Below, one piece after another: positions 1-64,000 of a stretch of DNA of 64,000 nt. Under the pieces are notes generated by a model that was given only the letters and a program-made list of their open reading frames with translations, was not told the origin of the DNA and did no database searches. Each line of letters begins with the position of its first letter. Position 1 is the first letter of the stretch. The stretch covers positions 1,488,001 to 1,552,000 of the forward strand of contig BCIO01000002.1 in assembly GCA_001599975.1 (NCBI GenBank), read 5' to 3'. Source of the stretch: Cystobasidiopsis lactophilus. Lineage: Eukaryota; Basidiomycota; Agaricostilbomycetes; Agaricostilbales; Chionosphaeraceae. A program made the position numbers and the translations under genes.

Positions 1-1568
1 AGCTTGCACTCCCCTGCTTTGCCTCTGTGGGCAGGTACTGACGCGCTTGGCCGCAGACCATCACCCCCGTCATCGCTTTCGGTGCTTCGGCTGAGCGTGG
101 TCGCCTCGCGCCTTTGATCATCCTCACTTTCTGCTGGACTGTCAGTCACTCGCTCCGCTCATTCTTGTGTTTGAGAATCCAAGCTGATTTCATGCTGTCT
201 GCAGACCATTGTTTATGGTTCGTCTCGCCGCGGCTAACGCCTTTGTTTTCTTTTAGCTAACAAGCGCCCACAGACCCCGTTGCCCACTGGACCTGGTCGC
301 CCCTCGGCTGGGTGAGTCTGGCTTGGCATTTAATGCAAAAGCCGTCGCTGACTTTGCGCGCGAATTCCAGGACTACATTCTCGGCGGTCTCGACTATGCC
401 GGTGGAGGACCCGTTCACATGACCTCTGGCTGGGCCGCCCTCGCGTACTCCATCTACGTCGGAAAGCGCCGAGGCTACGGCACCGAGCGCCTCGCCGTTC
501 GCCCCTCGTCTGTCGCCAACGTCGTTCTTGGCACGGCCCTGCTCTACTTCGGCTGGTTCGGATTCGTGAGTCCTTTCTCCCCTTCCAGCCTCCAGCAACA
601 GCAGAGCTCATTCCTGGCACAGAACGGTGGCTCTGCTTGCAACATGTCCATGCGCGCCATCCAATCTATGCACGCTACCAACATCGCCGCCGCCACTGGA
701 GGTCTCACTTGGTTGTTCATGGATTACCGCATTGAACGCAAGTGGTCGACCATCGGCATGTGCTCCGGCATCGGTGAGCCTTGACTTTCGATGCTTTGGA
801 AGGAGCGGGCCGCTAAAATTTCGGCGCTCGCAGTCGCTGGTCTTGTCGGCATCACCCCCGCTGCCGGTTACGTTGGATCGCCCGCTTCCGTCGCCATTGG
901 TGTCCTCACTGCCATCGCATGCAATTTGGCCACCAAGATCAAGTTCTGGATCCACGTCGACGACGCCCTCGATGTGTGGGCTCTCCACGGTGTTGGAGGC
1001 ATGGTTGGCGCAGCTCTTACCGGCATCTTCGCTGACTCGCGCGTCGCTTCCTTCGATGGCATCACCGCCATCCCCGGCGGCTGGATCAACCACCACTACA
1101 TCCAGCTCGGCTACCAGCTTGCCCACGTTTGCGCCGACTCGGGCTACTCTTTCGTCCTCACCCTCATCCTCTGCTTCCTCATCGACCACATCCCTGGCTG
1201 CTACTTGCGTGCCTCTGAGGAGGCTGAGATCATTGGCATTGACGTCGAGCAGATGGGCGAAGGTGGGCTTCCTCCCTGTCTCTCTGGGCTTCCTCCCTCT
1301 CCCTCTAGCAAACCCACACTGATCCTCTTCGATACAGTGAGCTACGACTTTGTCCATTACCGCAGAGATGCAGAAGGAACCCACGACGTCGACTACGAAA
1401 ACACCCACTCTGTGGCCAGCGACGAGAAGAAGCATTCTGATGATAAGGTTGCCGAGGCGTACGTTCCAATCTGCTGCTTGCGAACCTGAGGCTATCAGAA
1501 AGCTCATCCGCTGCTACAGACCTGGTGCTGGCGTTGGACGTGCAGGTGCCGAGATGACCGAGGCCTAA
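1..1568 (+). CDS. Ammonium transporter (Mep/Amt family), 5' end outside window
   Basis: Plasma-membrane ammonium permease. The visible part runs from the mid-protein ITPVIAFGASAERGR segment through GGLDYAGGGPVH and IQSMHATNIAAATGG to the conserved DDALDVWALHGVGGMVGA segment; the ALHGVGG histidine is one of the family's pore residues. Several membrane helices are evident. Splicing by eye gives at least six introns, including a 13-base exon at 205-217 (encodes TIVYD with its neighbours) and a last intron at 1459-1498 that leads to a C-terminal tail ending AEMTEA at 1568. The tail after the last helix is cytoplasmic and acidic, as in fungal Mep proteins. Whether it is a high-affinity Mep2-like sensor or a plain transporter cannot be told from this part. 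Confidence 0.93.
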
Positions 1569-2256
1569 GCGCCTCTGCCATCGCCCTGTGCAGCCGACCT
1601 CTGTTCCATCGGCCATCCTCCCGTCTCTGTTATATGGGTCTGTCGGCGATTATGTGCTATTGTTGCAGGACGTTCTTTTTCTCTTATTTCATGGAGCCCG
1701 CCACGCCCTCTCCTTCTCTCCAACCCTAATCTCTTCGCTGGCGCTTCAAAAACCTCCCCGACCCTCTCTCCCGGATTCCCAGCAACAACAAAAACCCCAA
1801 CCCTTAGAAGCTCTTTAGATCTTTTTGTTGCCAGGATCTCTAGGTTCGCAGAAGGGAGAACAACTTGTACAGGCCGCTACCCTCATTTTTGGCGGGAAAC
1901 ACGGGGAGAAATTCAACGCCTTTACCAGGCTTGTTTACAATCCAAATTGCCTCGATGCCACCCTTTAATGAGATGCCGCCGTCCTTTGAGTGCGTGGCAG
2001 CTTACTACAGTCGGCAGTGGCGGAAGAAGTCGAGAGCCGCGGCCGCTCGTCCAGTCCCTGGACACGTTTGGCCTGGCCTGCTGTTGCGAAATGTCTACTC
2101 TGTAGGTACAGGGCAAAAGAGCAGCGCCAGAGAGAAGCAACGGCCAGTATGCCGGCCGCTGGACCCGTTTTCAAGACTGGAGCACGGGCGGTTGGATGAT
2201 GATGGTGGGTATCAAAAATGCGTAAATGTGTTGGCAAAGATGTACAGCGGAAGGCT
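1569..2256. other. Convergent intergenic region, no gene seen
   Basis: Lies between the 3' ends of the ammonium transporter and TAF10. It starts with a pyrimidine-rich stretch (about 1660-1770). The open frames in it are short, lack recognisable motifs and differ in composition from the neighbouring exons. Probably two 3' UTRs and spacer. Confidence 0.5.
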
Positions 2257-2885
2257 TCAGAGGTAGTATGGGGCCCTGTGAAGAACATTCGATTCCTGGC
2301 TTCGAGAAATAAAGCAGCCGTTTGCTATGCACTCACCGAGTCGCAGGGATGCCATACTCGTTCAGAGCAGCAGTCAGGTCGTCCATAGTGAGCACCGTCT
2401 TGTGCTTGTCCTGCCCCTTGCCCGCCAGCGCCGGCGGCCTGCCTGCCGGCTGGTGGGTCCTCGCGCGAGCGTATTGGTAGGCGTCCGACACGATGTCGGA
2501 GACAAATTTTTGGGCGGCCAGAGCAAGCAGCTTGGTGACCTGGGGCGAGGGCGAGGCGAAGCCGGCCTTCTCGAGGTAGTACTGCATCAGGGAATCGGGC
2601 AAAATGGGGGCGACGTTGTTGGCCGCCGACGGGTCCAGCGAGGCCAGCAATTCCACCAGCATTCTGTTGCAGTGAAGCATTAGTACCAAATCTCGCGCAC
2701 AGCAGGGCCGCCCATAGGGGCACGACGGTCTCGACGCACTTGTCTCTGCGAGCCTGGCTCTCGATGTCCTCCTGAGAAGGTCCAGCAGCCGGCACTGGCG
2801 AGGCGCTGGAGCCTTGGGCACGTGCTTCAGCTGGCGGTAGCTGCTGGGAGAAGAGCAGCGACGGGTCGATGCTGAAACCACTCAT
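2257..2885 (-). CDS. TAF10: TFIID/SAGA subunit TAF10
   Basis: Histone-fold subunit shared by TFIID and SAGA, acting in the nucleus in RNA polymerase II initiation. The TAF10 core is clear: PDSLMQYYLEKAGF, then LLALAAQKFVSDIVSDAYQ and VLTMDDLTAALNEYGI. The N-terminal ~50 residues are low-complexity, as usual in the family. The start is taken at the ATG at 2885 (MSGFSIDPSL); an in-frame ATG exists upstream at 2954. Two introns are inferred: one ending just before MLVELLASLDP, and one at 2276-2336. The second lets the protein finish in a 19-base last exon, giving a C-terminus RAPYYL that matches the usual PEYYL-type family end. Divergent from the amidase gene. Confidence 0.9.
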
Positions 2886-3169
2886 CTGTGGCGACACTGG
2901 CGAGTGGTGGACTGCGGGAGAGAGGTGCCTTCGCCCTTGCCTTCGCTCCGCCACCTTTGTTCACCCACTTGTGCTATCTTGTAAGCTGCTGAGCAGCAGC
3001 TAGACCTGCCAACCAGTGACCGACAGCCGCCCACCGCCCCGGTCTGCCGCACCATTTCGCCTCGCAGAAAGCGCCGCTTTGCGAACTCATCATATCTCTC
3101 GCTCTTCTCTGTTCAGCCAATATAGTGCACTCACTGCAATCAGCTTCTCTGAATATCTGAGCTGTAATC

Positions 3170-5300
3170 ATGTTAGATGTCGTCGAGGCTACGATCGCCC
3201 AGGCTGCTGATGCCTTATCTGCTGGCTCGACGACGAGTGTGGAATTGACTGCTCTGTGTCTTGACCGGTTGGCGGCTTACGACCGACAGAATGAAGCGCT
3301 CAACTCCACGCCATTGCTCAATCCTGGGGCTTTCGAGCAAGCTGCGCAGTCGGACGCCCGGAGGAAAGCTGGCGCTAAGCTGGGCTTGCTGGAAGGCATT
3401 CCGTACACTGCCAAAGACTCCTACTCTGTCAAAGGCATGACTGTCGCATCCGGGTCGCCTGCTTTTGTGGATCTGGTCGCCAGCTATGATGCGCATCTAA
3501 TCGAGAAGCTGAGCGAGAACGGGGCTGTTCTTTTGGGAAAGACCAACATGGTGAGTCCCTTTGATTTGCTCGTAGATCAGAACCTGAGTCGTCAGGTCAG
3601 CCTCCCATGGCAGCGGGTGGAATGCAGAGGGGTGTTTACGGAAGAGCCGAGTCGCCTTACAACAAAGACTTTTTGGCTGCCGCCTTTGCTTCCGGCTCTT
3701 CGAACGGCTCTGGAGTGTCCGTTGGCGCATCTCTTGGCTTCTTTGGTCTCGGAGAAGAGACTGTCAGCTCTGGGCGCTCGCCAGCGTCCAACAACGGCCT
3801 TTGTGCTTACACGCCCTCGCGTGGCGTCATCAGCCTCCGTGGCAACTGGCCGCTGTTCCCCTCTTGCGACGTTGTGGTGCCTCACACTCGAACGACGGAA
3901 GATCTATTTGCGCTGCTCCGAGTGGCTTGCATCCCGGACCCAAAGACCGCTGGCGACTTTTGGAGAGAGCAAGAGGCGGTCAAGCTGCCCCAGATCACCC
4001 TGCCATTCGACTCTTTGGCGAACCCCAATGCTCTCAAGGGGAAGAGGCTCGCTGTGCCTAAGATGTACATCAACAAGGACGACTCGCAGGGCATCGTAGT
4101 CCGCGACTCAATCATGCAGCTGTGGGCGAGAGCAAAGGCCGACCTGGAGGCGCAAGGGGCAGAGGTGGTGGAAAGCGATTTCCCTGTGATCGTGGCGTAC
4201 GGCGGCTATCTCGAATTGGACAGCGCGTATCTGCCAGCTCGGTGGAACAATCTGGAGAACCAGGCTCTAAGTCAGTGGCCTCGGTGCAAACCCCCTCCCT
4301 AGAACGAGATCGCTGATTCTGTGACGCTTCTCAGTTGGTTTGGGCTGGAACCGGTTCCTGGAGCTCAACAACCAGCCTGGCTGCAACAAGCTGACCGACG
4401 TCTCGCCATCTATGATCTTCCCGAGGCCGCCGGGTGCCTTAGAAGATAAAGCAGGCGGAACGGTGTACCCCTATGCAGAAGTCTTCGAGGCGTCGCAGAA
4501 GGGACCGTATTCCGCTCTACCTGGATTTGCCGAGGGCTTGCAAAGGCTGGAAGACCTCAGGAAGAGCGAGTTCGAGGACTGGCTGGACAAGAACAAGTTT
4601 GATGCGGTTGTGTTCCCCGCCAACGCAGACGTGGGCCCGGCCGATGCTGATACGAACCTGGAGAGCTCTGTCAAAGCGTGGAAGAACGGCGTCTTCTTCT
4701 CAAATGGCAATCGCGTCATTCGCCACCTTGGCATGCCTACCTCAAATGTCACCATGGGTGTCATGGAGGACACCAAAATGCCAGGTCAGTCTTTTGGTGC
4801 ACGATTTCACGCCCAGAAAGCTGACAGCGTCTGCCTTAGTCAACCTCACTTTTGTTGGCAAAGCCTACGACGACGCCCAGCTTCTCTCATACGCTTATGC
4901 CTATGAGCAGCAGTCTAAACGCCGGGAGGCCCCCAAGCTGACTCCCGTCTTGCCGCCTCGAACTTGGAGCGCCACCATCTCGCCCGCATCAACGGGCACC
5001 TCGCCCATCTCCATTTCCATTGACATGGTGCCCTCTTTCCAAGGCAACCCACTTCTCGCCATCACGCTCGAATGCTCTTCGGCGAAACGAGTCTCGGTCA
5101 CGTCTAATGGCCTGCCGGTGAACTTCAAGTTCGAAGGCGGAAGCTGGAAAGGCGAGTGCGAAGCCCTGATGCCGCCGCCGCGCCGAGAAGCGGAGAGGGC
5201 TGTTCCAGAGTGGTCTCCTGCCATGATCGTCGCCATCGTTGAACACAGCGATGGCACGAAGACGGGCAAGACGCTTCATCTATCAGAGATCTACGCCTGA
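3170..5300 (+). CDS. Amidase (amidase-signature family)
   Basis: Predicted amide-bond hydrolase of the amidase-signature fold. The family landmarks appear in order: the Lys region IPYTAKDSYSVKG (about residue 80), the glycine/serine block ASGSSNGSGVSVGASLG, and GEETVSSGRSPASNNG with the probable nucleophilic serine. The GEET..SGR..A..N form is closest to the allophanate-hydrolase-like branch of the family rather than to acetamidases, so the substrate is open. Introns are inferred after GKTNM (3551 to about 3604), near 4270-4334 and near 4786-4840. The C-terminal region after VNLTFVGKAYDD is a separate small domain ending HLSEIYA at 5300. Divergent from TAF10 with about 285 bases between start codons. 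Confidence 0.88.
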
Positions 5301-5472
5301 AGCGCCACCGAATCCAATTTCCCGAGCATTAGACTTGTACATATATTTAGAGCACACATCCTGACTTACTGCCACACTTCGGAGTCAGTTTGACTCTACC
5401 ATCCCTGCTAAGCTAATTTGATGGCGGAATCTGAACACAGCTGGGAAAAGCCCTTCTTTGACTCCAAACACG

Positions 5473-7149
5473 ATGGCTTCCCTAGCAGACTCGACTGCGT
5501 CGTTGTCTGTCTCTGAAGTGTCGTCTTCGGCCGCTTCGAATGCAGAATCGGAAACGCCTGCCACCTCGGTGGCTTCACAAGCCGGCAAGGCGCCTCGCTC
5601 ATACAGGTTCGCCACGCTGGTAGCTTCGGTGTACGCTTGCTTGACCTCTTTGACAACTGCCTATTGTACTCTGCTTACTCCAAAGACTCGCAGAGACAAC
5701 CCAGATGCCAACCACCGGGATCAGCACGGGAGCTCGAGCGTGAGTACTAATTGCCCCAGCGAGTCAACAATAGCAAGACCTGACGTGCTTCCCTTGCGCT
5801 TGCTAGGTGCCCATCTACCAAACCGCCACTTTCAAGGGCATGGGCGGCGAGTACGACTACTCTAGGTCGGGCAACCCAACCCGCAAGTTTTTGGAGAACC
5901 ACATCGCTAAGATCTCGTCTGCCCGCCACGCCTTTGCCGTCTCCTCTGGAATGGGTGCACTGGACGTTATCTTTCGCTTGCTGAAGCCCGGCGACGAGAT
6001 CATCGCTGGTACGTCGGGAATCGCCAGCTCAATGCTTTTGAGCCTCGACTCACTTTAGGCCCGGGCAGGCAACGACTTGTACGGAGGTTCCAATCGCCTA
6101 CTGACCTACCTCAAGGCCCACAATGGCATCACCACTCACCACATCTCGACCACTGATCCCGCCAACTTCTTGCCGTACCTGACCAAGGCCGACTCGAAGG
6201 TCAAGATGGTCTTGCTGGAGACGCCGACGAACCCGCTGCTCCAGATTGCCGACCTCTCGGCCATCGCCGACTTGGTCCACAGCCACCTTCCTGAAGCGCT
6301 GATCGTCGTCGACAACACCATGATGAGCCCTTACCTTCAGAGGCCGCTCGAGCACGGCGCGGACCTGGTCTATGATTCGGGCACCAAATACCTTAGCGGC
6401 CACCACGATCTCATGGCCGGTGTGATCGTGTGCGACAGAGACGATGTGGCTAAGGTTCGTCACAATCCCAAATCTCTTTACCCGACGCCAATCCTGAAAA
6501 GGATCGCCATAGGGGATCGCGTTCACCATCAACTCTGTGGGCAACGGCCTGGCGCCTTTCGACTGCTTCTTGCTTCTTCGCGGCACCAAGACCTTGGCGC
6601 TGCGTATGGATCAGCAGCAAAAGTCGGCCCAATCCGTCGCTGAATATCTCGACAATCTCGGCTTCCTCGTCCACTTCCCCGGTTTGCCGAACCATCCCGG
6701 CAAAGAGACGCACGACAAGCATGCAGCAGGTGCTGGTGCGGTTCTGAGCTTTGTGACCAACGACAAGGCCTTGAGCGAGAGGATCGTGGCCGCCACTCGA
6801 CTTTGGGGCATCTCCGTCTCGTTCGGCTGTGTGAACAGTTTGATCAGCATGCCCTGCCTCATGTCGTTCGTTTCATCCCTCACTACGGCATAGCGTCCTT
6901 CTCTGACTACCTTGGCTTCGCAACAGGCATGCTTCCATCGACCCCGCGGTGCGCGCTGCGCGAAACCTGCCAGAGGACCTCATTCGACTCTGCGTGGGCA
7001 TCGAGGACACAGAAGACTTGATTGACGACCTAGAGGCTGCCCTACTCGAGGCCGGCGCCATTCGCGTCCAGCCGGACGGCAGCAAGGCGCGAGTCACCTC
7101 GGCCCAAACTCCGGTCCCTCCCCGACATCTGCCTTTGCCGTCCGAAGAG
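5473..7149 (+). CDS. STR3: Cystathionine beta-lyase (N-terminal half of an apparent fusion)
   Basis: PLP-dependent Cys/Met-metabolism enzyme that splits cystathionine to homocysteine, pyruvate and ammonia. Seen: VPIYQTATFKG, the YDYSRSGNPTR phosphate-binding segment, DLYGGSNR, the VVDNTMMSPY aspartate, and YDSGTKYLSGHHDLMAG with the PLP lysine; SGHHDLMAG is typical of STR3-type beta-lyases. The C-terminal LIRLCVGIEDTEDL is also standard. Introns fit at 5740-5806, around 6009-6067, 6456-6508 and 6870-6927; a further one near 5623-5690 is likely. Start taken at ATG 5473. No stop codon follows the enzyme: the frame runs on through a ~25-residue Pro-rich linker into mevalonate kinase (next entry), so 5473-8696 probably encodes one protein. 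7149 is only the domain limit. Confidence 0.85.
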
Positions 7150-8696
7150 ATGCACTCCATTGACCAGCTGGTCGTTTCTGCGCCTGGCAAAATCATCCTG
7201 TTTGGAGAGCACGCTGTGGTTCATGGGCATGTAAGCTGTCCTGCCCGGGCGCTTTTCTTTAGCTCGGCTGATCGCCAAGTAACAGCTCGCTGTTGCTGCT
7301 GCTCTGGGGCTTCGATGCTACTGTCTGGTCGAAGCTCGAGCCGACAAGAAGATCTCATTGAGCTTGCCCGACATCAATGTCGACCGTACCTGGGAGACGG
7401 ATGACCTGCCGTTCCCTTCCTTGCCAGTCCCATACTCCGACACACCAGATCCGAAATTGTTGGCCAAAGTGACCGCCTTGGCCTCCGTAGGCGAGAACAC
7501 CATCACCAACAATGCCGTCCTTTCCTTCCTATACCTGTATATTTGCTTGGGCAAGCGTTCATCGTGGGTTTCCCTTTCTTCTGATCCACAGCAGGCTCAA
7601 ACGATCTGTGTTCTCTGTAGACGCGGCCTTTCGTTTGTTGTTCGTTCGACTCTGCCCGTCGGTGCTGGCCTTGGTTCCTCGGCCGCCTACTCTGTTTGCA
7701 TCGCCTCTGCTCTGCTTCACCTTCACGCCCGTCTCGCCATCCCCAATCACTCCAAAATAATTAACGACGAGGCCATCCACCAGGGGCGCCGAGCCATCTC
7801 GCACGAAAGCGCCAAAGTCATCAACCAGTGGGCCTTCGTGGCGGAGAAGATCAACCACGGAACTCCTAGCGGCTTGGACAACACGGTGGCGTCCTACGGG
7901 GATGCCCTGACCTTCCAAAGGACCGGCTTGCCCACATCACCCATCAAGATGGACGTCATCCACGGCTTCGGTAGCTTGCGCTTCTTGCTGACCAACACCA
8001 AAGTGCCGCGCGACACCAAGACCCTGGTTGGACACGTCGGGGAACTCAAGCAAAACGAGCCGGAGCGCATTCAGAGCGTATTCGACTCGATTCACGAAAT
8101 CTCGGCGGAAGCGAGGCGGACCCTCACCGACGCGGATCTCGCCAGACCCACCCAGATTTGTGTGCTAGAGGTTCGTTCCTTGCACTCTATCGGCCGGAGC
8201 GATGTGAAACTCACGCTCGCGGCTGCAGAAATTGATCAAAAAGAACCAGGAGCTCCTGGACCAACTAGAAGTTTCCCACCCCGCTCTCGAAACCGTTCGC
8301 GTCAAAACAGCCGCCTCGCCTTACAACTTGAGCACTAAGCTCACCGGCGCTGGTGGCGGAGGATGTGCAGTCACTTTGATCCCAGATGGTGCGTTCGCTA
8401 CTTGCCCGGTTTTAAGAATGGACTGCTCATTGACATTCATTCAAATCTGAACAGGCTTCCCACAGGCTCAACTTGAAGCGCTCAGAGAAGAGCTGGTCTC
8501 GAGCGGCTTCGAGTGCTACGAGACATCGGTCGGCGGCTCTGGCTGCGGCATGTGGCTGCCGGTCGGCCAGCCCAAAGCAGAGCTCGCTGAGGGAGGATCA
8601 GAGGCGGACGTCGTGCCTCTCAGGAAGCGCTTCTTGTCCAGCCCAGCGCAGGACTTGGCGGACTTTGTTGGGGCGGAGCAGTGGCAGTTTGTGTAG
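7150..8696 (+). CDS. ERG12: Mevalonate kinase (C-terminal half of an apparent fusion)
   Basis: GHMP-family kinase phosphorylating mevalonate in the isoprenoid/sterol pathway. Motifs in order: SAPGKIILFGEHAVVHG, the ATP-binding LPVGAGLGSSAAYSV, HGTPSGLDNTVASYG with the catalytic Asp, and the C-terminal KLTGAGGGGCAVTL. Length matches the family. Introns fit at about 7231-7285, 7562-7620, 8170-8228, 8388-8453. An ATG at 7150 sits exactly where a stand-alone kinase would start (MHSIDQLVVSAPGK), but the frame is open upstream without a stop into cystathionine beta-lyase. Either the two are one bifunctional polypeptide, or internal initiation or proteolysis separates them. Stop TAG at 8694-8696. 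Confidence 0.9.
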
Positions 8697-9085
8697 ACTT
8701 GAAGTTTGGTTCGCATTTATCTCTTTCTAGCATGTAATTCACAGGACTGTGGGCTCCGTCAAGCACGAGGTCAGGGGCCGACCGTGGAAAGAAGCAAAGC
8801 GAAAGAACAGCGCCACACGCCGCCACAGGAGACGAGGCTACGAGCACAAGCTGAGACGCTGAGATCGGCGTCACAGACGGCATTCCTTCCGCAGCAACAA
8901 CCGACCTCTTAACGGTGTAAAGCCTCGCTGGACGAGTAAGCACAAGCGCAGACCAACGATCGCGGCTTGGCAGCAGCCCGTGCCGACACGTTCGATTCAA
9001 GCTTTGGTCTGAAGCGTCGACCATTTCGTCTCCCAAAAGTTTATGGAAGAGCAGTGGACTGGTGTATAGAGCAAGAGCTAGCAGG
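8697..9085. other. Intergenic region upstream of TVP38 homologue
   Basis: About 390 bases of spacer, expected to hold the terminator of the lyase/kinase gene and the promoter of the membrane-protein gene. No motif or convincing short gene was seen. Confidence 0.45.
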
Positions 9086-11102
9086 ATGGTGCTCAGTTTG
9101 TGGCAGAGATTCGTGCGCGGCGTCAAGTTTGAGGCCAAGGACACAGTCGAAGCATTAAAGGTGCGTTCTCCCCGCTCCCCTTCATCATCGCCGCCCTTTG
9201 CTGCAGCCAGAAAAGCAGGAGATTGTGCATTGGGTCAAGACCAACGACCACAGGAAGCTGCTGCGGACGCTCTTCAAGCGCAAGGCGAGTTGATTAAAAT
9301 GCGAGGCGAAGCAGGCAGGAACAAAAGCTCATGCCAATTTCAGTACTGGGGCTGGTGGATATTGCTGGCAGTAGTCATCGCCCTCAGTGTGACCTTGAGC
9401 AGCTTCCACAACCAGGTGCGTCTCATTCTACCCATCGAAAGACGCTGCGGGGGACCAAAGCTCAAAGGCTGTGTCAATCAGATTGTTACTGCCATCCGGC
9501 CATATGCAGACAGTGCGTTGCTATTCGTCTCCTCTTGCCAAGCCAGTTTGGCGGCCGGATGCTTTTGTGCTTGGTGCTCAAATTGGCCGACCCCACTTCG
9601 CAGACATCAACGATTCGCCGTGGACATGGCTCATTCCCAGCATCTTGCTGGTCATCGTCAGCTTTCCACGTATGTTGCTCTGTCCCTTGACGAAGGCTTT
9701 TGATGAAAGCTGAGCTCTGTCTTGGATTCCACAGCCCTGTTCGGCCACGAGTTGATTATTCGTTCGTTGCCATCTGTTTCTTTTTGGCTGTGCCCAACTC
9801 AGTCTTTCCCAGTACTGGTGGGCATGATCTGGTCGCTGGGCATCGGCTTCGCTATCGCAGCTGGTGGCACATTTGTTGGTTTATTCGTATCCTCCAGATG
9901 ATTGTGCAAACCTGACTTTGTCTCCACACACAGGTGGGCGAGTTAGCGACGTATTACGCTTTCAAGACGCTCTTTCGCGAGCGGGCCAAGGTGCGTATTA
10001 GGTAGCATCACAAAATCTGCCACATTGACCCGGCGCCACAGAAATTGGAGGAGAAGCATGTCCTCTATGCCTGCATTGCGAGGCTCATGCGTGATGGCGG
10101 GCTGTACATTCTCATCCTCGTTAGGTTCAGCGCGATGCCGGGGCACTTAACGTGAGTGGCTCTCGATCTAACTAAGGCCAATCTTTAAAACCCACCATGT
10201 TCTGATCCTCTTGCCTGACCAGAACCGCCATTCAAAGTACCATCGGCATTGGCATTTGGTATTACGGTATCGCTTGCTTCTTGACTCTCCCTAAGCGTAA
10301 GTTTCTTCTATTTCGGCAAGGAGCTGCGTTGTGAAAGAGCGTTCGCCACTCCAGAATTCGCGGTCGTGTACCTGGGCTACGTCTATGGCCAAACAGGCGA
10401 AGACGTCGACCCGAACAAGCCGCTTGATCAGCAGACCGGAGAGCCGCTGAACGAGTACTATTCCAAGCAGCACTCTCATGTGTCTTTGATCGTGTTCGCG
10501 GTAACGACTTTAGCAACGATAATTGCGGCTTACATCGTATGTGCCTCTTATTAGCTCTGGAGGACCTTGTCTGACATTGAGCGGGTTTTCAGGTCTGGCA
10601 AAAAGCGAGAAGACTTCGCCCCATCGTCGTCGCCGAAATGGAGGCGCGGCGGAAAGCTGAGGCGCTGGGCTTGGACGACGAGATGGAAATGGAGAACGAG
10701 GTTCCAGTTGTGGACGTTTCTCGACCCTCCATGTCGCTCCGCCAAGGCTCGGACCTGGTCTCGATTCCCTTGACGCGACGCCTTTCCTCCTCCGATCCTC
10801 GGATGGACGGCGGTTCCACCTCTCACCTTCTCATTCGGCCCAGTCTTAAAGACGCTCTCGAGTCGTCTACATCGTTGCTAGGATCTAACTGGAGCATCAA
10901 CGACACGCTGGGCGGTCGCTCGCGTTCCTCCACCATCAACAGCAAAGGGACGCGTTCCAGATCTGGCACGCTTTACAGCTTGGGCCGACCACCATCTCTA
11001 CCTGATCTTAGCGACCTCCCCTCATTTGCAGATGTGGCACTCATTCCCACGACGGAAGAACCACCGGACGCAAAGTCAAGACGGCAGTCAACCATCAGTT
11101 GA
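9086..11102 (+). CDS. TVP38: TVP38/TMEM64-type membrane protein (SNARE-associated Golgi / VTT domain)
   Basis: Multi-pass membrane protein of the DedA/VTT superfamily; yeast Tvp38 is a Golgi vesicle protein and relatives include lipid scramblases. After a short cytosolic N-terminus the order is helix YWGWWILLAVVIALSV, the SFPPLFGHELI loop, FPVLVGMIWSLGIGFAIAAG, then GELATYYAFKTLFRERAK and LILVRFSAMPGHLT, the re-entrant-loop signature, and two more helices. The C-terminal ~170 residues are a Ser/Arg-rich cytosolic tail ending QSTIS. Many short introns split the membrane domain. The one at 9285-9343 appears to be a GC-AG intron (AAG|GCGAGT...CAG). Start ATG 9086 follows an in-frame context without an upstream ATG. 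Confidence 0.85.
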
Positions 11103-11727
11103 TCTTTTTCTATGGTGCGTTCCCTCCTTCTAGCACCTTTACGAGCAAGCAATTGACGAGTTAGAGCAGTATGTTGTAAGGTGTATTGTAGTTTGCTGGG
11201 CTTGATGGACCATTTTTCTGTTCTGTGCACATTCGCATGAGCCTCTCTCTCTTCTTGTACCAGCATGTTTTCTCTGCTTATGTTTGCAAACTGCTACACG
11301 CATCGTCTCGTGTTCGGCTTGCTATTCTTGGCGCGACCTCGATTCGCCTTTTTGAGCTTGCAGGGTGGCGTTGCTCGACCACCCGCATTTGGCTATTTGG
11401 ATGATTTTTCGTCGCGCAAGCATGCTGAGCTTGTCCGTATCGACTAGCCTTCTTGGGCCGTGCTCAGAAGGCTGGCTGAGCTCTGAGAAGACGAAGCTTA
11501 GAAGCGTACGGCCTGCTCGTTGAAACGGCATTCTCGCATTGCCATCTCCTGTCTTCTGGCTGCACTCGCTCGTTTAATTCTGCGCGCACACACCACCCCT
11601 GGACCTCTTTTGTGTGCTCAATTGGGACTAGAGCCGGGCTCAGGAACGATATCAACCGGTCGCATAAAGGTGTGTTTGTTGACCTCGCACTTCATTTGAT
11701 GCAGTCGCTCAATGGGCCCACAGCATC
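11103..11727. other. Intergenic region, no gene seen
   Basis: About 625 bases between the TVP38-like gene and the Ser-rich coiled-coil gene. It is less GC-rich than the following exon and has only short motif-free frames. Presumably it holds the 3' UTR of one gene and the promoter and 5' UTR of the other. Confidence 0.45.
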
Positions 11728-13836
11728 ATGGACCGACAGCTACAGCTGGAGGAGGAGAATGCAAAGCTCAAGAGCTTGATCGCCTCCCAAGTGCAGATCG
11801 ACTCGCCGCCGCCGTCGCCGCCAATGGCACCCACCAAGCCTCTCGCCGTGGTGCCTATGTCGCCGAACACCATGACCCAGAGCGTCAACGCCGCCTTCTC
11901 CACTCTGCCGCTTGACCCTTCCAACGCCATGTTCCCCATCATCGAGCTTATGCGGTCCCAGCTCATGGCTCAAGCCGCCGCTCAAGAGCAGCTGCTCGCT
12001 CAGCTCGGCGAGCTCCGAGGCTCTCACGCCACCCTCAAGGCCTCCACCTCGGACGTCAACGACGAGCTTATTGTGCTCAAGCAAAAGTCAACGGTGTTGG
12101 CGGACGAGCTCGAGGCCGAGCGCAAGGCCCGAGAGGAAGCTGAGCGTGAGAAGGCGGCCGAGGCGGAAAAGGTCGCCACCCTGCGGTCCAAGATGGAGGA
12201 GAGCCGGAAGGCCATCATGCGCCTGCAAGAGGAGGCTGCTGCCAAGCGCAATTCCGAATCCAGGCGCAACTCGCTGGCTTCGATGGCCACCCCTGGCTCC
12301 AGCGTGTTCCCGCCCGGCGATTCGCGCCGCGGCAGCATGAGCAACTACACCTTCCCCAACCGCCGCATTTCTCTGATCAACGGCCTGGACAAAACGCCCG
12401 CCATGCCTGAGAGCAGCCGGCGCCCCTCGTTGGCCGGTGGCACTGCGTTGACCTTGGACGCCAAGCGCCTATCTGTCGACGCTGGCAGCCTCTCCGTCAA
12501 CCTCAGCCATCGTAGAGGCTCGACGTCCCTTACCAACCTGCCATCTTGCGCCTCCTCGCCTGCCAGCGTTGGGCTCGGCCTCGAATTTGTCGAAAGCAAC
12601 CACATCAAGGCAGTCTCCGCACCTTCCCTTCCTGTGGCTGGCAGCTCCAGCACGTCCCCTGCTATCGTCCGCCGAAGCTCACGAACTGGCTCGCTCGCCA
12701 AGCGAAGAGGCTCGACTTTGGTCACAGTCACCGCTGAAGACGAGTCCGCCAAGGATGGGCTGAAATCGCTCATCCTCAACCCACTTAGTGCCTCTGAACC
12801 GCCCTCTGCAGTCGATACACTTGAGCGTCGAAGGCAGTCCAACCTCAGTCTCAGCACCAGCATCGACGAGGACGGCCTTGGCATGCGTGCCATCAAGGGC
12901 AAGCCGCTGGGTCGCATGTCGACCGATTTTGGCGACGCGAGGAGTGGCGCCATCCCCAGCGTGCCGCGGTCAGGCTCTTGGAGCGGTTTCAAGTCGGCTG
13001 CCGACCGCACGCACAGCGAGAACGCCGAGCTCATCTTGCTCCGCGCTCAGCTCATGACCACCCAAGCCAAGCTGGCGCAGGCAGAAGAGGCGAAGCAAGC
13101 GAGCGATGTGTGCCTTCGTGCGCTGAAGGAGTACATTGCGGTGCCGGGCGAGGCTGGTGGCATCAAGTTGCCGCCTCTGCCGACAGACGATGCGGCCGAC
13201 TTGGAAGAGGATTCGCCGAAATCCGCAACCACCGTCAGCAACTTGGCTGCCTCCACCGATGCATCCAATAGGCGCCCCAGCTTGTGGAACCTGCCGTCTT
13301 TCGTCGTCTCCGCCACTTCGTCCAAGTCGTCGGATGGGGGCAAGGATACCATCCCAATCCCGCCTGTTCCTCTGCCCAAGGCCAGCCCCGTTTTGACCGA
13401 GTTCAACGGCTGGAGTGCCCGCCGGCGAGCCTCCATGGCGGCGAAGGAGATCACCAAGGAGAAGGAGCAGGCGGTGTCCATGTCCAAGCAGCCTCTATCC
13501 GACTCGCCCGTCCAATCCTCTCCGCCGGCCTTCCCGACTGGTACTGCGCCCATCTTCGGTGGCTTCTCCTTCAACGCCCGCAACCCAGCCCTTATGGACT
13601 CGCCACCCTCGCCCGGCGGAGGCCTCTCGCCCGGTGGCAAGACCTCCCGCCACTCTCCCTTCCTCTCTGACGGCCAGATCAACTTCCGCGCCAACGTCAA
13701 GACCACCCCTCCGACCATGGCTCGCGCCAGCTCCAACCCGGCGTGCACCCCCATGGGCGCTCACTCTGGCATGTTCCCGGACCCGCTCGCCTCTGGCAAA
13801 TTCCCCGAGGTCTTCACCATGGGCGAGGCTCTCTGA
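11728..13836 (+). CDS. Ser-rich coiled-coil protein with many RRxS motifs, function unknown
   Basis: A single uninterrupted exon of 702 codons, unusual here where almost all genes are split. Not recognised as a named family. Visible parts: a short N-terminal coiled coil (LQLEEENAKLKSLIASQ), a Pro/Ser stretch, a longer coiled coil rich in Glu/Lys/Ala (about residues 75-175, EAERKAREEAEREK), then a long low-complexity Ser-rich region. The last contains about eleven basic-basic-x-Ser sites (RRNS, RRGS, RRIS, RRPS, KRLS, RRGS, RRSS, RRGS, RRQS, RRPS, RRAS), the consensus of protein kinase A and related kinases. A further coiled segment lies near NAELILLRAQLMTTQAKL. A scaffold or signalling substrate is plausible but unproven. 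Confidence 0.8.
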   Translation: MDRQLQLEEENAKLKSLIASQVQIDSPPPSPPMAPTKPLAVVPMSPNTMTQSVNAAFSTLPLDPSNAMFPIIELMRSQLMAQAAAQEQLLAQLGELRGSHATLKASTSDVNDELIVLKQKSTVLADELEAERKAREEAEREKAAEAEKVATLRSKMEESRKAIMRLQEEAAAKRNSESRRNSLASMATPGSSVFPPGDSRRGSMSNYTFPNRRISLINGLDKTPAMPESSRRPSLAGGTALTLDAKRLSVDAGSLSVNLSHRRGSTSLTNLPSCASSPASVGLGLEFVESNHIKAVSAPSLPVAGSSSTSPAIVRRSSRTGSLAKRRGSTLVTVTAEDESAKDGLKSLILNPLSASEPPSAVDTLERRRQSNLSLSTSIDEDGLGMRAIKGKPLGRMSTDFGDARSGAIPSVPRSGSWSGFKSAADRTHSENAELILLRAQLMTTQAKLAQAEEAKQASDVCLRALKEYIAVPGEAGGIKLPPLPTDDAADLEEDSPKSATTVSNLAASTDASNRRPSLWNLPSFVVSATSSKSSDGGKDTIPIPPVPLPKASPVLTEFNGWSARRRASMAAKEITKEKEQAVSMSKQPLSDSPVQSSPPAFPTGTAPIFGGFSFNARNPALMDSPPSPGGGLSPGGKTSRHSPFLSDGQINFRANVKTTPPTMARASSNPACTPMGAHSGMFPDPLASGKFPEVFTMGEAL

Positions 13837-13999
13837 ACACGCATTTACGCACACGACACTCACACACAATTTTGCATGGGGGAAACTGGATATAATGTTG
13901 GGCTAAAAAATGTTGGGCTAAAAACCTCGTAATCATAGCATGTGGAACGATTGACCGAAAGCTGGCCTTTGCGGGTTCATTTCAAAGCACTGACATGGT

Positions 14000-15840
14000 C
14001 TAATAAGGTTTGACGATCTTCCTGGCAGCATAGTCCTTGAACGCCGACCCGACAGAGCTGGCCAAGTGGCTGGCCGTGCTGGCCAGGCCCACCGCTTGAG
14101 CCACGGCCGATGCCACCCACGGCTCCCTGTTGCCTTCTTCGGTCGAACCTGCCTGGCGCATGAAAAACTCCTTCAAGAAGCCAGCTTCATTGACGATCTC
14201 CAAGCCCGCGCTGCGAGCCCAGACCACAAGCGCCTCTTCTCGGCCATACAGCTTGTGCAGCTTGTCTATGCTAGACATGAGCGTGTGGTTGGCCAGGTAG
14301 CGCTGCTCTGGGTAGGGTCGAAGGGCAAATACCGAGCCGATGTCCTGCCCTTCCTCGATGGCCTGAGCGATGGTGGTGGCAAGGCATTCGGCGTCGCCCA
14401 GGCCCGAATTGAGGCCTTGACCGGCCAAAGGGTGCATGGAATGAGCAGCGTCGCCTAGGAGCACTGTCCGAGAGGGCAAGAACTCGCCCAGCGGCGCCTC
14501 TCCGAGATAGGTTTTGGCGTGCTGGTAGCGAAAGGGGAAGCTGGCGACTGTGCCTTGGTGGACCTCGACCACTTCTGGCGGCGTGTTGTTGTCGAAGACT
14601 GAAGGGGTGCCTTCTGGCCCTAGGACGTCGTAGGACGACCGCCAAGCGATCTCTTCCAGCATGGCCTCCTCGTCGAGGTTTGAAAGGCGGGTGAAGAGGT
14701 AGGTGAGGGATTCGCAAGGTATGCGAAATGCTGCATTGATCAAAGCGGCCATGATGGCTGGCGAGGTCTTCTTCAGAGCGGCTGCGTGCTCTGGCGTGTT
14801 GGACCAAACGAGGGAAGCCTTGTCATTTGGAAGCTATTCGATGGCTTGGCTCTCAATCCAGTCTGGAAGCAGTAATGCACCAACTCACAGGAAGGAGGGC
14901 AATGGGCCCAGAAGGCAAGAAACGCTGCCAGGCCGTCCCGCTGTCGCTGAACTCCTCGAGCGAGAGGGTGGCTACCACGCCGCTTTCGTTGTACTGCCAC
15001 CCGTCCGTCTCGATCCCCGCATACTTCCTGACCGGCGAGTTCGGCCCGTCTGCGCCCACCAGCAACCTGGCCCTCAGCTCCCGCCCGTTGTCGAGCGCCA
15101 GAACCGGCCAGGACCCCCGCTCGACAGAGTCGCGCTGGATGGACGTCACTTTGGCCGGCGACAGCAGCTCGAAAGGCTGTTCGTAGGCCAGTTGGGATAG
15201 ACGGGAGAGCAGGGCTTGCTGCAGGTTGCTGTTCTCGGTCATGAAGGCCATGCCCTCTCCACCCCGACTCGGCAAATGAAGTCGAGCTTTCGAAAGGCCA
15301 TCCCAGACCTTCGCGCCTCTTGTGAGCTCGAACCTAGCTGGCTCAAAGAGGATGTGAAACTCACCTGCATGTCGTAGACGGGTTCCACCCGCTCTGCTAA
15401 AATGTGATCCCAAGCACCAATGGCTGTAGGGCTTCTGAACACTATACTCTGGCAGAGTAATGGGTACGAAAGAACCTACACTCTAGGAAAGCTCTGGACT
15501 TGCGAGTGATGGAGCTACATCGGTTGTCGAAGCTGTCTGCCGGCGGGCTCCAGGCTGCTACTTTGGCCAGATCGCTGCCCTCGATCAGAGTGAGCTTGAG
15601 GTTGGACTCTTTGAAAGGCGTTTTGGACACTGGTTTGGTATTGTCATCAGACGGATGAAAGCCAATGAAAGAAAGGACAAGCGAACAGAGAGCGCAAGCT
15701 AAAGCGAGGCCGACGTTGCCTCCTCCGAGCAGCACGACGTCGTGGTCTTCTATCAGCACCTTGCTCGAGCTGGCAAACGCCCTCGCATGGCCCAGTAGGC
15801 GGTGCACCAGCAGCCGCTTCAAAGGAAGAAGGCCGCTCAT
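14000..15840 (-). CDS. COQ6: Ubiquinone biosynthesis FAD monooxygenase COQ6
   Basis: Flavoprotein hydroxylase of coenzyme Q synthesis on the matrix face of the inner mitochondrial membrane. Seen: an N-terminal presequence-like segment (LLPLKRLLVHRLLGHARAF), the FAD Rossmann motif VVLLGGGNVGLALA, the GADGPNSPVRKYAG motif, and LLGDAAHSMHPLAGQGLNSG, which binds the FAD pyrophosphate. Several introns interrupt it, for example after the Rossmann motif and after VEPVYDMQ. Start is taken at ATG 15840 (MSGLLPLKRL); the stop is at 14000-14002. Head-to-head with SEC72, only 63 bases between the two start codons. Confidence 0.9.
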
Positions 15841-15903
15841 CAGCGTCAAGCTCCAACTTCACAATTTCTTGACCTGCTTCGTCGACCGTCTGCGCCTGAG
15901 AAT

Positions 15904-16741
15904 ATGGCAGACCACCACGGCCACTCGCACTCGCAAGGAGGCGGGCACGGAGGTCCACCTGAGCCATCCCTGCCACCGCCCAGCTCCAGTAAGGCCGGAA
16001 CCTCCACGTTCAAAGCGCATGAATTGATCGCTTGGTGTTCTAGTCGAAGGCCTGACGCACATTTACGACTTGAAGGTGCTCAACCCGAGCGACGCCTTGA
16101 CCTCGTCCATCTCCCTGGCGGCCAGCTCAGCGCCGGCGACGGGGGAGCAGGAGGAGGTCGCGCGCGAGCTGGAGGCCATCAACGCTTTGGCCAAGGACCT
16201 CTTGCGGGCGCGGATCGACGTGCCGCTGCTGCCCCAAGGGATGGCCAAGAACCCGCGGTCGCAAATGGTGCACGACGCGAGGGAGCAGGGCAACGCGCTG
16301 TACAAGAAGGGCCAGTTTGCCGAGGCGGTCCAAAAGTACTCGATGGCCATCTCCTTCGCCTCCTCCCGCCCCATCTTCGAAGGCTCCTTCTACGCTAGGG
16401 AGGAGCTCGCCCCCGCCCTGTGCAACCGGTGCGCCGCGTACACCGCCACCGGCCAGCTCGTCGAGGCCTTGGTCGACGCCGAGGCGGTCATCAAGATCAA
16501 AAAGGGCTGGCCCAAGGGGCACTTCAGGAAGGGCAAGGCTCTGGCGGCTATGAACAAGTGGGCGGAGGCCAAGGAGGCGTACCTGCTTGGCTTGGAGTTT
16601 GACCCGGAGGAGAAGGTTCGTTGTTGGCACTTACCTATCATCAGCTCTTCATAGCGCTGATCAGGCGTTTTCGGATCCGAACAGAGCCTGTTGGACGCAT
16701 TAAAAGAGGCGCAGGACCAATTGGACAAGATCAAAGCTTGA
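15904..16741 (+). CDS. SEC72: ER translocation subunit SEC72 (TPR protein)
   Basis: Cytosolic TPR subunit of the Sec62/63 complex in post-translational ER import. The His/Gly-rich N-terminus (MADHHGHSHSQGGGHGG) is followed by a short linking exon, HIYDLKVLNPSD, and a TPR array: AREQGNALYKKGQFAEAVQK, then ALCNRCAAYTATGQLVEAL and GHFRKGKALAAMNKWAEAKE. The last exon ends LKEAQDQLDKIKA. Introns fit near 15990-16041 and 16616-16687. The TPR pattern and length fit Sec72 of filamentous fungi and basidiomycetes, although a generic TPR protein cannot be fully excluded. Shares a short bidirectional promoter with COQ6. Confidence 0.8.
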
Positions 16742-17085
16742 TACCCTCTTCGCACTACACCCAAACACCCATTTTTGTACAACATTGGCCTTTCTTGCAC
16801 TTGGATCTCATGAATCAATTGTGGGCTCATTCAAACTGACTTTTCGAGCGAGCGTGCCTTCGTGAGCCGTTGTTGAGCGCGGTCGAGTTGCCACCACCAC
16901 CACCTCAAATTCTCTCACTTGTCTCAACCACACCAATACTGAGAAGCGACGTGCTAGCTTGCATGTGACGTTGGGTCGTGTTCGTGGCTTCTTCAGGTGT
17001 GGGGGCCTTGGGTGGCAAAGCAAATGTTTCGTTTTGAGTGAATGCAAGGAAACTCTATTATGTATATCGTATGTGTGGTTTGCTT
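16742..17085. other. Convergent spacer between SEC72 and TSC13
   Basis: About 340 bases downstream of two converging genes. No reading frame with family features. Contains a CACCACCACCACC tract near 16890. Probably overlapping 3' UTRs. Confidence 0.45.
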
Positions 17086-18635
17086 TCAAAGCACAAATGG
17101 GAAGATGGCCTTGCGTCCTTTTGGCAGAGCGGCGCCGAATTCCTTCTTGTACCTCCGCTGTCTGTGAGGCTCGCAACAATCCATCAGAAATTTGGGCTTG
17201 ATGAGAATGCGAAGGCAAAGCGCACTTTTGTAAGGCCCAATTGATCATGGTTAGACTGCCAATCACCGTGAACCCGACCGCTGTCCGTAACGTGCACTTG
17301 TCAGCTCGAGCCCTAGCTGCAAAGGGTAAAGGGAGAGGAACGAACCGGCCCATTCTCCGGTCAGCACCGAGAAGGTGACCCAAGCCAAGATCTCGAACAG
17401 GTAGTTTGGGAACGAGACCAGGTCGAAGCCGAACCCGGTGGGGATCTGCCTCGTTTTCGTTCCCGGCGAGCGGAGGTTGGCGAGCTTGACGTGGGTGATA
17501 AAGTTGGAAACTTCAAACAACTGTCCGGTTTTCCAAACGCTGTCAGCGAAAGAGAATCGCTAGAAGGTAGGGGACGGAGACGAACGAGCCAGGCTGCGAG
17601 GGCGGAGTAGAGGAAGAGGTCAGAGTCGCGTAAGGAGCCGGCTAGGGCTGCTTTCGAGTGCCAAGGGCTGTAGAGCGGGATGGCCAAGGCGACGCCGGAC
17701 AAGATCCAATAGTGCCCAGAGCTGTGCGTACCAAGGTTCAACTCTGAGATCTTGCGGGCGATGGAAGACCTAAGGTGGTGAGCAAGGGCACGCACTTTCG
17801 GAAGACGTTCATGAACGGCATGGTGGCTTTTGAGAAGCGGTGGACGCTGTGCAAAAATCTTCAACCGTCTGATCCTCGAAGCAAGAGGATTAGGGTGGAA
17901 GCAAGACGCACAAGATGGTCTCCAACTCCCTCTTGAGGTAATGCGCCATGACCAACAACAGCGCCAGGCTGTGCATTCGAGTCATTCGATATAGATACCA
18001 CGCTTTAAAGAAGCAAAGAGCAAACGCACTTCTGCATCTTGGAGTAGGCGAACTTGTTGGGCCAGAACTGGGGCGCAAAGTGGTAGACGAGCGGGTGGAT
18101 GAGCAGCGGGCCGACCTGTTGCATCGACCTATGAGTTTGAGCTCCAATGAGCTAGAAGGTGGACAGGCAACCAACGTATTCAATCAAGTACTGCGAATCC
18201 GTCAGCTTTGGCCCAGGCGTCATCAAATGGCAATGGACTCACGCAGCCCCTCCAAGCTGTTCATATTCGAGACCTGGTAAGCTGCACGCAACAGCTAAGC
18301 AGTGTGAAGCGAGGACGAACAGATCTGAGGGCCCAGGTCCTTGAGCAGCACATTGCCAGACTTGCCTCCGACGCCGTAAGACTCAATGCTCTTCTCGTCC
18401 TCGTCCAACACCTTTTTGTCCTCCGTCGTCAGCCTTTGTCGCTCAACGCTCAACTGCAGCGAGTCCCATTGAGTTTGACAAAGTGACCAGTGACAAGGCA
18501 GCCACCAACCTTGAAGCGCTTGGAAATGGCAGCTTTCAGCTCGGCCACGGTCACTTGCGAGCTCGTCTTGTCCTCAAACGTCAGCGCTTGCTCGCCTGAC
18601 TTGGAGCCGCGCTTCTTGACCAACACCAACACCAT
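17086..18635 (-). CDS. TSC13: Very-long-chain trans-2-enoyl-CoA reductase TSC13
   Basis: ER membrane reductase for the last step of fatty-acid elongation, feeding sphingolipid synthesis. Seen: a ubiquitin-like N-terminal domain (MVLVLVKKRGSKSGEQ), the SYGVGGKSGNVLLKDLGPQ segment, HPLVYHFAPQFW, ELNLGTHSSGHYWILSG, and IPTGFGFDLVSFPNYLFEI with the catalytic tyrosine of the PNY motif. Several helices follow. At least seven introns are needed. The last two short exons give RRYKKEFGAALPKGRKAIF and end at the stop in 17086-17088, the basic ER-retention-like tail expected for TECR proteins. Confidence 0.9.
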
Positions 18636-18959
18636 TTTGTTGCTGGTCCAGCTCCAAGGAGAGCGATGACTGTGTTTTGGCTTCGGCCTTCTTGCTTTGG
18701 CCTCCTGTGGTCCTTTCTTGCCTAGATAGCGTGAACGCTCAACAAGGATGTGTGGCCGACTCCCTCAGTTTGCCTTACACGAACAAACTCGCGCCCTTCG
18801 CCAGGTCCTGCGCGGTCCAGACCAGTGCTCTGTGCTCTCGCGCTCTCGCATTATCGCGCTTGTCTCCTACCTTTGCCCCGGCCCTTCAATTGCGACCTTG
18901 GACTTGTTCTTACAGCTTTGTATTGGCTCTGGCTGGGCATTTTGGATCCAGTTGACAAG

Positions 18960-19535
18960 CTAATGTTCGTCTAGGCGACCTTGACAGAGCACTTGCCCAA
19001 GCGCGATACGAGTCCTGGGACGTGGCTTTAACCGTTGGCATAGAGTGCTTTGGTTCGACTTCTTGATGATCCGATACAAGATTGCGTCTGTTCGATGAGG
19101 GGGCCAGCGGCAGCGTTTTGAATTCACGACTTTGCGAATTTGTCCCCATTCGTCCTCGTCCAAATTGACATGTGCTTTGAAGCCCATCTGGCTTTCGTGG
19201 ACTGTCCACACGCTGTGGTTCACCCTTAACTGGTCAAGACGCATGTAGCCTTCAACGGAGGATTGCTCGCTGTTCGCCCGTCCCTGTCGATCCTTCCACT
19301 TCAAATGTGTGCTTCGCCCAACCACGTCCGACTCGAACTTTGACATCACTGTTTCCCCCAGCTCAAAAAAGGCTCGTGAAATCCATTTGCCGAAAGTCCG
19401 GCTCGCATTTAGGGCAGGAGATTGGAGCGACCAAAATGCCAAGGCCCTGAGTTCTTGGCGGGGGAGCTCGACCGAGGTCCTTCCTCGTGTTAAAGCCCTT
19501 CTTGCTCTTGCCAAGGTCTTGGGTCTTTTTCGCAA
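18960..19535 (-). CDS. Possible small gene of unknown function
   Basis: A 191-codon open frame fills most of the otherwise empty 960 bases between the TSC13 and ENA start codons. It is basic at both ends, with a middle part such as WISRAFFELGETVMSKFES and GFKAHVNLDEDEWGQIRK. No family is recognised, no introns are evident, and the codon pattern is less GC3-biased than in the neighbours. It could be a real orphan gene, an old decayed gene or a chance frame. Confidence 0.25.
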   Translation of the reverse strand: MRKRPKTLARARRALTRGRTSVELPRQELRALAFWSLQSPALNASRTFGKWISRAFFELGETVMSKFESDVVGRSTHLKWKDRQGRANSEQSSVEGYMRLDQLRVNHSVWTVHESQMGFKAHVNLDEDEWGQIRKVVNSKRCRWPPHRTDAILYRIIKKSNQSTLCQRLKPRPRTRIALGQVLCQGRLDEH

Positions 19536-19595
19536 GATTACAATTACGACCAGACAAAGGCTTGATCTCTATCCACCATCAAAAGCGCCAACCAG

Positions 19596-22500
19596 ATGAA
19601 TGCGCACACCTTGGAAGCTGAAGAATGCCTCCGCCTGCTCGAATCGGACCCCAACAAGGGTTTGGCCGACGCTGCCGTCGTCGACCTGCAAGCTAAGCAC
19701 GGTCCCAACCGACTCAAAGACCCGCCCAAGGCTTCCCTGCCCAAGATCATCATCCGCAACATCCGTAAGGACGCTTTCTTTCCGATCGCCTCGATGGGGT
19801 TTGGAACTGATGACGAACATTCTTGCTGGTGATAGTTAATGCTATGACTTTTGTACTGAGTGAGTTTGTCTCCCTCTCTGGACGGAGTGCAAAGTGGGCC
19901 GGTTTGAAACTTTTGCTGGCCCCCAGTCGCCGCTACCGCCGTCTCGTTCGGCACCAAAGACTGGATTTCTGGGGGCGTCATCATGGCCCTAGTGGTGTAT
20001 GTCTTTTACCTGTGCAGCTACTTAATCAAGCTGACAATGGTGGTGCTGGTGCGACAGGCTCAACGTTTCCGTTGGCGCTTTTCAAGAGTGGAAAGCTGAA
20101 AAGGTTTCGCCCTCCCCTCTTGTTCTTTCCACGGTTCAAAGATCTGATTTTGAGTGCGTCGGATAGACTGTGGCTGCTTTGGAATCGGTCGGATCGCCCA
20201 CCGCCGTCGTCCTCCGCCATGCCGGCGCCAACGAGAAGAACCCTTACACGGCTACGATCCCCACCGAAGAGGTGGTCCCGTTGAGTTTCCAGTCTCTGAA
20301 TCAACGCCTAGCCAAGCTGACGTGCGGACGGATTTCGCAGGGGCGACATCATCGAGTTGAAGATCGGCGACATCGTGCCCGCCGACGCCCGCGCTCTACC
20401 TGGCCATTTGTCCAGCTTGGAGTCCGATGAAGCCTTACTGACAGGCGAGAGCTTGCCAGTGGCCAAATCCACCTCGGTCCTCACCGACGACTTTTGCCCG
20501 GTCGGCGACCGCGTCAACTGCGTCTACTCCGGCTCCCAAATCACCAAAGGCCGAGGCCGATTCGTCGTCTTCGCCATCGGTATGAACACCGAGCTGGGCA
20601 AGATTGCGGCCGCTTTGAACCGAAAAGAGTCCAACAAAGCCACCGGCTGGCGGGCCAGGTGGTACCGGATCAAAGTCATCCTCGGAGTGGCGGGCACGAC
20701 GCCCCTTCAAATGAAGTGAGCTTTTTGACTCCTGTGCACATGAGTTGTGCTCTAGGGCGCGATGCTGAGAGCGAATTGTGAAAAAGACTCAACAAAATCG
20801 CCTACCTCTTACTCGGCCTCGCCTGCTTGCTCGCTTTCATCGTGGTCGCTTCCACGGCATTCACCAATGTTCCGCTTTCAATCGCTACCTATGCTGTCGC
20901 GACTGCCGTCTCGCTTTTGCCTGCTAGGTGAGTTCGCCAATTCTGAAAAACTCTGGACAGTGTTGCTAAAGTCGAATCTGCGTCTCTTGCCCAGCTTGAT
21001 TGCTGTCGTCGCTCTCAGCTTGGCCAATGCCAGCCGCGAACTGGCTGCCCGAAACGCCTTGGTCCGCCGAATGGACAGCATCGAGACCTTGGCCGCCATC
21101 CGTTCCGTTTGTTCCGACAAGACTGGCACAATCACCCTGGGGAAAATGACTCTGAAGAAGGCCTGGGTGCCAACCGACACCTTCGAGGCGAACCAGTCAG
21201 ATGCGACTCCCGGCGCCATCAACACCTTCAAGGGCGTCGAGTACCAGGTCGAAACTGGGTCCGACCCTTACTATCCCAGAGGCGCCGTCGTCCCTGTTAC
21301 AGATGCTGGCGAAGGAGAGGATGTCGACTCGGGCGACGTGGATGACGCCAACATGATCCACCCCAACCACATTGAACCGCGCTTTCGCCACTTGGTGCTT
21401 TGCGGAGTAGGTCTCTTCGCCTCGAGTCGTGTGCAAGCTCTTTCCTGACATTAAACACAGTCACTTTGTAATACATCCTCAATCCAGCGCTCGCAAGAGA
21501 CGAACAGCTGGGAGGCAAATGGCGACGCTACGGAGGTTGCGCTGACTGTCGTGCGTGCTTTCGTTTCCCACCCTAAAATCAGATCAAGCTGAAAGTCGAG
21601 GTTGCAGTTCGTTCACAAGCTGGGCCACGGCCGCCCGCATTTGACTGCCTCGCCCAACCTGGACAAGATCACGTCTAACGCCAGCAGCAACAATCAGCTC
21701 CAGCCTTTCTCCAACGACCTCCAGCGACAAACGTCTTCTGCTTCAGCTCTCTGTCGCAAGCCGAAGGGTGCGGCGCTGGCCGGCCACTACAAGCTTCTCG
21801 TCGAGCACCCTTTCGACTCGACGGTCAAGCGCATGAGCGTCGCCTACCAGTACATCCCCAACGAGCAGACCGAGAAGCCCGAAGTGGTGGTATTCATGAA
21901 GGGCGCTGTCGAGCGCATCCTCGAGCGCTGCACTTCGATCGGCATGGACAAGCGGACGCCCATCACCGAGAAGGAGAGCAAAGATATCATGCGACATGTC
22001 GAGCGACTCGCCAGCGAAGGCCTCCGGGTCCTGGCACTCTGTGGTCGCACCGAATCAGCTGGCCGAGCCGACGAGATTGCCGGCCTGCCCAGAGACGACC
22101 TCGAAAAGGACTTTGGCCTGCTTGGACTTGTTGGCATTTACGACCCGCCCCGGCCCGAAAGCGCAGCTGCAGTGGCTGACTGCTACAGTGCTTCCATTGT
22201 TCCTCGTGCGTGGTTTTAGCAGCGGTCTTGAATTGTGCTGAACCTCGTTCCACAGGCATGTTGACCGGCGACCACAAAGCGACTGCCATCGCCATTGCGA
22301 AGCAGGTCGGCATCATTGACGAGACCTACTCCAAGACAGCCGTCATGACTGGTCCAGAGTTTGACGCCCTCTCCGAGGACGAGATTGACGCTCTCCCCGA
22401 GTTGCCGCGCGTCATCGCTCGCTGTGCTCCGGAGACGAAAGGTCAGTGCTTTCGCCCGGCTTTAAATCTCTTGATTAAGTCTTGAGACTGACTTGTTGAC

Positions 22501-23739
22501 GTCTGTCAGTCCGGATGGTCGAGGCTTTGCACCGACGCCACCAGCTGGTGGTCATGACAGGCGACGGCGTCAATGACTCGCCCTCTCTCAAACGAGCCGA
22601 TGGTAAGCTTCAATTACTGCTTTTGAAAGGCCAGGGCGATGCTCATATTGGCCGGCTCTAGTGGGATTCGCCATGGGAATGAACGGAAGCGATGTCGCCA
22701 AGCAGAGCGCCGACATTGTGTTGGCGGACGACAACTTCTCCACCATCGTTCGTGCCGTTCGCAAAGGTCGTTCTGTGTTCACAAACTTGTCCAAGTTCTT
22801 GCTATACGTGAGGGCATCGCTTCGCATTTCGCTTGGGGTCGATTCTGACCCACTTGAATGGCAGCTTCTGAGTGGCAACCTCGCTGAAGTCCTCATCATG
22901 TGCATCGGTCTCTCTTTCCGCGATGCCAGCGGCGAGTCGACCTTCCCAATCAGCCCGGTGGCCGCTCTTTGGATCAACACGCTGTCCGCGGGACCGCCGG
23001 CTTTGGCATTGGGCTACGAAAAGACAGACAAGAATGCGATGAAGAACAGGCCCTCGGACTACGACACAGTCTTTGGCTTCTGGTGGCTGATGGACTTCTT
23101 CTTTTACGGCTTTCTCATGTAAGTGGCGCCGACCTAGATCTGTTCAGTCGAGCACCAATTGAGAGCTTGTCCATTCACAGGGCTGGCATAGCCTTGGGCA
23201 ACTTCGCTGTCACCGTTTATGGCTACAACAATGGCGAGCTCGGGCTCGACTGCAACAGCAACTACAACCCTAGCTGCAACGTCGTCTTCCAAGGACGCGG
23301 AGCTTGCTTCGCGTCTTTGCTCCTGCTTTTGATGGTCCACGCTTTGACGTGCAAGAGCTTCACAACCTCCATCTTCCAGATGAACCTCCTGGACAACAAG
23401 TTCCTGTTGGCCTGCGTTATTTCCTTGTCGCTCTCCGTCTTCCCGGTGATTTTTATCCCGACCATCAACGACGAAGTGTTCCTTGTTGGCTCATTGACCT
23501 GGTGCGTTCAGTCGGCTCATGTTTCATGCGCGGCTCTTCTTACACCGCAACGCAGGGAATGGGGACCAGTCTTCGCCAGCGTTTTGATTTACTTGGCATT
23601 CACTGAGCTGTGGAAGCTGTTCCGCCGCAGGCAGCTGCGCAAGAGTCGCACGGGCTCGCCAAGCCGCTTGATGGGGCACCGTTCCAAGACGCTGAAAATG
23701 ACCGACACCATCCCCATCTCCCAATTACCCACCGCCTGA
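19596..23739 (+). CDS. ENA1: P-type cation ATPase, ENA-like (type IID)
   Basis: Plasma-membrane ATPase expected to export Na+/Li+ (and K+). The order is typical: N-terminal cation-ATPase domain (LEAEECLRLLESDPNKG), RNILNAMTFVL with helix, actuator domain with DEALLTGESLPV, helix ATAVSLLPASLIAVVAL, phosphorylation motif CSDKTGTIT with the aspartate, nucleotide-binding MKGAVERILERCTS, MTGDGVNDSPSLKRAD, and C-terminal helices ending PISQLPTA. IPAS-type helix 4 (LLPAS) supports type IID over the Ca2+ pumps. Many short introns (for example 19762-19831 and about 19860-19926). Start ATG 19596. Confidence 0.9.
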
Positions 23740-23951
23740 ACTTGGTGGTCCTCCTTGATGTTATGCAATTAGAATTAATGTTCATAGAGAGAGATATCGA
23801 AGCAAGACTTTTCACGTGCGGCCTGACCCCGCCGAAAAATTCTGACCCTGTTGACTCGCATCCAATTCAATCAGAATCAATGGTCGACCTCAGCGCATCG
23901 ACAGACCGTAAATTGCCTCCTTCCTGTTGCAGAACCACCGCCTAGGAGCTA

Positions 23952-25691
<1,740 letters not shown>

Positions 25692-25815
25692 GCCGGCTCC
25701 CCTTCATTTTGCATCTCGTGGAATCTCTTCACATGGAGGTCTCTCGGTCAGAGTCGTCATTGAATGACTCGAGGCGAAACTGGTCACCTCTTTGAGCCGA
25801 CGCCACCAAAAGGTA

Positions 25816-27237
25816 TCAGGAAGCACCCACGTCCGGTTTGAATGGCCACGCCAGCCATTCCTCAGCCACTAATATCCACTGCTCTATGGTGAGCTCGCGG
25901 GGCGTAAGGTCAGGATGGAAAGCCGGGTCCTTGGCTTGCACCTTGACCAGCAAGGTGTCCGCGTTGGGCGCCAGTTGCCTGCAGACCCGCGCTCAAAGTG
26001 AGAGTGGCACAATTTCTCACACAATGGAGCGCACTTGAACGTGGTGGACAATTTCGTGGCCTTTTGCAGAAAGACGTTTTTGGTGAGAAAGGATAACAGG
26101 TCGAACTTTTCCTCATCTACCAACGGCATTTCCCGGGGCGTCATCCTGAAAACCGCTGGCTCGACCGGTTCGAGGCTCTTGGGCAAGCCGATGCGCCGAG
26201 ACGGATCTGATTCCCAGTCGATCGCGGGATTGAGGGTGCGCTCGAAATCGACCAAGGCCGACAGCAAAACAGAGGACTTGTGGCGGTACTTGTCGTTTGG
26301 CTTGGCCGAAAATTTCTGCGAGGTAACCGCCTTGTCAGCTAAGCGCTTGCGCCTCTTGCCAGAACGAAGAGCCGCACCTCGAACATGCTCCTCGTCGAGA
26401 TGCAGCCCATCTCAAACCTTCCGAACTGGTAGAGCCACTTTTGACCCAAGGCTGAGGAGGCTATTAGATAGAAGAATTGCTGGCCAAGGATGTTGTCCGG
26501 CAGGGTCATGGCAACGAAAAGCTCCGGTTGATCTGATGGCTCAACTCCAAACTGAGGCGGCGCTCTCTGAAGGCAAACAAAATGAAAAAACCTTACTAAA
26601 AGTCCAATGCTGCGGCTCAATGTGGGAGAAGGCGCCTTTGCGGATCAAAGTGGACCAGACTGCCAATGATGCTCCGGACGCAGGGATGAGAGTGAGCCGA
26701 GGATCCACGATGTTCTTTTTCTGCAAGGCAGCATCAATCTAGTGCCGAAATGAAGAAGGTCGCACTCAAGGCCACGGACAAGTGCTCGCAGACTCTTCGA
26801 ATTCGCTGGCTCCAGGCCAACGACTCTGTCCACATTGGGCAAACGTAGCAAAGCTTTAGTCAACATGCCATCGCCTGAGTCCAAAGGTGTAATGAGAAGC
26901 CGAATCATGCTAGACACAGAGCCGAGAACATGCCAACAAAAGGCTCGACGATGGTGAGAGGGCCAGTGCGAGCGTGCAAGCCCCAGGAGCGAACGATGTC
27001 ATCCGCTGCCTCGTCCGACTTGATCACCAAGCGCTTTGCAAAGAAAGTCCTTGGGTGGTTAAGGCTGTCGAGGTCAAGCTGTCTCTGCATCCTGCCGATG
27101 AAATCTTCATCGATGGTGCTCTGAAGCACTGGCGCAGCGGAGCTGGTCCAGCGTAGACCCAAACGTGCAGAACTGCAAACAGATCTCGATATCAGGGTCA
27201 AAGGGCGCGGCCAGCTGGCGACCATCGCCGTTTGCAT
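25816..27237 (-). CDS. MTF1: Mitochondrial transcription factor B / rRNA dimethyladenosine-transferase-like (MTF1)
   Basis: Member of the KsgA/Dim1-like methyltransferase fold used by mitochondrial RNA polymerase for initiation. Seen: Arg/Ser-rich presequence (VASWPRPLTLISRSVC), RTFFAKRLVIKSDEAADDIV, SAM-site-like IVEPFVGDGMLTKALL, then VVGLEPANSKSLRALVRG and the motif region VAMTLPDNILGQQFFYLIAS. The C-terminal exon reads LTIEQWILVAEEWLAWPF, ending at 25816-25818. The intron at 26875-26933 appears to start with GC. The protein is diverged, as usual for fungal Mtf1. Start codon lies 40 bases from that of KEI1 on the other strand. Confidence 0.75.
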
Positions 27238-27277
27238 TTTGGAGGCAAACAGCCAGTTTGAGGGAAGCGGAGCAGCA

Positions 27278-28307
27278 ATGGCCGGCAAAGTGTCGGTTTC
27301 GCCCTTGACCTCCTTTCTGGGGGTCGACCTCAAGCTGGGAGTGTCCATCATCGCCCTGCTCGGCGTGCTCAACAAGGTCGCCGGCGTCTACGGCGTGCTC
27401 GCCGTTTTCACGGGAGGCACCTTTGCCCAAGTCTCGCTCTACGTGTACAGCATCCTCACCCTCCTCGTCTTTATTTGGGGTCTCAAGTGCATTGCGGAGG
27501 TGAGCTGCCGATCGTCGCGGCGAGCGCTGTTGACTTGAGGACGGTTGGGCTCATGACCAAACGTCGCGCAGGAAAATGCGAACCGGATGTTGCAGTTCGC
27601 GCACCTGTTCGCCATCGACCACTTTGTTTCGACGACCTACACGGCCCTTTTCGCCGTGGTGTGGTGGGTGTACACGCCGCACGACGGGCGGAGGGTCGCC
27701 CACTCTCAGGCTCAGCAGGCCATCCTCGACAATGCGGCCGCTACCTCGCCGCTGGATGCTGAAGCGCAGGCTGCTGCAGCAAGGGGGGCATGGTTTGCAG
27801 AGAGGGGATTTGCGCTGGCAGTGATCTTTGGCGGATGGCTCATCAAGGTGCGCATCTGTTCTCCACAGTGTGTTTGTTGAAAACCCTGAGTGAGATCCAC
27901 TTACCATCGCGCAGATTTACTTCATTCTCTGCCTCTACTCGTTTGCGCTACACCTTCGGCGAGGGACCTACAAGCAAATCGCCTCCATTCGCTCCGACTC
28001 CTCTCCGAGCCGCCATCGCCAGTACAGCTACAGTCACGTCCGCAACGAGTCGACGACCACGACTGACAACGAAATGCAATCCGGAGTGGGCTCGGGCGGT
28101 ATGGAGTTGCAGCAGCAACAGTCGTCCCGGCCACTCAGCCTCAACACCAAAGTCATCAATCTTCCCGCTGTAGAAGAGATGCCGCCAACGCCCATCACAG
28201 TCCCACCTGCTGATGCGCCTGTCGCTTTGCCTTCGCAAGGGCTGGCCTTGAGCGGGTCGCACATGATGAGAAGCCGGTCTGCCGAATCGAACGCCGAAGC
28301 GCTTTGA
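27278..28307 (+). CDS. KEI1: Inositol-phosphorylceramide synthase regulatory subunit KEI1
   Basis: Golgi membrane subunit that supports Aur1 in making inositol phosphorylceramide. Recognised from the N-terminal signature SFLGVDLKLGVSIIALLGV followed by LNKVAGVYGVLAVFTGG. Four hydrophobic helices follow (VYSILTLLVFIWGLKCIA, FAHLFAIDHFVSTTY, FAVVWWVYTP, IFGGWLIKIYFILCLYSF), then a cytosolic Ser/Gln-rich tail ending SNAEAL. Introns at about 27500-27571 and 27848-27914. Start at ATG 27278, in front of the conserved block and only 40 bases from the MTF1 start. Confidence 0.9.
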
Positions 28308-28800
28308 TCCCTTCAGCTCGTCTCAGCCAGTACACCACCTTCAACCTCCCGGCGGAATGAACTCGGTGGCGACATTGGTTTCACGATTAGCTTGTGAGCG
28401 CCTCAGCGAACTCTTTTGCCACACGTGTCATCTGAGTCGAATTGGAACGTAAGGTTTGGCAGGCAAAGCGGGCGAAGGGAGATGCCCAGCATGCGCCGAT
28501 ATGAGCCCGCGCATCGGTGGTCGGTCTGAAAGTGTGGCCGCGCTGACAATGATGGCGATTCCGATGGTCGGCTTCGTCAATGGCATCGTCTTTGTGCCGC
28601 CAGTCAAAATAGCGGGATCGCCGCTGTGGGTTGCTGCAAAAAGAATGCAAGCGACGAATGCCAGCTCCGACACACTGGACAGCCGCAAGGCCTGGTCATC
28701 GGGACAAGTCAGACCATGGTCGTAGCGACATAGCCCGGCTTTCACACCAAGAGTCATAGCTAGACTGCGGCAGAGATTTCTAAGACCCCATTGCACGCTT
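28308..28800. other. Convergent intergenic region
   Basis: About 490 bases between the KEI1 stop and the lipid-kinase stop. Open frames on both strands (for example 28428-28817 minus) overlap each other and show no domain or splice logic. Nothing convincing seen. Confidence 0.4.
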
Positions 28801-29940
28801 TCATTTGCTGGCCACATGAACCTTGACAGGATGGTTCTTCACGAGCTCAATCTCGACAGACTCCTCGATATTTTCCAATGAGCCATCTATGCAAAGGAGA
28901 CGTTGCTTCTTACTGTCTCCTCCGGGCTACCAACGCGAGCAGCACTTGAGGTCAGGTTGCAGTCGCAGAGGGCGAAACGGGAAACGAGCTCACCGTCCAC
29001 CGAACGGAATCACCACAGCGCCAGTAATCCACCACCGCGGGCCCGGCACCTCCAACTTCCGCTGTAGCGTATCCATCACTGCTTGTCCAGCACAGCTCGA
29101 TGTGCTTGCCGCCTTGGTCTGAAAATTCGCCGCTTCGTTAGTTTGCAGCGCAGAGTAGTATTCGACAACCAAATTCGACGTACACATCAAAGGGGTGACT
29201 TTCTGCAGCTCTTTAAAGAAAGACTCTTGAGACAGAAAGTCAGGCTTGCGAATGGCGACGACGTCAAAGCCTTCGCTTTCCAGAGTCCGCAGGGGCGCCA
29301 CGACGAAATGCTCCTCCAAGCGGTCCGTCAAGCACACGTTGAGGTAAAACCACCCTTGGTCACTGATGCTCCTCGACCCTTCAGCTCTTTCCCAAGCTTT
29401 GGTCGTGGGCGAGTACTTCAGTGACGCGTCGCTGAAGGCGAGGGTGCCCGATATCAACTTGCCCCAATTCTGAGCGGCTGCCGCTTTGAACCGCTCCAAC
29501 CCTTCTATCTGAGCTCTGAGAAGCTCAGAGTCGAAGAGTAACGCCGCATGAAAGGCTGTAGAGACGACGACATGCGCGACCTTTCGCTTGTCGCCGAGCT
29601 TGACAGACAAGAGGGGCAACTGCTTCGGGACTGCTGTGCCATCCAGAACTTGTGCGATCAAGTCTTCTTCTGATGGTGTTTTCAGAAAGTGGTAGAATGC
29701 GTTGGCGGTTCCAAAAGGCAGCAAGGCGAACGTCCACCTTGGCCATGGCTCTTGAGCATCCTCCAGCAGCTCGTGCAGCGTGCCGTCTCCTCCCAAAACA
29801 ATTACAGTCGTGTTTTCTGCATTGTCCGAAGGCAGCTTTGGATGCTGTCCTCGGTAAAGGTGGCTGCCTTTGAGCTTTGTGTTGGCGAACTCGACGGCCT
29901 TCGGTTTGGTCTCGTTCACCACAACGTGCCAAGCGTCCAT
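28801..29940 (-). CDS. Diacylglycerol/sphingoid-base kinase-like protein
   Basis: DAGK-catalytic-domain protein, expected to phosphorylate a lipid such as diacylglycerol, ceramide or a long-chain base. Seen: TVIVLGGDGTLHELLEDA with the nucleotide-binding GGDGT, FALLPFGTANAFYHFL, VSTAFHAALLFDS and a C-terminal small-domain end. The last exon (SLENIEESVEIELVKNHP) is joined by a long intron (about 28889-28996) and ends VKVHVASK. Two oddities: the family GTGNA loop reads GTANA, and the usual N-terminal NPxSG loop is not seen, since the frame begins with MDAWHVVVNETKPK. A 5' exon may lie in the damaged sequence upstream of 29940. Confidence 0.7.
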
Positions 29941-30047
29941 GATTGGTATAAATGTGTTGGCAAAAGGTAACTGTCCGCGTTCTCAGATTCTACCCAGTGA
30001 CTGTGATTGTGGCGCGGTTNGTGGAGTGAGTGCAAGGTGCTGGNTNN

Positions 30048-30069
30048 TTTTTTTTTTTTTTTTTTTTTT
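30048..30069. repeat. T22 homopolymer next to unresolved bases
   Basis: Run of 22 T. Unresolved n bases at 30020, 30044, 30046 and 30047 sit just before it. It pairs with an A26 run at 30425-30450 that has an n at 30457. Read as poorly resolved homopolymers at a small inverted duplication. Confidence 0.8.
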
Positions 30070-30119
30070 GTATCTGCTTTCTGCCTTCCATTTTTTCTGC
30101 GCCAAATGACATCATACTT

Positions 30120-30202
30120 GCTGTCATGGGGTAGTGGTAACCTATATCCTTGCCATTCCAGTGTCACCTGGATATGCCGCGAGTTCGATTCTCGCTGACA
30201 GC
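30120..30202 (+). tRNA. tRNA-Gly(GCC) with 13-base intron, copy 1
   Basis: Complete cloverleaf. Acceptor stem GCTGTCA/TGACAGC; D-arm with GGGTAGTGGTAACCT typical of glycine tRNA; anticodon stem TATCC/GGATA with loop TTGCCA(intron)T; T-arm GCGAGTTCGATTCTCGC. Anticodon GCC. A 13-base intron (TTCCAGTGTCACC) sits one base 3' of the anticodon, the canonical position. Internal A box and B box (GAGTTCGATTC) are intact. T-rich tracts about 45-65 bases downstream could end Pol III transcription. Confidence 0.93.
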
Positions 30203-30331
30203 AGAGTTTAGCACCGGTTCTCGCACTACGCGAGAACTGGGCCATTCTTTTTGCTCATTGTTTCCTTTTTTGTTCCTGCAACGGAGCTCTTCTGGCTCTT
30301 CCTTTTGCGCCAATAATGAGAAACGAACATC

Positions 30332-30395
30332 CTTGCCATTTCGTCTTATCTGGAGCAGAGTTTGCACCAGTTCGCGCCTGAATGCGGACGCGAAA
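30332..30395 (+). pseudogene. Partial tRNA-Gly-like fragment
   Basis: Between the two complete tRNA genes, ATCCTTGCCATT (anticodon stem and loop) recurs, followed after a gap by GCAGAGTTTGCACCAGTTC, which matches the 3' flank of copy 1. The D-arm, T-arm and acceptor ends are missing. It looks like the remnant of a third copy in the same small duplication. Confidence 0.5.
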
Positions 30396-30424
30396 AATGG
30401 AAGGCAGAGAGGCTTGTAAAGAGC

Positions 30425-30450
30425 AAAAAAAAAAAAAAAAAAAAAAAAAA
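30425..30450. repeat. A26 homopolymer
   Basis: Run of 26 A, flanked on the left by AAAATGGAAGGCAGAGAGGC, which is an inverted near-copy of the sequence right of the T22 run at 30070-30100. On the minus strand it lies about 60 bases downstream of tRNA copy 2 and could act as a Pol III terminator. Confidence 0.75.
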
Positions 30451-30508
30451 GAAGGANAGACTCCAAAAAGACATGCCAATTCTCGCGGCGAGAACTGGTG
30501 CTAACTTT

Positions 30509-30591
30509 GCTGTCAGCGAGAATCGAACTCGCGGCATATCCAGGTGACACTGGAATGGCAAGGATATAGGTTACCACTACCCCATGACAGC
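30509..30591 (-). tRNA. tRNA-Gly(GCC) with 13-base intron, copy 2 (inverted)
   Basis: Same 83-base gene as copy 1 on the opposite strand, including the 13-base intron, the anticodon GCC and both internal promoter boxes; I see no differences between the two copies. The 3' flanks are also related: both carry a hairpin with (A)GTTCTCGC..GCGAGAA(C/T)TGG. The two genes point toward each other and form a large inverted repeat. Confidence 0.93.
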
Positions 30592-31130
30592 TTTTGATAT
30601 GAGCATTCTTCTAAAATAAAATATGAAGCACTGGTAAAACAAAAAAACTGCGCTCCATCGCCGCCTTTTCACCAATTTGGCACATTTATTGAACACTCCT
30701 GGTTATTTTGCACATTTTGGTCCTTAAATGAAGCCAAACGGTCAAAATTTGACCGAGATACGGGGCTTCAAAAATCGAAGGGCAATGGTGGAAGTGGTGA
30801 TCCAAGTTGCACACTCTCTAGTTTAAGATCTTCTCGAGCTCCTGTTGGACTGAATATGGCGCCGCGCCATCTCTCAGCTTTCGGGGAGGCTATTTGGCAG
30901 CCATAGCAAGCAAAAGTCACTTTGGAGGAAATTTTGGCTGTTCCGCACGCCTTCCCGCATCGTCTATCGTTTGAGTTATGTCTGTCAAGCTCCCTGTCTC
31001 CAAAAGTCAAGAACAGCAGGAGAGACAGAGAAAAAGAGATTTTTGCGCCGAAGAGCAAGGTGAGAGAGGAGGGCACAAAGGAACGGATCAAGACGCCACC
31101 TTCCGATTTCAACAACAGAATTCGCAGCCT
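30592..31130. other. AT-richer spacer, no gene seen
   Basis: About 540 bases between tRNA copy 2 and the last exon of the MFS gene. More A/T-rich than the surroundings. Contains a short inverted motif around 30739-30752 (GTCAAAATTTGACC) and a CACACA stretch near 31137-31150 on its edge. The minus frame of 115 codons here has no family features. Confidence 0.4.
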
Positions 31131-33814
31131 CTACATACACACGCACACACCCAAGTCTTTATAAGTGATCAAAAGCCCATCAGTGGCTAGAAAACCAAGC
31201 GGTAGCGGCTGGGTGGAAAGGGGCTCAGAGGGGATGTCAAGTGGGCAGCTGAACACCCTCTCACCATAATGAGCATAGGCCTTGGCGGAAAGCTTGCGCA
31301 GCTTCTTGCCATATATCATCATCGGGATCTGCAAGGACACTTAGAAAAGACGCCAGGAGTTGGCGATCAAGGAAGGAACACACGAAGGTGGCGATGAGGC
31401 CCAAGCTGGAATTGACGCGTGATGGACATGAGCCTCTATTCCGTTGACTGATAGGTCGAGTGGTTCACTCACCCAGAGAACGCAGCGATGAGGAAAGCGT
31501 TGGTATATCCCAGGGCAAGCCACTGTTGCCATGTGAATGAGCGGCTTAATTTGGTGTGGAATTGAATGATAATACTTACTGGAGTAATCGCGTATCCAAC
31601 TCCAAAAGATAAACAGTTTCTAACACTGTGAAAGACTCACGAGTCAGTGGCAATAGTGACGGAGCAAATGGGAGGTACGCACAGGATGACGCCGACCACG
31701 ACCTCGATCGACAGCCCGCGGTAGCAGTCGAGAGCGTAGGTGAGGGTGAGAGCAGCCGTAACACCGTTTGTGAAACCAACAAGAAACATAGCGAAAGTCA
31801 AGCCGAACCTGCCCGAGGGTATTAGAGTGAACTACACAAGGCCAATGCAATGATCACAAACCAGTGGATCGAGTGGTCGGCGCCGATTCCCCAGAGCAGC
31901 ATTGCCGACGGAGCCAGAATGAGAGGAAGGGCCATGAAGATCAAACGGTGCTCAGGCTCTCGGACTCCGCCGGCCCTCCTTGCGGCGTAGATCTGGTATT
32001 TGTCGCCAAAGTAGCCCACGCCGAACCCGCCCATTGCGACCCCCAAAAGCGGAGCCACGTAAGTTACCCCTTTTTATCTGGTTCAGTGAATGGCATTCGA
32101 ATGAGAAAGAGGATCGGGAGAGAGCGCGCACCGGTGATGCCTGTCGAAAAGTTGTAAGGCTCGACCTATGGGGTATTCAGGTCAGCATGCCTCATGTAAA
32201 AGTACGAAAAGAGTACCGACCTGGACGATGGCTGAAAGAGTATCGATCTAATTTGAAGATTAGCTCGAGCTTCCCAATCAAGGAGGCAAAAGGGACTTGC
32301 CATGATGGTGTAGAGGGACAAGCTCCAGCCATATTCAAGCCCAGACCAGAAGATGATACTGGCATGGCGAGTAATGAGTCCAAAGCCCGACAGCTTAGCC
32401 GCGCTCCAGAGCTCACGGGAATTCTGGTGTGCCGGGCATCGATTGAGCATCTGAGAAGAGACAAAACAGCGTGGGTAGCTCACGGAATATCAGCAGCACA
32501 GGCCTCCAAGCCATGGTGAACACCTGCTTGGGCGTAGCATACACTCCTTTGAAGACGGCGATGCGGCGAAGCCAGCCGTATGCTGAGTGCTCGCGATGAG
32601 CTCGGCACAACACGTGAGAATGACAAGACGCACGGGTGCCAGTCAAGTTGCTGGAGAGGTCGAGATCGGCTGCGGTGACCTCGGCAGATTTGCCACCATG
32701 CTTGTCCTCGAGAGAATCGGTCGGGCCACGTGTTTTGTCGATGATCTCGGTGGCGATGCTCTTGCGGTTGAAATTGGACTCTTCTTGAAACAAGACGAGG
32801 AAGCTAGCCCGGGGTCAGCCGAAAGAGGTCGAACTGGTGGACAAGTCACGCACAGGAGGCCAGCGATGACACACGCTCCGGTGAAGTACATGGTGTTGGC
32901 TAGTCCAATGCCATCATAAACGAAGCCGGAAATGATGGGCGCGAAGAAGGAGCAGCCTGTGGACGGTCAGCTCTGAGTGCACGGAACACTTGTTCGGCGA
33001 CGACGTACCAAACACAACAAACGAGTACACTCCCAGCCAGTAACCGCGCTCATGGGTGAACCATATCTGGGCTATTATGACCTCTGTAATGCTTTCGACG
33101 GGCGCGCCAAAGATGCCGTAGCTAGCAAGTGCAACGAATCAGTTGAGGCAGCCGACGAGAGCGAAACACCGTACACGCAGCGGGAAGCGATCCAAGCCGA
33201 GTCCGAGTGGATGAAAGGAGTCCAAAAAGAGACGCCCGTGGCAACAGCTAGGGACACTGTGGACCGCCAACGTGAGCCGCGATCAGTAGAACTTCCAAAT
33301 CGACTTACAGATGCAGACCGGCTTCACGCCAATATAGGCTGCCAGCGGGAGCATGACAAGACCACCCCATCCGTAAGCACCTGGATAGCATAGACTCGTC
33401 AGCGGTCCATCCAAAGAAGAACATTTGTATTGGTGTGGTGCTCACCGAACAAGTATCCTGTTCCTTGACTCAAGCCCGTGAGGGTCACGCCAGCCTCCTC
33501 GAAGCCTCCATAGAGCTATACATAGGATTCGGTTGAGTGGACTGTCGCCTATTTGTATTTAGGAAGCTGACCGCAAAATAGGTACTGCTTCCAAAACCCA
33601 GAGTGAAAGTATAAACGAGGGCAGACATGGTCGCCAACAGCTTTCGGCGATGAGTCCAGTTGAGCGGGTCGTTGGTATCCAGCGAGGGCACAGGGTTCAG
33701 AACAATGTCCTTTTTGGAAGCGTCATGCAGCATGCCCGTCTCGGTGTGCTGCTCGTCGACCAGGTAAACGCTGCCAGGGATCCCGTCGACCCATTCTTCG
33801 CCGTGAGAGACCAT
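31131..33814 (-). CDS. Major facilitator superfamily transporter (DHA1-like)
   Basis: Twelve-helix drug/metabolite-type proton antiporter. The N-terminus has the characteristic LDTNDPLNWTHRRKL segment before helix 1, then ALVYTFTLGFGSS, YLFGAYGWGGLVMLPLAAYI and ATYGIFGAPVESITEVIIAQ. After helix 6 (MYFTGACVIAGLLCV) comes a ~100-residue cytosolic loop with Lys/Glu-rich sequence, then VAPLLGVAMGGFGVGYFGDK, ALPLILAPSAMLLWGIG, VGFTNGVTAALTLTYALDC and a final helix. Many introns, some splitting helices. The last exon ends after GFLATDGLLITYKD at 31131. The D-P-x-N-W motif places it near the Hol1/Tpo branch, but the substrate is unknown. Divergent from the P450 gene. Confidence 0.82.
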
Positions 33815-34239
33815 TGTGAAATGAATGCAGAAAGGACTGGGAGCAGACAGAGAGCAAAGACAGAGGGGAATTAGCTACAGATAGAGAAATCGGAGCAGCC
33901 AAGAGCGAACCGCTGAGCGCGGCGAATCAATCATGACGCGAAGATCGCCACAATACAATATCTCTTAAGCACCAGGGGCACCGCATGAGGCAAGCTTGGA
34001 CTTGGCAGAATTGGCGCATCAAGTCGAGGTCGGAGAGCAACCGCCGCCAACTGCGGCCGCCACATTGTGCTGTGCCCATCGAGGATTTCTGTGGACTGAA
34101 GTCTTGCAGCAAATGGAGACTCGCGTGGCGACCGCCGAGCGCTTTCCACTTTGCGCGGCGAGCTATCTTTGCCGCCCTAACTTGAAGGAGGCACTTGAAG
34201 TTGTCCTCGCCGCCTCTGCCTTCGTCGCAAACAAGCACA
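33815..34239. promoter_or_regulatory. Shared divergent promoter of MFS transporter and P450
   Basis: 425 bases separate the two start codons. No reliable TATA box or zinc-cluster half-site pair was identified by eye. The open frames in this region lack family features. Confidence 0.4.
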
Positions 34240-36214
34240 ATGGCTTCAGCTTCAAGTCTGCTGTCCAGTCAACTAGTGCCCTCGCTGGTGACCGGCGCTG
34301 TCGTCGTGCTGTTTGGCTTCTTGCTGGCGTCCTTGCCCAACGTGATGAGCTATTTTCGCTTTCTGTCCGAGTGAGTTGTGCTTGGCAATGGATACCTAGA
34401 GGAGCGCTCTGATGGTTCTGTCTAGCCATGAAGCCTTTTACAAAGAATGCCGCGATCTCAAGAAGCGGGTGGTGCCGTTCAAGTTGCCCCTGCCGGGCTC
34501 ATTTCCTGCCCAATACTATCTGTAAGTCCCGTCTCTCTTTGCAGCAGTGGATCTGACCATCTTTTCCAGGTTGGAGACGCAGCATATCAAGCAAATGTTC
34601 ACGTCTTCGCCATCCCTTGACCACAGAGGCTCGTTGGACCTGCTCCACCTGAAAGCATGGGAGATTCCTCTCAAAGACTACCGCGAAGTCACAATCTTGG
34701 CCGACAAGCAATCCCGACGAGTGCTGGCCCAGCGCGAGCACGTCCAAGACGCTCTGAAGCGATATGAGGCTCACGTCATGTCTGAGCTGCACACTCTGTC
34801 AGAGGGATTGGGCTCGGAGGGCAAGATGGTACCAGTTGGGAAGGTTCTGTGGCACGTCACATTCGAAGGCGCGCTGTTCGCGATGTATGGCAAAAAGATT
34901 GGTGTGTCTTGCTTGCTGATCTTGTTTCGGAAGGAGAGGTGACTGAGGGTCCTGAAGACATGGCCACGCTCAAGCCTCAGCTCTACTTGTATAACCAGAG
35001 CTTCAGCGTGCTCAACACTTCCGCGGTCCTACCAATTTTCTCTGACAGTATTTGGAATCGCCTCTTGCCTCGTGGACGCTCTTTCCTTGCCTCGCGTGCA
35101 AAGCTCCGACAGGTCTTCGAGAGCTGGTCTTCGAGCTCTGATGCTGTGACCGCTGCCTCGTTGGGCGTTCAAACGATTGTGGACGTCTTCAAGCAAAACG
35201 GCGCACCTCCCGCTGTCGTCGGAGCTTGGTTCAACATGTTTGTACGTGTGCAATCATTATTATCGATCAGGCCCTTGACCTATACCCTGGACAGTTCTTT
35301 GGCTTGACTGCCAACACTAGCGAAGTCCCAGCCTGGCTTTTCACTTTCGTCCTGCAATCCCCCAAGCTGCTCGAGGCGATCAAGGCTGAATGCGAGGCAT
35401 TGCCGGTGAGTTCGCTGCGCTTGCACACTGATCTATCATCTCATCGACCTTTAGGACGGCGAATTGCTCACTTTGGATCTCAAAGCGCTCTGTCCCTACA
35501 CCTGTTCTGCCATCCAGGAAACGCTTCGCTTCGCCACTGCTGTTTTTGCCGGTCGGCAGGTCATCAAGCCTTACAAGATCCCGGGAATCGATCAAACCTT
35601 CCCTGCTGGAAGCTTTTTGCGCTGCATGAGCCGCGCAAGCATGCTTGAAGACAGCGTCTGGGGAGAGCACGCCAGTGGGTCTTTCCGTGTCTGTGTGAAT
35701 AACTCAGCTGAGATCGAAATTAGACAAGTGGAAGGGGGATCGGTTTGTCGGTCCAAAAGGCGAATCGCTGCAAGGTTCGCAGGTCTGCTTTGGTGGAGGT
35801 GCCACGCTGTGAGTAGCAATCCGCCGCCACTCCTTTCCGACCTGTTTATATCGGGACGGCCTTCAGGTGCCCTGGTAAGAGTTTCTCCGTCAACGAGCTA
35901 CAAATCCAAGCGGCGCACGTCTTTCGTCTCTTGGAGTTTGGCCCGGTCGAGCTTCGCAAGCAAAAAGATCTGGCGGCCAAGGACTTCACTTTTGGTGGTC
36001 CTACGCATGGCGCCGTCTGCGAGATCGTCGACTTGGACGGCTCGGTCCTGAACATCAAGACCCCCCATTTCGAGAACCGCGGTGAGCTTTTCCTCTGCCG
36101 CCACCGGATCACTCCTGTCTGAACTCTTCATCTACTCAAGGCATTGACTCTGTCAGCGGAGTGCTGCCCCCGCTCGCTGAAGTTTGCAGCTTTGTTACTC
36201 GCAAAGAGATTTAG
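34240..36214 (+). CDS. Cytochrome P450 monooxygenase
   Basis: Membrane-anchored haem monooxygenase. Seen: N-terminal anchor LVTGAVVVLFGFLLASLPNV, the K-helix ExxR as AIQETLRF, and the haem-binding loop VCFGGGATLCPGKSFSV with the cysteine ligand. The loop has the FGGGxxxCPG form found in CYP7/CYP8-like and some fungal P450s rather than the usual FxxGxRxCxG. Introns fit after FLSD (about 34372-34425), near 34519-34568, 34900, 35239-35293, 35407-35454, 35686, 35809 and 36083-36140. The last exon gives GIDSVSGVLPPLAEVCSF and ends at 36214. It converges on the transcription-factor gene with a gap of 42 bases. Confidence 0.88.
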
Positions 36215-36256
36215 TTCATTACACTGTGCAATCCTGTCCGCAGCACCTCAGACCTG

Positions 36257-38544
36257 TCAAACAAACACCACATCTGTCTTGATGAGCCGTCCTATTACCG
36301 CCCAGTCGGCCAAGTATCCGCTTTCGTCACTTGCTTGCCAAGTTGCCTCTAACACGCGCAGCTGATCTCGTAAAGCCTTCTCGGGTCCTAACGACTGGAT
36401 AGATCGCCGGATGAAGCGCCGTTCAGACTGGTCGGACAGCAGTGTGCCAACTAGGAACAGCGGCTGGCTTTGGAAACACCCCCAGAAGTCGACCAAAGTC
36501 TTGTATTTCCTTCGCCGGAGCTCGATCAAGGGGAGAAGGCCGCGAAGCAGGCTTAAGATGTGGTCGATCCGGGCTCGCATGGCTGGTTCTAGGTGCGACT
36601 TGCGCAGAACGAGGCGGTCAAGCTGTAAGGCACCAGTCTCTCGCCAAAGCTCTTGCTCGATGGCGATTTCGGGCTGCGCTGGGTAGATCAGTTTGGAATA
36701 CCATCTGAAAGGAAGAAACGACGCACGCCAAGCCACATCGGAAGCCTCTCCGCAGGCGCTTCGTCATAGACACTGGAATTCGGGGTCCAGGCGTACAGCT
36801 GCTGGAGTAGACTCTGAGCCTGCGTCGCCACATCGGCGTCAATCTGAATGGATGGCGCCCGTTGCTGGACAGTGGCACAGAGGTTGGAGACGCTGGCCAA
36901 CAGAACGGCCATGCTGGAATGGAGCCCAAAATGCATATAGGCAGAGCCGTCCGGGACGACGTCCGAGAAATGGGACATGTCTTCCCAAAGGAAAGGGTGG
37001 ACTGCTTTGTTGGTCGAACAGGACAGGCGAAAGAACGTTTGCCTCCGCCGAGACACGCTTCTCGACATATCATCTATGGCGGCCCACTTGAGCACCATGG
37101 TGTCGGCGTGTTTCAGCGAGCTTAAATCCAGAGTCGGGTGGGACCCAAAGCTAGCAGTCAGCTGCAATATCCGATGGGGCCACATCAGCGGTCATCTTGG
37201 ATTGATGTATTCGATGTTGGACTGACAAGACGATCGCCGCAGGCCATCACCTTCTCCGCGAGATCGGCTCCGTAGTAGGCCAACGTTGCCATGTGAAGAT
37301 CTGCCACAACCCAGAGACTGATCAAGGGCCAGTATGAGCTTGAACACCTCGAAAGTGCTGGTAGCAACTTACGAAGCCTCCAGCGTGAGGCCTTGGTCAT
37401 GAATCGAGCCTTCCAGTTCGTTGAACGCTCTTTTGAAGCGCCCATCAGGATCAAGGTTCAGTCGCCGCAACTGGGGTGTGACAGATCAGACTTGTGAGGA
37501 AAATGAGAACAGCGTGGCGCACTTTGGTCAAAAGTGAGATATCATCGGGGTCCGTAATTACGAAGGATTACGAAGGGTGGCCAGGCCGAGGGATCGGTTT
37601 GGGACACCAGGTTCGAAAAATCTATTCAAGCGTGAACGACTGGGCGAAAGAGCGCAGAGGAATGCTGCCAGCGCTTACAGCAGGCCGCAGCGGCTTCTCT
37701 AGCAGACACCAGAAATGGAAATGTGTCGGAGATTTGGGCACACCGCTCGTTCATGCTGCTGGCAACCGTGGCGGGGTAGGTGTGGCTCCAAGGTGAGACA
37801 ATCCACTTGTAGTAGAAACGAAGGAGGAGCGCTCGGACTTCCGAATCTTGGTCTTTTGGGCGCACCCTTTGAGCTTCTGAAGTTCGCTCGTTTGGACTGC
37901 TGCCACTTCCTATACCAAGAGGATGGCCGCTGACTAAGGCAAAGTCTAAGGATTCTGGCGGCAGGCTGGAGCTGCCGGGTGGCGAGAAGAGGTCGCTGTA
38001 GCCGGTGGTTGACAAGTTGAACAGCGTGAGAGCGGTGTCGTCGACAAATTGCGACTCTTGGACAACGGGAGCAAAGTCGACTGGCAGAAGATGGTGGTCC
38101 GAACCTCCAGGCGACGAGCCTGCCGGTGCGGCACTTGTCGAAGGGCTGGGTTCTACAGAAGTCGAAGCCCCCGCCCTTGAAGCTCCTGAAGATCTGTCGC
38201 CAGCGTCCGGGTTGGTCCGTATGCACTTCCAGCCACTATGCAAGAAAATGAGACCTGGGCACGAGGGAAGAACGCCGAGACGCACCCTTCGAGACATCTC
38301 AAGCAACAGCCGTTCTCGCCATACTTTGAACTCGCAAGTCTCAGTCACAGATTATCACATGCACACCTTTGGGGGCCCACCTGCTCAGGGCACTTTTTCT
38401 CTGCGGGCCGCAACACTGAGCGACTGGATCTGTCAAAGCAAATGAAGGGCGGCCATGCTTACTGCGACGCCTGCACGTATAACACCCCGTTCTCGACCTT
38501 CTGATAGCATTTGCACCAGCCAGGTCGTCCAAAGTGAGGTTCAT
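36257..38544 (-). CDS. Zn(2)-Cys(6) fungal transcription factor
   Basis: Nuclear regulator of the fungal binuclear-zinc-cluster class. When two introns near the 5' end are removed, the six cysteines line up as CYTCRRRKKKC then CLRCLEGGWKC (Cx2Cx6C, 16-residue spacer, Cx2Cx6C). A Ser/Pro-rich linker follows, then the fungal-specific regulatory domain: LLLRFYYKWIVSPWSHTY, SLWVVADLHMATLAYYGAD, MVLKWAAIDDMSRSVSRRR, and the C-terminal end WQASDESGYLADWAVIGR. Start at ATG 38544 (MNLTLDDLAGANAIRR). The neighbouring gene on the same strand is a paralogue, and a P450 and MFS gene lie just beyond, so control of that group is a reasonable guess. Confidence 0.83.
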
Positions 38545-38841
38545 TGCTGCCGAGAGTGAAGCCGCTCGAGGATTGAGGCCAGACGACGACAAAGATTGCC
38601 GATCCTCGCCAAGGGATTCGCTGATAAGCCTGAGAAGGCTGTGGCTAGCGGGACCGAGATGCCAGTGTAATGGGTAACGGAACAAAAGAGAATCACGACG
38701 ACAAATGAACTCTCACTCGCGAAGAAGAAGACGAGCCAGGTTAGCCGCGGAGCGCGCCGGCGGACCGTCCAGCTCACGTCGTGACTGGCCTCTGGGTGGA
38801 CCGGAACCCGAGTACGTTTGTGGTTCAAGCTATACAGGCCC

Positions 38842-40595
38842 TTAAGTGAAGACCACGTCGCAGCCCAGTCGACGGCACACCGGCAGCCAATCCACGCAGG
38901 CGCCGGTGGCGTCAGTGGCGGCCCATGTCGCCTCGAGGACCTTGACTTGGTCCTTGAGTGACTTCTCCATGCCCAATGATTGTATTGCCCGCCGAACGAA
39001 ACACCTCTCCGCTTCGTCGGTCAACAAACTTCCCACGAGGAACAGCGGTTGAGCATAAAACGTTGCCCACTGGCCCAAGATCAGTTCTTGGTCTCAGTGA
39101 GAGAAAAGCCATAGTACAGGGCTCACGAAGTCAATGATTGTCGGAACCCTGCGTCGTCTCAAGGCGATCAAAGGCAAAAGCCCTCTGAGCAAATTGAGGA
39201 CGTGGCTAATTCTTTCCCGCATGGCCATCACTAATAATGAAGGCCTTGAGTTTTGGAGAGAAGACGGTCCAAAGATAAGACGAACCTGTGGGCGACAATC
39301 GCATGACCGAGCGCTCAAGTTGCAGTAGGGCAGTCTCTCGCCAGACCTCTTGCTCGACCGCAATCTCTGGCTGGTACTCGCATTCCTTCAGCCCCATCAA
39401 AGAGCAAGATCAAAGCCAAAGCTAATCACCCCTTGCCACACAGGCAGGCCCTCGGCAGCATCGAAAATGCTCAGGTCCGGCTGCCAAGCGTCCAATCGCT
39501 TCATTAGAGCCTGGCATGCCGGAGAAAGCGCATTCTCGGAGTGGAACGGTATGGAAGATGCCTGGGCCTGGGCGCAAAGATTGGCGACGTCGGCCAAGAG
39601 AACAATGAAGCTGGATTCGAGGCCGTAGTACTGCGAAAGAGAATCATGAAATCAATCCGCTAGGCGGGGCCGTACAGTAAGGCTTACCATGCCATATGAT
39701 CCAACCGGGGCGTTCTCCGATGTGTGCTCCGAGCTCCAAAGGAAAGGCTTCACTCGGTGGGAAGAGCACGACAGTTGAAAGAAGGTGGTGCGACGTCGCG
39801 AAATGCTTCGAGATACATCATCGATAGCTATCCATTTGAGGACCATCGTGGAAAATTCGGTGAGGGCAGCCAAATCGACAGCAGGCCGCGGACCCCAGGT
39901 CGCAGATAGCAGTTTGTCTCCGCACACCATCACCCGCTCCGCCATGTCCGCCCCATAGTACGCGAGTGACGCCAAATGGAGATCAGCAACCACCCAAAGG
40001 GAGGCTTCGAGTGTCAAGTCTTGTTCGTGCATCGAGTTTTCGAGGCCATCAAGGGCCCGAGCGAACCGGCCATTGGGGTCAAGACGAAGATTCTTCAGCT
40101 GATGCCACTAAGAGTGCTGAGATACCGTTCTACGACCGGATAGTCCGAGCTAGTTCGAACCTCGTTCAAAAGAGCGATGCTCTCATTTCCTGTGCAGCCA
40201 GCCGGAGGCCACACGGGACTCTCTTCGACAAGGTTGGAGAAATCTTGAAGAGATAGTTCAGTCGCTCCGTGGCACGGGTCATACAGATCACAACGGGAGC
40301 CTCACAGCAGGCCGCAGCCGCTTCGCGCGCAGAATGGATCCACGGATGGAGCAGAGAGATGTCGCGGCATCGTCCGCGCATCCTGGTGGCGATCTTTTCT
40401 GGATAGGTCGAGCTCCATGGCGGAATTATAAAGTCATAATCTGCGATACTTGCTATGAGCGTGATCAAGCCACTGAATGTCACTGAACGAACAAAATCTA
40501 AGCAGCAGGCTGCGTATATCGGGAGGTGTCGAAAGAGCGCTGCCCTCAGAGCGCTCGGCGGTCAAGACAGGCAGCGGTGTTGGAGACGAGTCCAT
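38842..40595 (-). CDS. Paralogous fungal transcription-factor-like protein, zinc cluster apparently lost
   Basis: Tandem copy of the preceding gene: LLLRFYYDFIIPPWSSTYPE (after one intron), SLWVVADLHLASLAYYGAD, MVLKWIAIDDVSRSISRRR, EVWRETALLQLERSVMRL and WAATDATGACVDWLPVCRR match the paralogue through the regulatory domain. From ATG 40595 (MDSSPTPLPVLTAER) the protein has no DNA-binding domain. Just upstream, at about 40598-40735, the minus strand still carries SGHQTCRR and CCSRALSHRLK, which line up with TGCYTCRR and CCLRCLEGGWK of the paralogue but lack three of the cysteines. It may therefore be a regulator without DNA binding, or a decaying gene. The 5' end is uncertain. Confidence 0.65.
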
Positions 40596-40833
40596 CCACA
40601 ATCTTGAGGCGGTGTGACAGAGCCCTCGAGCAGCAAGTGGCTTGGAATCGATGAGAGTTGGGAGACTGAAGGCTGAAGGCCTCCTCTGCCACCTGTCTGG
40701 ACGTTGCCAAACGACGGCAAGTCTGGTGACCCGACTGGCACTCGCTCAAGGACGAAAATCGATTTCTAATTGATGTTGAGATCAGATATTGGACGTCCTG
40801 TTCCAAGAAGAAGACATCCGCCACCGGCGCCAA

Positions 40834-41338
40834 AATCGACCTTGCCGCGCCACCACCACTTTGTCGTTGCTTTCTTCCAGCATAATGCAGCTGAGAATAC
40901 GTTTGAGATGTGTCTAGACAGTCCGCGACGATCCTTGCCGATCAAATCTCCCGAATTGCATGCTTCGAGCTTGGGCCTTGGTGGACTGATTCCGTAGGAC
41001 CCTGCTCATGTTGGTGTCTTGTGTCTGCGCTGTCTTTTCGGATCGATGGACTCGCGCAACTGTCGATACGTATTCGTGCTGGAGACTGGTGCACTCTTCG
41101 CGCCAGAATCGCTTTGCTCCTTAATCAATTTCAGGGTCGCGTTCCGTGGAGCCGCCTCGGTAAAGAAGCGGAGCTTCTTCAGATTTCAAATGCACCGATT
41201 CTTGTCAGGGGAGAGCACGGTGCTGATTGTCTGTGCAGAATTTAGACCGGCGGGGCAAGTCTTCCGTCGTCTGCGGTGTCTGCTCGACTCGCGCACGCTC
41301 TCTTTGGACCAAACAGCGACTTCCATTAATCCTCTACT
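40834..41338. other. Divergent intergenic region
   Basis: About 500 bases between the 5' area of the transcription-factor paralogue and the membrane-protein gene. Plus-strand frames of about 110 codons overlap here but have no family features. Presumed promoter region. Confidence 0.4.
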
Positions 41339-42600
41339 ATGAGTTCTGACCCGTCTGCAGTCCAGCCCGTAGGCATTTCTATCTCTTTGCGCAGACCAGA
41401 GCTCAGATGGTCGGCAGTATTTTCGGCTGGCCGGCGCCAGCATTGGCTTCTATGCCTATGTCACCACGTTGCCCAGCGAATGGCGCTTCATTCGCCGTCA
41501 TTGGAGGCGCCGACCCCTCAGTCCAATCTTTGGCTTCCTCCTTGCCACGCGCTATTTCAACCTCGCCTATCTCATAGCCATCACGGCGACCGTCTTTGGC
41601 AAAAACTACAGCCGAGATACTTGTGGCCATGTCCTCTGGATTGCTGTTGTATTCCGGATGCTTGGCGCCATCGCCGCCGACTGCCTGCTAACTTGGAGAA
41701 CTTGGGCCATCTGCAACAAGAGCCGAACACTGCTTTGGTCCTTCGCGTGTCTACTCTTGGTTCGTCTTTTGTGCAGTATGCGAAGGAGATGCACTCACTC
41801 TGCGGACAGATTGTGACCGCTCTCGATGCGTTCAGCGTATGTTGTCTCGGCGCGCCATTTCATCAGGGCCCGGTCCTCATATGAAACTCTTCATTTATAG
41901 GTGTCCGTCGAAAGCATCTCACAAGGTACGCTGCCGCCCTCCTTGCCTTGCTCTGTCTCGCCTTCTTTATTGACTCCGAATAGATCGTAAGGTGCCCATC
42001 GTTCCTCAACATTGCGCCTCGCTGACCTGCTTCACTCTAATAAGCCGTCTTGAAGAACTGTTATGGAGGAACTCTGAAGGACGACCAAAGCTGGAAATTT
42101 CTCTTTTTCGTTGGACAGACTTTGTTTGACTTGGCCTGCTTGATTTGCGCTTCATATTCTCTGCTCAAGACGGGAAGAGCATCTACTCTGTACGTAACAC
42201 TGAGCTTTACCTTTAGCCAGGCACTCAACCATTCATTCCAGATTTCCCTTCATGAGGAGCCTCCTCCGCGATGGGCTGCTCTATTTCTTGATCCTCACTG
42301 TGATCAACGCATCCAACATCTTGCTGCTGCTGTCGAGCAATCGAGAGTAGGTCCCTCTGTCAGGGTGGAAGCTGCTCCAGAGCTCAGCCATGCGCAATCA
42401 TCAGCCACCAGTCGGCTATGATCACGCCAAGTGCGGCGGCGATCATGATTCTATCGTCACACATCGTCTTCTCGCTACAAGAAACGATCCAGATGATCTC
42501 TACCGAAAGCGAGCAGTCTCGCAACCGGTCTGGTTCACGATCTCGCGCTGTCTCGCTGCCCAAGTTTGGCTCTGGCCGACCTGGCCAAGGTGATGACTGA
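41339..42600 (+). CDS. Multi-pass membrane protein, DUF6533-like
   Basis: A family of 6-7 helix membrane proteins, greatly expanded in mushrooms, of unknown function. Spliced reading: short N-terminus MSSDPSAVQPD, then RLAGASIGFYAYVTTLPSEW and FGFLLATRYFNLAYLIAITA, FRMLGAIAADCLLTWRTWAI, a helix pair around WKFLFFVGQTLFDLACLICA, and MRSLLRDGLLYFLILTVINA near the end. The LRDGLLYF segment and the W/R-rich loop after helix 1 are the reasons for the family call. The cytosolic tail is Ser/Arg-rich and ends GRPGQGDD. Introns at about 41367-41395, 41756-41815 and several small ones to 42240. Sits between the transcription-factor pair and a reductase. Confidence 0.65.
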
Positions 42601-42968
42601 TCTACAAAGTCCAGTTACTGAGGCTGACTCTGCGTTGCGCTCTCAGCCTCCCAACTTGCGAGCATCTCTGTCCACAAAGAGACCCATGTGCAACGCGACC
42701 AACGGACAGACAAAGACGCGCAGAACATCAGCTGGGTGGAGATGCAGGCGCAGAAGGACAGCGGCAGCGTAAAGGCGTTTGACAGCATGGGGGATGTGTG
42801 ACATCCTTTGCTGCCATTTGGGTGCCTCCTCGTTTCCTGGGTCTGCGTCCGGTTGCCGCGCACCTGAAATGGTCACCGCGTCCCTCTAAGCGCGCTGCGA
42901 GCCGGTCGCCTCTTGTAATGCTCCCTATCTAGAGCTGCTGCTCGTATGCGACTTTCCAAAACAGCGAC
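42601..42968. other. Spacer, no gene seen
   Basis: About 370 bases between two genes on the same strand. Short frames only. Presumed terminator and promoter for the flanking genes. Confidence 0.4.
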
Positions 42969-44329
42969 ATGGCATCTCCTCAGACCATTTTGGTGACCGG
43001 CGCAACGGGGCTCATGGGGTCATCGGTGGCTCTAGCCTTCACCAAAGCTGGCTTCAAGGTGCGCGGCCAAGCTCGATCCGCCGAAAAGGCGGCCGCCTGG
43101 TCGAAAGAGCACCCCGAAGCAGGAGTCGAATGGATCATAATTCCAGAGCATTCCGTGCCCAATGCCTACGACGAGGCGGCGGCTGGCTGCGTCGGCATTG
43201 CCCATCTGGCGACCCCGGTCCACTTCTTCGCCAAGCATCCTGATGAAATCGTCAAGCCGGCCATTGAAGGAACTATCAATGTCCTCAAGGCTGCTGCCAA
43301 GAGTGGCACGGTTAAAAGAGTGATCTACACCTCCAGCGTGGCGGCTTTCCACAACCACAATGAGTGGGACGGCTTCTTGTGCCCTGGTGTGACCTACGAC
43401 GACAACTCTTGGAATCCTGCTACTATGGAGTCAGCGAGCGCGGGAGACAAGACCAGCGCCTATCTATACAGTGAGTGGCAGTCGGTAAGGCGGTGACTAT
43501 GACTGACCCAATTATCCCAGGTGCGTCTAAAAAGCTAGCCGAGCAGTCTGCGTGGAAGTGGATGGCGGACAATAAGCCTACCACGTTTGATCTGGTCAGC
43601 TTGGGACCAGGTATGGAGCTTCTTTTGAAGTCCACCGACCAACGAGGCTCAGTTGGTTTTGCTCGGCAAGCATCTGCCTATGGAGTCCCACAGCAGCCCT
43701 ATCCTACTATGGACAGCTTAGACCATGCTACCCGACGGTGAGGACTGTATCTATGGCCTAAGTTGGGTCGATGCTAAAGTTTCAAGAAAAGCCTCTGGTA
43801 CTACATCTCCGGCCAGGCCAAGGTGGTCAGCGACAACGTTTATCCTGTGAGCTTCTATGGTGTATCCTTTCTCAGACCGTGCAGTGCATTGAGACCGATG
43901 CCCAGACATTCACCGCTCTAGCAGACACTTCGGAGGCGCACGTCAAGGCCATGGTATTCCCAGCTGCCAGTGCGTCTTCGTTTTCAACAACAACGCAAAA
44001 GTTCTTACCTTCCATGTTTCGCAAGGTGGCAAGCGTTATCATTTGGTCGGCGGCTTCTATGACTATCACACGATCATCGCAATCCTGCGCCGCCGCCTCC
44101 CGGAGCAAGCTTGGAGACTACCCGAAGTGCCTGAGGTTGGTGTCTCCTAGTTTTTCTACTAGACAGATTTCCTGACAGGGTTGATTAGCACCCAGTGATC
44201 CCGCCGCATTTCGCCACCGACTGCTCTGGCGCCGAGAACGATTTGCTAATGAAGTGGACGCCCCTGGAGGACGTCATTGTGGAAGAAGCCAAGTTCCTTT
44301 ACGCTTTGGCTGAGAAGCTGGGTCAATAG
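42969..44329 (+). CDS. NAD(P)-dependent reductase, dihydroflavonol-4-reductase-like extended SDR
   Basis: Rossmann-fold reductase of the epimerase/dihydroflavonol-reductase/cinnamoyl-CoA-reductase class. Seen: [18 protein letters not shown] for cofactor binding, [37 protein letters not shown], and the catalytic Tyr-x3-Lys as [11 protein letters not shown], reconstructed across an intron at about 43471-43520. VSLGPGMVFG-like sequence follows. The end [15 protein letters not shown] stops at 44329. Several introns after 43610. Such enzymes reduce aldehydes or ketones of small metabolites in fungi; the substrate is not predictable. Ends 197 bases before the DBP4 start. Confidence 0.85.
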
Positions 44330-44525
44330 AGCGAGAGAGGGCAAGTTGGGGGAACGGCCATTTCACGCGAGCAACTCCATTGCCGAGAGCCCAAAGACTA
44401 GATCAAACCGACACCTAGCCACCACGCTATATGCTCTTTTGAATAAGCAGAGAGAGGAATACCTAAAGTCACTGGCAGCCGGGGCAGCGAGCGAGCTCTC
44501 GCCGAAAAACTTTTGGACGCAAACA

Positions 44526-46967
44526 ATGAAGTCAAAGTCGAAGGGCAAGGGCAAAGCGAGCGGCGTGGACGAGATTGCTCTCCTCAACGAGCGCGTGGCT
44601 GCTCTATCATCAACTGCCACGGCTGCGCTGCCCACCACCTTCAAGGAGCTGCCGCTGTCCCGGCCGACGCTCAAGGGGCTCGAAGCCAGCAAATTTCTCA
44701 CGCTCACCCCGGTCCAGCAAAAGTCAATAACGTTGACGCTGCAGGGCAAGGATGTGCTGGGCGCTGCTCGAACTGGCTCCGGCAAGACGCTGGCCTTCAT
44801 CTTGCCCCTGCTCGAGAACCTGTACCGCGCGAAATGGTCGCTCCAAGATGGGCTCGGCGCCCTGGTCATCTCGCCCACCCGGGAGCTGGCCGTGCAAATC
44901 TTTGAAGTGCTCAAGCAGGTCGGACGCTTCCACCAGTTCAGCGCCGGGCTGGTCATTGGGGGCAAGTCGGTCAAGGAGGAGAAGGTCCGGCTGCAGGGCA
45001 TGAACATTTTGGTGGCTACGCCGGGCAGGCTGCTGCAGCACATGGATCAGACAGCTGGGTTCGAGGCGGACAACCTACAAATGCTAGGTACGTTTTGTGG
45101 AGCGCTAGTCATTTGGTGGCAACTCGTCTGACCCTCCCGGTCGAGCAGTGCTAGACGAGGCAGATCGCATCCTCGACCTAGGCTTCGCTCGAACACTCAA
45201 CGCCATCATTGCCAATCTCCCACAACGGCAAACCCTCCTCTTCTCCGCCACCCAGACCAAGTCCGTCAAGGACCTCGCCCGCCTGTCTCTCCAAAGTCCC
45301 GAGTACATCCAAGTCCGGGACAAGGAATCCTTACCAGAAGACGCACTAGAAACGTCAGAGCAGCTCGACCAGTCGTACATCGTCACTCCCTTGGAGACCA
45401 AGCTGGACCGGCTCTGGTCGTTCATCAAGCTCCACCTCTACCAGAAATCCATCGTCTTCGTGTCCTCCTGCAAGCAAGCCCGTTTCCTCTACGAGTCTTT
45501 TCGACATCTCCAGCCAGGCGTCATCTTGCTCCACCTCCACGGGAAGCAGAAGCAAGGCACCCGCCTCGAGGTCTACCAGCGCTTCACGGAAACCCGGCAC
45601 GCGGTCTTGATCGCCACCGACATTGCTGCTCGTGGTCTGGACTTCCCTCAAGTGGACTGGGTGGTGCAATTGGACGCCCCGGAAGACGTGGACACCTACG
45701 TCCACCGCGTTGGACGGACGGCCCGCTACACCGCCAAGGGCAAGGCCTTGCTCTTCTTGTTGCCGTCTGAAGAGGAGGCCTTTGTCAAACGCCTGCACGC
45801 CAAGGAGATTCGGATCACCCGGCTCAAAGTGAAGGACTCCAAGATGATCGACACGTCGCAGATGCTCCAAAACTTGGCCTTCAAGTTTACCGACTTGAAG
45901 TACTTAGCAGAAAGGGTGCGTTCTTGCGTTAATGGCTCCGACCTCATCTAAGCTTGCCAAAAACAGGCTTTCATCTCCTATGTCCGGTCCATCCACCTTC
46001 AAAAAGACAAGAGCGTCTTCAAGTTCGACGAGCTACCTCTCGAAGGCTACGCACACAGCTTGGGCCTGGCTGGTATGCCTCAGATCAAGTTCAACAAGCT
46101 GTCGACAGCCCAGCAAGTTTTTGCCAAGAAGAACGCTGGGCAAATACCGACCGAGCTGGTGCTGCCTTCTTCGGACGAGGAGGACGAGGATGAGACAGTG
46201 TTTGGGAATAAGCAGCCGAAAGAGAAGAAGAAGGCAAAGGAGAAGGTTCGTCAACCACCCTATTGGTTTGTTGCTACCCTCTAACTCTCAGTTGGAGCAG
46301 GATGCAAGGCCGCAAACTCGGGTGGACCGCATGTTCAACCGAAAGAACCAAACCGTCTTGTCTGAGCACTACAACAAGCTGGTCGAGCGCGCGCAAGACG
46401 AGGACGACTTCCTGACGGTCAAGCGGGCCGACCACGAGCTCGATGAAGAAGGCGCCGACGTGCTCACTGCGCCCAAGTCGAAGCGTGCACTCAAAGCAGG
46501 CACTTCTAAAAAAGCGATTGCGGCCAAGGGCGGGCAGGGCGAGAAGCTGGTGTTTGACGAAGAGGGCCAGGCGCACGCCCTGTATGAGCTGCAGACCGAA
46601 GCCGACTTTGCCGCCCAGGGCGCGGCCTCGGAGCAAAAGGCGAGGTTCATGCGGGACGAGGAGGAGAGGATGAAGGCCAGCGATGTGAAGGACAAGGCGT
46701 TTGTGAAGGAGAGGAAGCAGGAGAAGAAGCGGAAGCGCAAGGAGCGCGAAAGGGTACGCCTCCACTTTTCCCTTTAGCGATCTATATTCTGACCGATCTG
46801 TGGCTCTCCAGGGAGAGAGGACTGCAGGGACAGTGGCCGAGTTGGCTGATGCCGACGACGATGATGGCTACGTCTCGCCCGTCTTCGATCTGCCGGATCT
46901 GTCGGAGGGCGAAGAGAAGGACATGGAGGAGGCGGCCTTGCGGTCCATCAAGAAGCGAAAGAAGTGA
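44526..46967 (+). CDS. DBP4: DEAD-box ATP-dependent RNA helicase DBP4 (ribosome biogenesis)
   Basis: Nucleolar helicase that releases U14 snoRNA during 18S rRNA maturation. Helicase motifs in order: LTPVQQKS (Q), AARTGSGKT (I), SPTRELA (Ia), ATPGR (Ib), [10 protein letters not shown] (II), LLFSATQT (III), [14 protein letters not shown] (IV), [10 protein letters not shown] (V), HRVGRTAR (VI). The region after motif VI ([17 protein letters not shown] and [16 protein letters not shown]) and the charged Lys/Glu-rich C-terminus ([17 protein letters not shown]) are specific to the Dbp4/DDX10 subgroup. Introns at about 45087-45148, 45916-45967, 46244-46293 and 46755-46811. Start ATG 44526; upstream frame is open but has no conserved sequence. 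Confidence 0.93.
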
Positions 46968-47122
46968 ACGGCGTCACTTACCACTTGTTCATAGCCTCGC
47001 GGCCTTCGCGCGTTTTGCCACTGCAGGGCTTGTTCTGCATCGTCGACCCTTGTTGCGCGCATCTGCGTCGCTTCCCTTCCCTTTTCCTGCCCCCCTCTTC
47101 CTAGCTCCTGGCGAGCTACTGA

Positions 47123-47878
47123 ATGGCCTCTCCCTCGCTGGTCGAGTTCGCGACACGGTTCTCTCGCAGAGCTGCGGCTTCGGAATCTGGCTCTGCGAGC
47201 TTTAAGAACGCCGAGAACGCTGTCTCTACTTACTGGCTTGACATCAGATACTACGTTTACGGTATCATTGCTCTCGGTTCGTAGCTGCCACCTCTACGGC
47301 TCGAGCATAGGATTTCATCCATCAATGCATCCGCAGGCATGATTTTGCTTCTGGAGAATGTGATTCTCCTTTGCTGCTGCATGAAGGCCCGGCGAAAGAG
47401 ACGTCAGGAGCAGGCCCGACGCCTCGAGGAGGGAGACGAGTGCGTTCCAGGCGTGGCCCATCGAAGGCGGTCTGACGGCCTGTGCAGGAAACGCCCCCGG
47501 AACAAGAAGGCCTTCCAGGACAGAGACTACGGACTGCCAAAGGATCGCAGCGAGAAGGCTGCTGGACCAATCGACCGAATTCGCAAGACCACAGTCAAGA
47601 TGCCAGCGAACTTCAGTCTCTCGAAGCCTCCCAAGCCCGGATCCTTCCGACGAGACAGCCGAGAGATGACTCCTCCTCCTGGCGATTTGCCATTTCGACG
47701 AAAAGACAGTGCCGCGCCTCGCTCGGTTCCTGCGCGAAGGGAGAGGGAGCCGGACTCCCCTCCTCCGTTTGATGACCCACCAGCTTTTCCCAACCCCGAC
47801 GAGCAGAACTGGGGAGACGATGAGGATGACTTCAAAGGCAGACCTGCCCCTGCCAGACACGATTTTGCCTCCCCATAA
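47123..47878 (+). CDS. Single-pass membrane protein of unknown function
   Basis: Short protein not assigned to a family. One hydrophobic segment (YYVYGIIALGMILLLENVIL) is followed at once by three cysteines and a basic cluster (LCCCMKARRKRRQ), which suggests a membrane anchor with a positive-inside cytosolic face and possible palmitoylation. The rest is Pro/Arg/Asp-rich, ending PARHDFASP, with WGDDEDDFKGR near the end. Two introns (about 47279-47337 and 47441-47487) join phase-compatible exons. Start ATG 47123. Confidence 0.65.
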
Positions 47879-48029
47879 ACCCTTGCCCGAGAGGGATTGC
47901 ACTGCCCCCATTTTGCCACTTGCCCTTCTTTTGCCCCTTGCTCTGCTGCATCGACCATGTATCTTTAATCCGGGTCTGAGACTCATTTCATACACCCCAG
48001 TGGCTGGTTCACGACGTTTTATTCATGAT

Positions 48030-49350
48030 ATGCGCCTTTGGAAGGCCGCATCTGTGCTCCTCTGGCTTTTGTTAGACCCTTCGCCGGCAGGACTCAGGCT
48101 CTGGGCGCAGGCCGCCCCAATTCCAACGATAACATCAGCACCTTCTTTCTCTTCTTCGTATGGCCTACAACCTCGAACGCTTGACGGTGGGTCGGCCATG
48201 TCCGAATTTTATCAGACTCCCCCTGGGCAGACGGGTGGCAACTCCAAGACCACTGGTGGGACTGGTGGCGGAGGAGGAGGGGGCAAGAGCACCACCTCAT
48301 CTAAGTCAGGCAACGCTGCCCAACCGACTGGCAATGGCCAGGGCACTGGGGGGAACGGGTCCTCCAAGTCGAGCGGCGGTGGCGGAGGTGGCGACAACCC
48401 GAACCCGACAGGCTCCTCCAGCTCCAAAGTCAACGGCAACAACGGCAATGGTGACCCAACCACTGCTCCTCCGAGCCCGGGCGAAGGCGCTACAAACTCG
48501 TTTGACAGCCGGAACACGGGCGGCGCCGCCACGGGCAGCAACAAGCAACACAACTCTTCAGGCTCTGACGATGACGGTCGCCCCAGCAAATCTTCTTCTG
48601 GCGCATCGGCCACTTCTTCGGCAGGCGGCAACGGCGCCATCCCTCCATCCCAAGCCGCCAAGAACAACCTGCAGCCGCTCAAGCTCCCAGATTCTTCGGA
48701 CAACCGGCTCAAGAATATCGAGCAGCAGTTTCATGATAGTAAGTACCTACCTAGCGTCTTATGAATTAACATCAAAAGGATTGGTGGCTAAATTTGGCGC
48801 GCAAAAACAGACATCGATCAAATCGGTGGCGCTGTCGGTGGCATCATCCTTTTCTTCGTCTTAGGCTTCGGCGGCTGGCATTACTTCGAGCATCGGAACA
48901 AGAGGAGAAAGGAAGCCCACGCCCAGAACCCCTACGCGCACGGCGGCGGCTCAACTAGCCACGGCTTTCACTTCGGCCACAATTCGCAGGGCCCCAACAA
49001 TCACAGCACCCATGGTCCGAATAGTTATAACAACAGCATGCGACAGCAGCACCCGCAAAACCCCAGTCTACCGTTTGGAGCGCACTCCCAAGGCAACGGC
49101 CACCTGCAGACCCCCCTTCCTGCGTACTCAGTCAAGTAAGCCCCGCCCTTTTTTCCCTTCATGCTGTCCAAGCCTCACAGTCATTGCCGCTTCCAGCGAC
49201 ACCCATGGAGGCCAAAATCACCCAAATGGCGCTTCGATGACCGGGAACCACTCGATGGCTCACGGCAATCACTCTACGATGCCTCACGCTGGCAATCATT
49301 CTATGCCACACGCTGGCAATCATTCTATGCCACACGGAAGAGGCCACTAA
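48030..49350 (+). CDS. Cell-surface membrane protein with Ser/Gly-rich ectodomain
   Basis: Architecture: signal peptide (RLWKAASVLLWLLLDPSPAG), a ~210-residue Ser/Thr/Gly/Asn-rich low-complexity region, one helix (GGIILFFVLGFGGWHYF), a basic stop-transfer (EHRNKRRKEA) and a His/Asn-rich cytosolic tail. This layout is like fungal wall-stress sensors or signalling mucins, but there is no sequence-level proof. The tail has a perfect 24-base tandem repeat encoding HAGNHSMP (about 49285-49332). Introns at 48739-48810 and about 49136-49197. The stop is at 49348-49350. Confidence 0.65.
49285..49332 (+). repeat. 24-base tandem repeat coding HAGNHSMP
   Basis: Two adjacent identical 24-base units (CACGCTGGCAATCATTCTAT plus GCCA), with degenerate related copies just upstream coding GNHSMAH and GNHSTMP. 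It lies inside the tail of the surface-protein gene and keeps the reading frame. Confidence 0.85.
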
Positions 49351-49585
49351 TCCAAAAGCGGGCTGGCCTGTCATCGAGCATGGTTCTGAGCACAAGAGGG
49401 GCTCAGAGGGCTGTTGTTGGGATTGCTGTGGGCTGTTGCTGGCTCCCGTCGTCGCTGTTGTTCATTATGAAAGGCTTGGTTATGCATCAGAAGAAGAAGC
49501 TAAGGAAAGTGCGCCACCATTCCCAAAAACTTTTGCCACCGCCCGAGCCCCCTTCGCGCTGCAACTGAGCCCGAAGCGACCAAAA

Positions 49586-50429
49586 ATGTCAGTGCCAATC
49601 CTCGCCGACAAGATCAACGAGAAGGCCAGCGTGACTGGCAGCTCTGCTAGCGTCAATGCTTCCTCGGACACGCCGCCAAAGGTGAGAGCAGCGTCTTCTA
49701 GGCGCCTAGGCAAGGAGTGCTGAAGCTGGAGGCGTGTGCAGGCGTCCATCAAAAATTCAGACAGTGAATTGGCCTCCCTACTGCCAAGCGTGGTTGAGGC
49801 TGACAGGGTCGTGTGGCAGTGACGGACGAGATGCAGCAGTGGGCGGTCAACACGGTCATCGAGGGCATGGACAAGTTTAGCGTCGAGAAGGACATTGCCG
49901 CCCACATCAAAAAGGTTCGTCTTCGAGTTTTGCTTTAGCTGCCTGAATGTTGTATCAATGAGCTCACAATGCACATGGATTGCACAGGCGTTCGACAAGA
50001 AGTACGAACCGACTTGGCACGGTGAGCATTTCGCATGACTCTTGCCGTTCCCCTCGCTCCGCGGCTGAGGGCGCTGGATGCACACAGTGGTCGTGGGAAA
50101 GAACTGTGCGTAGCGTTTGACACTCCTACAGTTCGCTGAACTGAGCTCTTGCACTTCGCACAGTTGGGAGTTTGTGAGCGGCTTCCACCCGGACTGACAA
50201 CCCTTGTCTTATTATCGATGCCGTATCACAGTGTAACGCACGAAACCAAACACTTTTTCTACGCCTACGTGGGATCGGTGGCCGTGGTGCGTTTACCGTT
50301 TGCCTCAATTCCTGCCGGTCATCAGGCTCACTTGAAACCGGGTGCCACAGCTCATTTTCAAGGTCGGTAACTTGCTCCCTCATTGCTTGCTGAAAACTGA
50401 GAGTGCATTGTTCTTAACAGTCCGGATGA
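49586..50429 (+). CDS. DYN2: Dynein light chain LC8 (DYN2/DLC1)
   Basis: Small dimeric hub protein of dynein and many other complexes. Conserved LC8 sequence is recovered exon by exon: [76 protein letters not shown]. This needs seven introns and very small exons: 22 bases (49742-49763), 10 bases (50164-50173), 12 bases (50351-50362) and a 9-base last exon holding Ser-Gly-stop (50421-50429). A ~32-residue N-terminal extension (MSVPILADKINEKASVTG...) precedes the usual start of the family; it may be real, or translation may begin differently. Confidence 0.9.
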
Positions 50430-51045
50430 AGTCTTTGCCAATTTGGGTGAGCGAGTCGTCCACTTTAATGCCTTTGAGGCTCGTCTTGACAGGGCTTGCT
50501 TCCAGATCGCTCAATGTCGGTCCATCGTTCTCCTCATTGCTATTTCACAGAGCTCGTGCTCACAGACTACTCACAGTTTGAGTCAAATCTCTCGGGTAAG
50601 GAGCGCTCACCACTTCGAGGCGAACTCGGCTCCATTGTTTCAATTCTTACAGCCCATCATTCAGGTCAGTCCTCCCCCTCCCTCATCTCCCACTGCTCAT
50701 CAAGCTCAAGCGCACATCCCAGCCTTTTTCCCATTCCACGTCTTTCACAAAACGCTGCATCCATACCCTCTCCATCTTGGGAAAACCAATCTCACACTTC
50801 CCCCTCGTAATCTCCCCCCTTTTGCCCTTTCGAGAGGCAAACCCGACTTTCTTGTATAGCATTTGACCTCTTTCTGAAAAGCCACATACACACACTTCGA
50901 GACTTCTCATCTTGACCAAACTCAAGAAACGCAAACAAACGGTGTGAAGAAGGCCCCCAAAAGGCAGGGAGGGTGTATACAATGCAAGGGAAATCTCTCC
51001 AGTCTCTCTTGTGGCTGTGTGTGTGTGGAATTTTGGGGAGGAGGA
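50430..51045. other. Convergent 3' region, pyrimidine-rich on plus strand
   Basis: About 615 bases between the LC8 stop and the Y14 stop. A C/T-rich stretch covers about 50660-50830. The open frames here are compositional artefacts. Likely two 3' UTRs. Confidence 0.45.
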
Positions 51046-51802
51046 TCAGTCGATCCTGTTGCGCAGAGGCTCCCTCGTCGGGCTCGCCTCCCTCCTTTTT
51101 TGTCCTGCCGCCTTGCTTGCTCCTCTGTGCATTACGAAAGTCATCAGATATCCTGAAAGGATAATAGGGAGCAAAGAAGAAGACGCACGCGATGGAAGTG
51201 GGCGGCTTGACGAACGCAAAGTCGCAGTGGATGGTCTGCTCGAGCAGCTGGGAGCCGTCGCAGGCCTTGATGGCCGCGTCCGCCGCGGACCTCGTCTCGT
51301 ACTCGACGAGCGCGTAGCCCTTGACGTAGCCGGTGCGGCGGTCGAGGTTGAGGTGCAGGTTCTTGATCTCGCCAAAGTCGGCAAACTTGTCGCTCACGTC
51401 CTCCTCCGTCGCCTCCTCGTGCACGCCCGTCACGAACACGATCCACCCCTCCACCGCTGTTCACAAACACCTCTTATGGTGAGTCATTGGCACCAGACAA
51501 AGGCGAGAGGCAAAACGAACAGCGAGCGGCCTGGCCTGAAGTGGTTTCCTTCGACTCGTCCAGCCTGTCAAACGCCGCATTCCGGTCCAGGATATCCGTC
51601 CGCTCTGTGCATTACCCAAATCATGTGGAATCCAACCTGGATTGAGTAGGGACCGAGAACGCACCAGCTGCATCAGTGCCGTCCGCCTTGAAGCCTCGCC
51701 CCTTGCGCTTCACGTTCGAATCTGCCGGGCTCCTACATCTCAGCTCTCATTCTGGGCTTGGATAGACGCTGAAGCCTGACCGTCTGGCCTGTCAACTTCC
51801 AT
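51046..51802 (-). CDS. RBM8A: Exon-junction-complex protein Y14 (RBM8A)
   Basis: RRM protein that with Magoh forms the exon-junction-complex core in nuclear mRNA. Seen: [20 protein letters not shown] and [20 protein letters not shown], with RNP1 partly as [11 protein letters not shown], then the C-terminal RRM end [10 protein letters not shown]. The N-terminal exon gives [18 protein letters not shown], as in other Y14 proteins. The last exon ([20 protein letters not shown]) ends NRID at 51046, matching the basic RS-like tail of the family. Start taken at ATG 51802 ([11 protein letters not shown]). Introns at about 51105-51190 and two near the 5' end. A full exon-junction complex fits the intron density seen here. 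Confidence 0.9.
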
Positions 51803-52034
51803 TTTGGTTGGATCCAGAGACCCGTTCTCGTCTTCCAGAGCTCTGCGAGAATTTGCGCGGGCAAGTGCTGGTGCTCAGTTGGGCACTTTGGGAAGCCCCT
51901 GGCTTGTCCTGCGTTGACCAGCTGCCCTCTCGAACCTCCTGCCTAGACTCTACGAAGCGCAATTGGCGCTCAGACGGCCGCGCACGCCCGTGTCCATCGA
52001 GACGCTGCGCCGCGCTTGACAGGGCCAGAGAAGG

Positions 52035-53328
52035 ATGTCGAGGTCCTTCACCCAGTCGAGGACCTACACTCGCACCAAGACCCAAGAGCCCAAGACGACT
52101 GAGGACTCGGAGACTTTACCCCCAGGTTCGCTTGCTCGCCCTCCCTTTGCGGCGACATCAAGTTGACGCTTTGGGGTTCGAGCACGCAACAGATCAGATA
52201 TTGAGGCTGTGGATCTTGATTGGAGTCATGTACGGTGTCCTTTTACCATTCATCTTGAGAAGATTCCGTTGGGACTAAGGAATGGTACAGAGGCTCGGGC
52301 AAGACGACTTTCGCAAGGCAGATAGCAGAGCAGATTCCGTTCGTCCTCCTCCCTTGATCCAAGTCCAGACTCCACGAGCTTACTATCTAAGCAGAGTGAG
52401 CTTACCTTGACCCCAAAGACGAATGTCGTCTGAGCCGGTTGGGCGTTTACAGAACTGGGAGCGCTGCTGCCAAGATGAGCTGGGCTCCAGGCGAGACGTG
52501 GAAGAGGCCGCCCGCGAAGCGCTGAGCGAAGGGCGGCACGTCATCATCGACCGCCAAAACTTTGACGCCAGCCAGCGCCGCCACTTCCTCAAACTGGCCA
52601 GCGAGGGCGAGGTCAAGTGCCAGGTGTCCGCCATTGTGTTCGACACACCTTACGAGGTCAGCCTGCCTTTACCTGAATGATCTCTCGCGGTTCTCAAGGG
52701 TTCGTTTACGTTGACAGGAAAGAAAGCGGAGGCTCGAGGAGCGGACGGAGCACCCGACCATCGACACCCCCGAGCTGGCGGCTGAGCTGCACTCAAAGTT
52801 CACCAACCTGTTTGAAGACGTGGACGAGTCCGAGGTGAGCAATCACCGCCACCGAAAGCCCATGCTAGGGCTTAGCAAGCCTGGTTGACGCAGGGCTTCG
52901 ACCACATCTTCCACTTGCCGCCGGACCTGCCGCTCGTCATTGACATCCCCACCGCCTTGTCCCTGATCGCTCAAGTCGATAAGTCACCCAGCGTCAAGCC
53001 CAACAAGCCTTCCACTTCCAGTCGAGGAAGAGGGAGGGGTCGGGGTGTTGGTGGCGCTCGAGGGCGAGGCGTGGCGACTGGCCGAGGAAGCTTCAGAGGT
53101 GGTAACAGCGCAACAAGAGGTGGCAGCAGTGGCAGACCATCACCTTACCCACCTCGAGGGGGCGGCTCGTCGTCGTCCACCAACGACCATTGGGGCTCGG
53201 GTGGCAACCGACTCGGAGGTGGCAATCCCCCACCTATCCCTGCTGCTGCGACCACCGCCAGTGCCAATGATGGACCCAACAGCGATGCGGTCAGACTGGC
53301 CAGGCTCAAGGCTTTGGGCGGCGCTTGA
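52035..53328 (+). CDS. P-loop (AAA_33-type) kinase with RG-rich tail
   Basis: P-loop NTPase of the polynucleotide-kinase-like AAA_33 group. Splicing by eye gives LWILIGVIGSGKTTFARQIA, a Walker A (GxxGxGKT/S type) motif right after a beta strand, then CCQDELGSRRDVEEAAREAL and HVIIDRQNFDASQRRHFLKL, the conserved D-x-x-N/F-D segment of this group, and the lid region YEERKRRLEERTEHPTID. The C-terminal ~110 residues are an RG/GRG-rich low-complexity tail (SRGRGRGRGVGGARGRG), typical of RNA-binding proteins. Exon 1 starts at ATG 52035; introns at about 52127-52162 and 52230-52290, with more to 52894. A nucleic-acid end-processing role is a guess from the family. Confidence 0.72.
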
Positions 53329-53405
53329 AGATGTGTGGAGTTGTGATCTTTGGGGGACCGCCTTGGAGGGCAGAGGATTGTAACAATTTTAACGAAGCGA
53401 ACGAG

Positions 53406-54919
53406 ATGATCAAAACGCGTTCTGAACGATGGGCTGGGGTCTGGATTGCGACCGCTACTGACGATTGACTCTAGGGCGGACAAACAGGCTCGACACCGAA
53501 GATACACTTGAGCGACGACTTTGCGTCCAGTGCTTTCAGAATGCAGCAAGATGACTTCCGTGCCCTCTTGTCCTCCTCTAGGCCTGCTCCTGCACCGTCC
53601 GCGTCCCGGCCCAATGTCTTTGCTAAGCCCTCGAAGACGGCGCCAAAATCGAACGCAGCCGCCAAACCCAAGCCGAAGGACAGCAAAGAGCCTAAGGCCA
53701 CCGAGGGCAAAGGCAAGACTAAGGAGATCAACATCGAGGAGAGCGGCTACGTGGACCGGGCTCGGGCTAGGCAGCGGGGAGGGGTTGAGGACGAGATCGC
53801 TTTGGTGTGTGCTTTCTTCCACCTCTGCTCTCGCTGGGTTTGAGCTGAGGATGGGGATTTGTGCATTCAGCAACAAGAGCACAAAGGCTTGGATTTGAGC
53901 CTGCTCAAGCAAGAGAAACAACGGCTTGCGGCGGAGGAAGAAGATGCCATGGAGGACGAGCTGGACGACTTGCTGGAGAAGCCAGCTGTGTCCACCACCG
54001 AGGCTGCCGCTCCAGCATCTAAGAAGCGGTCCAGGGCAGAAATGCTGCAAGATTTGAGGGCACGCTTGGGTGGACGTGCTGCCGCCACTGGCCCTGCGGA
54101 GGAGGAGGCCTTGCCGTCCAGCAAATTCCGGAAAGTCGGACAAGCTGCGGCCAAAGAAGAGAAGCCCTCAAAGGACAAGACGAAAAAGATGCGCAAGAAG
54201 AAGAAGAAGCCGGCAGTGCCTGCTCCAAAAGATGCACCGGCTCCAGCCCAGACCCAAACGAAGCCCGCTTCGCCACCTCCCAACCCCTTGCCTCTACCTG
54301 CCACTCTACCGCCCGGCGACGACGATGACGATGACGATATATTCGGTGGCGTTGGTAACTACACATCCCCGTCTGGCTCAGAATCCGAGGCGGAAGGTGC
54401 TCCAGCAAAGGCTGCTCCACTCGCCGACGCGCCTCCTCCTGCTGGTGGCGTCCGCACGAATTGGTTCGACGACGACGAAGAGGATATTCAAGCCGAACCT
54501 ATCGCCGCACCGTCCATTGCTGCTCCTCAAAAGCCCTCTGCGCCGGCCGACGGGGAGGAAGACGACGAGCCTCAGTCGCTGCGCTTGGAAGGCTTTGCAG
54601 ACACGGCCGTCTCGGATGTGAAGGCACTGCTGGCCATGGATAAGGCTATGGAGAAGGAAGAGAAGCGCAAGGAACGGAAGGAGAAGCTGCGCGCCTTGCA
54701 AGGGCTCGGGCCTGCAGGTTCGGCGACTGGCGAAGCGTCTGAGCCCAAGGCCAAGAAGAAGCTGACAGAGGTGCGGCTGTTCTCTCCCTTTCACCAATCA
54801 CTCTTATCTTGATGCTGGACTGCCTGCTTGAGCAGAAGGACAAGCTCAACAGAGACCACCAGCTCTTGCAAGCGCGTCTGGCTTCAGCGGCTGGTCCTAG
54901 CGGGTCTGCTCCTCCGTAA
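53406..54919 (+). CDS. RED/IK-like protein, probable splicing factor
   Basis: Resembles the N-terminal part of RED (IK), a spliceosomal B-complex protein: FRMQQDDFRALLSSSRP corresponds to the NEDFRKLL..PR segment, and GYVDRARARQRGGVEDEIA to the YRDRAKERRxGxN segment; Lys-rich and acidic low-complexity regions follow (KKMRKKKKKPAVPAPK, then a run of Asp). C-terminal half is charged (LLAMDKAMEKEEKRKERKEK) and ends AAGPSGSAP. Introns near 53438-53473 (short), about 53802-53871 and 54771-54835. The 5' end is the least certain; MIKTRSERWAG joins in phase. Conservation is confined to short segments, so the call is moderate. Confidence 0.6.
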
Positions 54920-55174
54920 TGCTGCGGGATCTGCCGAACGCCTTCACGTCGGGCCAACTAGTGTCCGTTGGCGGTGTCCAATAAAAGCATGACGCCTGTT
55001 CTAGGCTTATTCACGTGTCCGCCTCGCTCGCGATCTTATTTTGGACGAACGCCCCTCTTTTTAATCGTGAGCTCATTCCTTCTTCTGATACCGCGAACTT
55101 CCTCAAAGTAGTTCTCCTCCAATACAACCAATCTCCCAAACTCCCCCAAACCAAATCAAACCCAATCTACAAAC

Positions 55175-56757
55175 ATGTAGGCGCTTGGTTCTCTTCAAGT
55201 CCAAGACACGTTCCTCCTGACGGCCCCGCTTGCGCTTGGCTTTCTTTAGGTCTGGACTCTTCGACAGTATGTGCTCCCTTTCTCGAGCGCCAGCATTGGC
55301 AGCTCACCGACGCCGTACATGGCATGTCATCAGAGGCCAAGGAATTCGCCTCTGTAATGCTTCCTCTTGGTGAGCTCTTGTAAATGGCGTGCTCTGACGA
55401 AACTAACAATGTTCTCTGTTTCTTAGGCTGTGTGACTCCAACCCATCCTGATCTCTCGAGCACAGTCCAACCAGGGCAAGGACCTGCTGAACGTGAGACG
55501 CTCCCGCTCTCCCCGCATCAGCGTTTCTGAAGTCGCATTTGCTCCTTTTGCAGAAGTTCACTGGCAACAACAACAACAACCAGGGCGGTAACCAGGGTGA
55601 GTGCTGTGCTAGCATTGGATTTCGGCGTCCAAGACGGCTGACCGCGATGACATCGACGTGCACAGGCCAGCAAGGTAAACGTGCCATCTGATTCGTCATT
55701 GGGCGCTCCCTTTCATCTCATCACAAAATATGTACAGGCGGCGACTACGGTGGGCGAGACCTCTCTTTCCCTTTCGTACTGAACTGATATCCAAACGTAA
55801 TCTAGGATCTGGTGCGGACTGAGCCCATTTAACTACCCATGGACGTTCTAACATGCCTAAAGACAGCGGCAGCGGCAACCAGCAGTCTGGTGGCTACGGT
55901 AAGCCTCCTTCGAGGAGATCTGGCGAGGTGTGACCTTAAGAACGTTTCAATTAGGTGGCTCCGACTCGTCCTACGGCGACAACAACCAGTCTTCGGGCGG
56001 TGGAAGCTTCGGTGAGTGAGCTGGTCGCCTTGCCGAGCTTGGCGCTCATCCTTGAATCCAGGCTCCGGAGGCCAGCAGCAGTCGTCCTACGGCGGCTCGG
56101 ACAGCGGCAGCACGTTCCACTTTCTGTGTGCCTTTTGTCGGGCCATGTTCTCACTCTGTTCCTTTCAGACTTTGGCAGCGGCAACCAGCAGAGCGGCGGC
56201 TTCGACAGCCAGTCGGGCGGCCAATCCGGTGGATACGGTGGCCAATCCGGCGGACAGTCCGATTCTTTCGGCTCTGGCCGCCAGCAGGACTCTTACGGCT
56301 CTTCGGGAGGCCAGCAGGACTCCTTCGGCTCCGGCGGAAAGTAAGGCTTGCCGATGTCGAAATCCTTGTCAGTCACACCCTGACACAATTTTCACAGCTC
56401 CGGCGGATACGGCGGTCAGTCCGGCGGCCAGCAGGACTCTTATGGCCAGGGCAACCAAGGCGGAGAGTGCGTATTGAATTTCTTGAAAGTGACCTCAAAT
56501 TGACGCAGGAAGCCTTGCAGCTCCTATGGCCAGTCCAACCAGGGTGGCGACAGCTACGGCCAGTCCAACCAGGGTGGCGACAGCTACGGATCTGGCAACC
56601 AGGGTGGCGACAGCTACGGATCTGGCAACCAGGAGTGAGTAGATTCCTCATCAGCGCACGGTGGCGATACGCTGACTTCTTTCTGCAGTTCCAGTAAGGC
56701 TATCTACGTTCACTTATGCACAACACTGTTAATTAAGTTACAACAGGCAACTACTAA
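55175..56757 (+). CDS. Gly/Gln/Ser-rich low-complexity protein built from microexons
   Basis: Prion-like protein made of (G)QQSGGYGGSDS and NQGGDSYG repeats. No family recognised. Best exon path: AT at 55175-55176, intron 55177-55249, then G at 55250 completes the start codon, giving MSGLFDKAKEFAS, then SNQGKDLLN, KFTGNNNNNQGGNQ and the repeats, ending GSGNQDSSNY at 56757. Exons of 9 bases (55666-55674), 12 bases (55738-55749) and 6 bases (55806-55811) are needed, each between strong splice signals and in the same phase. The exact path at 55354-55467 and 56115-56168 is uncertain. The N-terminal part is a short amphipathic segment. A stress or condensate-related role can only be guessed from composition. 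Confidence 0.65.
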
Positions 56758-56983
56758 ACCAGTGCTCAAAGCCACCAACAGCGTTGGTTGCAAGACGAAA
56801 AGGACTCTTCTCACATGAACGAAAGCAAATCACACCAATTGATCTAGGACGAAAATGAAAAGCACAAAAAAGTGCTCTATGTGTACCTCTGCAATCCCAT
56901 ATTTTCGGGTAGCTCCCGTAGGCGCACACTGGCATGCCCAAAACAAGGTCCGCTTAGATCGACGACGTCCCCTTCCAACCTAA

Positions 56984-58158
56984 ATGGTGCTTTTAAAGCT
57001 AGCCGATGATGCGCAGGCCGCACTAATGGCGCTGTTCGCTGAGAATGTCTTGCCGGACGACCTATCGGCCAGCCTGCGCGAGTTCCTGGCGACTGAAACC
57101 CGGCTTAGGGCCATGGACCACGCTCTCCTCCTCCGCATCACGGCCGCTCTCAAGGAACTACCAGACGAGGAGGACGACGGCCCGCTGGATCTGGTCGAGG
57201 AGCAAGAGCGGGACAGGCGCGAGGCTCTGCTGCAGCGCTGCTCATTTGCCTTCCTCGCCAAACACGCAGAAGCGTACATCCCCCAGAGCTCTAACAAGGT
57301 GCGTGGCCCTCCTTGCCTTTTCGACTTAGATGTGGCTTAGCTGGCGGGGCGCACGCAGTCGCCCGAGTACATCAAGATGATGGAGGATCTGGAGGCGCAA
57401 CAGGCGAAGAAGGACTACGACCGAATGACGGCCGTCGCCCGCCCTGCCCCGCCTACCCTCAAGGCGTCCCACCGATCATCCCTGCTCATGGACGATGGCT
57501 TGCACAGCGACGAGTGGAAGCAGGCCAAGCGGGAAATCAGCGCGATTGTGAACGTGCTCGCTTCCATGATCGCAGTCGGCACCGCAGCCTGGTGGGCCTG
57601 CGGCAACGCTCTACCCATTAAGGTGCGCGCTCTGGCTGCTTGATTCTTTGTGTCTAGCTCAAAGGTTCACCGACGACTTCTGTGTACAGAAAGTGGGCAT
57701 CGCGCTTTTCTGCTCCCTGTTCATCGCCGCCGCCGAGGCTTTCCTCTACTTTCGCTTCTTCCAACGCAAGGCCAACGCAGCTTCTATGTCTACATTGCCC
57801 GTCAAGTCTCTCCACAAAACGCCTCAAAGGGCGCCCATGAAGCGCTCGGTGTCCGCTTCCTCCGTGCCGCTAAGATGTGCGTTGCGACTATCTTTGCTTG
57901 CACGAAAAGCATTCACACGAAGTGACTTTGCAACTTGTAGATCCTCCGGCGACCAGCACATCGCCACTTTCAGGCCAAGCGAAGCCGCTTCAAAATATGA
58001 TGCGCTCCTACTCCAGGCGATCGGCACCACAGTGAGTGCCGGGGAGTTTGAAGCGGAATATCTTTGATTCGTTGCCACCAGAAACGCACTCCGGAAGAAG
58101 GCGATCTCGAACCGCCAGCGAACGGGCATACCGATGACCAGGAGTCTATCCCTATGAA
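56984..58158 (+). CDS. VMA12: V-ATPase assembly factor VMA12/TMEM199-like
   Basis: ER membrane protein needed to assemble the V0 sector of the vacuolar ATPase. Seen: an acidic/helical N-terminal region, then SPEYIKMMEDLEAQQAKKDY after an intron, the family's signature, and EISAIVNVLASMIAVGTAAW WACG as the first helix with VGIALFCSLFIAAAEAFLYF as the second. A basic Ser-rich cytosolic tail follows (LHKTPQRAPMKRSVSASS). Introns at about 57300-57356 and 57622-57689. Two splice paths are possible for the tail; the one using the strong GTGCGT donor near 57877 ends at 58158, the other stays open to 58438. Start ATG 56984. Confidence 0.8.
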
Positions 58159-58791
58159 TCAACATTTTCGCCTTCGTCCCCCCGCACTCTCCCCTTGCAT
58201 ATTTCTTTACATAGGCTGTCATCATCTTTCATTACTCAAGAGCTGTGCTGGTCGTCCTTCGGCGGTTGATCTTCTCTTCAGTTGTAATTTTCGCGAGAGC
58301 GAGTTCACGCACGGGTTGTACTATCACTTTCATTTGCATCTTTGGGAACTCTATATTGGGTGTCAACGTCGTTTGCCAGAAGTTGCACCTTGGATTTGGC
58401 CGCCCGCCGCTCGAGACGACTTTCGTGTTTGCCTCTGAACAGACCCCTCGACCCTGCTGCTCGCTCTGACTTGCTTGAAATGACGGCTCCAGAGGACGAC
58501 CAAAACCTATCTCTGAGCTTGCCATTCAAGCTTCCTCGATTCGTTTGCCGTCCAATCATCGGACTTCAATGCTATTAGTTAGCGAGCTTGATCGACGTCT
58601 CTTACCGCTGGGAGATCTGGCGCGCCCCTCTCCTTGGCTCAAATTTGGAGGTTCAGGCTGTTGTTCGGTCTTCAAGGCAGATTGCGATCGCGGGGACAAA
58701 AAGGTGGGAGACACGAAGGTGCCCCTCCTTGGATGAATGCCGTCGTGCCGACTCCAACTCTCTTCTAACTGCATACGTTCACCTACACACC
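58159..58791. other. Intergenic region upstream of the SDR gene
   Basis: About 630 bases. Might contain the end of the VMA12 tail if the alternative splice path is used. Otherwise no gene, repeat or RNA structure was seen. Confidence 0.4.
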
Positions 58792-59791
58792 ATGCCCCAA
58801 TCTACTGGAATCAACGACCGTTCGCTCTCTGCCGTGAAACCCGACGTGCTCAATCTTGTCGTTCTCGTCACTGGAGCGAGTGGCGGCATTGGGAGAGCGG
58901 CTGCGCTTCGTCTTGCCCGGGATGGGTTCCACATCGCAGTCAATGACATTGCCGCCAAGCAGAAAGATTGCGAAGAAGTGGCTTCTCAGATTAGAGCAAT
59001 GCCTGGTCGCAAAGCCGGCGTCTTCCTGGGAGGTGAGTCTCAAGTGCTCCCATGTTCGTTTCCATGCCTGAGTATAGTTTGGTCAGATGTCACTAATCTG
59101 GACGAAGTGAAGAAGATCATTGCAGGGATCGTAAAAGAGCTCGGATCCATCGACATTTCCATCCAAAACGCCGGCATCGTTCAGCTCAAGAGCTACCTGG
59201 AGTCTACCGAAGACGATGTGAGTACCTGAACCACGGAGTGTACCCTACTCATGCTAGGACTCCAATAGAGAAAGCGAATGATGGACATCAATGTGCACGG
59301 TGTCTGGAATGTGGCCATCGAGGCAGCCAGGGAAATGATCAAGCAAGGAAGGGGCGGCAGGATCATCAACGCAAGCTCTGTCGCCGGTCTCAAGCCCAGC
59401 AGTGGCATCGCATACTACTCGGCATCCAAAGCTGCCGTCCGCAACTTCACAGCAGGGGCTGCACAAGAATGGGGCGAACACAACATTCGTGTCGTGAGTA
59501 GGCCTCTTCACCGGGTGTCTGGAGGCTTAATATCATCGGAAATAGAACGCCTACGCTCCAGGGATCATCCGCACCAATATGTGGAAGCTTTTGGACAGCG
59601 CTATCGAAGAGAAGTACGGCGTCAAGCCGGAAGACAACTTGGGCCGCAAGGCCGTCGACGACATGAGTTGCTTGAAGCGCGACGGCGAGCCAGAGGACGT
59701 CGCCAAGGTTATAAGCTTCCTCTGCGGTCCAGAGAGTGAATATGTCACTGGTCAGACGATTGTGGTGGACGGCGGCATCTTCTTTCATTAA
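58792..59791 (+). CDS. Short-chain dehydrogenase/reductase (classical SDR)
   Basis: NAD(P)-dependent oxidoreductase of about 260 residues. Seen: VVLVTGASGGIGRAAALRLA for cofactor binding, IQNAGIVQ as the NAG motif, INASSVAG with the catalytic Ser, YYSASKAAVRNFTAG with Tyr-x3-Lys, and the end YVTGQTIVVDGGIFFH. The region NAYAPGIIRTNMW plus a long insert up to GRKAVDDMSCLKRDGEPE is like diacetyl/acetoin reductases, which is the best guess for substrate. Introns at about 59033-59086, 59220-59270 and 59494-59546. Start ATG 58792 within CACACACCATGCC. Confidence 0.88.
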
Positions 59792-60371
59792 AGGCAACCT
59801 CGAGTCGACTTCGATTGTAGCGATTATCCAGCAAATGTTTGCTGTAAAGCCATGCATAACAACAAATGAAGGAAAATGAGACGTATTGGAAATGCAAGGT
59901 CTTGGAAAATGCGCTTGTTACAAGGGGTTCGCCAAAACAAAGCCTGCTCCCACCAAGACCGAGCTTTGCCCACAGACCCCGACTGCAAGAGAAGGACAGT
60001 CCGCAAAGCGATGCACAGACCCTTGAGGTGAAGGTGGAAAAAGAGGAGCAAATCACTTATTAGCCGAACTCGTCGACAAGGTCGACAAGGGAATGGGCGC
60101 TGCCTTCTTGACAAAAAGTATTCCTGCTAAAAAAAGTTAGTAAACCAAATGGCAACCAAGTCTGTTACCGTCGAAACTGGAATGGTGGGCTGCTTCAAGT
60201 TTTCGCTGTCGGAAAGCGGGCGCGGCGCGAAAGTGTTGATGTGCCGTCTATGGTCTGTGTCGATACGAAGATGAAATGAGCCGCAAAGAAGAACTTATTG
60301 ATATGGTGGCAAAGACTGGAGCGCAGGACGAAGCTGCCTGAGGGTGCAAAGAGTGGCTGGGCCAGGGGCCG
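59792..60371. other. Convergent spacer
   Basis: About 580 bases between the SDR stop and the acidic-protein stop. Contains a small direct repeat (GTCGACAAG twice, about 60073-60090). No gene seen. Confidence 0.45.
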
Positions 60372-62564
60372 TCATTGCGCGCGAATGCGTTTTGCTTCAG
60401 CTGATGTGGGCGATGTCAATATGAAGTCGATCAATAAAGAAGGCAAAGGAGGCACTCACGCAGCAGGTCGACTCCAGGTGCGGCGGACAGTTCACTCACG
60501 GCTTCGGCCTCTTCGTCCTCTCGGACACGCTTTGGGCTCGGATCATTGCCGCGTTTGCCAAGTAGCGTGTCGGCAATATCTGCGTTGGCGACAGAGGCTT
60601 CGATGGCAGGCGCAGCAATCGCGTCGTCACCATCCGCAAGCGTGGCCTCGAGTTCATCGGCAACATCTGCGGGGGTCCAAGTCAGCACGACACCTACGAT
60701 TAGAAAGGGCCCGGCGAACACACCTGTGGAACCGAGTTGTGGCGTCTCCAATTCGTCTAGCTCCTCTGCGGGGGGTGGGATGCCATCATTGGTCGTCTCG
60801 AGCTCATCCACTTCTGGCGTCTCGTCCTCGTCATTTTGCGCGTCATGCAGCTCGGAATCGTCCGGGTCATCCTCAAACTGTTCCTCTGCCACCTCCTCGT
60901 TGTCGTGGTCTGAACCCAATTCGTCCTCGTCAGCGGCAACCGGGAGGGTGGCAGTCTTGCCTTCTTGGGCAAACTCGGGCGGGTAGTCTTCCACAGCGGA
61001 AGGCTCGGTGTCGGCGTCATCGTATCCATGCTCGTCAGCGAGCTCGTCCACTTCGGTTGGCGAGTTGAACTCGTCATGGTCATCTTGATCTGCGCATACT
61101 CGGTCAGCTGACTCGTCAATACCAGAGATCGGCAAAGCCACGCACCAGCAGGTATCAGTCCAGAGTGCTTGGCCACATGCGTAGCCAACTGATTGAAGCG
61201 GCTGATGAATCTCGGGTTCTCTCCCAAGACCAGGTGCAAGCGGCCTGGCTGGTCACACCCCATGTGCAAGCGGTCCAAATCGAGCAAAGACACATCACGG
61301 GCAAACACATTGTCCTGTAGAAAGAGTCAGATGTGACTCGCGAGATGCGGAAGGGAGATAGTGGGCTCACCTCTGGGAGCTCGATCCCTAACTCGTCAGA
61401 TCGGAGCCTCATTTCTTGCTGGTCTTCCTCAAAGCACGGAAAGTGTTCTCGAAGGCGCGCAAAGAGCCCAGTGAGCGATGCGTAGTAGAAGCGGTGCTCA
61501 TTTTCGAACAAGACGGTCAGGCCGGACCTGCGGCCGCCAGTCGGGTCCGCCGAAGTGGAAGCGACCGGCGGCTGCTGATCCTCTTGCTCGTCGTCCTCAT
61601 CGCGCTCGACAAAGTCTGCGAAAAGCCAGTAGGATTCGTTGCGGAAGGAGAGCTTGACGGGCGGGGCGCGCAGGCCGCCGCTGGTGAGGACCTCGGCGTC
61701 GTTGCCGGCAAAGTAAGGGTCCAGCTCGGATGGAAAGTCGACTGAGAGAAGGAGGTCGGACTGAAGGGTCGGTCGGCCGCTGACAGAGATGCGCTCCGAG
61801 TCGCTGCTGCCCACGCGAGCGCGGCGGGCGAGGGGAGCGGCAGCCGGGAGGACACCAAAAGCGGACAGGTCGTGCGCCGCGTCGTCGTTGTCCTCTTGCT
61901 CCTCGTCGGCGTCGTCGTAAGCTTCTGGCTCCTCGAAATGAGGCGGTACCTCGTCATCGGCAGCGGCGGCGCCGGCTTCGGGAAGCAGGTCGACGGCTTC
62001 TTCGTCTTCTGGCGGTGGTGGGATCGGAGACGCGGGATCGGCCTCTGGCGCAGCTGGCTGTTCGATCGAGGGCGCTATCACTTCTGGCACGTCCTCTGGT
62101 GCGTCGGTGGTGGGGGAGGTGGCGACAAAGTCGGGGGCGGCAATGGCTGGCAGGTCAGTCGACTCCGAGGCGGCGGCAGGCAAAATCGCTGGGTCTTCGG
62201 GTAAAGGCGCGGCGACGGTGGGTAAGGCGGCGGAGACAGGGCTGTGTGGTGCAGCGCTCGGTTCGAGCGTCACAGGAGCGGGCAGAAAAGCAGCGGGCGA
62301 GGAGCCGGAAAACGCTTCGGCCTCGATGGGCGCGATAGGCGAGACGAGGGGCGCGGACACAAAGGGACTGGGCACAGCGTCAAGCAACGGGGTGTCCTCC
62401 ATGGCCGAGTCGCCGTCCTCGACGACTAGCGGAGTGGCCTCAACTGGCGACATCTCGAAGTCGTCTTCACCTTCGGCCAAGGTTCCAACGACTTCCACTC
62501 CCATCTCCTCGTCCGTTTCGTGGTGCTCTGGCACGCCGTCTATGAGCATTTCCAGGTCGGCCAT
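60372..62564 (-). CDS. Large acidic, probably nuclear protein (possibly DUF2420-like)
   Basis: About 650 residues. The N-terminal third is Pro/Ala/Glu-rich low complexity. The central block SFRNESYWLFADFVERDEDD then ENEHRFYYASLTGLFARLRE, IELPEDNVFARDVSLLDLDR and GRLHLVLGENPRFISRFNQL is ordered and resembles the fungal DUF2420 family as I remember it. The C-terminal part is very acidic (DELGSDHDNEEVAEEQFED) and ends with nuclear-localisation-like sequence (KRGNDPSPKRVRED). A last small exon gives PEAKRIRAQ ending at 60372. Introns at about 61317-61371, 61089-61144, 60667-60722 and 60400-60488. Start taken at ATG 62564; an acceptor-like site just before it suggests an intron in the 5' UTR. Confidence 0.7.
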
Positions 62565-62897
62565 CGCTGCGAACATCCGAACGAGGTTAGCCAAGCGAAA
62601 ACAAACGAGAACGAGTCAGCGGGCTCACCTGGTGGCGAAAAATGTGTGGTCAACGCTAAGTTTTGAGAGCTGGTGGAGGTCGGGCGGTCTGCTGGGGTGC
62701 TACTAGAGTGCAAAAAGTCGGGTTGCAGAGCTCAAAGGACCTTGTCGACTTGGCAAACAGGGCGCAAAGAAAATCGCAGGGCCTCAGCAACCACTTCGCT
62801 GTTTCACTTGTGGTGTACTCCAGATTCTTAAGCCTCCAAAAGCCCTCCTCCTGCCCTGGCTCCACAGCAGCTTTCTCTTAAGCTGTCCTGGCTTTGT

Positions 62898-64000
62898 TAA
62901 GTCAAGCAGGGACGGAGAAAAGCTCGTTGATCTGCTGTTCGTGCCTTAAAGGCAGTATGGATGAGAAGCACCATGAAGTCCTGCAGGTTGTCGTGAACAT
63001 GCTATCTGTGCATGCAACAATTCGGCTCAGCCTCTGAAGACGGCTGGAGTAAGAGGCAGCGCGCACCTGAGTTTGCGATTTCCAGTCACCTTGCCACCAA
63101 TTTTGCTCTTGTTCGACTGGTGACCTTGTCTCAAAGCTTGTAAAATAGTCTGTGCTATCAATTCCATTGTGAGCCCATGAAAGAGAGCTTGAGTGTTGAA
63201 AGACGCACCTAGGTCGTGATGGGTTTCCCACGCCGAAAGTCTCATGCCACGACCCAGGTCGAAGGAGCCCTATGAAGTTTTGGGGCTTTTCATGGACGTG
63301 GAATCTGTGCGAATTGGCTGCACCGTTCAGCCTCTGAAGACTGGCTAAGGAGATGGCAGCACGCACCTGAACTTGCGCCCTCCAGACGCTTTGCCACCGG
63401 TTTTGCTCTTGCTCGACCGGTGAGCTGCTTGCCTCAAAGCTTGTAGAGTCGCCTGTGTCGAAGGCCGTTAAAATGAAGCTCGCATTTTAGAGCTATCGTG
63501 TGAAACCCGCGCACCTAGGTAGTGTCTAAGCAAAGATTCTCGTCCCCATAACCCAGTTTGGATAGGCACCATGAACGCTTGCGGCTTGTCTTGGACGTGG
63601 AATCTGTGCCTCATTGCAAAAGTGAGCCTCTGAAGACGGCTGTTGGAAGAAGCAGCGCGCACCTGGTCGTGCGCCCTCTATACGGCTTGCCACCGGTCTT
63701 GCTCTTGTTCGACCGATGGGCTGCTTGCTCCAGAGCTTGATTGACCGACGACTGGCCTGTGTGAGCACAAAAGTCCTCATAAGCTCATATATATTGGAGC
63801 TATAATGTTGAGAAAGCACACACCTAGAATGGGGCTCTTCCAAGCAAAGATTCTCGCGCCATCTCCCACATTGGATGGCCACCATAAGCGTGTGCAGCTT
63901 GTCGTGGAAATGACATCTGTGCAAAGCGTGCTTCTGAACAGCCTTCGGGGAATGGCTAAAAGATAGGGCGCGCGCACCTGATCTCGCGCTCTCTAGACGA
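62898..64000 (-). repeat. Tandem array, ~300-base period, with regularly spaced splice signals
   Basis: At least three full units and parts of two more, running past the right edge. On the minus strand each unit has two exon-like blocks bounded by good splice sites. Block A is 63067-63136, 63367-63439, 63663-63735 and from 63978. Block B is 63209-63304, 63515-63603, 63824-63916, with a last one ending in the unique flank. Every block ends in AG|GTGYGY (mostly GTGCGC/GTGCGT) and begins after CAG or AAG. The introns are about 60-75 bases. The spacing between A donors is 300, 296 and 315. In one frame, A reads like SSKSKTGGKASGGRKF and B like FHVQDKPQAFMVPIQTG. The frame is not kept through all copies, so coding status is open. 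Confidence 0.75.

Follow-up and report, generated by a model that had tools for sequence, protein, structure and literature searches.

A spliced reading frame joining cystathionine beta-lyase to mevalonate kinase in Cystobasidiopsis lactophilus, most likely another copy of the basidiomycete metC-MVK fusion

Results

In a window of 64,000 nucleotides from Cystobasidiopsis lactophilus (the whole stretch of contig BCIO01000002.1 that was analysed), positions 5473-8696 of the forward strand hold a cystathionine beta-lyase and a mevalonate kinase in one spliced reading frame. We assign a probability of about 0.93 to the reading that this is one gene, giving rise to one bifunctional lyase-kinase protein, and that this protein is the metC-MVK fusion of Basidiomycota. 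The first-pass annotation had proposed that both enzymes lie in one open frame and that the locus could make a bifunctional protein; the first proposal holds, and with two complete enzymes in that frame the second is its simplest reading.

Gene Structure

The sequence was modelled as one gene with ten exons and nine short GT-AG introns (Table 1). When spliced in this way, the frame runs uninterrupted from the ATG at 5473 to the TAG ending at 8696, that is, over 2679 nucleotides and 892 amino acids. The introns are 55-67 nucleotides long, all nine begin with GT and have G at position +5, and they end with CAG in six cases and TAG in three. Eight of them were placed by eye, guided by the continuity of conserved protein blocks, and then checked by translation, while the intron at 5631-5693 was picked from 11 in-frame options for the look of the N-terminus of fungal lyases. 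The first junction is thereby the least certain part of the model: when this intron is left unspliced the frame is likewise open, with 914 residues including the stop, and the point of fusion is untouched by the choice.

Table 1. Features of the lyase-kinase gene, in positions of the window
Feature	Positions	Strand	Basis
Whole lyase-kinase coding region, 10 exons, 892 aa	5473..8696	+	Stop-free spliced translation
Exon 1, N-terminal extension	5473..5630	+	Model
Exon 2, start of lyase domain	5694..5739	+	Spliced translation
Exon 3, lyase	5807..6008	+	Spliced translation
Exon 4, lyase, SGTKYLSGH motif, Lys242 at 6386-6388	6069..6454	+	Aligns with SATKFIAGH of 1ibj
Exon 5, lyase	6513..6865	+	Spliced translation
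Exon 6, junction exon: lyase C-terminus, linker, kinase N-terminus	6927..7230	+	Single open frame
Linker, residues 426-456, 6 Pro in 31	7057..7149	+	Between end of TIGR01329 match (425) and Met457
ATG (Met457) at usual kinase start, G at -3	7150..7152	+	Spliced translation
Exon 7, kinase	7286..7563	+	Spliced translation
Exon 8, kinase: GLGSSAA (Ser596), Glu651, Asp662	7621..8170	+	Matching residues in aligned 1kvk
Exon 9, kinase, TGAGGGG motif	8229..8388	+	Translation, 1kvk alignment
Exon 10, kinase C-terminus and stop TAG	8455..8696	+	Spliced translation

Identity of the Two Halves

The N-terminal half scores 517.5 bits with TIGR01329, the model of eukaryotic cystathionine beta-lyase (curated cut-off 487.5, residues 59-425), and the C-terminal half scores 218.9 bits with TIGR00549, the model of mevalonate kinase (curated cut-off 163.05, residues 467-809). 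The remaining 23 among the best 25 of 52 matches are models of related PLP enzymes, each of which scored under its own cut-off. In the Pfam search the lyase half is covered by PF01053 (residues 59-421, 414.4 bits), with PF00155 barely above its cut-off inside the same half (20.5 against 19.7). The two GHMP kinase domains are weak matches, the N domain with 35.9 bits (cut-off 22.3) and the C domain with 21.2 (cut-off 21), and PF10509 stayed under its cut-off.

Among solved structures in the Protein Data Bank, the best relative of the lyase is the cystathionine beta-lyase 1ibj (E 1.5e-107, positions 47-420 of a query of 456) and that of the kinase is the mevalonate kinase 1kvk (E 2.3e-76, positions 6-390 of 436). 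In the alignment with 1ibj the lysine of the SGTKYLSGH motif is kept, and we take this residue, Lys242, to be the one that binds PLP. In the alignment with 1kvk, Lys470, Ser596, Glu651 and Asp662 are kept, and these are presumably the residues with catalytic roles in mevalonate kinase. The protein thus has the domain and the lysine motif of a eukaryotic cystathionine beta-lyase, from which it differs by the kinase added at its C-terminus; it has likewise the domain, the GLGSSAA motif and the aligned active-site residues of a mevalonate kinase (1kvk, 2r3v), from which it differs by the lyase added at its N-terminus. Judged from these motifs and alignments, neither half looks decayed.

The Junction

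The C-terminus of the lyase and the N-terminus of the kinase share exon 6 and its frame with no stop between them, while each of the other two frames of this exon contains two stops. The linker is proline-rich and longer than the approximately 25 codons of the first-pass annotation: 52 codons separate 'EDTEDL' from 'SAPGK' in the modelled protein, and the lyase match, which stops at residue 425, is followed by 31 residues before Met457. The ATG for Met457 does stand exactly where a kinase is expected to start, as had been pointed out.

The linker has a GC content of 0.67, higher than the flanking stretches of intergenic DNA (0.47 and 0.55), and a GC3 of 0.71, similar to the lyase (0.78) and the kinase (0.68). 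As the linker has few codons, this composition is a slight indication that it is coding. By chance alone, a spacer of 28 codons between tandem genes would be in frame and free of stops with a probability of about 0.10 if it were composed like the intergenic DNA on either side, and of 0.19 if it were composed like the linker; a factor of 1/3 for frame is included in both figures. Since such an event is not very improbable, the open spacer is weak evidence when taken alone, and does not serve as the main evidence. The case for a fusion is made instead by the lack of a separate stop for the lyase, by a single splice model that serves both halves, and by the conservation of the fusion as published.

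Consider then the situation where the two enzymes are made from separate genes, with the stop of the lyase supplied by an unseen intron or by an early 3' end of its transcript. To find introns of this kind, all GT-AG pairs of 45-200 nucleotides with a donor within 6985-7230 were computed, which gave 82 pairs. The donor has G at +5, as in all nine introns of the model, in 24 of them, and these 24 were inspected. With the seven pairs from donor 7140 and eight of the nine from donor 7200, the lyase would stay whole but gain a foreign tail, and the kinase would be broken; the pair 7200-7262 (63 nucleotides, ending in TAG) also fits the model introns in length and acceptor; but donor 7140 has C at +3 and donor 7200 has G at +6, neither of which occurs in any of the nine. 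Three of the eight pairs from donor 6994 (to 7082, 7093 and 7147) would stop translation at residues 431-475, yet at the cost of the conserved C-terminus of the lyase; with the intron at 7231-7285 retained, translation would stop at residue 541. None of the 24 inspected pairs gives an intact lyase that ends before the kinase ATG, and the hidden intron was rejected as a candidate. As the fusion has, in addition, been published across basidiomycetes (PMC3342255), separate genes are very improbable here. Donors 7140 and 7200 may nevertheless be used in a minor isoform, in which the lyase would carry a foreign tail and the kinase would not work.

Alternatively, two tandem genes may look fused because an error of sequencing or assembly erased the stop codon that separates them. 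A single base change would suffice for this, and an undetermined base does occur elsewhere in the window (30457); but order, pairing and size equal those of the fusions described in PMC3342255 and PMC4129116, and among the explanations weighed here we regard such an error as the least probable.

There is, finally, a case that is compatible with a bifunctional protein, namely that the locus yields, besides the full fusion, a kinase on its own, whose translation begins with the ATG at 7150, either on a transcript from a promoter within the lyase or by internal initiation. The exact position of this ATG, with G at -3, would favour a second product, but it can equally be explained as a relic of a formerly separate kinase. 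Between the first ATG, which itself has A at -3 and G at +4, and Met457 the spliced message contains 16 further ATGs, nine in frame and seven in a second frame, from which follows that leaky scanning as far as Met457 is unlikely. A free kinase would, moreover, leave the lyase joined to a kinase, as the lyase has no stop of its own. We consider an additional free kinase unlikely, though less so than separate genes.

Discussion

Relation to the Published Fusion

The lyase-kinase fusion is real but not new. The first-pass annotation was aware of no enzyme in which these two had been described together; the name metC-MVK was, however, coined by Liu et al. in 2012 for proteins of 12 basidiomycetes with a mean length of about 886 amino acids (PMC3342255). 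The paper further states that metC-MVK is absent from the non-basidiomycete species examined and from Laccaria bicolor, that seven of the 12 species carry a 16-residue insertion in the kinase, and that the authors, by inference, place the origin of the fusion in the ancestor of Basidiomycota. In later papers, a fusion of 918 amino acids is given for Lignosus rhinocerotis (PMC4129116), a mycelial unigene (transcriptome contig) with both domains for Pleurocybella porrigens (PMC3720577), and the fusion transcript Psang01106 for Pycnoporus sanguineus, its biological relevance being called unknown (PMC3846667).

The introns and the proteins suggest a fungal origin of the DNA. Compared by published descriptions, the protein of C. 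lactophilus does not differ from metC-MVK in any feature stated in the texts of these papers: the lyase is N-terminal and the kinase C-terminal, both are in one frame, and the length is 892 amino acids, against a mean of about 886 and 918 in Lignosus. A recent or species-specific fusion, the former having been among the options first raised, was rejected because of the spread over 12 basidiomycetes reported in PMC3342255. The gene at 5473-8696 is most likely another copy of the old basidiomycete fusion, and adds one genome to a fusion that has been in print since 2012.

Other searches returned nothing further. In a collection of viral contigs, not meant for fungi, there were nine pattern matches for relatives of the kinase and 12 for relatives of the lyase, and in a collection of genome contigs, likewise not meant for fungi, there were 37 for the whole fusion; none of these was confirmed. 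The literature search found no paper on the lyase-kinase pairing in connection with Cryptococcus and none for the Ustilago maydis gene number, and the consulted parts of PMC13412983, PMC8058980, PMC4393869 and PMC11121823 do not mention the fusion.

What the Fusion May Do

Most likely, the gene is translated into a single polypeptide with two independent active sites, where each half keeps its usual reaction. The N-terminal half would then act as a PLP-dependent cystathionine beta-lyase, converting cystathionine to homocysteine, pyruvate and ammonia, and the C-terminal half as a mevalonate kinase, converting mevalonate to 5-phosphomevalonate, with a short and probably flexible linker connecting the two. 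The two activities and the single polypeptide in the cell are predictions made from the open spliced frame, the family assignments and the conserved motifs. The simplest effect of the fusion would be that an enzyme of the methionine pathway and an enzyme of the sterol pathway are made in a fixed ratio.

The two reactions have no metabolite in common. An indirect link goes from methionine over S-adenosylmethionine to the methylation of sterols: homocysteine feeds S-adenosylmethionine, which is the methyl donor for ergosterol precursors. Relatives of cystathionine beta-lyase are tetramers. It is conceivable, but rather doubtful, that the fusion persists for the coupling that it provides between the supply of methionine and the synthesis of sterols, in which case the lyase half could set the assembly or the feedback control of the kinase. 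If such coupling exists, basidiomycetes have a physical link between the methionine and sterol pathways. That the fusion is conserved may mean that a fixed ratio is useful, or just as well that two enzymes which are both needed are hard to separate after they have been joined. The reason for the fusion is left open in PMC3342255, PMC3720577 and PMC3846667. According to the first of these, the basidiomycetes analysed have no mevalonate kinase homologue other than metC-MVK, so that knowledge of the reason for its retention would bear on the engineering of sterols and carotenoids in such fungi.

Other Features of the Window

At 4443-5300, on the same strand as the fusion and with its end 172 nucleotides before the fusion's ATG, lies an open reading frame that by eye resembles the C-terminal part of an amidase. 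Farther downstream, the window contains an inverted pair of tRNA genes, at 30120-30208 (+) and 30503-30591 (-), which are 99% complementary over 89 nucleotides and have 294 nucleotides between the arms. ARAGORN, in its bacterial setting, reported neither copy. Each copy has an Rfam match of 84 nucleotides to a model of 71 positions, from which follows that a small tRNA intron is probable. Upstream of the first copy there is a poly-T run (30050-30069); a poly-A run (30425-30450), with the undetermined base (N) right after it, is situated between the two copies.
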